A stretch of 45,602 bases of DNA, taken from Deltaproteobacteria bacterium. Lineage in GTDB: Bacteria; Desulfobacterota; Syntrophia; Syntrophales; JACQWR01. A program made the translations under genes and the position numbers. Position 1 is the stretch's first letter. The number at the start of each line of letters is the position of its first letter. Location: assembly GCA_026388415.1 (NCBI GenBank), contig JAPLJV010000005.1, forward strand, positions 1-45,602, written 5' to 3'. The notes under the pieces are model-generated. The model was given only the letters and a program-made list of their open reading frames with translations, was not told the DNA's origin and did not search any database. Of this stretch, positions 1 through 45,602 are shown one piece after another.

Positions 1-156
1 CTCCTGCGTTAAATCCTCGGCATCCTCTGCATTTCCGGTCATCCGGTAAGCTAAATTGTAAACGGGCGATTTATACTCTTCCACCAGCAAGGCATAAGCC
101 TGCCTGTCTCCCTTCAGAATCTTAGCAACAATTTCGGCTTCGAGTTTTTGATCCAT
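1..156 (-). CDS. ECF-type sigma-70 factor, N-terminal part (runs off the left edge)
   Basis: The 52 visible codons start with ATG at 156, with an AGGA Shine-Dalgarno-like sequence six bases upstream. The translation begins MDQKLEAEIVAKILKGDRQA and continues with AYALLVEEY, VYNLAYRMTG and AEDLTQE. This is the usual start of region 2 of extracytoplasmic-function sigma factors (RpoE/SigW type), where an acidic D-A-E-D-L-x-Q-E helix contributes to core polymerase binding. Family members direct RNA polymerase to stress or envelope promoters and are often followed by an anti-sigma gene, which would lie outside the window. It is separated from the glycan operon by 234 bases and is probably a separate transcript. 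Only region 2.1/2.2 is visible, so the subgroup cannot be assigned. Confidence 0.82.
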   Translation of the reverse strand, partial: MDQKLEAEIVAKILKGDRQAYALLVEEYKSPVYNLAYRMTGNAEDAEDLTQE

Positions 157-241
157 TACCGTTCCTGTGCTGATTTCGGATATCGGATTGCGCCTGTCCG
201 CCAAGACGCCGTCTCGCCGGTTCGGTTCTTCCCCCCTTCAG

Positions 242-276
242 CCATGAGCCATGAACCATGAGCTATTAGCTATTAG
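242..276. repeat. Tandem heptamer repeat
   Basis: Five head-to-tail 7-base units are visible: CCATGAG, CCATGAA, CCATGAG, CTATTAG, CTATTAG, followed by a degenerate CCTATGA. It lies in the spacer between the sigma-factor start and the end of the glycan operon. Heptamer arrays of this type occur in many bacterial intergenic regions; no function is assigned here. Confidence 0.7.
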
Positions 277-390
277 CCTATGACGAAAAGGATTTCAGGA
301 AGATTGAAGGGTTGAATGTTTTAAGGCCATGAAAGAAAACAGTCCATACAGGTAAACAATTTGAATATATTCAGCGCTTACAATTATACC

Positions 391-822
391 TCATGTTCTG
401 AATGAGAAGCGTGAGTGCCCGATATAACTGATAATGGTCGTGACCGGAATGAGCAGCGCGGCCGATATTTTTGGCTCTATTCCAAGTACCTCCACAGAAA
501 CAGGCAGCATAATAAATCCCAGGATCATACTGAAGAGATACGTCGAAAAGAAACGGGCAAACTCAATCAAGATGCCTTTCCCGCGCACCGTGGATTGAAA
601 GGTTATATGTTTATGAAAGATATAGGCATTGATGATCGCCAGGATATTCGACAGGACCGCCGCCGACATATAGGCGACGTACCGGGGTGAGAAGAGACGC
701 TCAAAGAGATAGTCGCAAACAACAAAAACGACATACCCGAAGATCGTATTCCAGACGCCGACCAGGACAAAGCGGATTTTCTTCTGATGATTCAGCCATA
801 ACTGGTCAAGTATCTGTTTCAA
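391..822 (-). CDS. GtrA-family membrane protein (putative polyprenyl-phosphate-sugar flippase)
   Basis: A 143-residue protein with four predicted membrane segments at roughly 16-40, 48-72, 87-108 and 119-139, the size and topology of GtrA/DPMS flippase-like proteins (PF04138 type). It has the typical early FVLVGVWNTIFGY and the closing basic-aromatic SRFSF. Family members are thought to move a polyprenyl-phosphate-linked sugar across the inner membrane. The start appears to be TTG at 822, with a GGGAG ribosome-binding sequence six bases upstream; there is no better ATG. It is the last gene of the minus-strand glycan operon, 60 bases after a methyltransferase and close to a GT2 enzyme (1710-2630) that would make its substrate. 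The exact sugar cannot be read from sequence. Confidence 0.85.
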   Translation of the reverse strand: MKQILDQLWLNHQKKIRFVLVGVWNTIFGYVVFVVCDYLFERLFSPRYVAYMSAAVLSNILAIINAYIFHKHITFQSTVRGKGILIEFARFFSTYLFSMILGFIMLPVSVEVLGIEPKISAALLIPVTTIISYIGHSRFSFRT

Positions 823-882
823 AAGGGACTCCCGGCTTTTAACCCAAATTGGTCCATCCTTTATACATAATGTCCAGCGCGT

Positions 883-1713
883 TCAAGGCTTTCTGGCTAC
901 AATTACCAACGTACCTCCGAAAGGAAGCGAGATGCCCAATCGAATAAGAACTTCATCAATCCGCATGATAAGATCGAAAATCCAATTCAGTGTATTGGGA
1001 AATTTGACTCTCTTCTCAAGGGCCACTTCGTCAGATTGTGATTGATTACGACCCCTGTCAAACATCCTGGAAATTAGCATCAGAGGAAATAGGACAAAAA
1101 GAAAAGACGTAGAGTAACTGATATCAAACCCGTTTTCTTGGAGTTTAGTCACTAACTCCCGTCTTGAGTATCTGCGCTTGTGTTTGAGAATTTCATCCAG
1201 CTTGCTCCATAGGAACTTATGTTGAGGAACGGTAATTATCAAGCCGCCACCCTTGTGGAGCATCTTATTGATATTTCTTATGGCGCCGACATCGTTCTCG
1301 ATGTGTTCAAGGACGTCAAACGCGACAATTAAGTCGAACTCCTCGCCGATCAGCCCCTGTGTAACATCGAATTGGATGAAAGCGACATGAGGGAGATTCT
1401 TTTTGGCATACAGGAGTCCTTTCAGATAAATTTCCGACCCGGTGATTTCCAGTTTTTCATTCTCGACAATTTGCTGGATGAATCCCCCGGTTGCACAGCC
1501 TATTTCCAGCAATTTGGTTTTACCTGTTGCAACCAGGTTATCTTGGACAATATTTTTGAACAGCCTATTTCGCGAACGAACCCAAAAACTACTCTCCCCG
1601 TTCTTATCCGTAAGATCAAAACCGCCGTCCGGATAATTCGCATACGAGCTTGCGACTTCCGGGCTATAGCACCTGATTCCTTCTACTACAGTGTAGGGAA
1701 GGTTATCGCTCAT
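883..1713 (-). CDS. Class I SAM-dependent methyltransferase
   Basis: A 276-residue protein with a Rossmann-fold methyltransferase core: motif I LLEIGCATGG at about 68-77, an acidic end of strand 2 (ITGSEIY), and FDLIVAFDVLEHIEND, the usual motif IV region of Methyltransf_11/23 enzymes. A hydrophobic stretch around 204-218 (FLFVLFPLMLISRMF) may associate with the membrane, consistent with a lipid-linked or glycan substrate. It overlaps the upstream GT2 gene by four bases (ATGA), so translation is probably coupled. The context suggests methylation of a surface sugar or its lipid carrier; the acceptor atom cannot be deduced. Confidence 0.85.
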   Translation of the reverse strand: MSDNLPYTVVEGIRCYSPEVASSYANYPDGGFDLTDKNGESSFWVRSRNRLFKNIVQDNLVATGKTKLLEIGCATGGFIQQIVENEKLEITGSEIYLKGLLYAKKNLPHVAFIQFDVTQGLIGEEFDLIVAFDVLEHIENDVGAIRNINKMLHKGGGLIITVPQHKFLWSKLDEILKHKRRYSRRELVTKLQENGFDISYSTSFLFVLFPLMLISRMFDRGRNQSQSDEVALEKRVKFPNTLNWIFDLIMRIDEVLIRLGISLPFGGTLVIVARKP

Positions 1714-2630
1714 AGAAACTTATCTCGCACTACATAGTTCGGCCTCTTTCGCACTTCCTCATTGATACGCCAAACGTACTCCCCGATCACTCCCAGCATA
1801 AGCATGATCAAGCCACCCACCAGGAGGATCACGATCATGATCGGAGCCCAACCTGTAAATGGAGTTTCTCCACGCAACCAGCTAAAAACAATGCTTGCGC
1901 TATACAGGACCCCAAGCACAGAGGTTATTACACCGAACAAGGAGATGAATCTAATCGGCAGATAGGAGGCATCCAATACCGCATCCAAAAAATTTTTAAG
2001 TTTTTTCCCAAAGTTGTATTGAGACTTTCCTATCGTTCTCTTCAAACGAACATACGGTATAAAACTGGTACGGTATCCCGTCCATAACAAATCGCCCTGA
2101 AAAAACCTGTGTCGAACGTCTATTGCATTGAATGCGTCCATAACCTTTCTGTCCATCAATACAAAATCGAAACCACCCGGAGGTATTTGCGGCAGTGACA
2201 TGCGCAAGACGGCGTATGCAAGACGCGAAAAAAGTTTTGAAAACAAAGTGTCTGAGCGATCCGTGCGGTGGCAAATGACGATCTCGGAACCACCTTGCCA
2301 TTTTTCCACCATCTGCGGGATCAACTCAACCGGATCTTGCAGATCGGCCGAGATATTGACAACCGCGTCGCCGGTAGCCTCCTTGAAGCCGGCCAACATG
2401 GCAGCCATCTGGCCGAAGTTTCTGGTAAAGGTGATCACCTTGACTCTGGGGTCTCGCTCCCGCAGGCTCAGTACCTCCTGCAAAGATGCGTCTTTCGACC
2501 CATCATCCACAAACACGATTTCGTATTCGTGGTGCGCGAGTTCGCTTGAGAATACCGACTGGATCTTTGCGTGCGTTTTAGAAAGGGCGCCCTCGTTGTG
2601 ATAAACGGCGACAACAAACGAAATCTTCAT
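1710..2630 (-). CDS. GT2 family polyprenyl-phosphate glycosyltransferase (GtrB/ArnC/DPM1-like)
   Basis: A 306-residue protein with an N-terminal GT-A fold: SFVVAVYHNEG at the start, EIVFVDDGSKDAS around 38-49, and DLQDP at 96-100 as the metal/nucleotide-sugar motif. Two membrane helices follow at about 229-251 and 261-284, ending with EYVWRINEEVRKRP. This is the architecture of GtrB/ArnC/YfdH enzymes, which transfer a sugar from a nucleotide donor to undecaprenyl phosphate at the cytoplasmic face. Four-base overlaps with both neighbours support one transcript. With GtrA (391-822) and a GT-C enzyme (8450-10156) it could form a GtrABC-like pathway. Confidence 0.9.
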   Translation of the reverse strand: MKISFVVAVYHNEGALSKTHAKIQSVFSSELAHHEYEIVFVDDGSKDASLQEVLSLRERDPRVKVITFTRNFGQMAAMLAGFKEATGDAVVNISADLQDPVELIPQMVEKWQGGSEIVICHRTDRSDTLFSKLFSRLAYAVLRMSLPQIPPGGFDFVLMDRKVMDAFNAIDVRHRFFQGDLLWTGYRTSFIPYVRLKRTIGKSQYNFGKKLKNFLDAVLDASYLPIRFISLFGVITSVLGVLYSASIVFSWLRGETPFTGWAPIMIVILLVGGLIMLMLGVIGEYVWRINEEVRKRPNYVVRDKFL

Positions 2631-3376
2631 TTTTTCTCACCTCGTTCACACATCAGGAAAATGCTGGAACACAAATCCGGGTATTGTTGGCCCAGTTTAT
2701 AGCAGCCCTCCAGGTACTCCGGGGAAATGATATCCGTTTGCAGCAGGCGATCCCACTGGAAGTTCGCCAATGCCTTGAAGAATATCCCCGACCGGTGCAC
2801 CACCTTCAGCCCTGCCGCTTCAGCATCCCGCTCCAGGGTATCCAATGTATAGGTGCATCGGTGGCCATGCTCGGCCTCGGCCGGGGTGACTGCTGCGTTA
2901 TGTGTAATTAAGCCCATCTTGACGGCGATCTGTCTTGAAGGTGCATTGGCATTGGGACATGCCAAGAAGAACCTGCCACCTTCGGCCAGCCACTCGCCGT
3001 TGATGCGCCTCAACACCAGCACAGGATCGTCCAGATGTTCCAGCGCATGGGTCAACACAATGTTGTCATAGCGCCTGGGCAAGGTCGCTTTCTCGAATAG
3101 CGAGTTGACGAAAATTACCTTGTCACCCAGCTTCATTCTGGCATCCTCGATAGCAACGTCGGAGGCTTCGACACAGGTAATGTCATCGAAATAGGGCAGG
3201 AACCTTCTGGTGAAATCGCCCTTGAAGCTCCCAAGCTCAAGCAGGCTCCCCTTGTTAAAGAAGGGCTCGAACGATCTGATCATGTAGGGGTGCATCACAT
3301 CGAAATCGAATCCGTAAGCGTATTTTGCCGAAACTGAATCAATCAATTCTTTATTGTAGTCTCTCTTCGAATTCAT
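2627..3376 (-). CDS. Class I SAM-dependent methyltransferase
   Basis: A 249-residue methyltransferase with motif I LLELGSFKGDF around 41-51, an acidic strand-2 end (ITCVEASD) and DNIVLTHALEHLDDP for the motif IV/V region. The C-terminal part (after about residue 150) contains a GHRCTYTLDTLERDAEAAG segment also present in the paralogue at 5914-6636 as a similar GHKRYYT motif, so the two are related enzymes. It lies six bases downstream of the GNAT gene and overlaps the GT2 gene by four bases. The ribosome-binding site is weak (GGGG), which fits translational coupling. A glycan or sugar-nucleotide substrate is inferred from context only. Confidence 0.85.
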   Translation of the reverse strand: MNSKRDYNKELIDSVSAKYAYGFDFDVMHPYMIRSFEPFFNKGSLLELGSFKGDFTRRFLPYFDDITCVEASDVAIEDARMKLGDKVIFVNSLFEKATLPRRYDNIVLTHALEHLDDPVLVLRRINGEWLAEGGRFFLACPNANAPSRQIAVKMGLITHNAAVTPAEAEHGHRCTYTLDTLERDAEAAGLKVVHRSGIFFKALANFQWDRLLQTDIISPEYLEGCYKLGQQYPDLCSSIFLMCERGEKK

Positions 3377-3382
3377 AGTGCA

Positions 3383-3943
3383 TTAACCCCAATAATTCGT
3401 CTTTTCTATGAGTTCTATGTAGTCCTGTCTGGTAATACCAACCACTATTTGATCCCAATAACGTCCCTTCCTAAAAAAGTAATTTATTCTCCGCCCTTCC
3501 TCCTTCCATCCTAATCGCTTACCGCAATAAGTAGAGATTGATATCTTGTTGTACTCAATCATAGAGCCATCCAGTCTTTCGAGGTTTAACTCTTCAAAAG
3601 CATATCGCATCGTGGCCATAATTGCGTCAACGCCATAACCCTTGCCACGATGATTGGATTCTCCTATCACCAACCCATGCCATGCATGACTATTGCGCCA
3701 ATCAATATTTACTATGCTGGAAATCCCAATGATTCCAATGTCTGGAACATCAACAACAAATCGTTGATTTAGTCGGTCATTTTTCAAGTTCTGGAACCAT
3801 GTCTTGTGGAAATCCATTGAACTCGGAAAGTGTAATTCTCCTATAGCATCTTGCGTAACCGGATCATTCGCCCATTTATGCAACAGTTCCAGATCGCTCT
3901 CTTCGATAGCCCGCAGCATTAGGATTTTACCTTTAATATTCAT
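3383..3943 (-). CDS. GNAT-family N-acetyltransferase (RimJ/RimL-like)
   Basis: A 186-residue GCN5-related acetyltransferase. It opens with ILMLRAIEESDLELLHKWAND, the usual RimJ/RimL-type strand-helix start, and has the acetyl-CoA pyrophosphate-binding loop GESNHRGKGYG, followed by a helix and EYNKISISTYCGKRLGW in the motif B region. A clear GGAGG lies eight bases before the ATG. Because it shares the operon with a DegT-type sugar aminotransferase (7332-8453), a likely role is acylating the amino group of a nucleotide-linked amino sugar, as WecD- or FdtC-type enzymes do. Protein or peptide acetylation remains possible. Confidence 0.85.
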   Translation of the reverse strand: MNIKGKILMLRAIEESDLELLHKWANDPVTQDAIGELHFPSSMDFHKTWFQNLKNDRLNQRFVVDVPDIGIIGISSIVNIDWRNSHAWHGLVIGESNHRGKGYGVDAIMATMRYAFEELNLERLDGSMIEYNKISISTYCGKRLGWKEEGRRINYFFRKGRYWDQIVVGITRQDYIELIEKTNYWG

Positions 3944-3973
3944 TTAGTTCCTCCAACTTATCAAATGGACTGT

Positions 3974-4927
3974 TCATCGTTCTAATTTCGCCAGCCCAAA
4001 ACCGAAACGTCCGAACTCGTCGCCGTTGTACATCATATAAATTTCGTTATCCATTTCAAATACATGTGGATAGCACTGCATATCTGAATCCCAGCCTTCT
4101 TCTGACACGTCGATGCCTGCTTCATCATCGTTTCTGATCCAGTTCTTCAAATCATCCGAAAAGGCATATCCTATCCTGTACCCTCTGTCTCTGTTCTTTC
4201 TGAAACCATCCGGCCGCCTGTAGCAAAAGAACATGTGGTATTGATCGTTCAAGAAGATGACGGTTGGGAGTGCCTGGCACTCATCCGGACCAAGCTTATC
4301 GGTCATTATCAGCCTGCCTTCCCTCTGCCAAGAAATACCGTCATCCGAAGTCGCGTGGGCTATCTTGTAGACCCGATCGGGCGCTTCATCTTTGGTGAAC
4401 CTTACCCATTTCGTACCGTGGATGTACCACATATGATACGTGTCGCCATAGAGGGCAACAAAGGCGTCGCCAACCAGAAAAGGCTCATGCAACGACGATG
4501 ATAGTACCGGCCCTTCCGATATTTTCTGAAAGGTCAGCCCGTTATCCTTGCTGATTGCCAGTCCAATAGATGCGTCAACCGATACAGATACCTTCCTGTT
4601 CCATCCGGTAGTGTAGGCAAGCACCCTGTCTTTCTCTCTCAGGACGTTGAACGGGAATATGCCATGTTCATCGAAGCAACCAAGGCCACCCAGTGCGATG
4701 ACCGTACCTGTAGAAATATTGAGTATTCTCCCGAAATCCTTGGTTATGTCGATAAAGGAAACGTGGCTCAGATATTTCCCAGTCTTCTCTCTTTCTCTCG
4801 TGGAGAAGTAGATCCTCACAAAGTCATCAAAGACGAGGGCCTGTGGTGATTGCGCGTATTCAACGCAATTATTTGCCAGGTTATAATCGGTAGGATCAAA
4901 TATTTTCCCCAGTTTTTTCCACTTCAT
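3974..4927 (-). CDS. Beta-propeller glycosidase-like protein (GH43/GH130-like), copy 2
   Basis: A 317-residue protein without a signal peptide, so probably cytoplasmic. It has repeated propeller-blade motifs: SPQALVFDDFVRIYFSTR, YGDTYHMWYIHG, NDQYHMFFCYR and NEIYMMYNGDEFGRFGFG. Aromatic-rich blades preceded by Asp/Glu-rich turns are typical of the five-bladed families GH32/43/62/68/130; proteins of this kind in O-antigen clusters are often labelled 'glycosylase'. It is clearly homologous along its length to the neighbour at 4943-5905 (both open with KLGKIFDPT and end FGFGLAKLE), so they arose by tandem duplication. The catalytic residues cannot be assigned safely. It may act as a glycosidase, a phosphorylase or a transferase on a sugar intermediate. 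Confidence 0.72.
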   Translation of the reverse strand: MKWKKLGKIFDPTDYNLANNCVEYAQSPQALVFDDFVRIYFSTREREKTGKYLSHVSFIDITKDFGRILNISTGTVIALGGLGCFDEHGIFPFNVLREKDRVLAYTTGWNRKVSVSVDASIGLAISKDNGLTFQKISEGPVLSSSLHEPFLVGDAFVALYGDTYHMWYIHGTKWVRFTKDEAPDRVYKIAHATSDDGISWQREGRLIMTDKLGPDECQALPTVIFLNDQYHMFFCYRRPDGFRKNRDRGYRIGYAFSDDLKNWIRNDDEAGIDVSEEGWDSDMQCYPHVFEMDNEIYMMYNGDEFGRFGFGLAKLER

Positions 4928-4942
4928 AGCGACGAATCCCTA

Positions 4943-5905
4943 TCAGGGCTTATATTTTTCCAGTTTAGCTAACCCAAACCCAAACCTTCCCACCTGATTA
5001 CCGAGATAAAGCATGTAGATAATATCATCAAGCTCGAACACATGCGGGTAGGCAATCGATTGATCATCCCATCCCTCTGTCGAGATATCTATGCCTGCCC
5101 GCGCATCATCTCTATGCCAATGCAGCATATCTTCAGAGACTGCATATCCTATACGGTAGCCCCTCTCGTTATTTCTGAAATCCAAGGCGTATTTGTAGCA
5201 AAAAAACATATGGTATCTGTTCTTGTAGAAAAAAACATCAGGACTTGCCTGGCATTCGTTTTCTTCAATTCTGCTTTCAATAATGTCTCTGCCATCCCTT
5301 ATCCAGTTCAGTCCGTCATCTGAAGATGCCATGCGTATCTTGTAGACCGCTTCCGGCTTACCGTTATTCGCTAACCATTTCGTTCCGGCGACATACCAGA
5401 GGTACCAACAGTCGCCGAACCTCCTTATCTTGGGCCCGCTCAAGACAAAGGGATCATGTACGCTGCGCGATAAAATTGGGCCTTTGCCGAGCTTCGTGAA
5501 ACTCTTTCCCCCATTGTGACTTACGGCCACCCCGATTGCTACCGTAAAAGGAACTGATTCGCATCTCGTCCAGCCGCCATAGTATGCCAATACTTCTTTA
5601 CCTTTCCTTATGACTGATACAGGGTATGTGCCGAACTCATCAAAGGTCCCCAGCTCTCCAAGCTCGAGGATCGGGGTTTGGGCAACATCTATTATCTCAG
5701 ATAAATCGTAACGGTTCAGGTCAACATAGGCGGAGTAGCTTACATATTGTCTGTTTTCGTCAGGCATGGGCCTGCAGGAGAAATAGACCCTCACGAATTT
5801 GTCAAAGATCAAAATGCAGGGAGCCTGGGCAAATTCCTTCATCCAGTCCCTGTCCTTTATTTGAGTTGGGTCAAAGATTTTGCCGAGTTTATTCCATCTA
5901 AACAT
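4943..5905 (-). CDS. Beta-propeller glycosidase-like protein, copy 1
   Basis: I place the start at 5905 (320 residues), where the protein begins MFRWNKLGKIFDPT, matching the start of the paralogue at 3974-4927. The reading frame is open up to 5980, but that extension would overlap the upstream methyltransferase by about 65 bases and has no counterpart in the paralogue. An AGGGAGG lies about 13 bases upstream of 5905. Blade motifs include APCILIFDKFVRVYFSCR, FGDCWYLWYVAGTKW, KNRYHMFFCYKY and DIIYMLYLGNQVGRFGFG. No signal peptide is present. The 15-base gap between the two copies and their strong similarity point to tandem duplication with possible divergence in substrate. Confidence 0.72.
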   Translation of the reverse strand: MFRWNKLGKIFDPTQIKDRDWMKEFAQAPCILIFDKFVRVYFSCRPMPDENRQYVSYSAYVDLNRYDLSEIIDVAQTPILELGELGTFDEFGTYPVSVIRKGKEVLAYYGGWTRCESVPFTVAIGVAVSHNGGKSFTKLGKGPILSRSVHDPFVLSGPKIRRFGDCWYLWYVAGTKWLANNGKPEAVYKIRMASSDDGLNWIRDGRDIIESRIEENECQASPDVFFYKNRYHMFFCYKYALDFRNNERGYRIGYAVSEDMLHWHRDDARAGIDISTEGWDDQSIAYPHVFELDDIIYMLYLGNQVGRFGFGLAKLEKYKP

Positions 5906-5913
5906 TCTTGCCG

Positions 5914-6636
5914 CTAAGCCTCCCTGATCTGCGCCAGGATACCGCAGCAGAGTTCTGGATAATCTATCCCTACTGTGCATAAAGCATCGATTACTTTCTG
6001 GTCAAAATTGAGAGAGATCATCTGCACGGTAGTAAAGGGCTTCAGGTATATACCTTCTATTCGGTCTATCTCATAGCCAGCCCTTCTTACCTCTTCAGTC
6101 AGAGACTTGACTGTGTAATAACGCTTATGGCCACACATGCGATCATGGTCGGACAATTGCTGCATATCCTCCAGCATCCCAGCCAAATGCCCCAGCCTCC
6201 TGTTCAGGACCTCTGCATTCGGGACCGTTACGAACATCTTCCCCCGGGGGGCAAGAAAGCGCTTGTAATAGCTCATAATATCTACAGGATTGTCGACGTG
6301 CTCTAGAATGAACCCCAAAACTATCAGATCAAAGGTTTCACCGCTTAAGAAATTTTCAAAATAGGTCTCAACAATCTCGGCGTGGCAATCGGGGAATCTC
6401 GTCCTGAAGTTTTCAATTACCGCCGGAGATGCATCGAGGACAAGGTGCCTGTCAAAATGTTTAGAAAAGATCGTGGTAGTAAATCCGTGGCCCAGCCCGA
6501 GCTCCAGAATGGACTTTGCGTTCTCTTTAAGTCGAAGGACTCTTTGAGGATACCAGTTGAGCTGAATGTTGTTGTCGAAATCGTAGAGATTATGACCGCT
6601 GTACGCTGCCACGTGGCTGTTCAGAATATTATCCAT
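5914..6636 (-). CDS. Class I SAM-dependent methyltransferase
   Basis: A 240-residue methyltransferase with motif I ILELGLGHGFTT around 43-54, HLVLDASP at the end of strand 2, and FDLIVLGFILEHVDNP as the motif IV region. The GHKRYYTVKSLTEEVRRAGYEID segment resembles the corresponding part of the enzyme at 2627-3376, making these two the closest pair of the three methyltransferases in the cluster. It lies between the WbqC gene (3-base gap) and the glycosidase-like pair. The acceptor is probably a sugar of the same glycan. Confidence 0.85.
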   Translation of the reverse strand: MDNILNSHVAAYSGHNLYDFDNNIQLNWYPQRVLRLKENAKSILELGLGHGFTTTIFSKHFDRHLVLDASPAVIENFRTRFPDCHAEIVETYFENFLSGETFDLIVLGFILEHVDNPVDIMSYYKRFLAPRGKMFVTVPNAEVLNRRLGHLAGMLEDMQQLSDHDRMCGHKRYYTVKSLTEEVRRAGYEIDRIEGIYLKPFTTVQMISLNFDQKVIDALCTVGIDYPELCCGILAQIREA

Positions 6637-6639
6637 AAC

Positions 6640-7335
6640 TCACCTCAAACTACATTGTGTAAGCATTTTGGTGATTGCCTCTTTCGAGTTGAACATCATT
6701 ACGTCCAGTATTGATAACCAGGGAATAAAACCATTGCCAAATTGTGAATAACTGAATTCATCTGTCTTCAGAAAATGCAAATCTATTCCTTCACCCATGA
6801 AACGGCCCTTGTCATAAAGCTCAACACCGCCGATGGGGTTCAGATAGGTATTCGCACCGACTGCTGCACACAAGGCGAGTACCTTGTCCTGGCTTTTCAA
6901 GTCATGGTCAATGCCGATGTCGGAAGAAGCCCTGATCTCGGTCGTAATGCCCAAATGCTCGCAGGTTTTGGCGAGAGAGTAATGCAGGAAGCGAAACAGG
7001 TTCAGTTCTTCATTCCTCACGATCTGCTCGACCAACGGGAACGTTTGCTCGAAATACGGCGCACGGTGGTATGCGTCCTTGAATTGGTTCAGCAATTTGT
7101 CGCGATTGAACTCCGTAGCCAGCTCCCGTTCGCGCACATCCAGAAAGTCCGACCCGCTTTTCAACGGCAGCGAGAACATCACATCCTTGCCGTTCTGTAA
7201 CATTCGGTTCCTGTTTATCCAGCCCTTTTTGGTGTATTTAATGTTGTCATAAACGACAAATACATCAACCGCCTTAATGAGCTGGAAGTAGCCGATGTAG
7301 GGGAAGAAGTATGGCTGCATGATGCCGATTTTCAT
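6640..7335 (-). CDS. WbqC-family protein
   Basis: A 231-residue protein opening with KIGIMQPYFFPYIGYFQLI, the hallmark of the WbqC family (PF08889), followed by VYDNIKYTKKGWINRNRM. Family members occur in O-antigen and capsule clusters next to DegT aminotransferases and are suspected to act in modification of amino sugars, but no well-established reaction is known to me. It overlaps the aminotransferase gene upstream by four bases (ATGA), which favours a shared step. No membrane segment or signal peptide is visible. Confidence 0.88.
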   Translation of the reverse strand: MKIGIMQPYFFPYIGYFQLIKAVDVFVVYDNIKYTKKGWINRNRMLQNGKDVMFSLPLKSGSDFLDVRERELATEFNRDKLLNQFKDAYHRAPYFEQTFPLVEQIVRNEELNLFRFLHYSLAKTCEHLGITTEIRASSDIGIDHDLKSQDKVLALCAAVGANTYLNPIGGVELYDKGRFMGEGIDLHFLKTDEFSYSQFGNGFIPWLSILDVMMFNSKEAITKMLTQCSLR

Positions 7336-8453
7336 TGTTTCTTGCCTGCGATGATGGATACGATTCTCGTAACGGATTCATCTTCCAAAGCCGGGTAAAT
7401 CGGCAGACAAAGCACCTGATAAGCAGCCTTCCTTGCTACCGGTAAGTTGGATTCCACTGCAGACGGCAAGCCCCGATACATTGGAAACTCGCTTATCAAT
7501 GGGTAAAAATAGCGGCGAGCAAAAATCCCGTGCTGGCGTAACTTGTCGTTTAGTTCATCTCGCGATAGTGGATACTCCTTTTCAATCAATATCGGGAAAT
7601 ACGCATGGTTGTAAGTCGTGTCGGCAGGTAATGGCGGGCATGAAATACCTGGCACAGACGAGAGCTCTTCCCGGTATTGCGCATCTATTTCCCGCCGTCT
7701 ATCAATTGCCTTATCAACATGCTTTAGCTGCAAAAGTCCGAATGCCGCCTGCAATTCATTCATCTTGGCATTGATTCCCGGTGCAACAACTGTCACCTCA
7801 CCGTTGTAACCGAAATTCTTCAGGTCATCAATGCGCTTCTTTGCTTTCACGTCAGGGCAAACGATGGCGCCGCCCTCAAAGGTATTGAAAACTTTTGTTG
7901 CATGGAAGCTCAACGTTGACAGGTCTCCGTGCCTTAAAAGACTCTCTCCTTTATACTTGACCCCAAAAGCGTGCGCCGCATCATAAATGACCTTAAGACC
8001 GTATATATCTGCAATCTTCTGTATCTTTTCCACATCACACGGCCTGCCATATACATGCACCGGCATAATTGCGGTAGTACGGGGTGTAATGGCCGCCTCG
8101 ATTTTTTCCGGATCAAGATTGAAAGTTTCCGGCTGTATATCTACAAAGGCAGGCTTGATACCGTTCCACAGGAGGGAATGGGCAGTGGCTACAAATGAAA
8201 ACGGTGTGGTTATGACCTCTCCGGTAATCCGAAGCGCTTGCAATGCTGTAACAAGTGCAAGTGTGCCATTGGTAAATAAGGCGAGATGCTCCACTCCAAG
8301 ATAATCGGCCAGCTTTTTTTCCAGCTCCTGATGAAAGGGGCCACTATTTGTGAGCCACTTGCTCTCCCAGATTTGCTCGAGATACGGCTGAAATTCTTCC
8401 AGTGGGGGTAGGAAGGGTTGGGTGACATAAATTGGTTTTTCTGATGGCTTCAT
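7332..8453 (-). CDS. DegT/DnrJ/EryC1/StrS family PLP-dependent sugar aminotransferase
   Basis: A 373-residue enzyme of the ArnB/WecE/DesI fold, which transfers an amino group from glutamate to a nucleotide-linked keto-sugar. Visible features are the N-terminal WLTNSGPFHQELEKKLADYLG, the PLP ring-contacting YDAAHAFG (Asp158, His161), and SFHATKVFNTFEGG, in which Lys187 is the expected Schiff-base lysine. Its presence shows that an amino sugar is made for this glycan. The GNAT gene at 3383-3943 is the obvious N-acyltransferase partner. Four-base overlaps with both neighbouring genes indicate coupled translation. The precise sugar (viosamine-like or Qui3N-like) cannot be decided. Confidence 0.93.
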   Translation of the reverse strand: MKPSEKPIYVTQPFLPPLEEFQPYLEQIWESKWLTNSGPFHQELEKKLADYLGVEHLALFTNGTLALVTALQALRITGEVITTPFSFVATAHSLLWNGIKPAFVDIQPETFNLDPEKIEAAITPRTTAIMPVHVYGRPCDVEKIQKIADIYGLKVIYDAAHAFGVKYKGESLLRHGDLSTLSFHATKVFNTFEGGAIVCPDVKAKKRIDDLKNFGYNGEVTVVAPGINAKMNELQAAFGLLQLKHVDKAIDRRREIDAQYREELSSVPGISCPPLPADTTYNHAYFPILIEKEYPLSRDELNDKLRQHGIFARRYFYPLISEFPMYRGLPSAVESNLPVARKAAYQVLCLPIYPALEDESVTRIVSIIAGKKQ

Positions 8454-10156
8454 CGTAATTTAAACACCGACATTATTTTTAAGTTATCTACTGAAACCGT
8501 ATAAACTTCATTGGCTAATGGATATGGTTGGGGATGCCAACGGTAATTCGTCAGAAAATAGTTTGCCTGACTAATATCAGCATGCCTCAATCTTCTAATA
8601 TCTTGTTTTTCAAGAAAAATAGTGTTGTTGACCATGGGTGCAGTTACATTCGCCTTTAATCCGATAACTGGCCTTTTGTCGTTTTTGACTATATATGCCA
8701 ACCCTTGGCGAAAAGACAACCCCCAATAGTCGAGCTCAAATATCTCTCCGACATTATTTCCGGCCAAGTTGTTGAAATAAACATTCTGAAAGGGGTGATA
8801 TCGTATCATCTGATAGGACGTGGAGATAATGTAAAGCACGATGACGGCCGCTATGAATAGGGATGCACGCCGCTCACGGCCTGAATGGACTTCCTCAATA
8901 AAGCCGACTGCTCCCGTCATGGCAATGAGCAAAAAAGGCGCATAGATAAAATACATGTGTCTCCAGCCATCATAGAGGGAGGAATTCAGAAAAATCACCG
9001 CCGCCAGGGGCACGATGAAGAGCAGGAGAAACAGAAAGTCCTGTCGTTCCTTGTCATTGGAGTAAAGTATGATCCCGTTCTTCATCATCCCCCGGATCGT
9101 CAGGAAGGAACCGATGAGGAAGAAAAAAGTGTATATTAATGGTGTCGTTATCAGAATCCATACGGGAATGTAATGCCAGGGAACGGCAGTTGATTTGATG
9201 AATGTGCCCAAGTAGAGAAGATCGTAAGAAAATGGAAACCTGCCCATTACAGTAAATGTATTAATGAAATTCCGCACCGGGTTTGCCCAGAGGTAAGGCC
9301 AAAATAGCACTATAAAAAAAGAACCCGAAATCAGGTAAATAAACAAAGGTAACAGCCTTTGGGGCAATTTACTGGATATCCTGCCTGCCTTTATTTCATC
9401 GGTACCCGCTAAAAAAATGGCCAGGAAGGGAATAAATACACCCGCGATGCGTTGATCCACCACAAGGGCAGTGGCCAAGGCAAACAGCAGCGCATTAACG
9501 ATTGTTTTTTTGTTGAGATAACGGATAAAGTAATAGATGCAGATAACAAAGAGCGAAAGAAAGACGATGTCTTTGCCGTAGAATGATTCGGCAAAAATGC
9601 GGGGGCTCAGGATCATAAAAAAGCACGCAATCAAGCCCAGCGTCCGGCTTTCAAACCGGTTTCTGACGATCAAATAGAAGAAGAACACGCTGACATAAAA
9701 CAGGAGAAAAATGCATAAATGCCGCATATAGTAAGCTTCCGGCATTGTGCCGTTATAACCCAGCAGGCGATCGGCAACATACATGGGCAAATCAAAAATG
9801 ATACCGTATTGAGGCCCGGAGTATTCCACCAGCGAAGGCACCGCGGCAAACTCCGGGGGATGAAAGTCAGGCATGATCAGGGAGGACAGGTATTTTGCCG
9901 TAATACCGGCAATCTCACGGTGTGATCGTTCGTCCCAGGAAATACCATAGTCCTGGTAGATGGAAACGCCGGTGGCAAGATAAATCAGGAAAAAGATAAG
10001 CACACAACTGCGCGGTATATTGTACAGCCATGCAAGCTTCTTGCTCGTGGGCAAAGCACTGTCGTCTGCGGCGCCGTCCTTCAATTCAGGAACATGTGTC
10101 AGTATTTCGTCAATGTCATTGCCGGGAAGCGAAGAATTTGTGTGTTTCTCAGGCAT
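8450..10156 (-). CDS. GT-C family glycosyltransferase (GT39/ArnT-like integral membrane protein)
   Basis: I take the ATG at 10156 (568 residues, starting MPEKHTNSS) because an AGGA site lies upstream and the start then falls 10 bases after the previous stop; the frame is open to 10207. The protein has a soluble N-terminus of about 45 residues and then about ten to twelve membrane segments. The first large periplasmic loop starts with DYGISWDERSHREIAG; an Asp-Glu pair here is the usual catalytic feature of PMT/ArnT-type GT-C enzymes, which use polyprenyl-phosphate sugars at the outer face of the inner membrane. It is probably the transferase that receives the sugar supplied by the GT2 and GtrA proteins. 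Confidence 0.82.
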   Translation of the reverse strand: MPEKHTNSSLPGNDIDEILTHVPELKDGAADDSALPTSKKLAWLYNIPRSCVLIFFLIYLATGVSIYQDYGISWDERSHREIAGITAKYLSSLIMPDFHPPEFAAVPSLVEYSGPQYGIIFDLPMYVADRLLGYNGTMPEAYYMRHLCIFLLFYVSVFFFYLIVRNRFESRTLGLIACFFMILSPRIFAESFYGKDIVFLSLFVICIYYFIRYLNKKTIVNALLFALATALVVDQRIAGVFIPFLAIFLAGTDEIKAGRISSKLPQRLLPLFIYLISGSFFIVLFWPYLWANPVRNFINTFTVMGRFPFSYDLLYLGTFIKSTAVPWHYIPVWILITTPLIYTFFFLIGSFLTIRGMMKNGIILYSNDKERQDFLFLLLFIVPLAAVIFLNSSLYDGWRHMYFIYAPFLLIAMTGAVGFIEEVHSGRERRASLFIAAVIVLYIISTSYQMIRYHPFQNVYFNNLAGNNVGEIFELDYWGLSFRQGLAYIVKNDKRPVIGLKANVTAPMVNNTIFLEKQDIRRLRHADISQANYFLTNYRWHPQPYPLANEVYTVSVDNLKIMSVFKLR

Positions 10157-10166
10157 ATTGAAAATC

Positions 10167-12368
10167 CTACTTCCTACCGGCGTCGTAGATCGCAAGGCCG
10201 GCGTCAATTTTTTTCATATATTCGGCATCGGTGGATGGTACCTTCATCTTTGCTATTTTGAAAAATGTGACGGCCTCACTGATTTTATCTACACACGCGG
10301 CTGTCATTCCCAACTCATAGATATCCTTGTAATCGGCAGCCGAGTCAAATGGATTCACAAACCGGGACAATAATCTGTATGCCTTCTCGTATTCCTTGAG
10401 TTTTATATAGGTTGCGTGCAAATTGCGCGGCACCACTTCGTCCCCGTCGGTCTGCCCCAAATCTATTACCTGTTCATAAAGTCTTTCGGCGTCTGCATGG
10501 CGTCCCATGCCGAACAACGCATCGGCTTTCAACAAGTATCCAGTGTAATTATTCGGGAATTGTTCGATTAATTTGTCTGCGTAAGGCAGGGCCTGCGCCT
10601 GCTGCCCGCGGACGATCAGAACGTTGCACAGGATCTTGTTTGCCCCGTAGTTTAATGGATCAAGAGCGATTATCCGCGCCGCCTCAGCGAACAGTGCCGA
10701 CAGCCTTTGCGGGTTCTCTTTGTCGTATGCAATGTTCCGGAGCTGAAACGGATCTATGGTTTTCAGGGCATACTTCCCCGCCAACTCACTGTAATGATTG
10801 ATGTTTACGTATAAAAGTTCGGCATGATCGAAAAAAATCGGCACAAACTCCCTGTGACCGGCGACGATTTTGCTGAACAAAGATTTTTGCAGAGAAACAG
10901 ATATGTAAGACGGGTCATATTTCCGCAGAAAACCCTTGAAAGCATGTTCATCAACGAATGAATGATATGCCAGCGCATAATCCGTATCATGAAAGATAGT
11001 CATCTGCATATCCATATAAATCTTGAATTTCGCATCAAGGGCCCACTCCAGATAACCCCCTTTAGTTGGTTCATTCAGGATTTTCCCGCCGGAGGCATGA
11101 CGATTCAAAAAATTAACCACTCCGGTTGGAAGCCCGGAATTCGCCAGCGGGTAAGTCGGCCTGTTGCTGAAAATATTTATAAAAATCATCAGGGGTAAAA
11201 AAAACATCACGATGGGCAAATATATACGGATGAATCGAGGCGATGGTTTAAACCCTTCACAAATCATCGGCAAGCCCCGGTAGAGAAGAGGGATGCAAAG
11301 AAGCATGAATTCCCACAGGAATCTCCTGTGTCGGGTCAACAGGAAGAGACCGGCTAAAAAAAGGATTGCATGACTGATGCGGAGCTTCCTTTTTAAAAGG
11401 CCCGTGAAAAAACAGGCCGCCGCGAGAATCACGATTACATTTTGAAAAGTCGTAATAACTCCCTGCACCGTAACGGGAGCAAAAATAAAAAATTTCTTAA
11501 ACGGGATTCGAACCAATTCTGATACGTAAAGGTGTTGATACGCAGCCGTCTCAAAGGATACGTCAAAAGGGGTCTGGATCAATTTGATGATTTGTGGGGT
11601 AAAAAAAACGCTGTATAAAACAGACATGAGAATAATCTTGGATCTGAGGGTTGGCAGGGAGCTGTCATCACTATTTTTATACCGGAGGTAAAAGTTCTCG
11701 GCGAGGTAGGCGATGACAATGACGAACATCACCGGAAATTCGATGCCGTGGATGTTGCACCAGATTACCCCTATAATCGGGAGGATCCATACTTTGTCCG
11801 GTTTGACTTCCAGAACATAGAGGAAACACACAATAAATAAATAGGAGAAGAGATGGGGACGAACGAGAAGCTCGCGGTTTAGTATCGCGAGGCTGATAAA
11901 GACGAAAATAACTGCTCCGGTCACGATGGCGATGGCATTGTCATTCCTGCGGAACACGAGACGATGGATCACAAGAACGGTGGCCAGGTAAAGGAGGCAT
12001 CGGAGCACAATGAGTCCTTGATAACCCGTGAATTGATGGATAAGGTAAACTATCGCTTGAAAAAGCCAGTAGTAATTGTACCAGAATTTGGGGGGCTCAA
12101 CATACGAAAAATAGGCGTCATGGGGTATAACGCCGTGCTGGAAGAGATATCTCCCGCCGGAGAGATGGTACCACAGGTCGGTATCATACGCGACAATGGG
12201 CCAGGTAACGAAAAAATAGCCCAGGATCAGACAAAACAGACCCGATATAACGATTAAATATCGCTCAGTATTGTTTCCCAGACCGTTGCCTCTCCAATTA
12301 ATATTTCCCATAATGGCATGACTTCCCTGGAACGTTTTTAAGCTTTGCAAGCGCTTGTGATCTACCAT
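10167..12368 (-). CDS. Polytopic membrane protein with C-terminal TPR repeats
   Basis: A 733-residue protein: about ten hydrophobic segments between residues 36 and 400, then a soluble half. TPR-like helix pairs are visible in about 570-730 (PLNYGANKILCNVLIVRGQQ, YADKLIEQFPNNYTGYLLKADALFGMGRHADAERLYEQV). The N-terminal part resembles GT-C membrane cores such as those of O-linked oligosaccharyltransferases, but I see no diagnostic catalytic motif. The start at 12368 overlaps the previous gene by seven bases; an ATG at 12311 is an alternative, and neither has a strong ribosome-binding site. The context suggests glycan transfer or polymerisation, perhaps onto the pilin encoded upstream. Confidence 0.7.
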   Translation of the reverse strand: MVDHKRLQSLKTFQGSHAIMGNINWRGNGLGNNTERYLIVISGLFCLILGYFFVTWPIVAYDTDLWYHLSGGRYLFQHGVIPHDAYFSYVEPPKFWYNYYWLFQAIVYLIHQFTGYQGLIVLRCLLYLATVLVIHRLVFRRNDNAIAIVTGAVIFVFISLAILNRELLVRPHLFSYLFIVCFLYVLEVKPDKVWILPIIGVIWCNIHGIEFPVMFVIVIAYLAENFYLRYKNSDDSSLPTLRSKIILMSVLYSVFFTPQIIKLIQTPFDVSFETAAYQHLYVSELVRIPFKKFFIFAPVTVQGVITTFQNVIVILAAACFFTGLLKRKLRISHAILFLAGLFLLTRHRRFLWEFMLLCIPLLYRGLPMICEGFKPSPRFIRIYLPIVMFFLPLMIFINIFSNRPTYPLANSGLPTGVVNFLNRHASGGKILNEPTKGGYLEWALDAKFKIYMDMQMTIFHDTDYALAYHSFVDEHAFKGFLRKYDPSYISVSLQKSLFSKIVAGHREFVPIFFDHAELLYVNINHYSELAGKYALKTIDPFQLRNIAYDKENPQRLSALFAEAARIIALDPLNYGANKILCNVLIVRGQQAQALPYADKLIEQFPNNYTGYLLKADALFGMGRHADAERLYEQVIDLGQTDGDEVVPRNLHATYIKLKEYEKAYRLLSRFVNPFDSAADYKDIYELGMTAACVDKISEAVTFFKIAKMKVPSTDAEYMKKIDAGLAIYDAGRK

Positions 12369-14593
12369 AAAAATGGTTTGAAGTTCTTTATTGAATCAAT
12401 AAACGCTTTCGGATTGACGACTGAAGGTATATTGGAATACTTGTCGGTCCATGGCCTCAACATCTCTTTTTTCGGATCCGGGGCGTTTTCTTTCCATTGC
12501 AGTTTGGAAACAAGCATATCATTGAGCTGCCGATCCCATGTCAAAACCATCCAATTGGACGCAAAAAGCGCAGACCCCCGCGCCTCGTTCCGATCAGCCA
12601 GGGCGAAGGCATTGATAACCCTGGCGTTGCTGAAAAGAACCGGCGCAAGATCAAGATACCTGTTGCTGGTATGAAACAGAATAAGTCCCTTGTCTTTCAA
12701 GTGCGCCTTGTATTCCCGGATCGCATCCGTCGTCAGAAGATGCACGGGGACAGAATCTCCACTGAAGGCATCAATGACCAATATATCGTAATACTGCCGG
12801 GGAGTCTTCCGTAAGGCGATCCGCGCATCGTCATAAAAGAAGTTCAGTTTTGCGCGGGAATTCTGCAGATAATCAAAGATGTTCACGAAAACAGCAATGT
12901 CCGGGTCCAGTTCAAAGAAGTCCATCTCTTCGCCCTTTTTCCCGTAGGCGCTCAGTGTGCCCACGCCCAAACCGATAACCCCGATTCGCTTGGTCGCAAA
13001 AAGATTGCTGCTCAGCACCTTCCCCACCGGCGTCTGGCGATGATAGTAGGAAAGAGGTTCCTCTCTTTTCACATTATCTTCCGTGAGGTATTGGACGCCA
13101 TGCAGCGTGGTCCCGTTCATCAGCTTGAGAACTGCCTGGTCGGCGCTTATTTTGTAAATGCCATAGTAATTCCTGTAGGCACGGATAACCTTACCGTCCG
13201 TGGACCAGAAATCTTCAACAAACGGCGCCAGAACCAGGATGATCAGCAGGCATAAGCAGAGCGCCGTCGTTTTTTTGTTCAATTCCTTAAAAATAAAGCC
13301 AAACGTCAATAAAATCATCGTCACGCCGAGGACGTTGTATTTCTTGAACACCAGCGGCCAGGCGATTACGAATATGACAGCATACGCAATCAGGCGAAAA
13401 TTGTAAAAAGTAACCCTGGAAGCCCCCTGCTTCAAGCTCAACGACAATCCAACGATGAAAAGACCCAGGAGAAATTCAAGAGGCGAAGTAAACAATACCG
13501 GCACGAGCCAGGTCACGAGAAAGCTGCCCGCGAAGCCGCCTACGGAAACGATCAGATAAAAACCCGTCAGATCATTCTTGTCCTGCGGCCTGCTCTGGTA
13601 GAGTTCATGCTGACAAAACATGCAGAGGGCAAAAAGGGACAAGACAAAGGCGATAATCTGAGGCGAAACGGGAAGCATCCTCTGCTGGGCAAAAAAGAAA
13701 ATCAGGACGCTGAATCCTATCACCAGATGAAATTTCTCTGTTATCCATTCCGGATAAAGCGGCTTATCCCGAAAGGTTAGCATAAAAGAGAGCAGGTAGA
13801 TGCATAACGGGATGATCCACAGAAGCGGAGAGGGCGCAATTTCATAAGTAATGACATTTGTAACGGAGAGAAAAAGGATGCAACCCGCCGCCGACAACAA
13901 AAACCAGTAGAGTTTTTGCCTTACCGCTTCATCGGATAACCTGTATTTACGGGAGAAAACAGATTTATCAAATATTTTAAAATTGGGGACTTCCCTGTTC
14001 GTAAAGTCAATTGCCAGAAGCGAGACAAGATAGAGTGCGATAAACAGGAAGTAGAGGATTCTCCAGATCGCAACCTGGGTGTCCAGATCGCAATACGCCT
14101 CAAACAGGAAAGGATAGCTCAGGAGCCCCAGGAACGATCCCACATTCGATATGGCGTAGAGCAGGAAGGGATTGCGGCTCTCCGGTAAATCGCTGTGCGC
14201 CAGCCAGCTTTGTGTGACAATGCTGATGGTGGAGAGAACAAAAAAGGCCAGCCCGATCGTTAATGACAGTTGCAAAAAAATATCAATCACCAGCGGAATG
14301 CCGGCATGGGCGACAATTTCCGGCAGCGACCGGCCGGGGAAGAAAAAAAGCGGCAATAAAACTGGAATAAGATGCAGGTATCTGTATCTGTACATCCCTA
14401 ATTTCTTAATAATAACATGGGAATATAAATATCCCAGCAGCAAGGCAAACTGAAAGAAGACGATGCAGGCGCCCCAGACAAGATAACTGCCGCCAAACCG
14501 GGGCAGGAATATTTTGGCAATTATCAACTCGATCTGGAAGAGTAAAAAAGCGGATACAAAACTTAGAGCATAGAGATAGTGGACTTTTTTCAT
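12362..14593 (-). CDS. Membrane-fused spermidine-synthase-like protein (MFS/SpeE fusion type)
   Basis: The start at 14593 (743 residues, MKKVHYLYALS) is chosen for the strong GAGGAG just upstream; the frame stays open to 14632. About 14 hydrophobic segments occupy residues 5-470. A soluble aminopropyltransferase-like Rossmann domain follows, with IGVIGLGVGTLSAYG as nucleotide loop, FFELDPDIA, FYDDARIAL and YDILVIDAFSGDSVPVHLLT. Known spermidine synthases use decarboxylated SAM; the functions of membrane fusions of this kind are poorly defined. It is the first gene of the glycan operon, behind a terminator, so it may have its own weak promoter or rely on read-through from the pilin gene. Confidence 0.8.
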   Translation of the reverse strand: MKKVHYLYALSFVSAFLLFQIELIIAKIFLPRFGGSYLVWGACIVFFQFALLLGYLYSHVIIKKLGMYRYRYLHLIPVLLPLFFFPGRSLPEIVAHAGIPLVIDIFLQLSLTIGLAFFVLSTISIVTQSWLAHSDLPESRNPFLLYAISNVGSFLGLLSYPFLFEAYCDLDTQVAIWRILYFLFIALYLVSLLAIDFTNREVPNFKIFDKSVFSRKYRLSDEAVRQKLYWFLLSAAGCILFLSVTNVITYEIAPSPLLWIIPLCIYLLSFMLTFRDKPLYPEWITEKFHLVIGFSVLIFFFAQQRMLPVSPQIIAFVLSLFALCMFCQHELYQSRPQDKNDLTGFYLIVSVGGFAGSFLVTWLVPVLFTSPLEFLLGLFIVGLSLSLKQGASRVTFYNFRLIAYAVIFVIAWPLVFKKYNVLGVTMILLTFGFIFKELNKKTTALCLCLLIILVLAPFVEDFWSTDGKVIRAYRNYYGIYKISADQAVLKLMNGTTLHGVQYLTEDNVKREEPLSYYHRQTPVGKVLSSNLFATKRIGVIGLGVGTLSAYGKKGEEMDFFELDPDIAVFVNIFDYLQNSRAKLNFFYDDARIALRKTPRQYYDILVIDAFSGDSVPVHLLTTDAIREYKAHLKDKGLILFHTSNRYLDLAPVLFSNARVINAFALADRNEARGSALFASNWMVLTWDRQLNDMLVSKLQWKENAPDPKKEMLRPWTDKYSNIPSVVNPKAFIDSIKNFKPFLW

Positions 14594-14660
14594 GATACTC
14601 CTCATCGGGTCCGGATATCTGAAATTGGCCAAGGCTCAGGGTCTGAACGACTCGATAAAA

Positions 14661-14688
14661 AAGAAGGGGGGAAAAATCCCCCCTTCTT
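14661..14688 (-). terminator. Intrinsic terminator downstream of the pilin gene
   Basis: An 11-base perfect stem (AAGAAGGGGGG with CCCCCCTTCTT) closes a six-base A/T loop. On the minus strand the stem runs directly into TTTTATCG, so it ends the pilin transcript about 64 bases after its stop codon. The plus-strand side is also T-rich (CGTTTTTG), so it may act in both directions. Confidence 0.85.
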
Positions 14689-14751
14689 TCGTTTTTGTTA
14701 AGCGCAGTGAGGTATTTGCCATAAGTCTCTGCGTTTAAGCGATACCTGCAT

Positions 14752-15144
14752 CTACAGTGGTTTTAAGGTATCGGTTGCAACACCATTGGCATCCATAACG
14801 AAGCTGCCGCTCAGGTTGGCAGGGGCGGTGACAGTAATAGCCCCGCCGGCCGCGACCACAACCGTATTCCCCTGGCTCGCCTTGGCGGAAGTATAGATAG
14901 CCCCTCCGGTAGTAGCAATGGTATCAGCCGGTGCAGATGCCCCCGGATTATCGCCCAGATAGGCCTGGACAGCCGTATAGGCATTCTTAGCATCCGATTT
15001 AGCAGTGGCGATATAGCCTCTCGCCTTGTAGGCGCTGAACTGCGGGATGGCGATGGCCGCCAGGATGCCGATGATCGCGATAACGATCATAAGTTCAATT
15101 AATGTAAAACCCTTTTCGCTTTTCTTGTGAAACATGCTCATCAT
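14752..15144 (-). CDS. pilA: Type IV major pilin (PilA-like prepilin)
   Basis: A 130-residue prepilin with a short basic leader ending K-S-E-K-G, then the canonical class III signal FTLIELMIVIAIIGILAAIA. Prepilin peptidase would cut between G12 and F13 and methylate F1; Glu5 of the mature protein is present. The mature pilin is 118 residues. Aromatic residues of the mature N-terminal helix lie at F1, F24, Y27, Y32, Y44 and Y50. The C-terminal half is Ala/Gly/Thr/Val rich with no cysteine pair, so no disulfide-bonded D-region. AGGAGG sits eight bases before the ATG. The gene has its own sigma-54 promoter and terminator and adjoins a glycan operon, so the pilin may be glycosylated. Confidence 0.95.
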   Translation of the reverse strand: MMSMFHKKSEKGFTLIELMIVIAIIGILAAIAIPQFSAYKARGYIATAKSDAKNAYTAVQAYLGDNPGASAPADTIATTGGAIYTSAKASQGNTVVVAAGGAITVTAPANLSGSFVMDANGVATDTLKPL

Positions 15145-15324
15145 AATAATTTCCTCCTAAGTTGTGATATTTACGTTTATTTTATCTTAACTACCCTTGT
15201 CAACCGATTATTCGCCCTTACCACCCCCTTTTATTGATATAATCTACGTGCTTCCCGCCTACCATATTGCGTCCCTTAAGAACAGCGAAAACTTATTACC
15301 GTCAGGAGATTACGACCCTGAATA

Positions 15325-15340
15325 AGCAACGGGTGTGCCA
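15325..15340 (-). promoter_or_regulatory. Sigma-54 (-24/-12) promoter of the pilin gene
   Basis: Read on the minus strand the site is TGGCACACCCGTTGCT, matching the RpoN consensus TGGCAC-N5-TTGCW with the canonical ten bases between GG and GC. It implies a transcript start near 15314 and a leader of about 170 bases. Pilin genes are commonly RpoN-dependent and activated by PilR-type regulators; the enhancer site was not identified. Confidence 0.85.
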
Positions 15341-15604
15341 AATATTCGTATGCCAGTTGTTTATTTGCACCTGGCAAGACACGGTATTGAATAATTCTAC
15401 GATGTTGCCAGCCAGCCGATGGCAAATTTTATTGCCCTTATTATGAACCTTATACGGGATAAGGGGGCATTTCCCCCAGCTACCCGTTTTTTACACGGGA
15501 TATACCGGGAGGCGAAACAATAATGCCGTCAGCATTGATTCCTATTTACGCTGCGCCACTTACATGATAATAGTACCGAGCTATTTCACCTGAAAATACA
15601 TATC

Positions 15605-15683
15605 AAATCCCCCTTACTCCCCCTTTTCTAAAGGGGGACTTTACGATTTCCCTCTTTGGCAAATAGGGATTAGGGGGGATTTT
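15605..15683. repeat. Two inverted copies of a C-rich repeat
   Basis: Copy A (15605-15640) reads AAATCCCCCTTACTCCCCC, then TTTTCTAAAGGGGGACT. Copy B (15645-15683), read on the minus strand, begins AAAATCCCCCCTAATCCC and contains TTTGCCAAAGAGGG. Both share the core AATCCCCCYTAnTCCC...AAAGGGGG, and a third copy lies at 17612-17650. Each copy can fold on itself. The rest of the spacer between the pilin start and 15711 shows the sigma-54 site, a small TTGCCA/TGGCAA palindrome near 15405-15424 and a GGGGG/CCCCC hairpin near 15461-15475. Confidence 0.7.
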
Positions 15684-15695
15684 CATTATCTTTTG

Positions 15696-15711
15696 TGACG
15701 GCGTACCGTCA
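15696..15711 (+). other. Small hairpin touching the first possible ATG of the GT-C gene
   Basis: TGACGG and CCGTCA form a perfect six-base stem with a four-base loop; the last base is the A of the ATG at 15711. No Shine-Dalgarno sequence precedes that ATG. The hairpin either hinders initiation there or indicates that the true start is the in-frame ATG at 15732 or 15741. Confidence 0.4.
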
Positions 15712-17603
15712 TGAGCGTTTCATTAGATTGGATGGATACCATGCAAACGACGCTTGTTCAGCAAGGAATAACGATCCTGTTTCTGACTGGTTGGTGCCTG
15801 CTCACGATGGGTGTTGGGCGACTCTGCCTGAGCAGCACTGCTATCCGCCTGATCTCCCGGAGTGAAGGCCTTTTTCTCTCGGCCGGAATAGGTCTCGTCA
15901 TTACCGGTTACGCGGTTTTTCTCCTCGGCGCGACAGGTTCTCTGTCCGCCCCCGGCATCGGTCTGCTGCTGATATCCATGGCGTTGTTTGCCGGTGCGGG
16001 GTGGTTGCGCCCCCTCCAGATTGCTCCGGCCGCGCCTTCCGGACGTCCCATTTGGGAGCTCCCGGCCTTGCTGCTTCTCGCTATCCTCCTTCTCGCAAGC
16101 TTTGTGTTGACCCTGACGCCGGAAATCAGCAAGGACGCGCTGATCTACCACCTCGCGGTTCCCAAGCTCTATCTCCTTCATCACGGCTTCTACTTCATCC
16201 CGGGGAACGCCTTCACCGGCTTCCCCCTGCTGGGCGAGATGAATTATCTGCTGGCCCTTTTCCTCCGGAACGACATCCTCGCCAAGGCGATGAGTTATGC
16301 CCTCCTCTGCGGAACATTACGCGGAATCTGCCTCTTTGCCCGCCATGTTCTGCAGAAGCAACAATTTCCCACCCTCAGCATACTGATCTTCGCCTCGATC
16401 CCCTCCGTCTTTGCTGTTTCCCATACGGCCTATAATGATCTGTTCGTCACCTTTTTCACCCTGGCGGCGATCTATTCATTTTTCCGCTGGTCCGAGGACC
16501 GGCTCACCGCCTGGCTGATCCTTTGCGGCCTCTTCTCCGGCGCCGCCGCCGCGTGCAAATACACGGCCCTCCTCGCAACGCCGCTCGGCTGCCTCGGCAT
16601 CCTCTATCTGGCAAACCGCAGCGGGGACGGCTCCCGGGAAACTCTTCGCCGTCTCGCGCTTTATGTCGCCGCGGCCCTGATCGCCGGAAGTCCTTTTTAT
16701 CTGAAAAACTGGATCGTGATGGGAAATCCCTTCTATCCATTCTTCTACGGGATATTCGGCGGCAAGGGCTGGGATCCCGACCAGGCGCGCCTCTTTGATC
16801 TGCTTACCCAGAGCCTCGGCATGGGGAGAAGCTTCCTGGACTATCTCCTCCTCCCCTGGAACCTGAGCCTCCGGGCGAAGATGGACGTGGGATTCGACGG
16901 CATGCTGGGACCGATATTTCTCTTGACCCTTCCCTTTCTTGCCGCTCTGCGCCGCTGGGAAACACCGCTGCAGATGCTTCTCATCTACGCCCTGCTGACC
17001 TTTTTCTTCTGGGCCTCCTCCGTCCAGCAGATGCGCCATCTGATCCCCATCTTTCCCTTACTGGCGCTCATCGTCGGGGCAATCCTGACCCGCTATCGCA
17101 GCCGGAAAAATATCTTCGCCCTGCTGCTCTGCATTGTCGCCGGCAGCCTCGTCTTCAACGGCTATCATATTGCCCGCGACTTCATAAAGATCAACCCTCT
17201 GCCTGTTGCGGTCGGTCTTGAATCCCGCGATCATTTTCTCTCCCGGACACTCCCCACCTACACGATGTACCACTTCGTCAACCAGACCCTCCCGCCGGAT
17301 GCCCGGGTCTTTCTCATCTACATGAAGAATTATACATTTCTGTGCGAGCGGGATTGCTATGCCGACGAGATGTTTGAGGCCCACACCCTCCAGAAGATCC
17401 TCCGGGAGGAGGCATCCCCGGACCGGGTCCGTAACCGCCTGAAGGCAGCGGGATTCACCCACCTCCTCTATAACGAATTCTATCTCCTCGGCGAGCCGAG
17501 CCCGCTATCGGCGGAGGAGAAACAGCTCTTCCTGGCATTTCAGAACAGCCACCTGGTGAACATCCGGCAGCAGGGATACTATCGTCTCTACCGCCTGATT
17601 TAG
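15711..17603 (+). CDS. GT-C / ArnT-like integral membrane glycosyltransferase
   Basis: A protein of up to 630 residues with about twelve hydrophobic segments and a C-terminal soluble part of about 120 residues. The first periplasmic loop carries TPEISKDALIYHLAVPKLYL, resembling the Asp-containing loop of phospholipid-carrier-dependent GT-C enzymes (GT39-like). The start is uncertain: ATG 15711 lacks a ribosome-binding site and overlaps a hairpin, while ATG 15741 is preceded by GGATGG. The gene is transcribed away from the pilin gene and is GC-richer than the glycan operon. A role in glycosylating a surface structure is likely but the substrate is unknown. Confidence 0.75.
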   Translation: MSVSLDWMDTMQTTLVQQGITILFLTGWCLLTMGVGRLCLSSTAIRLISRSEGLFLSAGIGLVITGYAVFLLGATGSLSAPGIGLLLISMALFAGAGWLRPLQIAPAAPSGRPIWELPALLLLAILLLASFVLTLTPEISKDALIYHLAVPKLYLLHHGFYFIPGNAFTGFPLLGEMNYLLALFLRNDILAKAMSYALLCGTLRGICLFARHVLQKQQFPTLSILIFASIPSVFAVSHTAYNDLFVTFFTLAAIYSFFRWSEDRLTAWLILCGLFSGAAAACKYTALLATPLGCLGILYLANRSGDGSRETLRRLALYVAAALIAGSPFYLKNWIVMGNPFYPFFYGIFGGKGWDPDQARLFDLLTQSLGMGRSFLDYLLLPWNLSLRAKMDVGFDGMLGPIFLLTLPFLAALRRWETPLQMLLIYALLTFFFWASSVQQMRHLIPIFPLLALIVGAILTRYRSRKNIFALLLCIVAGSLVFNGYHIARDFIKINPLPVAVGLESRDHFLSRTLPTYTMYHFVNQTLPPDARVFLIYMKNYTFLCERDCYADEMFEAHTLQKILREEASPDRVRNRLKAAGFTHLLYNEFYLLGEPSPLSAEEKQLFLAFQNSHLVNIRQQGYYRLYRLI

Positions 17604-17611
17604 GAAAAATT

Positions 17612-17650
17612 AAAATCTCCCCTAACCCCTCTTTGCCAAAGAGGGGAACA
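17612..17650. repeat. Third copy of the C-rich repeat
   Basis: The sequence starts AAAATCTCCCCTAACCCC and continues TCTTTGCCAAAGAGGGGAA, the same pattern as the pair at 15605-15683. It lies directly after the stop of the GT-C gene, so the repeats bracket that gene. The CCCCTCTTTG / CAAAGAGGGG self-complementarity could form a terminator-like hairpin. Confidence 0.65.
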
Positions 17651-17711
17651 TCACCGAGGGAATAATCCTTGATATTAAGATAATTGCCATCACAATGGAA
17701 TCGTCAACATT

Positions 17712-18068
17712 TTACGCCAGCTTTTTCTTCGCCAGGCGCTCCAGGCCCATCTCTTCGCCGAAGGTTGCGGCCAGTTTTTCCGCCAGGGCGGTCAGGGCCG
17801 CTTCACCCTCCGTTTCTACCACCAGGTGATATTCGTCCAGCAACTTCAGCTTGCCATATTGCTTGATGATATCATTGGCTTGCTTCACATCAACGGTGAA
17901 CCAGCCCTGCATGCGGGCCAGCAGTTCTTCCCCCAGCGGGGGGCGTTCGATGACGAGGTCCACCTGGCGGAACTTCGCCTCCCAGCCGATGGCGGCGGGT
18001 CTCTTTAAGACGGGCCGCACGGGATCATGCACGGCGGCGCATTTGAACCACAGTAAAGCTCTTTCCAT
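17712..18068 (-). CDS. Small conserved-looking protein of unknown function
   Basis: A 118-residue protein I do not recognise. It is probably real: AGGAGG lies four bases before the ATG, codon use resembles the neighbours, and it is divergent from the nitroreductase gene with an 89-base shared spacer. It starts MERALLWFKCAAVHDPVRPV, has no signal peptide or membrane segment, and contains a central WFTVDVKQANDIIKQYGKL and a charged helical end (LAEKLAATFGEEMGLERLAKKK). No metal-binding motif is visible. Confidence 0.7.
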   Translation of the reverse strand: MERALLWFKCAAVHDPVRPVLKRPAAIGWEAKFRQVDLVIERPPLGEELLARMQGWFTVDVKQANDIIKQYGKLKLLDEYHLVVETEGEAALTALAEKLAATFGEEMGLERLAKKKLA

Positions 18069-18157
18069 TGTTCCTCCTAAATATCCTTTCCAAGTTCATA
18101 AAATAAGGTATAAAATAACAGCGTCATAAAAATCAATCTCACAGGAGATAAAAACGT

Positions 18158-18811
18158 ATGGACATCTTGACCGCCATGAAGGAAAGAAAAAGCGCCCGGG
18201 CCTATCTGGATAAGCAGGTTTCCCGGCGCGACATTGAAGAAATCCTGGCCGCCGCCGCCCTGGCGCCCTCGGCCATCAACCTCCAGCCCTGGGAGTTCAT
18301 TGTCACCTATGGCGAGGAGAAGGAACGCCTAGTGCGCCGCCTGCTCAAGGCGCGCTCGGAACGGGTAGTGGCCTGCGGACCAGGCACCGAAAAACCCCTG
18401 CCGGCAGCAATCAGCCGGCGTGCGACGGAGGCGCTGGCCGTTATGGAGCCGCACATATCCGCTCCGGGTCAGACGTTTAACCAGTTTGTCGAGGCGGGCA
18501 GTTGCGCTTTTTACGGCGCGCCGGTGGCCATCATGGTCACCATGGACAAGCTATTCCCGGCTATTCGCTACCTGGATGTGGGCCTGGCGGTTTCCCAGTT
18601 GCTGCTGGCGGCGCACGCCAAGGGCCTGGCGACCTGCCCGATCGGGCTGATTCTGGCCTATCGCGAAGACATTGCCCAGGCGCTTAATATCCCGGAACAA
18701 AAGGAGCTCCTCCTCGGAATCGCCCTGGGTTACGCCGACACATCTGCCCCGGCCAACTCCTTCCGGACCAGCCGGGCCGACCTGGCGGAGATTGCAACCT
18801 GGTACGAATGA
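18158..18811 (+). CDS. Nitroreductase-family FMN oxidoreductase
   Basis: A 217-residue protein of the nitroreductase superfamily (PF00881 type). It opens with DILTAMKERKSARAYLDKQV, where the Arg-Ser-x-Arg segment binds FMN phosphate, followed by AALAPSAINLQPWEFIV, the usual second FMN-contacting motif. Near the C-terminus GLATCPIGLI and LLLGIALGYAD form the typical closing FMN site. Members reduce nitroaromatics, quinones or flavins with NAD(P)H, normally as cytoplasmic homodimers. AGGAG precedes the ATG. It is a single gene with no obvious pathway partner. Confidence 0.92.
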   Translation: MDILTAMKERKSARAYLDKQVSRRDIEEILAAAALAPSAINLQPWEFIVTYGEEKERLVRRLLKARSERVVACGPGTEKPLPAAISRRATEALAVMEPHISAPGQTFNQFVEAGSCAFYGAPVAIMVTMDKLFPAIRYLDVGLAVSQLLLAAHAKGLATCPIGLILAYREDIAQALNIPEQKELLLGIALGYADTSAPANSFRTSRADLAEIATWYE

Positions 18812-18854
18812 TTGCCGGCGCGCTTCCGGTCGTATAGTACGCCCCGACATTGTT

Positions 18855-20894
18855 TCAGAAAGGCGTCTCGGTACCAGACTTCGCGGCCCCGGTCGGCCGG
18901 CCGGCCTCGCCGTTTTCACCGGGTAAAGTATCATCAAGGAAGCATTCATAAATAGCCGTTTTGGAAGCCCCCTTGACGGGCTGGCCGGTGGCCCGTTCCA
19001 CTTTCGTAAAGACTATTCCTTCGGGCACGGGAAACACCTCTACCGGCGTTCCCCGCAGGGACTGTTCCATAAAGTAGAGCCAGATCGGCGCTGCCGCCCG
19101 GCCGCCCACTTCGTGTCTGCCGAGCGTCCGCTCCTTGTCAAAACCAACCCAGACACCGGCTACCAGGGAAGGGGAAAAACCCATAAACCAGGCATCCCGC
19201 ATTTCATCGGTGGTGCCGGTCTTGCCCGCCACGGGACGACCGATGCTTTTCACCAACTGGCCCGTCCCGCTTTCTACCACGTCCTGCATGATATAGGCCG
19301 TCATGAAGGCAATCCGCGGATCAATAACCTGGGTGCTGACAGGTTGGCTCTCTTCAAAGACATGGCCCGTGCGATCAATGATCTTTCTGATGAAAAAGGG
19401 ATCAACTTTTTTCCCCTGATTGGCCAGCACACCGTAGGCGCGCACCATTTCCTGCAAGGTGACGCCGGACGTCCCCAAGGCCAGGGAAAGATTTCTCTCC
19501 AGCGGTGAAGAAATGCCCATGTTGGTGGCATAGGCGGTGGCATAATCAATCCCGATGTTTTGCAGTAATTTGATCGTGACAATGTTCCGCGAATGAACGA
19601 GGGCATTCCGCAGGGTGGTCGGCCCCTGGAATTCCCGGTCAAAGTTCTGCGGCTTCCAGACATTTTTGGCGGCATCCTGATAAACGAGGGGCGCATCAAC
19701 GACCACTGTGGCCGGCGTCATGCCCTTGTCAAAGGCCGCCGTATAAATTAAGGGTTTAAAAGCCGAACCGGGCTGTCTTTTGGATTGGGTGGCGCGATTG
19801 AATTCACTCTTGATAAAATTCCTGCCGCCCACCATGGCCTTGATGGCACCCGTAGCGGCCTCCATGCTCAGGAGAGCGCCCTGCGCCAGCCCCTGCGGGT
19901 ATCCCTGCCTGGTCTCCAGTTCCGACAAGCCTCTCTCCACCGCTTCCCGCGCTGCCTTCTGCATCTTGATATTCAACGTCGTATATATCTCAAGCCCCTC
20001 TTTATAAAGGACATCGCTGCCATACTTCTCCAGGATATAGCGGCGGACATTTTCCACGAAATAGGGGGCGATTTTATCCTTCGGCTTGATGGAACGCAGC
20101 GCCAAAGGAGCTTGGACGGCCTCTTCCTTTTCCCGGGGGGTTATGTAGCCGTCTTCCGCCATCCTCTCCAGGACATAGGCCTGCCTCTGCTTCGCGCGGT
20201 CGAAATGCAGATAGGGGGAATAATTGGTGGGCGCTTTCGGCAGACTGGCCAGGATAGCCGCCTCGGAGAGGGTCAAATACCTGGCGCTTTTTCCGAAATA
20301 GCCCTGGGCTGCCGCTTCGATGCCGTAAGTGCCGTGACCCAGGTAAATGTAATTCAGATAGAGATTCAGAATCTCTTCCTTGGTCAGATATTTATCAATC
20401 TTATAGGCCAGGATTGCCTCTTTGACCTTCCGCAGATAACTTTTTTCCGAGGACAGATAAAGGGACTTGGCCACCTGCTGGGTGATCGTACTGCCCCCCT
20501 GGACGATGTGGCCCGCCTCGATGTTTTTATAGAAGGCGCGGGTGACGCTTTGCCAATCTACGCCGCTATGCTCGTAAAAACGGGCATCTTCGGCGGCGAC
20601 AAAGGCCTGCACGGCCCTTTTCGGCAACTCGGAAACCTTGATTAGTTTCCTGTCTTCGGCAAAAAACTCATCAATCAGTTCATTGTTGTCGGCATAGACG
20701 CGGCTGGCAATGCTCGGGCGGTAGTCCTTGAGGGCCGCAATACTGGGTATTTCATTCAGTAATACGTAATAGAGGAAGCTGCTGCCCGCCAGGACCGCCA
20801 CACCGGAAAGTATAAAAACCACAAAAAGCGCCTTGACCAAGAGGGAATATTTCCTTGTCTTAAGTTTGCGGGGAATAAATTTACCGGCGTTCAT
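18855..20894 (-). CDS. mrcA: Class A penicillin-binding protein (PBP1A type)
   Basis: A 679-residue bifunctional peptidoglycan synthase. It has a basic N-terminus, one membrane helix (about 18-45), and a GT51 transglycosylase domain with AAEDARFYEHSGVD (catalytic Glu102) and GGSTITQQVAKSLYL. The transpeptidase domain has SAFK (Ser377, Lys380), SRN (435-437) and KTGTT. It polymerises lipid II and crosslinks stem peptides in the periplasm. The ATG overlaps the tatC stop by four bases, so the gene belongs to the tatB-tatC transcript. The C-terminal tail after about residue 620 is short and Gly/Pro-rich, without a PASTA or FN3 domain. Confidence 0.95.
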   Translation of the reverse strand: MNAGKFIPRKLKTRKYSLLVKALFVVFILSGVAVLAGSSFLYYVLLNEIPSIAALKDYRPSIASRVYADNNELIDEFFAEDRKLIKVSELPKRAVQAFVAAEDARFYEHSGVDWQSVTRAFYKNIEAGHIVQGGSTITQQVAKSLYLSSEKSYLRKVKEAILAYKIDKYLTKEEILNLYLNYIYLGHGTYGIEAAAQGYFGKSARYLTLSEAAILASLPKAPTNYSPYLHFDRAKQRQAYVLERMAEDGYITPREKEEAVQAPLALRSIKPKDKIAPYFVENVRRYILEKYGSDVLYKEGLEIYTTLNIKMQKAAREAVERGLSELETRQGYPQGLAQGALLSMEAATGAIKAMVGGRNFIKSEFNRATQSKRQPGSAFKPLIYTAAFDKGMTPATVVVDAPLVYQDAAKNVWKPQNFDREFQGPTTLRNALVHSRNIVTIKLLQNIGIDYATAYATNMGISSPLERNLSLALGTSGVTLQEMVRAYGVLANQGKKVDPFFIRKIIDRTGHVFEESQPVSTQVIDPRIAFMTAYIMQDVVESGTGQLVKSIGRPVAGKTGTTDEMRDAWFMGFSPSLVAGVWVGFDKERTLGRHEVGGRAAAPIWLYFMEQSLRGTPVEVFPVPEGIVFTKVERATGQPVKGASKTAIYECFLDDTLPGENGEAGRPTGAAKSGTETPF

Positions 20895-21664
20895 ACTTCC
20901 TTTTCTTGTTTCGCTGCGTCCTCATCGGCGGGAACAGGTTTTTTTTCAGCAAATCTTGACACCACGATCCCGACTTCGTAGAGCACCATCAAGGGCAGGG
21001 CCATCAAGGTCTGGGTCAGGGCGTCCGGTGAAGGGGTGAGGACCGCCGCTACGATAAAAATGATAAGAATGGCGTACCGCCTCTGTTTAGATAACATCCG
21101 GGCATTGACGATCCCGATTTTCGTCATGAAAAAGAGAAAGACGGGCAACTGGAAGGAGACGCCGAAACCGAGAAGAAATTTTAAAGACAGTGACAGGTAC
21201 TCCTTCAAAGAAAACATTGGTTTGAGAAAATCGGAAGAAAAAGACACAAAAAACTTGAAGGCCGGCGGCAAGACGAGGAAATACCCGAAAAGCACGCCGC
21301 TGATAAACAACGTGGAGGAGACCAGGACAAAGGGCAGGACATATTTTTTTTCTCCCGGTAAAAGCCCCGGCGAGATGAATTTCCAGACCTGATAAAGGCA
21401 GTAAGGGCCGGTCAGCAAGAGGGACGCGAAAAAGGCAATCTGCATGTAGATGAAAAAAGCCTCCGGCATGCCCGTATAGATCATAAAGCTTTTGGCGGGC
21501 AGCACATCGGCCAGTGGTTTGGTAATAATCTTGAACAGCCAGTCCTTAAAGCCATAACAGGCCAGAAAACCTATCCCGACGGCGGCCAGGACGCGGATCA
21601 GCCTGGTTCTCAATTCCTCCAGATGGGAGGTAAAAGACATTCTTTCATCAGTAGGATTATCCAT
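20891..21664 (-). CDS. tatC: Twin-arginine translocase subunit TatC
   Basis: A 257-residue protein with six membrane helices. It contains the characteristic N-terminal SFTSHLEELRTRLIR, which forms part of the twin-arginine signal-peptide binding site, the periplasmic FFIYMQIAFFASLLLTGPY segment and AVLTPSPDALTQTLMALPLMVLYEVGI near the end. TatC recognises folded cofactor-containing precursors and, with TatB and TatA, exports them. It lies 148 bases after tatB and overlaps the PBP gene by four bases. An inverted-repeat element occupies the tatB-tatC gap. Confidence 0.96.
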   Translation of the reverse strand: MDNPTDERMSFTSHLEELRTRLIRVLAAVGIGFLACYGFKDWLFKIITKPLADVLPAKSFMIYTGMPEAFFIYMQIAFFASLLLTGPYCLYQVWKFISPGLLPGEKKYVLPFVLVSSTLFISGVLFGYFLVLPPAFKFFVSFSSDFLKPMFSLKEYLSLSLKFLLGFGVSFQLPVFLFFMTKIGIVNARMLSKQRRYAILIIFIVAAVLTPSPDALTQTLMALPLMVLYEVGIVVSRFAEKKPVPADEDAAKQEKEV

Positions 21665-21703
21665 AAGTAATCAGATCCTGGGGGAAATCATCTGCATGGT
21701 CGG

Positions 21704-21817
21704 TAACTTACTGAGGTATCGGGGAACCTTTAGTAAGTTAGAAATTATTTCTTGCGTTTTTTTACCCCTCAAGGGGGTACTGAAAAGAGTGGCAAGAAAT
21801 AATTTCGTAAACTTACT
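21704..21817. repeat. Composite inverted-repeat element in the tatB-tatC spacer
   Basis: Nested arms are visible: TAACTTACT (21704-21712) with AGTAAGTTA (21732-21740), and GAAATTATTTCTTGC (21741-21755) with GCAAGAAATAATTTC (21792-21806), a perfect 15-base pair of arms. The inner part carries CCCCTCAAGGGG, and the element ends with GTAAACTTACT, overlapping the tatB stop codon. Related sequences lie at 22960-22982 and 24134-24187, so this is a dispersed family. The T-run is on the wrong side for a tat-directed intrinsic terminator. Confidence 0.75.
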
Positions 21818-22151
21818 TATCCCGTTTATCGGGGTTGGCAGCAGCATCATAGGGGTGGGAGTCAGCCTTTTTCCCCTCGTCAACCTTTGGCGAAGATGGG
21901 GGCGGCGGCGAACCGGCAGCATCATGACTCTTGTTGGACAGAAATGACTCTTTGATATCTTCGACATCCTGTTTTATTTCATCCACCCGCAGGCTTTCCT
22001 TCAGCGTCTCCGTGGCGCCTTCGGTGGCCTTGCGAAATTCGGACAGACCCTTGCCAAAGGTCTTGGCCAGATCCGGCAACCGCTTCGGTCCCACGACCAG
22101 CAGGGCAATTACCAATATTACCATCAATTCCGGCATCCCGATTCCAAACAT
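21813..22151 (-). CDS. tatB: TatA/TatB-family twin-arginine translocase subunit (TatB-like)
   Basis: The start at 22151 gives a 112-residue protein beginning [20 protein letters not shown], a single N-terminal membrane helix followed by the G-P-K-R-L-P hinge and an amphipathic helix ([19 protein letters not shown]). The FGIGMPEL start and the GP-x-RLP hinge favour TatB over TatA. An upstream extension to 22211 is open but lacks family resemblance; GGTGG precedes 22151. The C-terminal half is charged and Pro/Asp/Lys-rich, as usual. No separate TatA is visible in the window, so either this protein does both jobs or tatA is elsewhere. Confidence 0.9.
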
Positions 22152-22232
22152 TGTTTCCACCTTCCAGTATATGTTGGCGCCAGTATATATACGGTATCCG
22201 GGCTTTGTCAACGGTTTATATGAAAATGGATC

Positions 22233-22259
22233 GTCATAACGGCGTCGGCCGGTATCCAG
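22233..22259. repeat. Degenerate half copy of the palindromic element at 28463
   Basis: GTC, then ATAACGGC, loop GTCG, GCCGGTAT and CCAG reproduce the left half of the element at 28464-28490 (GTC, ATTCCGGC, GGAA, GCCGGAAT, CCAG). One stem base pair is mismatched. It lies upstream of tatB. Confidence 0.55.
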
Positions 22260-22332
22260 TCCTTTTTTGACAGGGGGCGGATTACCCTTTGGTTTTCTCC
22301 GTGCTGCTCTGGACCGAGCAGGACTGACTCGT

Positions 22333-22422
22333 TCAGCCCGGTCCTCCCCGTCGCGGGATGCGCCACCCCAGGATAAGGTACCAGATGACCACCACGATCA
22401 GCAATAACCAAACCCAGCTCAT
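22333..22422 (-). CDS. 29-residue single-pass membrane micro-protein (putative)
   Basis: An ATG at 22422 preceded by AAGGAGGG (AGGAGG five bases away) opens a 29-codon frame ending in TGA at 22333. The product starts [20 protein letters not shown] and ends RIPRRGGPG: an almost pure hydrophobic, Trp-rich helix followed by a basic tail, expected to insert with the C-terminus in the cytoplasm. It is the only frame in this spacer with a strong ribosome-binding site. I know no family assignment. It lies between tatB and the deacetylase gene, on the tat strand; co-transcription with tat is possible. Confidence 0.55.
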
Positions 22423-23082
22423 TTTGCCCTCCTTGCCCTTCCGTGTTACCGGGCATCAGTTCCCAAGCGAACCGCACCCGAATTTTGCCATCCCCAGAAA
22501 TTAAAAAAGACGAGAAACCGCCTATGCCGTCTTGTCTTTTTACTGGAGTCCATCATTTAATATCTGGTCTATTGAGGGTGATAATCACCACGAAGACCTC
22601 GTGATACTTTTCTCGTTAACATCCAGTAGGATTGACTCAATACGCGCATTGCAGTATCTCGTCCGTTTAATCTCTTATGGCACTTCCCGATAAAACTTGA
22701 AAGGTAATAAAACTGGTTGTGGCTATGAGGAAATAAAGAAGAGGGCTGCAATGCTTTCTTATCCATAAGCTGTGGTCGGCTTATTAAATAACTGCCTTTG
22801 AAGCAGCTCATCATAACCACCAAGATATCGTAAAGCTTTTTTGCTTACCTCCCAGTGAAATGACAAATAACTTTACACTCCGTGATGTAATCTAATCCGG
22901 GCATTGCAGCCGCTCTACGGTTACAATCTAATGCTAAACATCGCTTAAGTCAAGAAAAACAAGAAATAATTTCTAACTCACTAAAGCCGTTCTCCGGGTG
23001 AAACTTTTTGCCTTTCCCGTTGTTTTGTGGTACGTGCCAGTTCCCGATGGACAAGATAAATCTTCCCAATTTGGAGGCGATT
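22423..23082. other. Long spacer with little recognisable content
   Basis: Apart from the repeat copy at 22960-22982 and an AAAAGAC / GTCTTTT inverted pair near 22507-22543, I see no gene with a convincing ribosome-binding site and codon pattern here. An 84-codon minus-strand frame (22569-22823) looks accidental. Confidence 0.4.
22960..22982 (-). repeat. Second copy of the AGTRAGTTAG repeat arm
   Basis: CAAGAAATAATTTCTAACTC followed by ACT differs at one position from the complement of 21732-21754. It is a single arm without the inverted partner and sits upstream of the deacetylase gene. Confidence 0.7.
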
Positions 23083-24135
23083 ATGTCCCGTAAAACAGGA
23101 ATTGTTCAAGATACACGCTACCTTTCGCATGTTGTCGGGTTCGACCATCCGGAATCTCCGGAAAGGCTGGCGGCCATTTATGAAATGCTGGCGCTGCCCG
23201 ACATGGCAGATAAATTTATCCAGATTCCCGCGCGACCGGCGACTATTGATGAACTGGCGATGGTTCACCGCCGCTCCTATATTGATTTGGTGGCCGACAC
23301 AGCCGGGAAATCCTTTACCCCTCTTGATCCTGACACTGCCACTTCGGCAGAATCTTTTACTGCAGCGCTGCTGGCCGTGGGGGGGCTATTAAACGCCATT
23401 GACAGCGTCATCTCCGGCGGGGTGGACAATGCCTTTGCCCTGGTCCGGCCGCCCGGGCACCATGCCGAGGACCGGGGTGCCATGGGTTTTTGCCTGTTCA
23501 ACAATGTGGCCATCGGCGCTCTGCATGCCATCAACAAGCATCACCTGCAAAGAGTGCTGATTGTTGACTGGGATCTGCACCACGGCAACGGTACCCAGCA
23601 TTCCTTTTATGAAGACCCGCGGGTGCTTTATTTTTCCACCCACCATTATCCCTATTATCCCGGTACGGGCGACCTGAAAGAAAACGGCCGTGGCGCCGGT
23701 CTGGGCTACACGATCAATGTCCCGCTGCGCACGGGGGCCGACAACGGGCTCTATGTAGATATCCTCCGGAAGCTGTTACAGCCGGTAGCCCTGCAATTCC
23801 AGCCGGAGCTGATTCTGGTATCGGCCGGCTTCGATATTTACGCAGAGGATCCGCTGGGCGGGATGGAGGTGACCACGGAAGGCTTCGCCGGCCTGACAAG
23901 GGTGCTCATGAACATTGCCGATGCCTGCTGCCGGGGGCGTCTGGTCATGACTCTGGAAGGAGGCTACCACATCCAGGGGCAGGCTGCAGCGGTAAAAAAA
24001 GTATTGCAGGAGATGCGGGACGACAGGCAGACGGATGTCGAGCTGCTGTTTCCGGCCGCCGGGAATGCCCTGCGGGAAGATCCGATCATTCAACGGGTGA
24101 TGGATCAGATCAGACCTTACTGGCCTGTATTTTAG
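23083..24135 (+). CDS. Histone-deacetylase-family zinc hydrolase (AcuC/HdaH/acetylpolyamine amidohydrolase-like)
   Basis: The start at 23083 (350 residues, MSRKTGIVQDTRYL) is favoured by GGAGG five bases upstream; the frame is open from 23008. It has the arginase/deacetylase fold signatures RPPGHHAEDRGAMGFCLFNN (His126/His127 charge relay), VDWDLHHGNGTQ with zinc ligands Asp164 and His166, and SAGFDIYAEDPLGG with the second Asp ligand. Bacterial members deacetylate small molecules such as acetylpolyamines or proteins such as acetyl-CoA synthetase. It is transcribed with gatCAB downstream, separated by a repeat element. The substrate is unknown. Confidence 0.93.
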   Translation: MSRKTGIVQDTRYLSHVVGFDHPESPERLAAIYEMLALPDMADKFIQIPARPATIDELAMVHRRSYIDLVADTAGKSFTPLDPDTATSAESFTAALLAVGGLLNAIDSVISGGVDNAFALVRPPGHHAEDRGAMGFCLFNNVAIGALHAINKHHLQRVLIVDWDLHHGNGTQHSFYEDPRVLYFSTHHYPYYPGTGDLKENGRGAGLGYTINVPLRTGADNGLYVDILRKLLQPVALQFQPELILVSAGFDIYAEDPLGGMEVTTEGFAGLTRVLMNIADACCRGRLVMTLEGGYHIQGQAAAVKKVLQEMRDDRQTDVELLFPAAGNALREDPIIQRVMDQIRPYWPVF

Positions 24136-24187
24136 TGAGTTAGTATTTGCAAAGCAAATACGTGAACGAACTATCCCCTTCAGGGGA
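24134..24187. repeat. Third AGTRAGTTAG-type repeat element
   Basis: It begins AGTGAGTTAG (24134-24143), overlapping the deacetylase stop. Then comes the palindrome TATTTGC / GCAAATA with an AAA loop, then GTGAACGAACT, and it closes with ATCCCC TTCA GGGGAT, a six-base hairpin. The order AGTRAGTTAG, ATTT/TTGC palindrome, CCCCTYMAGGGG matches the element at 21732-21775. Confidence 0.65.
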
Positions 24188-24214
24188 TTGAATTGAAGTT
24201 TCGGAGGTAGCAGC

Positions 24215-24502
24215 GTGAAGATAGAAAAACCAGAGGTGGAGTACGTGGCTCATTTAGCCAGGCTGGAATTCGACGCCGCGGAAACAGAAAAGTTCACCTC
24301 CCAGTTGAACGATATCCTGTTATATATGGAAAAATTGAATGAGGTGGATACGAGCGGCATCGCGCCGGTGAGCAGCAACATCTCGCTTACCAACGCCTTT
24401 CGGGAAGATGTCGTCGGTATTTCTCTCAGCCACGACCTGGCCCTGGCCAATGCCCCGGAAACAAGGGCCGGCTGTTTCCTGGTGCCCAAGGTGGTGGAAT
24501 AG
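24215..24502 (+). CDS. gatC: Asp-tRNA(Asn)/Glu-tRNA(Gln) amidotransferase subunit C
   Basis: A 95-residue GatC with the family pattern VEYVAHLARLEFDAAETEKF near the start and LNDILLYMEKLNEVDTSGI in the centre; near the C-terminus FREDVV is the usual tail motif. It starts with GTG at 24215, seven bases after GGAGG. GatC tethers GatA and GatB and is needed for folding of the amidase. It is the first gene of gatCAB; the gap to gatA is eight bases. The organism is therefore expected to make Gln-tRNA and/or Asn-tRNA by the indirect route. Confidence 0.95.
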   Translation: MKIEKPEVEYVAHLARLEFDAAETEKFTSQLNDILLYMEKLNEVDTSGIAPVSSNISLTNAFREDVVGISLSHDLALANAPETRAGCFLVPKVVE

Positions 24503-24510
24503 GATAAGCT

Positions 24511-25968
24511 ATGGAACTTTATGAGTTAACCATCCATGAATTGCAGGGCCGGATAAGAGCAGGAACTGCGACAGCTGCCGACATCGTCTCTGCCGTCTAT
24601 CGGCGGATTGATGCGGTGGAGGGCAGGGTGCACGCCTATATTACGCTCACCAGGGAACTGGCCGGCGAGCAGGCGGCCCAAGCCGATGCCGCCATCAAAA
24701 GGGGCGAGATCAAAGAACTAACGGGCATCCCCATTGCCCTGAAGGATATTTTATGCACGCGCGGCATCAAAACGACCTGCGGATCACGGATGCTGTCCGA
24801 TTTTGTCCCTCCCTACGACGCCACGGTAGTCGCCCGACTGCGGCAGGCCGGCGCCATTTTCACGGGCAAGACCAATATGGACGAGTTCGCCATGGGATCG
24901 TCCAATGAAACATCCTATTTCGGCGTTACGGCCAATCCTTGGGATTTAACCCGTATTCCGGGTGGTTCAAGCGGTGGGTCCGCTGCCGCCGTGGCGGCCG
25001 ACGAATGCCTGGCGGCGCTGGGCTCCGATACGGGGGGCTCCATCAGGCAGCCGGCGGCGCTCTGCGGTGTAGTAGGCATGAAGCCGACTTATGGCCGGGT
25101 GTCCCGTTTCGGCCTGATTGCGTTTGCCTCCTCGCTGGATCAGATCGGCCCTTTTACGAAGGACGTGGAGGACTGCGCCATTATGCTGAATATTATCGCC
25201 GGCCATGATCCCCGCGAATCAACCTCTGCACCACTGGATGTGCCGGACTATCGGCAGTTCCTTCCCCGGGGCGTGGAGGGCTGGACGGTAGGCATTCCCC
25301 GGGAGTATTTTCTGGCCGGAATAGACCCGGAGGTGGAAGCGGCGGTCAAAAAGACCATTGCCGTCGTCGAGGGTCTCGGCGCGCGCTGCGTCCCCATTTC
25401 CCTGCCCCACACGGAATATTGCCTGGCCGTTTATTATATTGTGGCCCCGGCAGAGGCCAGTTCCAATCTGGCCCGCTATGATGGGGTAAAATACGGTTTC
25501 CGCTCCCGGGACGGCCGCGACCTCCTGGAAATGTATAAAAAGACCCGTTCCGCTGGTTTCGGCGCGGAGGTGAAACGCCGGATCATGCTGGGCACTTATG
25601 TCCTCTCTTCGGGATATTATGACGCCTATTATAAAAAAGCATCCCAGGTGCGCGGACTTATCACGCGTGATTTTGAGCAGGCCTTTCAGACCTGCGATGT
25701 CATCCTGACCCCCACGTCACCCACCCCGGCCTTCCGGCTGGGTGAAAAAACCGACGACCCGATGCAGATGTACCTCTCTGATATTTTCACAATTTCTGCC
25801 AATTTAGCCGGCATACCGGGCCTGTCCGTCCCCTGCGGTTTCACGACGGGCGGTCTGCCGGTCGGCGTCCAGTTCCTGGCCGGCCACTTTGCCGAGGGGA
25901 AACTGCTCCAAATTGCCGCCGCTTATGAAAAGAACGCCAATATTGAAAAAAGGAGACCCAGTCTGTAA
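24511..25968 (+). CDS. gatA: Asp-tRNA(Asn)/Glu-tRNA(Gln) amidotransferase subunit A
   Basis: A 485-residue amidase-signature enzyme that hydrolyses glutamine and delivers ammonia to GatB. The Ser-cisSer-Lys triad is intact: Lys78 in [10 protein letters not shown], Ser153 in [10 protein letters not shown], and Ser177 in [10 protein letters not shown]. The length and the [18 protein letters not shown] segment fit GatA rather than a generic amidase. Its stop overlaps the gatB start by one base (TAATG). Confidence 0.97.
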
Positions 25969-27398
25969 TGGAATTTGAACCGGTTATCGGGCTGGAAGTG
26001 CATGCCCAACTGCGGACGGAAACAAAGATATTTTGCAGTTGCTCCGCTAAATTCGGTGCGACCCCGAATCACCATACCTGTCCCGTATGTCTGGGGATGC
26101 CCGGGGTGCTGCCCGTCTTAAACAGAAAAGTCGTTGAGTATGCCTTGAAGATGTCCCTGGCCACGCACTGCCGGATCAACGCAGAGTGCAATTTTGCACG
26201 GAAAAATTATTTTTACCCCGATCTGCCCAAGGGCTACCAGATATCGCAATACAACCATCCGCTGGCGGAGCACGGCTGGGTGGACATCGAGCTCGCGACG
26301 GGCCGGAAAAAGATCGGCATCACGCGGATCCACATGGAAGAGGACGCGGGCAAGCTCATGCATGACGAATACAGCCCCGTAAGTCTGGTGGACTTGAATC
26401 GCACGGGCGTACCGCTCATGGAGATCGTCAGCGAGCCCGATTTGAGGAACCCGGAGGAGGCCGCCGCCTATCTGAAGCGGCTCCATGAAATTCTGGTTTA
26501 CCTCGAAGTCTGCGACGGCAATATGGAAGAAGGCAGTTTCCGCTGCGATGCCAATGTTTCTCTGCGGCCCGTGGGGCAGGAGGCCTTCGGTATCAGGGCG
26601 GAATTAAAAAATATGAATTCCTTCCGGAACGTGCAGCGCGCCTTGGAGTATGAAATCAAGCGCCAGGGCTACCTGCTGGAAAGCGGCAGCCCGGTGGTGC
26701 AGGAAACCAGGCTCTGGGATGATGCCCAAGGGGTAACGCACTCCATGCGGGGCAAGGAAGACGCCCATGATTACCGGTATTTTCCGGACCCCGATCTGGT
26801 GCCGCTCGTGGTTGACACGGGATGGATCGCCGCTATCGCCAGTGGTCTGCCCGAGCTGCCGCTGGAAAAAAGGGAACGTTTCATCAGTGACTATCAATTG
26901 TCTCCTTACGATGCGGGTGTCCTTACCGCGAGCCGGGAACTGGCCGACTATTTTGAAGAAACGGCCCGGCTGTCCGGTCAAACCAAGCCGGCTGCCAACT
27001 GGGTTATGGGCGACCTGCTCCGCTTCCTGAACGAAGACAAACGGGATATCAAAGACTCCCCCGTAACTCCTGTCGCCCTGGCGGATATGATCAAACTTAT
27101 CGAGGCCGGGACCATCAGCGGTAAAATGGCCAAAGAAATCATCGCCGAAATGTACAAAAGCGGCCGGCCTCCCGAGGCCATCATTGCCGAAAAGGGCCTG
27201 GTTCAGATTACCGATGAAGCCATGATCACGGGCCTCATCGCCGATATCATGGCCGCCAATCCCGGCCAACTGGCCGAGTATCGCGGCGGCAAAGACAAGC
27301 TCTTCGGCTTTTTCGTCGGTCAGGCGATGAAGGCCACCCAGGGTAAGGCAAACCCGCAGATGATCAATGAATTACTCAAAAAAATGTTAGCGCCATGA
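25968..27398 (+). CDS. gatB: Asp-tRNA(Asn)/Glu-tRNA(Gln) amidotransferase subunit B
   Basis: A 476-residue GatB. The catalytic cradle domain contains [20 protein letters not shown], the zinc-type cysteines in SCSAKFG and [10 protein letters not shown], and [26 protein letters not shown] and the C-terminal YqeY-like helical/tail domain (about 330-476, ending with [13 protein letters not shown]) are complete. It activates the side-chain carboxylate of Glu or Asp mischarged on tRNA with ATP and amidates it. It is coupled to gatA (1-base overlap) and mtnA (4-base overlap). Confidence 0.97.
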
Positions 27399-28423
27399 TC
27401 AGAACTATTTATTGGGAGAATGACGCCGTCGTCATGATTGATCAGAAGCTCTTGCCTCAGGAGGAGAAGTATATAACCTGCCGTGATTACAACGAGGTCA
27501 TCGCCGCGATCAACGATCTGACGGTGCGGGGCGCGCCGGCCATCGGGGTGGCGGCGGCGCTCGGCATTGCCCTGGGCGCCCTGAACCTGAACTGCCGCGG
27601 GCGAGAAGATTTCCAGGAGTCCTTTACGCAAATTTGCACACAATTCTCTCAAACCCGTCCTACGGCGCGCAATCTCTTCTGGGCAATAGAAAGGATGAAG
27701 AAGCGCCAGGCGGAAAGCACCGGCTCGGTAGCGGACATCAAGGCGGCCCTGGTAGCCGAGGCTTGCCTTATTACCCGGGAGGACATCGCCATCAATCGCC
27801 GGATCGGCAGGAATGGCCAGGGACTCCTCCGGGATGGCGATCGGGTGCTGACCCACTGCAACGCTGGCGCTCTGGCCACGGCCGGTTACGGGACGGCGCT
27901 GGGAGTGATCCGGGCCGCGCGTGAGGAGGGGAAAAACCTGCATGTCTTCGTGGACGAGACAAGGCCGGTTCTGCAGGGCGCCCGGCTGACAGCCTGGGAA
28001 ATGCAGCAGGAAAACATCCCGGCCACCCTCATCACCGATAATATGGCCGGTTTTCTCATGCAGCAGCGCAAGGTAGATTTGGTCATCGTGGGGGCGGACC
28101 GGATAGCCGCAAACGGCGATGTGGCCAATAAAATCGGCACCTACAGCGTGGCCGTGCTGGCCAAAGAAAACGGCGTGCCATTTTATGTGGCGGCCCCCCT
28201 GTCCACCCTGGACATATCCTTGCCCAATGGCGATGTCATCCCCATAGAGGAGCGCAATGACGAAGAAGTGCTGTCGTTTCGCGGGGCAAGGACAGCTCCG
28301 GCGGGCATGGCGGTCTATAATCCGGCCTTCGACATCACACCGCATCGCTATGTGACGGCCATCGTGACCGAGGCGGGGATTGTCCGGGCTCCCTACGCGG
28401 AAAACATTCAAAAACTCTTTTAG
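27395..28423 (+). CDS. mtnA: S-methyl-5-thioribose-1-phosphate isomerase
   Basis: A 342-residue member of the eIF2B-alpha/MtnA family. Visible motifs are [16 protein letters not shown] near residues 42-57, [18 protein letters not shown] with the catalytic Cys155, and [18 protein letters not shown] with the catalytic Asp of the GADR motif. It converts methylthioribose 1-phosphate to methylthioribulose 1-phosphate in methionine salvage. No other salvage gene is in the window. The 4-base overlap with gatB puts it on the gat transcript. Confidence 0.95.
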
Positions 28424-28462
28424 TGAGGGGTAATTGCAGAAGTCTTATAAAAAAACACCGCA

Positions 28463-28541
28463 TGTCATTCCGGCGGAAGCCGGAATCCAGAATTTTCAAC
28501 GCTTTACAAAAACGCTGGACACCGGTTTTCACCGGTGTGAC
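28463..28541. repeat. Two-hairpin palindromic repeat (REP/BIME-like)
   Basis: The left hairpin is ATTCCGGC-GGAA-GCCGGAAT (28467-28486) and the right one ACACCGGT-TTTC-ACCGGTGT (28519-28538). Outer GTCA/TGAC and TCCAG/CTGGA bring the two halves together. The whole is open in the rnhA frame, where it would read SFRRKPESRI and TPVFTGVTA, a well-known spurious translation of such repeats. A degenerate half copy lies at 22233-22259. Confidence 0.8.
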
Positions 28542-28581
28542 GGCTTTTGCAATTGCCTCGTTTATCGGGGGGCGGCTCAAG

Positions 28582-29058
28582 ATGTCTGAAGCAATCAAAA
28601 AAGTAATTATCTATACGGACGGCGCCTGTCAAGGCAATCCTGGCCCGGGCGGTTACGGTGTGGTGCTGCTTTACAACAAGCACCGCAAGGAGCTCGCGGG
28701 TGGCTTTCAATTGACGACCAACAACCGCATGGAGATCATGGCCGCCATTGTTGGCTTGGACGCCCTGAAGGACAGGTGCCTGGTGACTATTTATACGGAC
28801 TCCCAATACCTGACGAATGCCATGACGAAGGGCTGGGTGGAAAAATGGCGGGCCAAAGGGTGGATGCGTAACAAACAGGATAAGGCCCTCAACCCGGACC
28901 TCTGGGAACAGCTCCTCGGCCAGTGCCGTCGCCATCAGGTGGAATTCATCTGGGTGCGGGGTCATGCGGCCAACATGGAAAATGAACGTTGCGACCTGCT
29001 GGCCCGGGAAGCGGCCTGCGGCCAGCACCTGCGCCCCGATACGGGCTATCGGCCTTAA
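28582..29058 (+). CDS. rnhA: Ribonuclease HI
   Basis: I choose the start at 28582 (158 residues, MSEAIKKVIIYTDGACQG) because the open frame upstream to 28423 is the translated palindromic repeat. The active-site acids are Asp13 (YTDGACQGNPGPGG), Glu51 (NNRMEIMAA), Asp73 (YTDSQYL) and Asp138 (ERCDLLA), with the helper His128 in WVRGHA. It removes RNA from RNA-DNA hybrids. The basic-protrusion helix (KGWVEKWRAKGW) is present as in E. coli RNase HI. The ribosome-binding site is weak. It could be co-transcribed with mtnA or have its own promoter in the repeat region. Confidence 0.94.
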   Translation: MSEAIKKVIIYTDGACQGNPGPGGYGVVLLYNKHRKELAGGFQLTTNNRMEIMAAIVGLDALKDRCLVTIYTDSQYLTNAMTKGWVEKWRAKGWMRNKQDKALNPDLWEQLLGQCRRHQVEFIWVRGHAANMENERCDLLAREAACGQHLRPDTGYRP

Positions 29059-29076
29059 GGAACGTACTGTAATAAT

Positions 29077-30747
29077 ATGTTTTTACCGACTATCGCGGCA
29101 GAAATGAAATCCCTGGGCTGGAAACAGCCGGATGTCATTTTGGTTACCGGAGATACCTACATTGACAGCCCCCAGATCGGCGCCGCCGTCATCGGTAAGT
29201 ATCTGGCAAAGCACGGTTTTAAAACGGCTATCATTGCCCAGCCCGCAACGGAGGACGGCCGGGACATCAAGCGACTCGGGGAACCAGCCCTGTTCTGGGG
29301 CGTCACGGCCGGGGCGATAGATTCCCTGGTGGCCAATTACACCCGCCTGAATAAATTCCGTCATCAGGACGATTATACTCCGGGCGGCGTCAACGTCCGG
29401 CCGAACCGGGCTACTATCGTTTACACGAACCTGATCCGGCAGCATTTTAAGCCTGCCAAACCCATCATACTGGGCGGGATAGAGGCGAGCTTGCGCCGCA
29501 TCGCCCATTATGATTACTGGGACGATGCCATCCGCCGCTCTCTCCTTTTTGATGCCAAGGCCGACATCCTGGCCTACGGCATGGCGGAAAAAACCGTGCT
29601 CGAACTGGCCCAAGCCTTCCGGGCCGGCGCCGACTGGAGACAAATTCCAGGGATTTGCTATATTGCCCCAACTTCTGCCGGGGGAAACATCCTGCTGCCC
29701 CCCTTTGCCGAAGTCGCCGCCGACAAATCTTCCTTCCGCCGCATGTCCGTGTTATTCGATCAGCACGCCGACTATCCCTCCCCGGGATTCACTCAGCAGC
29801 ATGGCGATCGCTTTCTCGTCCACAATCCACCCCCGTCTCCCTTGACGACAGCGGAACTGGACGAGATCTCGGATCTGGAATTCGCCGGGGATGCGCACCC
29901 TTATTATAAAACCGGCGAGATCAGGGCGCTCGCCACGATCAAACAATCCATCACGACGCATCGCGGCTGTATAGGGCAGTGCAACTTTTGCGCGATCGCC
30001 GTGCATCAGGGGCGTCAGATTGTTTCCCGCAGCCCGCAGTCCATTATGGCGGAGGCGGCGCGGATCAGCCAGAGACCGGGATTCAATGGCATTATCTATG
30101 ATGTGGGCGGCCCGACGGCCAACATGTACGGCCTCTCCTGCCGGAAAGGGTGGGCCTGCCCAGACAAGCATTGCCTCATGCCGAGAATTTGCCCCCAGTT
30201 GAGGTTCGGGCATCAGGCGCAGATAGCAATTCTCCGGCTGCTGCTGGGTCTGCCGGGCATCAAAAAGGTCTTTGTGGCCTCCGGCATCCGGCCCGATCTG
30301 GTCACGGCCGATGAGGAAAACGGGAGACGTTATATCGCGCAGATAGCCAGGCATCACGTCTCCGGACAGATAAAACTGGCGCCGGAGCATTCCGAACCGG
30401 CTGTCCTGAAGCTGATGAACAAACCACCCCCGGAATCCCTGCTGCGCTTCAAAGACGCCTTCGACAGCATCTGCGCCACCGCGGGCCAGGATTATTACAT
30501 GACCTATTACCTGATGGCGGCTCATCCGGGCTGCACAATGGATCACATGCAGCGCCTCAAATCGTTCCTGTCGGCGGGATTAAAAACCACCCCCGAACAG
30601 GTGCAGATATTCACCCCCACCCCCGCCACCATTTCCACCGCCATGTATTACTGCGAGACAGACATGGCCGGGAAGAAACTATTCTGCGAGAAAAACCTGC
30701 CGGCCATGCAGAAACAAAAAGACCTGATTCGGTGGCGCCATCTTTGA
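29077..30747 (+). CDS. YgiQ-family radical SAM protein
   Basis: A 556-residue protein. The N-terminal UPF0313/cobalamin-like Rossmann region contains VILVTGDTYIDSPQIGAAVI and EASLRRIAHYDYWDD, both typical of YgiQ. The radical SAM cluster motif is CIGQCNFC (Cys298, Cys302, Cys305), followed by GIIYDVGGPTANMYG and further cysteines (CRKGWACPDKHC) that may bind a second cluster. Family members are shorter or longer at the C-terminus; this one ends soon after the core and lacks the Pro/Arg-rich tail of enterobacterial YgiQ. The reaction is not established. It follows rnhA by 18 bases. Confidence 0.9.
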   Translation: MFLPTIAAEMKSLGWKQPDVILVTGDTYIDSPQIGAAVIGKYLAKHGFKTAIIAQPATEDGRDIKRLGEPALFWGVTAGAIDSLVANYTRLNKFRHQDDYTPGGVNVRPNRATIVYTNLIRQHFKPAKPIILGGIEASLRRIAHYDYWDDAIRRSLLFDAKADILAYGMAEKTVLELAQAFRAGADWRQIPGICYIAPTSAGGNILLPPFAEVAADKSSFRRMSVLFDQHADYPSPGFTQQHGDRFLVHNPPPSPLTTAELDEISDLEFAGDAHPYYKTGEIRALATIKQSITTHRGCIGQCNFCAIAVHQGRQIVSRSPQSIMAEAARISQRPGFNGIIYDVGGPTANMYGLSCRKGWACPDKHCLMPRICPQLRFGHQAQIAILRLLLGLPGIKKVFVASGIRPDLVTADEENGRRYIAQIARHHVSGQIKLAPEHSEPAVLKLMNKPPPESLLRFKDAFDSICATAGQDYYMTYYLMAAHPGCTMDHMQRLKSFLSAGLKTTPEQVQIFTPTPATISTAMYYCETDMAGKKLFCEKNLPAMQKQKDLIRWRHL

Positions 30748-30789
30748 TACGGTCAATGTCGTATGGGCCACCTTTTTTGTTGTCGTATC

Positions 30790-31632
30790 CTACTGCTCCA
30801 CAAGTTCCACACGTCGGTTCTTAGCCTTTCCTTCTTCTGTTTTATTTGAGGTTATGGGGCACAGCGAACTAACACCGTATGCCTTAAGCCTTGATGAGGC
30901 TATTCCATATTTCGATCCGAGCGAATTGGCTACGGCGACTGCGCGATCACTTGAGAGCTTCATGTTGGCGGCGAATGATCCTGTGTTATCAGTATGACCG
31001 ACGACATGAAGCGTAAGCGCGTTGTTGTTTCTTAGAAGTTTGGCAATTTCGGCAATCGCAGCGTCTGATTCTGGCTTTATCTCTGCTTTGCCTGTGTCGA
31101 AGTGTATGCCGTATACAGAGACATGACCCGTCCTCTTGATATCGTTGCCCATCGCCTCGGCATTTGCCTCGACCACCTGTTCCATAACTGCTCTTTCAAC
31201 AATGGTAAGTCTGTACAAGGTTGGCCAAGCTGATACCGCCACCCATGTTTCTTTTCCCTCATTCTCCAACTTGATAGTTGCACTCCAGGGGCGTTCGCCT
31301 TCAAACAGGACCTTCCCCCCAATCTTGGTGAGAGCGTTTTCAATGTTCCTGACTACCTTGAGATCTCCGGGTTCCTTCGCGCCCTGATTGAGGTCATATT
31401 GGAAGTAGTACTTGTGGCCTTCCACGGCGATCCTGGAGATCTTCTTGCCGTCTTGGACGAGGAATTCGTGCCTGTCGAAATCCTTGTCACTGTAGGATCC
31501 GATGCGGAAATCCGGCATCCGCGTCAGCAGCGGGTGATCTGTGCTCCCTTTTACGTCTTGTGCCGCCACGGAAATTTGCGCGCCGGCTAACACAAACCAC
31601 ATGCAAAGAGTTGCAGTAAGAATCTTGCTCAT
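30790..31632 (-). CDS. OmpA-family outer-membrane/periplasmic protein
   Basis: A 280-residue protein with a signal peptide (MSKILTATLCMWFVLAGAQI, cleavage likely after SVAA). A middle domain of about 130 residues is not recognised with certainty (resembles DUF4892-like domains). The C-terminal OmpA peptidoglycan-binding domain (about 175-280) shows IHFDTGKAEIKPES, LHVVGHTDNTGS, LSSDRAVAVANSL and AKNRRVELV. The Asp and Arg that bind diaminopimelate are in place (HTDN and NRRV). No cysteine lipobox, so it is probably a soluble periplasmic protein. AAGGAGG lies seven bases before the ATG. It is convergent with the YgiQ gene. Confidence 0.88.
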   Translation of the reverse strand: MSKILTATLCMWFVLAGAQISVAAQDVKGSTDHPLLTRMPDFRIGSYSDKDFDRHEFLVQDGKKISRIAVEGHKYYFQYDLNQGAKEPGDLKVVRNIENALTKIGGKVLFEGERPWSATIKLENEGKETWVAVSAWPTLYRLTIVERAVMEQVVEANAEAMGNDIKRTGHVSVYGIHFDTGKAEIKPESDAAIAEIAKLLRNNNALTLHVVGHTDNTGSFAANMKLSSDRAVAVANSLGSKYGIASSRLKAYGVSSLCPITSNKTEEGKAKNRRVELVEQ

Positions 31633-31661
31633 TTTGAGGCCTCCTTAATTAGTCTTTTATA

Positions 31662-31690
31662 TGAATATTGTCCGATGCTTGAAATAGCAA
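31662..31690 (-). promoter_or_regulatory. Possible sigma-70 promoter of the OmpA-family gene
   Basis: On the minus strand TTGCTA (31685-31690) and TATTCA (31662-31667) are 17 bases apart, about 30 bases before the start codon. Each box has two mismatches to consensus. Treated as a candidate only. Confidence 0.35.
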
Positions 31691-31744
31691 GTTCGGGTTT
31701 TTAGCCGTATATGTTCTTTGCATCGAGCGATCTTCATTCTTACA

Positions 31745-31781
31745 GGAAATGGCACCTCCGCTTTAAAAAAGGAGCCATTCC
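31745..31781. terminator. Inverted repeat, possible terminator of the J-domain gene
   Basis: GGAAATGGC with a TCC extension pairs with GGAGCCATTCC around a GCTTTAAAAAA loop. It lies about 145 bases past the stop of the minus-strand J-domain gene. There is no clear T-run, so Rho-independent activity is uncertain. Confidence 0.35.
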
Positions 31782-31925
31782 ATTTGTTAACCCTTTGACG
31801 ATCCCTAATGGGATTTCTACATGCATAGTAATTCTTTGAAAAGTCAAGAAACAGATTTCATTGATAACCATTAGCAGGGATGAATATCTGGTAATATTGC
31901 TGGAAGCTCTCTTTCAGGAAGTTTA

Positions 31926-32726
31926 CTACCCTCTCTTGAACCAGTGCCGGCGATTGTGTTCTTTGAACGCCGCCTCCAGGGTGTCCAGCTTCTTGGGCAG
32001 CAGAATGCCTCGTTCGATGAAGTAGTTGCCAATGCGGGGCTGGCGGATTTTCTGGCGGCCCAGTAGTACCAGAACTTGATAAGGGCTCAAACATCCCGTG
32101 CGCAGCGCGAACTCGCCAAAGAGCTCCCCGCGCTTCCGCTGCCGCAGGATGTTTTGAATATCAAGCGGGCTTAGCCAGCTCAGTTGGCAGGCAATATCGC
32201 CGAGGCGCGGCCGCTGAATCCTCTGCCAGACGATGGCGTCCCACATCTGCCGCAGGGAAATAACTCTGGAATAATAAAGAAACTGGCCGATGAAGATTCT
32301 GCGGGAGGGTATCTCCCCCTGGTAGAAATGCTGGCGTTGGGGAGGCGGAGGTTTGGTTATGGGGCGATCAAAACGATATAAAGACCCCGGCGGCATTGTC
32401 AGAATGTAGCGATCCGGTTCCTGGATGTACGAAAAGACCTGTTCGTAGGCGCGATTGACCTCTTTGAAGCGCTCCGCCAGAATCGCTTCCGGCACGCCGG
32501 TATGATACGCCCGATCCGGGTGCGTGACCATGACCAGCTTGCGATACGCCGTCTTCACCCCGGCCGGTCGCAGGTAGTCGAGAAATTGCGGCGTAATTTT
32601 CGCTTCCGGGCCAAAAAGAATCCGGCACGACTGGAGGAGCTGCTTTTCCGGAAGGACGATCCGGGTATTTCTGCCGTCTGTATTCGTGTCCGGTCTCCCT
32701 TTACCTATCTGGTCATGGCAAACCAC
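31926..32726 (-). CDS. J-domain protein with four MshEN-like 24-residue repeats
   Basis: A 266-residue protein. A J domain covers about residues 35-100 with the HPD signature at 69-71 (VTHPDRAYH), so it should stimulate a DnaK-type ATPase. After a Pro-rich linker (PITKPPPPQ) come four similar units starting near 145, 174, 202 and 231: FIGQFLYYSRVISLRQMWDA, RLGDIACQLSWLSPLDIQNI, LFGEFALRTGCLSPYQVLVL and RIGNYFIERGILLPKKLDTL. The pattern (R)xG at 1-3, G near 10, LS at 12-13, L/I at 17 and 21 and Q near 24 resembles the c-di-GMP-binding MshEN motif of GspE/PilB-type ATPases. It starts with GTG at 32726 after GAGG. No signal peptide. Confidence 0.8.
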   Translation of the reverse strand: MVCHDQIGKGRPDTNTDGRNTRIVLPEKQLLQSCRILFGPEAKITPQFLDYLRPAGVKTAYRKLVMVTHPDRAYHTGVPEAILAERFKEVNRAYEQVFSYIQEPDRYILTMPPGSLYRFDRPITKPPPPQRQHFYQGEIPSRRIFIGQFLYYSRVISLRQMWDAIVWQRIQRPRLGDIACQLSWLSPLDIQNILRQRKRGELFGEFALRTGCLSPYQVLVLLGRQKIRQPRIGNYFIERGILLPKKLDTLEAAFKEHNRRHWFKRG

Positions 32727-32850
32727 TGTGCCTCTTTAATAGGCCAGGGACATAACATTTTCTATCTATTTGGTCAAAGCCTCCCCGCCCCTTTTTTAAA
32801 TATTGTTGACCATCAGGAGGTCTTAACCTATACTGGCCGTAAACAAGGGC

Positions 32851-32879
32851 TTGTAAATCCAAGAGAATTGATATTATAG
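32851..32879 (+). promoter_or_regulatory. Possible sigma-70 promoter for the EamA transporter gene
   Basis: TTGTAA (32851-32856), a 17-base spacer and TTATAG (32874-32879) lie about 140 bases upstream of the transporter start. The matches are moderate. Nothing else was seen in the 292-base divergent spacer. Confidence 0.25.
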
Positions 32880-33018
32880 GACATCGGGCTCTGCTCGTGC
32901 CGTCATGAAAAGCTGCACCTCGGCCCTCAGGAATGTGCAACCCCTCTCGAAACCTGTTCCAATTTCGGGTTTGCCGCCGATTACATGACCCGGCATAAAC
33001 TGACCAAAGAGGTAACCC

Positions 33019-33861
33019 TTGTCACTCGACGTCATGGCAATCGTGTTATTTGCCGCCGCACTTCATGCCGGTTGGAATGCGCTTGTTCGCGCGTCTGCTG
33101 AGAAATTTCAGGATACCGTCTTGATTGTTCTCGGTGCGGGCGTCTGGACAGCGTTCTTATTGCCGTTAGCTCCCCTTCCCGCCGTCGCAAGCTGGCCGTA
33201 TTTGGCGGCGTCGGTATTGATACATATCGCCTATTTTTCCCTCGTCGCGTTTTCGTACCGAAGCGGCGAACTGAGTTTCGTGTATCCGCTGATGAGAGGC
33301 TCCGCGCCGGCGCTGTCCGCAGTTGCCGCCGCGCTTTTGATCAATGAATCGCCTTCGCCGGGCGGATGGGCAGGCATTCTCCTCATTTCTTGCGGCGTAC
33401 TTGTTCTGGCTGGCGACTCGTTACGTTCCGGGACATTTAGGGCCGCGCCCGCCCTGTTCGCACTGACCAACGCCGGCGTCATTGTTGTTTACACTCTCGT
33501 AGATGGTCAAGGGGCGCGACTTTCCGGGCATGCATTCAGTTACACGGGCTGGATGTTCCTGTTGACCGCCCCACTGTTGTTAACCATTTCAGCAGCAGGC
33601 CGGGGCCGGGAGGTATTTCAGCGTATCCAGTCCGGTTGGGGCAGGGGCTTGCTCGGGGGCGCCTGCACCCTGGCCTCGTACGGGCTGGCACTTTGGGCAA
33701 TGACGCACGCGCCTATCGCCCTGGTCGCGGCGCTCCGCGAAACGTCGGTGGTTTTTGCCGCGATCATTGCGGCCTATTGCCTGAAAGAGCCGATTACCTT
33801 GCTCAGGTACGCATCAATATTCACAGTGACTGCGGGCGCCATCGTAATGAAGGTGTTCTAA
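33019..33861 (+). CDS. EamA/DMT-superfamily transporter
   Basis: A 280-residue protein with ten membrane helices in two homologous EamA halves. The first half includes ALHAGWNALVRASAEKF and ends with SPSPGGWAGILLISCGVLVLAG; the second ends with EPITLLRYASIFTVTAGAIV. The Glu-Pro after the eighth/ninth helix region (LKEPITLL) is typical of the family. It starts with TTG at 33019 with AGAGG upstream. Substrates of this superfamily are amino acids, metabolites or drugs and cannot be predicted here. It is convergent with the LarA-like gene. Confidence 0.88.
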   Translation: MSLDVMAIVLFAAALHAGWNALVRASAEKFQDTVLIVLGAGVWTAFLLPLAPLPAVASWPYLAASVLIHIAYFSLVAFSYRSGELSFVYPLMRGSAPALSAVAAALLINESPSPGGWAGILLISCGVLVLAGDSLRSGTFRAAPALFALTNAGVIVVYTLVDGQGARLSGHAFSYTGWMFLLTAPLLLTISAAGRGREVFQRIQSGWGRGLLGGACTLASYGLALWAMTHAPIALVAALRETSVVFAAIIAAYCLKEPITLLRYASIFTVTAGAIVMKVF

Positions 33862-33889
33862 GTGCATCATTCTGCGTCGCTGACTGCGT

Positions 33890-35332
33890 TCAACGGGCTG
33901 TCGCCTTTGCTGTTACGAGGTGGGGGATGGCGTAGGGTCCCTCCCGGATGAAGGCTACTGAAGGTTCGACACCCTTTTTCCGGTAATCGGCCACGGCAAA
34001 ACGGAGGGCGGTTTCAACCATCTCCCGGACCGCCGGAACGGGGCTGGAGCAATCCTCTCCTGCCATGAAGTCGAGGCCGCACCGGCCGGGCAGCAGGTCA
34101 TACATCTCGCGCGGGATCGTGTGCGTGCAGTAGAAAAACCGCCCCACGGCGATCTTCCGGAAAACCTTGGCCCACATCTCGGGCTCCCACTGGTCCTTCG
34201 TAAAGCGCCAGCCGGGGGCCTCGATCATTTTCAGATAATGGTCCGCTCCCTGGATCTTGAGCAGGTGGAGGAGACTCTTGTATTCCGGCCCGCCGATCGG
34301 CTCCGCATCGCGGTTGTCGGTGGCGAGGATCATGATACCTCCCTTCCCGATCGCCGGGAGGGCGTTGTGGGCAGCCTTTACCGCCTGGTAGTGGTTCCGG
34401 CCGACATAGCCGCCGTGGGTGAGGATAATGTCGTACTCCCGCTCCACCGGGACGGAGACGGTTTCCCGGATGAGGTCGCCCGCCGCTTCGTGCGCCGCTT
34501 CGAGATCCCCGGCGAAGACGCCGGTCAGGCGCAGGTCGCGATCAAGCGTCGTGTTTACGATAAAATCAACGCCCACCGTCCGGGCGATCGCGAGGGATTC
34601 CTCGTGGCAGGGGTTGTGCCGGAGGATCAGGTTCTGTGCGCAGGGAGATTCAAGAAAGCCGGGGCTGTGGAACTTCTCGATGGTTCGCTTGTCCACGAGG
34701 CCCGGGCAGATCGCCTTCCGTCCGCCGGAGAGCCCCGCCATGTAGTGGCTCTCCACGAGGCCCGTCGCGATCCGGAGGTCGGCCCGGAAAAAGGCGCTGT
34801 TCACGAAGACATCCCCGCCGGTCGGGATCTTGCCGATGAAGGTGAGCGAGGGGAGCGCCTCGCAGTCGTGGTCGTGCACGGGGTAGTCCCGGAGGATATC
34901 CTCACCCAGAATTTCGACCCGTTCGGCCTGGGTACTCGGCCGGTGCATCCCGTTTCCGATGACGATGGTGGTGTTTTTCCGGGAGATTCCCTCCGCCTCC
35001 AGCCGGTTCAGCAGAGGCCGGAGGAGGCCGGTCTCCCCGCGGTAGGGGACGGGGCGAGTGATGTCGGAGACGGTCACCGCGGTGGTAAGTTCTGCCGCTG
35101 GTTTTCCCTTGCTCCGGATGATCTCCGCCAGCGGCGGGCAACCGATCGGATGCGACAGGGCCTCTTCATAAGCGGCCTTGGGGTCGGAAATGAGCGGAAT
35201 CCCTTTCATGCCGAGGATGACACAGTGCGGCGGAACGCGGACGTCAAGCCGGTAGCGGCCATAATCAACCGGGATCTCTCTCCAGTCCGTTGTGTCAACC
35301 GTCTGCGCGGTTTTATGGATGTCGGATTGCAT
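33890..35332 (-). CDS. larA: LarA-family (nickel-dependent lactate racemase-like) protein
   Basis: A 480-residue LarA homologue (DUF2088 type). The residues known in Lactobacillus LarA to bind or work with the nickel-pincer nucleotide have exact-spaced counterparts: His130 (IGNGMHRP), His196 (ESHYMAG), Lys206 (GGRKAICPG) and His222 (KFHSPGF). SDITRP (Asp90, Arg93) matches the DxTRP catalytic motif. LarA homologues racemise or epimerise various alpha-hydroxy acids. No larB, larC or larE gene is in the window, so cofactor synthesis would be encoded elsewhere. GGAG precedes the ATG; it follows the acyltransferase gene by 29 bases, on the same strand. Confidence 0.86.
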   Translation of the reverse strand: MQSDIHKTAQTVDTTDWREIPVDYGRYRLDVRVPPHCVILGMKGIPLISDPKAAYEEALSHPIGCPPLAEIIRSKGKPAAELTTAVTVSDITRPVPYRGETGLLRPLLNRLEAEGISRKNTTIVIGNGMHRPSTQAERVEILGEDILRDYPVHDHDCEALPSLTFIGKIPTGGDVFVNSAFFRADLRIATGLVESHYMAGLSGGRKAICPGLVDKRTIEKFHSPGFLESPCAQNLILRHNPCHEESLAIARTVGVDFIVNTTLDRDLRLTGVFAGDLEAAHEAAGDLIRETVSVPVEREYDIILTHGGYVGRNHYQAVKAAHNALPAIGKGGIMILATDNRDAEPIGGPEYKSLLHLLKIQGADHYLKMIEAPGWRFTKDQWEPEMWAKVFRKIAVGRFFYCTHTIPREMYDLLPGRCGLDFMAGEDCSSPVPAVREMVETALRFAVADYRKKGVEPSVAFIREGPYAIPHLVTAKATAR

Positions 35333-35361
35333 ATCGGTCTCCGGATAATGACGATATAATA

Positions 35362-36114
35362 TTACCCCTGTTTTTCCAGGGCAGTCCTGATCAGGTTTTC
35401 TGCCTTCATTACCAATTCCTCCGCGGTAATGTCGCCCGGCTCAAGCGGATCAAGAACGCTGTACGTGACATTTACCCCAAAGGACATCGGATATAATCCC
35501 TTTTTCATAAGTTCGTAATTACCGTCAATCACCAGCGGCACGATCACCGCTCTCGGCGCAACTTTCAACAGGGCCTTTATTCCTGCCGGCTTAAACGGTT
35601 TCATTTTCCCATCTTTTGTCCGGGTGCCTTCGGGGAAGATACTGGCGGTGTAATTATTATTTTCAATATATCTGCCCAGCTTTTCGATCTCCAGGACAGC
35701 TTGCCGCCGTTTATTCCGGTCAATCAATACCGACCCCCCATACCTTAAATTATAAGATACGCTTGGTATGCCCTTGCCCAACTCGATCTTGGAAATAAAT
35801 TTGGGGTGATAATGGCGGAATCCCCATACGATGGGTGGAATATCCAACATGCTCTGATGGTTGGAAATCAGGATGATGGGCCGTCCCTTTGGTAATTTAT
35901 CAAAACGCCGGAACGAAATTTTTGTCCCTAAGATGAGCAGGCTTTTGATGAGCAGGATATTCATGATTTCCACTGATTTTTTATGGGCATTATATCCCCA
36001 GATATTCCTGCAAATCACTTGAATGGGATGGAATACGACCAGCAGGAGTCCAAAAACTATGAGATATACGGGTGTTAAGAGATATCCAAGAAATTTCGTA
36101 ATTGCTATTTTCAT
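35362..36114 (-). CDS. plsC: 1-acyl-sn-glycerol-3-phosphate acyltransferase (PlsC family)
   Basis: A 250-residue protein from ATG 36114, chosen for the AGGAAAG site eight bases upstream; a TTG 18 bases further up is also in frame. An N-terminal membrane helix is followed by the acyltransferase motifs: ISNHQSMLDIPPI (H-x4-D, motif I), GGSVLIDR (motif II), SIFPEGTRTKDG (motif III) and VPLVIDG (motif IV). It makes phosphatidic acid from lysophosphatidic acid at the inner membrane. The organism may have several paralogues; this one pairs with the LarA-like gene, for which no functional link is obvious. Confidence 0.92.
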   Translation of the reverse strand: MKIAITKFLGYLLTPVYLIVFGLLLVVFHPIQVICRNIWGYNAHKKSVEIMNILLIKSLLILGTKISFRRFDKLPKGRPIILISNHQSMLDIPPIVWGFRHYHPKFISKIELGKGIPSVSYNLRYGGSVLIDRNKRRQAVLEIEKLGRYIENNNYTASIFPEGTRTKDGKMKPFKPAGIKALLKVAPRAVIVPLVIDGNYELMKKGLYPMSFGVNVTYSVLDPLEPGDITAEELVMKAENLIRTALEKQG

Positions 36115-36703
36115 CTGAACTTTCCTGTCCAAATTGCGGCGATGATTTACTTTACCGGACCAGACTATGCAAGCTTTCTTAAGAAATCAACAAAAATAAC
36201 ATTTGACGAAAGAAGACGACTCCGTAAAAAGTCGTTGTCATCCTTCGACAAGCTCGGGATGAGCGGTAGTATGTTTTATAACTTACCGTAACTACAGTAG
36301 CTCCGCTCATGGTGAGCTTGTCGAACCATGAACTGAAAGCTTATTTTTGACTTTTTTCGAGGTCGTCAAAGAAGAAACTCATGGATCATAAAAACCATCC
36401 GCCCGCTGCGCTCGCCTGGGGACTCGGCGCAGCCTTCTCCTTTAGGGGTTTCTACCATACGGGATACCCGTCGCGACAAGCTCCGCCGAAAACCACTGCC
36501 GTCAGCGGGAGGGGAACGGAGTAAAAAATTCGCGCGGGTTAACTCTAATAAGTAAAACGTCATCCACAACGATAATGGCGGATTCCGAACCGGAATCGCT
36601 GATGTTGTTTCCTCAATAATTGTGATATGAAAGGTGGCCGATTGCACCGGAATCACGCGTAAGGTCATTACCAAAGGGTACATGGTTGCAAGGAGGACGA
36701 AAC
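36115..36703. other. 589-base spacer at the edge of the accessory region
   Basis: It contains the long inverted repeat at 36244-36325. A 105-codon minus-strand frame (36366-36683) has no ribosome-binding site or family resemblance and is probably noncoding. No promoter for the downstream Bro-N cluster could be named with confidence. Confidence 0.4.
36244..36325. repeat. Long imperfect inverted repeat (TTCGACAAGCTC type)
   Basis: The left arm 36244-36266 reads TTCGACAAGCTC, GGG, ATGAGCGG; the right arm 36303-36325 is its complement except for a GGT in the centre (20 of 23 paired). The loop is 36 bases. It lies in the spacer between plsC and the Bro-N cluster. Repeats with this arm sequence are common in deltaproteobacterial spacers. 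Confidence 0.75.
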
Positions 36704-36865
36704 ATGGTCATGCTGAACGAGACACCGGCAGGCAATGCCGCAGAAATTCCCGTGCTTGAAGCCCGTACCCTCGAAGAGGCGGAGACCCTCCAGCGATTGA
36801 TGAAGGAACAGCAGCACACCCAAAAGGTGTACAACGAGCCTTGGAGAGGAGGTCATCATGAATAA
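36704..36865 (+). CDS. 53-residue small protein upstream of the Bro-N gene
   Basis: ATG at 36704 follows AAGGAGG by seven bases; the frame ends with TAA at 36863 and overlaps the Bro-N gene by eight bases, which suggests coupling. The product begins MVMLNETPAGNAAEIPVLEA, has a helical acidic-basic centre (TLEEAETLQRLMKEQQH) and ends WRGGHHE. I do not recognise it. Its size, position and amphipathic helix fit a small regulatory or binding partner of the Bro-N protein, but this is inference. Confidence 0.6.
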   Translation: MVMLNETPAGNAAEIPVLEARTLEEAETLQRLMKEQQHTQKVYNEPWRGGHHE

Positions 36866-37769
36866 AGAAAAAGATAATAAACTCGCCTTGTTCGAAGGAA
36901 AACGGATCCGAAAAACGCTTCACGAGGACGAATGGTGGTTTGTCGTGGAGGATGTTGTGCTCGCTCTCATCGAATCGCGTGACCCGAAGCAATATATCCA
37001 GCGCATGAAGCAGCGCGACCCTGAGTTGGGTAAAGGGTGGGTACAAATTGTACGTACCCTTTCCATCCCTACCGAAGGCGGTCCGCAAAGGCAGAATTGC
37101 GCCAATACCGAGGGGATCTTCCGTCTGATCCAATCCATCCCCAGCCCCAAGGCCGAACCGTTCAAGCGCTGGCTGGCGCGGGTAGGCAAGGAGCGGATTG
37201 ACGAGATCGAGAACCCCGAACTGGCCATGGGTCGGATGCAGGAACTCTACGAGAAGAAAGGCTACCCCAAGGAGTGGATTGACAAGCGGCTGCGGGGGAT
37301 CGCCGTCCGGCAGGATCTGACCGATGAATGGAAAGACCGAGGCGCTGCGACCCGTCTGGAATTCGCCATCCTGACCAATGAGATCATGCAGGGCACGTTC
37401 GGCCTCAAGGTGGATGAGTACAAACAGATCAAAGACCTGGAGCGGGAGAACCTCCGCGATCACATGACCGATATTGAGTTGATCCTGACCATGCTGGGCG
37501 AGGCGACCACCACGGAGCTGCACCGGGACCGGGATTCGCAGGGCATGGCGCCGCTGAAAAGGGATGCTCAGGCGGGCGGAGCCGTGGCCGGCAGGACGCG
37601 CAAGGACATTGAGGCCCAGACCGGCAAGCCGGTCATCTCAAGCGGGAACTTCAAGAAACTGTCCGCCAGGAAACCGAAAAAGCTGAACGCACCTCCGCCC
37701 GATGCATCGAGGCCATATGATACGCGGAAAGGCAAAAAAATGGTTGTGCAAAAACCGTCCAGAGCTTAG
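36858..37769 (+). CDS. Bro-N domain (phage antirepressor-like) protein
   Basis: A 303-residue protein. Residues about 8-115 form a Bro-N domain: RIRKTLHEDEWWFVVEDVVL, then ESRDPKQYIQRMKQRD and CANTEGIFRLIQSIPSPKAEPFKRWLARVG. The second half is the conserved extension of chromosomal Bro-N proteins (KGYPKEWIDKRLRGIAVRQDLTDEWKDRG, LRDHMTDIELILTMLGEATTTE). The tail is basic and Lys/Pro rich. Bro-N domains bind DNA and occur in phage antirepressors and in bacterial defence or mobile regions. Start ATG 36858 follows GAGAGGAGGT. No other prophage gene is visible, so a defence or regulatory role is as likely as a phage remnant. Confidence 0.85.
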   Translation: MNKEKDNKLALFEGKRIRKTLHEDEWWFVVEDVVLALIESRDPKQYIQRMKQRDPELGKGWVQIVRTLSIPTEGGPQRQNCANTEGIFRLIQSIPSPKAEPFKRWLARVGKERIDEIENPELAMGRMQELYEKKGYPKEWIDKRLRGIAVRQDLTDEWKDRGAATRLEFAILTNEIMQGTFGLKVDEYKQIKDLERENLRDHMTDIELILTMLGEATTTELHRDRDSQGMAPLKRDAQAGGAVAGRTRKDIEAQTGKPVISSGNFKKLSARKPKKLNAPPPDASRPYDTRKGKKMVVQKPSRA

Positions 37770-37799
37770 TATCATTTTAGCCGAAGAGGAGGTCATACA

Positions 37800-37982
37800 A
37801 TGAGTTCGAAAAAACTGGATCCCACCGCAGGTGGGAAAAAACGCGATCCTGATTTCATCAATGCGGGAATTGCATTAAAACGCGCGGCCAGAAAGGCCAG
37901 ACAGCGGGCCCAGCAGGCAGGCATCGGTGTCATCGTGCTCCAGGATGGCAAGATCATGGAAGAACGACCGGATCACCCCTAA
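37800..37982 (+). CDS. 60-residue basic small protein downstream of the Bro-N gene
   Basis: ATG at 37800 is preceded by GAAGAGGAGGTCATACA, nearly the same leader as the Bro-N gene (GAGAGGAGGTCATC). The product starts MSSKKLDPTAGGKKRDPDFI, has a strongly basic helix (ALKRAARKARQRAQQ) and a short strand-turn-strand end (GVIVLQDGKIMEERP). I cannot name a family; such small basic proteins with a closing D-G-K-I motif are sometimes seen near toxin-antitoxin or defence genes. A terminator-like hairpin follows at once. Confidence 0.65.
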   Translation: MSSKKLDPTAGGKKRDPDFINAGIALKRAARKARQRAQQAGIGVIVLQDGKIMEERPDHP

Positions 37983-37992
37983 AGACCGACGC

Positions 37993-38042
37993 AACACTCC
38001 CTTAGTATTTGATAATTATATGGGAAGTGTTCCTGGTTTTTT
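37993..38042 (+). terminator. Terminator-like hairpin after the Bro-N cluster
   Basis: AACACTCCC pairs with GGGAAGTGTT (one bulge) around a 20-base A/T-rich loop and is followed by CCTGGTTTTTTC. The position directly after the 60-residue ORF supports the end of a three-gene transcript. Confidence 0.6.
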
Positions 38043-38088
38043 CAGATATGGCTGATAACGGACATCGGGCAGAAGTGCAAGTTAATAA

Positions 38089-38673
38089 ATGGTTAGGATC
38101 AAGGCTATGAACAGAATGCAGACTGAAATGCTTGAGGAACACCTCCCTTATCGCCTGACGCACCTTGATGGGCTCTGCTGGGCATGTGAGGTACTCATCT
38201 CAGGAGAGAAACCATCGGATGTGAGCATTACCTTTGATGGCGTCACGAAACTTAAGCAAACCGCTGTATTGTTCTTGACTAATTCCTTGGTGGAGGCTGG
38301 TCTTCTTTACTGTCGTGTCCTCTTCAACTTCTTGGGCATACGTTTAGAAAGAAATTTGCATAAACTTACAATTATAACGAATCCTGGTTCTGGCGATGAT
38401 TATAGTATCGTCAAGCTTGGGCTGCCCATCCTGACACTTGACGATCTCCGTTTGGCTCCAACCGGTATACCGGGAGAAGTTGAAGAATCTTGCCGGCTTA
38501 CTCTATTGGCCACAAACAAAGGTGTAGCACATTTTACAGACTCGATAACTCCGAGGTCTCAAGCGCAAGATGCCCTTTGCTGTGCAAAAACTGTTATGTG
38601 GCTAACTGAGGAGTATGTCTATAAAAGGATAGGGCTCGCTGCACCGTTCTACAAGCATTGGACGAAGGCCTGA
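38089..38673 (+). CDS. Hypothetical protein, 194 residues
   Basis: I do not recognise this protein. It could start at 38089 or at the in-frame ATG 38107; upstream AGGA and AAGG are both weak sites. The sequence alternates beta strands and helices (SITFDGVTKLKQTAVLFLTN, LHKLTIITNPGSGDDYSIVKLG) and ends with a Trp/Tyr-rich segment (VMWLTEEYVYKRIGLAAPF). No membrane helix, signal peptide or nuclease motif is evident. Base composition is more A/T-rich than the hsd genes. It is a single ORF, and an imperfect palindrome starts at its stop codon. Confidence 0.6.
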   Translation: MVRIKAMNRMQTEMLEEHLPYRLTHLDGLCWACEVLISGEKPSDVSITFDGVTKLKQTAVLFLTNSLVEAGLLYCRVLFNFLGIRLERNLHKLTIITNPGSGDDYSIVKLGLPILTLDDLRLAPTGIPGEVEESCRLTLLATNKGVAHFTDSITPRSQAQDALCCAKTVMWLTEEYVYKRIGLAAPFYKHWTKA

Positions 38674-38732
38674 CCAATGCGTCCACCCGATCGCCGAAAA
38701 AGTCGGCTCCGAGTGACGCTAATGTTAACAGC
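38667..38732 (+). other. Imperfect palindrome, weakly attC-like
   Basis: GCCTGAC overlaps the stop of the previous ORF; GCGTC (38679-38683) pairs with GACGC (38715-38719) and GCCGA-type bases (38693-38697) with TCGGC (38703-38707), with unpaired bases between; the site ends near GTTAAC. The layout recalls integron attC sites but the R boxes match poorly. Confidence 0.25.
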
Positions 38733-38757
38733 AAAATAAAGAAAATGGAGGCAAATA

Positions 38758-39237
38758 ATGGAGACACAAACCATGAATATTATTGCGGTCATTGTTGGTC
38801 CGATTATCGCTGTCATCATTACATTGCTGTATCAAAGGCATAAAGAAAAACAGGACACTAAGCATAGGGCCTTTCTCCTCCTAATGGCTCATAGAAAATC
38901 CATACCACCAAACTATGCAATGGTTGAAGTGTTGAATACACTGGATGTGATATTTGCGAAAAATAGAAAGGTTATAGATTTATGGCACAAATATTATACC
39001 TTGCTTGCTCAGCCTTATTCTCAAGAGAGGGATCATACGTGGCTGGAACTCCTAAGCTCAATTGCGGAAGATTTGCATTATCCCTCGCTGCAGCAAACTG
39101 ATCTCGATAAATTCTATGTTCCGCAAGGTCATGTAGATCAATACGAATTACAGGGGAAAATACAGAAGGAATTTCTTAGGGTTCTTGAGAATACTTCATC
39201 ACTTGTCGTAACAAAGAAAGAGGGTGATAAAACATAA
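38758..39237 (+). CDS. Small membrane-anchored hypothetical protein (DUF6680-like?)
   Basis: A 159-residue protein with an N-terminal membrane helix (IIAVIVGPIIAVIITLLY) followed by a basic RHKEKQDTKHR segment and a helical cytoplasmic part (VEVLNTLDVIFAKNRKVIDL, LLSSIAEDLHYPSLQQTDLD). GGAGG lies six bases before the ATG. The pattern reminds me of small anchored proteins now grouped as DUF6680, but this is from memory and unproven. It lies just before a type I restriction operon, so a defence-accessory role is conceivable. It is A/T-richer than the hsd genes. Confidence 0.65.
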   Translation: METQTMNIIAVIVGPIIAVIITLLYQRHKEKQDTKHRAFLLLMAHRKSIPPNYAMVEVLNTLDVIFAKNRKVIDLWHKYYTLLAQPYSQERDHTWLELLSSIAEDLHYPSLQQTDLDKFYVPQGHVDQYELQGKIQKEFLRVLENTSSLVVTKKEGDKT

Positions 39238-39253
39238 TAAAAACTCAAGTTCA

Positions 39254-39295
39254 CCAATCACTGCAGCAGACAGCTACGCTGCCGCTGACCTTTGG
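39254..39295 (+). other. Imperfect palindrome, weakly attC-like
   Basis: CCAA / TTGG form outer arms; CAGC (39264-39267) and CAGC (39271-39274) pair with GCTG (39278-39281) and GCTG (39284-39287) around a TAC loop, with extra unpaired A residues on one side only. It follows the 159-residue ORF by 16 bases. Confidence 0.25.
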
Positions 39296-39367
39296 CCTTA
39301 TGTCTTCACGACCGAACTCGCAGCTTCCTGAGTACGAATAAAAGTATAATACCCGCAGGAGACAGAA

Positions 39368-40891
39368 ATGGCAGGCAACAATGAACTCGAACGGACCCTT
39401 TGGGCGGCGGCGGACAAGATGCGCTCCAACATGGACGCGGCGGAATATAAGCATGTCGTCCTCGGGTTGATTTTTCTCAAATACATCTCTGATGCCTTTA
39501 ATGACCTGTATCAGAAACTTAAAGAGGGCCAGGGCGAGTCCGAGGGGGCAGATCCCGAAGACGCGGATGAGTACCTGGCACACAACATTTTCTTTGTGTC
39601 CGAAAAAGCCCGCTGGCAGTACCTGCAAGACCGCGCCAAACAGCCGGAAATCGGCAGATTGGTTGACGATGCGATGGATGCCATCGAGCGCACCAACCCG
39701 CCGCTCAAGGGCGTACTCCCCAAGATTTTCGCCGACCCGGACTTAAACAAGCTGCGCCTGGGCGAGTTGATTGACCTGATCGGCACGATTGGCTTCCGGC
39801 AGGATGGGCGCCAGGCCCAGGATCTGCTCGGGCGCGTCTATGAATACTTCCTCGGCCAGTTTGCCGATGCCGAAGGCAAGAAGGGCGGACAGTTCTACAC
39901 ACCCGTCAGCATTGTCAAACTGCTCGTGGAAATGCTCGAACCTTACAACGGGCGCGTCTATGACGGCTGCTGCGGCAGCGGCGGGATGTTCGTGCAGAGC
40001 GAAAAGTTCGTGCTGAACCATCAGGGGAACATCAAAGACTTATCCATTTTTGGGCAAGAGTCCAACCCCACCACCCTGCGCCTGGCACGCATGAACCTGG
40101 CGATTCGCGGCATCGACGCCAAACTGGAACTGGGCGACACCTTCCTGAATGACCGCCACCCCGACCAGAAAATGGATTTTATTCTTGTCAATCCGCCGTT
40201 CAACGTGAGTGATTGGAGCGGCGAGCAGTTGCGCGATGACGCCCGCTGGGAATATGGCCTGCCGCCGGTCGGCAATGCCAACTATGCCTGGCTGCAACAC
40301 TTCATCCATAAACTGAGCCCGAACGGTACCGCCGGGATTGTGCTGGCCAACGGCAGCATGAACAGCAACACCAGCGGCGAAGGTGAGATTCGCAAGAACA
40401 TGATCGAGGCCGGGCTGGTGGACTGCATGGTGGCCCTGCCCGCGCAACTGTTTTACAACACCATGATTCCCGCCTGTTTATGGTTTTTGGCGCGCAACAA
40501 GACCAACCATAAATTCCGCGACCGCTCGCAGGAAATCCTGTTTATTGACGCCCGCAAACTGGGCGTTATGGTAAACCGCCGCAACAAGGAATTAAGCGAT
40601 GAAGATATCGCCCTCATTTCCGGAACCTACCACAACTGGCGCAGTAAAAATGGTGAGTACGAAGACAAAGCGGGCTTTTGCAAATCCGCAACGATTGAGG
40701 AAGTAAGGAACAACAACTATGTGCTCATGCCCGGACGCTATGTGGGCACGGAAGAAGAAGCCGGTGACGGCATCCCCTTTTCTGAAAAAATGCAAGTCCT
40801 TACCACCAAACTTGCCGGGCAGTTTGCGAAAGGCAATGAACTGGAAAAGACCATACGCGAGAACCTGAAGGGGATCGGCTATGAGTTCTGA
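39368..40891 (+). CDS. hsdM: Type I restriction-modification system, methyltransferase subunit
   Basis: A 507-residue HsdM. It has the N-terminal helical domain ([37 protein letters not shown]), [18 protein letters not shown] motif [13 protein letters not shown] near 199-210 and the N6-adenine catalytic motif NPPF (275-278). It methylates adenine in the target specified by HsdS and forms M2S and R2M2S complexes. CAGGAG precedes the ATG. It overlaps the next gene by 11 bases. Compared with canonical operons, a DUF1016 gene and a small ORF are inserted before hsdS. Confidence 0.96.
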
Positions 40892-41996
40892 GATTGAAAC
40901 CGTCAAAGCATTATTGAAACAGGTCAGGGAGCTGATTCTTGCCGCCCGGAAGGCCACTGCCCGGACTGTGGACAGCATCCAGGTTGTAACTTGTTTTGAA
41001 ATCGGCCGCCGCATTGTCGAGCATGAACAGCAGGGGGCTGACCGCGCCAAATATGGAAAGAATTTACTGCGGGATTTGGCAGCACGCTTGACAAGTGAGT
41101 TTGGGCCGGGGTTCTCAAAAAGCAATCTGGAGTATATGCGTCGTTTTTACCTGATGTATCAGGACAGTTATCCGGCAATTGCCCAGACGGTGTCTGGGCA
41201 ATTAGTCCAGGGTTCAAAATCCGAGACGCTGTCTCGGAAATTTCCCGTTCCTCCAAAAAAGCCGTTGCCACCGATGGGCTTTACTCTGTCCTGGTCGCAG
41301 TACGTCTTTCTCATGGGGATCAAAAATAAGGACGAACGGAGCTTTTACGAAATAGAAGCCGCAGCTCAAGGCTGGTCTGTTCGGGAACTTAAACGCCAGT
41401 TCAATTCAGGACTGTATGAGCGGTTGGCTTTGAGCCGCGACAAGGAGGGCATCCGCAAGCTGGCTCGAAAAGGCCAAATTATCGCCAAGCCTCAAGACCT
41501 TCTCAAAGAACCCTATGTATTGGAGTTTCTTGGTCTGGATGAAAAATCGCAATACTCCGAAACCGATCTGGAGTCGGCAATCATTGATAAGCTGGAGCAT
41601 TTTCTTCTGGAGCTGGGCAAGGGTTTCCTTTTTGAGGCCCGCCAAAAGCGCTTTACCTTTGCTGAAGATCATTTTTTTGTCGATCTGGTTTTTTACAACC
41701 GGTTATTACGCTGCTATGTTCTGATTGATCTTAAAATCGGCAAACTGACCCATCAGGACCTAGGGCAGATGCAGATGTATGTCAATTATTTTGACCGTTA
41801 TGTAAAGAGTCCCGATGAAAAGTCCACGGTCGGGATTATTCTCTGCAAGAAAAAGCATGATGCCCTGGTAGAAATAACACTCCCGCAGGATGCCAATATT
41901 TTTGCCTCCCCCTATCAGTTGTATCTGCCCACCAAGGAAGAACTGCGACAAAAGCTCCTGGATTGGACGGCAGAACAAGAGGAGAAACGGATATGA
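40881..41996 (+). CDS. DUF1016/YhcG-family PD-(D/E)XK nuclease
   Basis: A 371-residue protein with the two-part YhcG layout. The N-terminal DUF1016_N domain has [17 protein letters not shown] and [18 protein letters not shown] short variable linker follows ([20 protein letters not shown]), then [12 protein letters not shown] and the C-terminal nuclease domain. The latter shows [34 protein letters not shown] (Asp then Asp-x-Lys as the PD-(D/E)XK core) and [11 protein letters not shown]. Its linker DNA carries two perfect palindromes. YhcG proteins are often found with type I systems and mobile elements; their exact role is not settled. It is coupled to hsdM and to the next ORF by overlaps. Confidence 0.93.
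41177..41203. repeat. Perfect 12-base palindrome inside the DUF1016 gene
   Basis: AATTGCCCAGAC (41177-41188) and GTCTGGGCAATT (41192-41203) flank a GGT loop. It codes for the linker between the two domains of the nuclease. Confidence 0.85.
41220..41238. repeat. Perfect 8-base palindrome inside the DUF1016 gene
   Basis: TCCGAGAC and GTCTCGGA flank a GCT loop, 16 bases after the previous palindrome and in the same protein linker. Confidence 0.8.
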
Positions 41997-42253
41997 ATTC
42001 CGGTCTGATAGGCATCGAAATGCTGCGGTTCCAGTTGAGGGCATCGGTGCTTGCCGTCTTCCTTCAGTTTCTTGAATTTTTCCAACAGGTTGTTGGACTT
42101 TTTGCTCTGTCGGCAATTGTGCAATGGCCTGTTGCACAATTTGGTTGGGAAGGGCTGCTGAGACGTAAAACCGTAAGAATCCCCGATTATTTCCAGGGAA
42201 GCCTGCCGATCATAGAGCAAATTGAGGCGGCGCTGGGAGGAGAGCGGGGGTGA
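41993..42253 (+). CDS. 86-residue ORF coupled to both DUF1016 and hsdS
   Basis: ATG at 41993 overlaps the DUF1016 stop (ATGA) and its own TGA overlaps the hsdS GTG start (GTGA), so it links the two genes exactly. The product is hydrophobic in the first half (MLRFQLRASVLAVFLQFLEF, FQQVVGLFALSAIVQWPVA) and ends with PDYFQGSLPIIEQIEAALGG. I know no family for it. The doubled overlap supports translation, but the frame contains two palindromes and the opposite strand is also open, so it could be a noncoding insert or remnant. No typical ribosome-binding site is needed if it is coupled. Confidence 0.5.
   Translation: MNSGLIGIEMLRFQLRASVLAVFLQFLEFFQQVVGLFALSAIVQWPVAQFGWEGLLRRKTVRIPDYFQGSLPIIEQIEAALGGERG
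42081..42141. repeat. Two perfect palindromes inside the 86-residue ORF
   Basis: TCCAACA and TGTTGGA flank a GGT loop (42081-42097). AATTGTGCAA and TTGCACAATT flank a seven-base loop (42115-42141). The first has the same loop, GGT, as the palindrome at 41177. Confidence 0.8.
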
Positions 42254-43488
42254 GTCGCGAGGGATGGGACCAGAAACAATTAGGAGACTTGGTGACTTTT
42301 CAGCGAGGTCATGATTTGTCCAAGTCTGAATTTGTTCATGGTAAATACCCTATTGCTGGGTCAAATGGGATTATTGGCTATCATCATGCACTAACCACGA
42401 AAGGTCCATCAATTACAATTGGAAGAAGTGGCAATTTGGGAACGCCTTATTTCTACAAAGATGATTTTTGGGCACATAACACAACTTTATATGTGAAGGA
42501 GTTTCATAACACAGACCCTAAATTTATCTACTATTTATTGAAAACACTTGATTTCACACAGTTTAATTCTGGAAGTGCAGTTCCAAGCTTGAATCGCAAT
42601 TACATACATCCTTTAGAAGTCTACGTCCCGGAGACTATAGAGACCCAACGCCGCATCGCTTCCATTCTCTCCGCGCTGGACGAAAGAATAGAACTCAACC
42701 GCCAGACAAACGCCACGCTTGAAGCTCTGGCGCGGGCTCTGTTCAAATCCTGGTTCGTGGATTTTGACCCCGTCCGCGCGAAAGCTGATGGGTACACTCC
42801 CGTCGGCATGGATGCTGATGCTGCGGAGCTTTTCCCCAATAAATTTATCAAAACAGAACTTGGCGAAATTCCCGTTAGCTGGGAAATCAAGAGCATTGGG
42901 GAAATTGCAGAACGTGTTGCGATGGGCCCTTTTGGTTCGTCAATCAAAGTAGAAACTTTTGCCGATGAGGGCATCCCTATTATTAGTGGGCAACACTTGC
43001 GCGGGTTCATGCTTGAAGATTCAACGTATAACTTCATTACTTTGGAACATGCGGAAAAACTTAATAAAGCAAATGTTTACCCTGGCGATGTTATCTTTAC
43101 GCACGCGGGTAATATCGGGAATTTGGCTTTTATCCCCGAAGATTCGACATACCCACGATATGTAGTTTCACAACGCCAGTTTTTTATGCGCTGTAATCCC
43201 GCAAAAATAACACCCAGTTTCATTACTTATTACTTCCAGTCACCGGAGGGTTTGTATAAATTACTTGCAAACACATCATCAGTAGGCGTGCCTTCCATTG
43301 CACAACCTGTGACATATTTGAAATCAATCAAATTGCCAATCCCACCGCGGGCAATTTTGGAAGCGTTTGAACAAATTATTATACCACTACATCGTAAATA
43401 TAGAGAGAATAACCGCGAATCAAGCACACTGGCGGAGATGAGGGACGCACTCTTGCCCAAATTGATGAGAGGAGAGATCGAAGTATGA
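42250..43488 (+). CDS. hsdS: Type I restriction-modification system, specificity subunit
   Basis: A 412-residue HsdS with two target-recognition domains. TRD1 covers about 1-130. A conserved helical spacer follows: [20 protein letters not shown] and [23 protein letters not shown]2 begins near [20 protein letters not shown] and ends before the second conserved helix ([20 protein letters not shown]). TRD2 has a typical [11 protein letters not shown] and [16 protein letters not shown]. It starts with GTG at 42250 after GGGAGGAG and overlaps the hsdR start. The bipartite DNA target cannot be read from sequence. TRD1 and TRD2 are A/T-richer than the flanking conserved parts, as expected for exchangeable domains. 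Confidence 0.95.
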
Positions 43489-45602
43489 GCGGTACTCTTT
43501 ACGAATCTGAGATCGAACAACTCGCCCTCGAATTGCTGCGCGACGAAAACGGCTATATCGTATTGTTTGGTCCCGATCTGTTAGAAGGCGCTAACCCGGA
43601 GCGTGTTTATAGTGAAGTCATTCTGCCAATCCGCCTGCGCGCCGCCATCGACCGGCTCAACCCGCATATCCCCGCCGAAGCGCGCGCAGATGCCTTTAAA
43701 AAAGCCCAGCGCGCCTTGGCGCTGACCGTGATTGACAATAACGAAGCCTTTCACAGCCTGCTCACTGAAGGCGTGGATGTCAAATTCAGTGTGGGCGAGG
43801 GCAAATCCCGCACCGATAAAGTCTGGCTGGTGGATTTTGCCCACCCTGAAAACAACGAATTTTTAGCCGTCAACCAGTTTACCGTCATCGAGGGGCAGGC
43901 CAACAAACGCCCCGATATCGTCCTGTTTATCAACGGCTTGCCGCTGGTGGTGATCGAACTCAAAAACGCCGCCGATGAAAACGCAGACGTGCAGGCGGCC
44001 TTCCACCAATTGCAAACTTACCAGCAAGTCATCCCCTCCCTGTTCACTACCAACGCCTTTCTCGTCATCAGCGATGGCTGGTTTGCCAAAGCCGGCACCA
44101 TCTCCAGCGATTATTCCCGCTTTATGGAATGGAAAAGCGTGAATGGTGAGCGCGCCGTTGATTCCCGATGCGAGCCGGAGATGGAGCCGCTCATCAAGGG
44201 GCTGCTCAACAAAAAGACACTGCTCGATGTCATCCGTCATTTTATCGTCTTTGAAAAGACCAAAGAGAAAACCGTCAAAAAGGTGGCCGCCTATCACCAG
44301 TATTTCGCCGTCAACAAAGCCATTGTCTCCACCATCCGCGCTTCTGCCAGTGAAAGCGGGTGTTTTGTCACCGAACACCCTTCCGTCTATGGCTTGCCGA
44401 GCGTCGAACGCCAGCCCAAGGGTGATAAGCGCGCCGGTGTGGTCTGGCACACCCAGGGCAGCGGCAAGAGCCTTTCGATGGTCTTTTACGCCGGGAAGCT
44501 GGTTTTGCAGGAGGAAATGTACAATCCCACCTTGGTAGTGTTGACGGACCGCAACGATCTGGACCAGCAACTCTTTGAAACGTTCAGTAATTGCCAGCAG
44601 TTACTACGCCAGACGCCCGCCCAGGCCGCCAACCGCGATGACCTGAAAAAGTTGCTTTCCGTAGCCTCCGGCGGCATCGTCTTTACCACCATCCAGAAAT
44701 TCCTGCCCGCAGAAAACGGCGCAAAATATCCCGTTCTTACCGAGCGCCGCAACGTGGTGGTGATTGCCGATGAAGCTCATCGCAGTCAATACGATTTTAT
44801 TGACGGTTTTGCCAAACACATGCGCGACGCCCTGCCGCATGCCTCCTTCATCGGCTTTACGGGCACACCGATTGAAAAGGAAGACAAAAACACCCAGGCG
44901 GTCTTTGGCGATTACATTGACGTGTACGACATCCAGCAGGCGGTGGCCGATGGGGCGACGGTGCGCATCTACTACGAAAGCCGCTTGGCCAAAATCGAAC
45001 TCTCCGAATCCGACCAGAAACTGCTCGATGAACGCGTGGAAGAAGTCACCGAAGACGACGAGCTGACCGACCGCCAGCGACGCTTTGCCAAATGGGCGAG
45101 CAAAGAAGCAGTGGTGGGCAGCGCCAGCCGCCTGAAGCAGGTCGCCGCCGACCTCGTCCGGCACTTCGAGCAGCGCCTGAGCGCGGCGGACGGCAAAGGC
45201 ATGATCGTCTCCATGAGCCGCCGCATCTGTGTCGAAATGCACAAGGAAATCATCGAACTGCGCCCGGACTGGTACAACTCCGAAGACGACAAGGGTGTCA
45301 TCAAAATCGTCATGACCGGCTCCGCCAGCGACTCGCTCGACTGGCAGGAGCACATCCGCAACAAAGAGCGCCGCAAAGCGATCGGCAACCGCCTGAAAGA
45401 TCCCAAAGACCCCCTGCGGTTGCTCATCGTGCGCGACATGTTCCTGACCGGCTTCGATGCGCCCTGCCTGCACACCATGTACGTGGACAAGCCGATGAAC
45501 GGGCACACCCTGATGCAGGCCATCGCCCGCGTCAACCGCGTCTTTGGCGACAAGGAAGGCGGGCTGGTGGTGGATTACATCGGCATCGCCCAGGATTTGA
45601 AG
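43485..45602 (+). CDS. hsdR: Type I restriction-modification system, restriction/translocase subunit (runs off the right edge)
   Basis: The 706 visible codons start with ATG at 43485, overlapping the hsdS stop by four bases, and stay open to the window end. The N-terminal endonuclease domain has PD-(D/E)XK residues Asp144 (RPDIVLF) and Glu158/Lys160 (VVIELK). The SF2 motor follows: Walker A TQGSGKS (325-329), DEAH box ADEAHRS (429-432), motif [11 protein letters not shown], and motif VI region QAIARVNR with [14 protein letters not shown]. HsdR cuts DNA after translocation when the target is unmethylated. Family members are about 1000 residues, so only the C-terminal assembly domain is missing from view. 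No frameshift is seen. Confidence 0.95.

Follow-up and report, generated by a model that had tools for sequence, protein, structure and literature searches.

The 45,602-nucleotide stretch of deltaproteobacterial DNA analysed here (the window) encodes a J-domain protein whose C-terminal half consists of four MshEN-type units, and this J-MshEN architecture is conserved in a whole family of proteins and can be regarded as established. The kinship of the four-unit tetrad with MshEN is evident from the sequence and from the predicted fold. As the best explanation, to which we would give almost an even chance, the protein may be a class C J-protein that recruits DnaK under the control of c-di-GMP, bound in a pocket of units II and III of the tetrad, and the idea of ligand binding is a reasonable one.

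Many synthases of c-di-GMP are known and few receptors, and the targeting of one DnaK to particular machines in bacteria is poorly understood. A conserved J-protein with a c-di-GMP-type module would directly wire c-di-GMP to DnaK, in sulfate reducers as well as in syntrophs and anammox bacteria, and it would also reveal a four-unit form of MshEN with the middle two units as ligand pair, which would change the way in which such proteins are read from their sequences. Fusions of PilZ to DnaK or DnaJ and an action of DnaK at pilus motors are known already. In Myxococcus, CsdK1 and CsdK2 are PilZ-DnaK chaperones (PMC10313047), and four PilZ proteins of M. xanthus carry a DnaK or DnaJ domain (PMC8316039). 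CsdK1, CsdK2 and these other PilZ proteins resemble the protein described here in that a component of the DnaK/DnaJ machinery is coupled to a c-di-GMP receptor domain (a putative one in our case), but that domain is PilZ and not MshEN. In Nostoc punctiforme, DnaK1 and DnaJ3 act at type IV pilus motors (PMC9239167), which is again a specialised J-protein together with a DnaK, with the difference that the consulted parts of that report mention no nucleotide-sensing domain. No paper on a J-MshEN fusion was found in the open-licence part of PMC.

The gene, its start codon and the J domain

The mechanical open reading frame of the J-MshEN gene (31926-32726, minus strand) comprises 266 amino acids when counted from a GTG at 32726, which is probably not the true start. 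The likeliest extent of the gene is 31926..32687 on the minus strand, that is 253 codons plus the stop codon, with translation probably beginning at a conserved ACG at 32685-32687 and resulting in a product of 253 amino acids. As the window sequence itself keeps the in-frame GTG upstream of the ACG, this assignment rests on the relatives. The closest of these come from Syntrophus and from unclassified deltaproteobacterial MAGs and share about 85% identity, and all four of them (L021-L024) have an in-frame stop five codons 5' of the ACG and no ATG, GTG or TTG between this stop and codon 53, which lies already within the J domain. Their ACG is aligned with the ATG of the sister sequences L025-L028, and it is preceded, at a distance of six bases, by a Shine-Dalgarno-like element of the AAAGGGGA type, the window version of which is AAAGGGAGA. 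The lack of a usual start in these four relatives, the alignment of ACG with ATG and the spacing to the AAAGGGGA-type element together make the ACG start probable. Among 78 relatives checked, the lack of any usual start upstream of the J domain was found in these four, all belonging to the window's own clade, apart from L047, which runs off its contig. Whole-gene dN/dS ratios among the window gene and L021-L024 are about 0.11-0.25 (NG86); in the pairs that include L024, a length difference of one codon was left unaligned.

The J domain, including an N-terminal extension, covers residues 28-103 (32418..32645, minus strand). Pfam PF00226 (DnaJ), the sole Pfam domain found, matches residues 57-95 with 28.7 bits at a cut-off of 27.8 and is detected in 79 of 79 members of the family at E 0.01, all 83 members of the alignment have the HPD signature (H69-P70-D71; 32514..32522, minus strand), and the predicted model matches J-domain folds in VIA with Z up to 6.8. 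J-proteins of class C share the J domain with classical DnaJ, but lack its G/F, zinc-finger and DnaJ_C regions. As the Pfam scan of the window protein gave DnaJ alone, with no zinc-finger and no DnaJ_C substrate domain, the protein does not qualify for class A or B and is most likely a class C, i.e. specialised, J-domain protein. A single full-length DnaK is encoded in the genome as a potential partner (PF00012, 912 bits), next to four J-domain matches, the window protein included. The J domain is followed by a Pro-rich linker (residues 104-136; 32319..32417, minus strand), the length of which varies in the family, as seen from gaps in the alignment, and which coincides with low model confidence, the pLDDT being below 50 at model residues 94-106.

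Four MshEN-type units and their predicted pairing

The C-terminal half contains four units of 24 residues each, separated by spacers of 5, 4 and 5 residues (266-aa numbering; all coordinates on the minus strand). Unit I (residues 145-168; 32223..32294; FIG...Q) has no Arg at position 1 and a Gln at position 24, unit II (residues 174-197; 32136..32207; RLG...R) has an Arg that replaces the Gln at position 24, unit III (residues 202-225; 32052..32123; LFG...Q) has the Gln at position 24, and unit IV (residues 231-254; 31965..32036; RIG...F) has no Gln at that position. The unit length and the plan (R)LG...G...L...L..Q are those of the MshEN domain of Vibrio cholerae MshE (5HTL; PMC5013675). Unlike MshE, the window protein has four units instead of two, a spacer of four residues between units II and III, an Arg in place of one pocket Gln, no MshEN_C subdomain, and a J domain as partner instead of an ATPase.

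The NCBIfam model NF053729 (cyclic di-GMP-binding domain-containing protein, MshE-related) recognises the protein in two stretches with 42.7 bits at a cut-off of 38 (E 3.5e-11), and in a six-frame search with the same model the unit pairs singly reached 30.0 and 18.1 bits, each below the cut-off. The consensus score of the tetrad, whose weights were chosen after the published consensus and the window sequence had been seen, is 50.5, and 2000 shuffles of the same residues averaged 25.1 (sd 1.9) and reached at most 34.5. The Pfam model for MshEN, PF05157, has no match in the window protein and, at E 0.01, in none of the 79 members searched, whereas two ATPases are recognised by it, namely L114 and the L045 neighbour of a family member. 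The earlier note, made from the sequence, had claimed an intact HPD-type J domain and four MshEN-like units of about 24 residues, and both claims hold, the former by PF00226 above cut-off and the invariant HPD, the latter by NF053729 above cut-off and by shuffles none of which scored as well. The search with MshEN profiles that it had proposed as a check was positive with NF053729 and negative with PF05157. That it took the four units as equal has to be corrected, as the motif is incomplete in units I and IV, and it is units II and III that make up the MshE-like bundle in the predicted models.

AlphaFold predicted eight helices arranged as four pairs, with a pLDDT of 88.2 and a pTM of 0.51 for the whole protein and, in a separate job, 92.9 and 0.75 for the repeat half alone. 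In VIA, c-di-GMP-bound MshE (5HTL) was the top match of the whole-protein model (1.2 Å over 57 residues, residues 171-227) and of the repeat-half model (1.7 Å over 59 residues, residues 170-228), in both cases with a Z of 10.6, which is below the value of about 13 under which VIA advises caution with helical bundles. Crystal structures of PilF GSPII-B came next (Z 9.3-9.9), all placed on units II and III, and with the repeat half the first seven entries were MshE or PilF, none of them extending beyond model residues 32-92, before an unrelated row followed at a Z of 2.0. A structure prediction of the repeat half had been suggested as a further check before, and with 5HTL in first place its outcome agrees with MshEN. 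Also in Foldseek, 10 of 12 chains were MshE or PilF GSPII-B with a probability of up to 0.99, yet the best E was 1.6, and the Foldseek E-values for the MshEN fold are not significant.

The predicted ligand bundle, as aligned to 5HTL in the two models, consists of units II and III (32052..32207, minus strand). The alternative pairing of I with II and of III with IV, as marked by the two NF053729 stretches (residues 146-196; 31983-32120), is disfavoured, since both models place 5HTL and PilF GSPII-B on units II and III. An independent hint for units II and III as ligand pair may be seen in six tetrads that are fused to CheX. In these, position 24 is Gln in unit II (6/6) and in unit III (6/6), position 1 is Lys or Arg in unit II (5/6) and unit III (6/6), unit I has no Arg or Lys at position 1, and unit IV has neither this nor the Gln, with the limitation that unit II mostly has a His at position 21 and is thus imperfect too. 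The strictly kept Gln24 of unit I is left unexplained by such a pairing, and as this invariant Gln lies outside of the bundle of units II and III, Gln conservation alone is no proof of ligand binding.

Distribution of the family and conservation of the putative pocket

A scan of named genomes yielded 414 pattern matches, of which 197 were confirmed as relatives and 80 kept. The relatives belong mostly to Desulfobacterota, and the cultured Desulfobacter vibrioformis (L068) is one of the carriers, but they are found also in Scalindua and Kuenenia (anammox Planctomycetota), in one Nitrospirae MAG and in one Pontiellaceae MAG. In the order of the window, 16 of 60 genomes have matches at E 0.001, and 13 of these 16 hold both halves (by manual reading of the rows; one split over two contigs), and in the phylum, matches at 1e-10 occur in 56 of 297 genomes, with a single match across both halves in 30. 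Seven Planctomycetota sequences form one group (support 100/98) amid Desulfobacterota in a midpoint-rooted tree of 74 rows, in which many of the rows labelled 'Myxococcota' are titled merely 'Deltaproteobacteria'.

Conservation was assessed with 83 non-identical ORFs of at least 220 bits, selected from 99 ORF hits by leaving out the fragments L029, L017, L005 and L043, the tetrad-only sequences L014 and L015, and exact duplicates. NF053729 was found in 79 of 79 members at E 0.001. In unit I, G3 and Q24 are both invariant (83/83 each), and Arg or Lys at position 1 occurs in 4 of 83 members. Unit II likewise has G3 in all 83, and its position 24 is Arg in 74, Lys in 4, Cys in 2, His in 2, Ser in 1 and Gln in none. 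Unit III has Q24 in 83 of 83 and at position 3 Gly in 74, Cys in 7 and Ala in 2, and in unit IV G3 is kept in 82 and Q24 in 22 of 83. Covariation analysis by APC-corrected mutual information over 79 rows (effective number 54) made no unit pair prominent, and the signal was taken as phylogenetic noise.

In MshE, the guanine is contacted by the residue at position 1 through stacking and, at its Hoogsteen edge, by Gly3 together with the amide that follows it; a hydrophobic triangle is made up of positions 2, 17 and 21, and the contact to phosphate and ribose comes from Gln24 (PMC5013675). Units II and III of the window protein have Gly at position 3 and hydrophobic residues at positions 2, 17 and 21 in both units, and 11 of 12 contact positions are acceptable if Leu is permitted at position 1, the one miss being R197. 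The Leu that unit III has at position 1 occurs also in GSPII-B of Thermus thermophilus PilF, where Leu or Lys at this position is compatible with c-di-GMP binding at 6 nM (PMC11731258). Due to R197 in unit II, Gln24 is present in one of the two paired units only, and of the alternative pairs, I+II has the same R197 defect and III+IV has Phe at 254. An Arg at a Gln position is known also from GSPII-A of PilF, a domain without c-di-GMP binding in which the two Gln positions are occupied by His and Arg; measurable binding needed both Gln restored plus other changes, other features of GSPII-A also block binding, and PilF, unlike the window protein, is an ATPase (PMC12002112). As this non-binding domain also has an Arg at a Gln position, c-di-GMP binding by the window tetrad is plausible but uncertain. 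In the family, the Gln-24 miss is the single departure of units II and III in 22 of 83 members, two or more departures are present in 61 of 83, and the critical Gly of unit III is Cys or Ala in 9 of 83; judged from these numbers of misses, binding is plausible for the window clade and doubtful for some other members.

Proposed function, genomic context and related proteins

For the preferred reading, we infer that the HPD J domain would stimulate the cell's DnaK and that the four helix-turn-helix units of MshEN type in the C-terminal half would pack into a compact tetrad, in which units II and III would constitute the four-helix bundle that holds one c-di-GMP in MshE and PilF, flanked by units I and IV. 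A ligand at units II and III may alter the tetrad itself or the degree to which a partner can reach it, and this change would then decide when or where DnaK meets its client, for which a machine of the envelope, of pili or of polysaccharide is plausible. The tetrad would thus be the sensor and docking part, and the J-protein would bring DnaK to the client. Widened to the family, the idea would be one of widespread second-messenger-gated Hsp70 co-chaperones, in which an asymmetric Gln/Arg pocket of units II and III for c-di-GMP (or cGAMP) switches the J domain so that the dinucleotide places DnaK, with an ACG start in the Syntrophus clade; in this wide form we regard it as tentative and somewhat on the improbable side.

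It is rather doubtful, but a serious option, that the tetrad has lost its nucleotide binding and is now a docking or dimerisation scaffold that would steer DnaK to a fixed client, such as an MshEN-bearing pilus or secretion ATPase. The Gln-to-Arg change in unit II is fixed, the pocket has two or more departures in the 61 members mentioned, with GSPII-A there is a documented non-binding MshEN relative that has Arg at one Gln position (PMC12002112), and the genome encodes two further proteins above the NF053729 cut-off, one of which (L101) reads as an ATPase, all of which would fit such a scaffold, but the pocket Gly and the Gln of unit III are retained (G3 of unit II and Q24 of unit III without exception), and the retained residues have a published role in ligand contact (PMC5013675). 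Unlikely is a different ligand, for which the asymmetric Gln/Arg pocket might be suited, namely a dinucleotide that is itself asymmetric or linear, with 3',3'-cGAMP and pGpG as examples. In every member, units II and III offer one Gln half-site and one non-Gln half-site, mostly with Arg, MshEN binds cGAMP weakly (KD 3.3e-4 M; PMC5013675) and cGAMP signalling is reported for Geobacter (PMC8835794), but most members have, in each of the two half-sites, the features described as selecting guanine, i.e. the Gly with the backbone amide after it (PMC5013675). That the likeness of the C-terminal half to MshEN is due to chance, in a helical repeat of unrelated origin, as the weak Foldseek E-values and the missing PF05157 match could suggest, is very improbable in view of NF053729 being above its curated cut-off and present in all members searched, of the 2000 inferior shuffles, and of MshEN structures coming first in both VIA and Foldseek.

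The window gene stands alone, with an OmpA-family gene (30790-31632) on the same strand and an EamA transporter gene (33019-33861) on the opposite strand, and the genome has ten GGDEF matches above cut-off. Out of 81 sources, with the window counted as one, gene calling recovered a family gene in 70. Recurring neighbours are lineage-bound: Desulfobulbaceae-type loci share an M48 peptidase-TPR protein, and Scalindua-type loci one -1 neighbour. Besides these, signalling proteins of a mixed group occur near family genes at varied positions, and no gene neighbour, c-di-GMP or pilus types included, is conserved across lineages in the family loci compared. No Rfam match, and with it no c-di-GMP riboswitch, was found in the window or in any of the 11 family loci searched out of the 80. 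Out of ten neighbour proteins run through Pfam, one is a GAF-MshEN-T2SSE ATPase, encoded immediately 5' of a family member (L045:3437-5737, plus strand). Of the earlier interpretation, the fusion of a J domain to a set of four MshEN-type units is supported by profile, predicted fold and conserved architecture, and the suggested link to pilus or secretion machines, with one MshEN ATPase in ten neighbours and no neighbour conserved across lineages, lacks consistent genomic support. In another locus, a further small J-domain protein is encoded immediately 5' of a family member (L058:5345-5899, plus strand).

Among the J domains compared, the closest to the one of the window protein is that of L106-L109, with 43.7-52.2 bits in comparison to 24.4-35.4 bits for the three other J-proteins of the genome. 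Together with L122-L129, these form a second J-protein family, which has an extended J domain of the same type and a MinD/ParA-type P-loop ATPase where the window protein has the tetrad; one of them, L124, has HPA instead of HPD. CheX phosphatase-like proteins with a four-unit MshEN tetrad are L111/L121, L112, L115/L119, L118, L120 and L113. The window protein resembles those of L112 and L118-L121, and more weakly that of L113, in the four-unit layout with a unit I without Arg and a unit IV without Gln, and they differ from it by their CheX output domain and by the Gln that is kept in both unit II and unit III. A T2SSE-type ATPase (L114:2-2320, minus strand) has, as judged by eye, about eight successive MshEN-like units at its N-terminus, and small stand-alone MshEN-tetrad proteins of about 160 amino acids are encoded in the same phylum (L116:979-1464 and L117:1194-1664, both on the minus strand).
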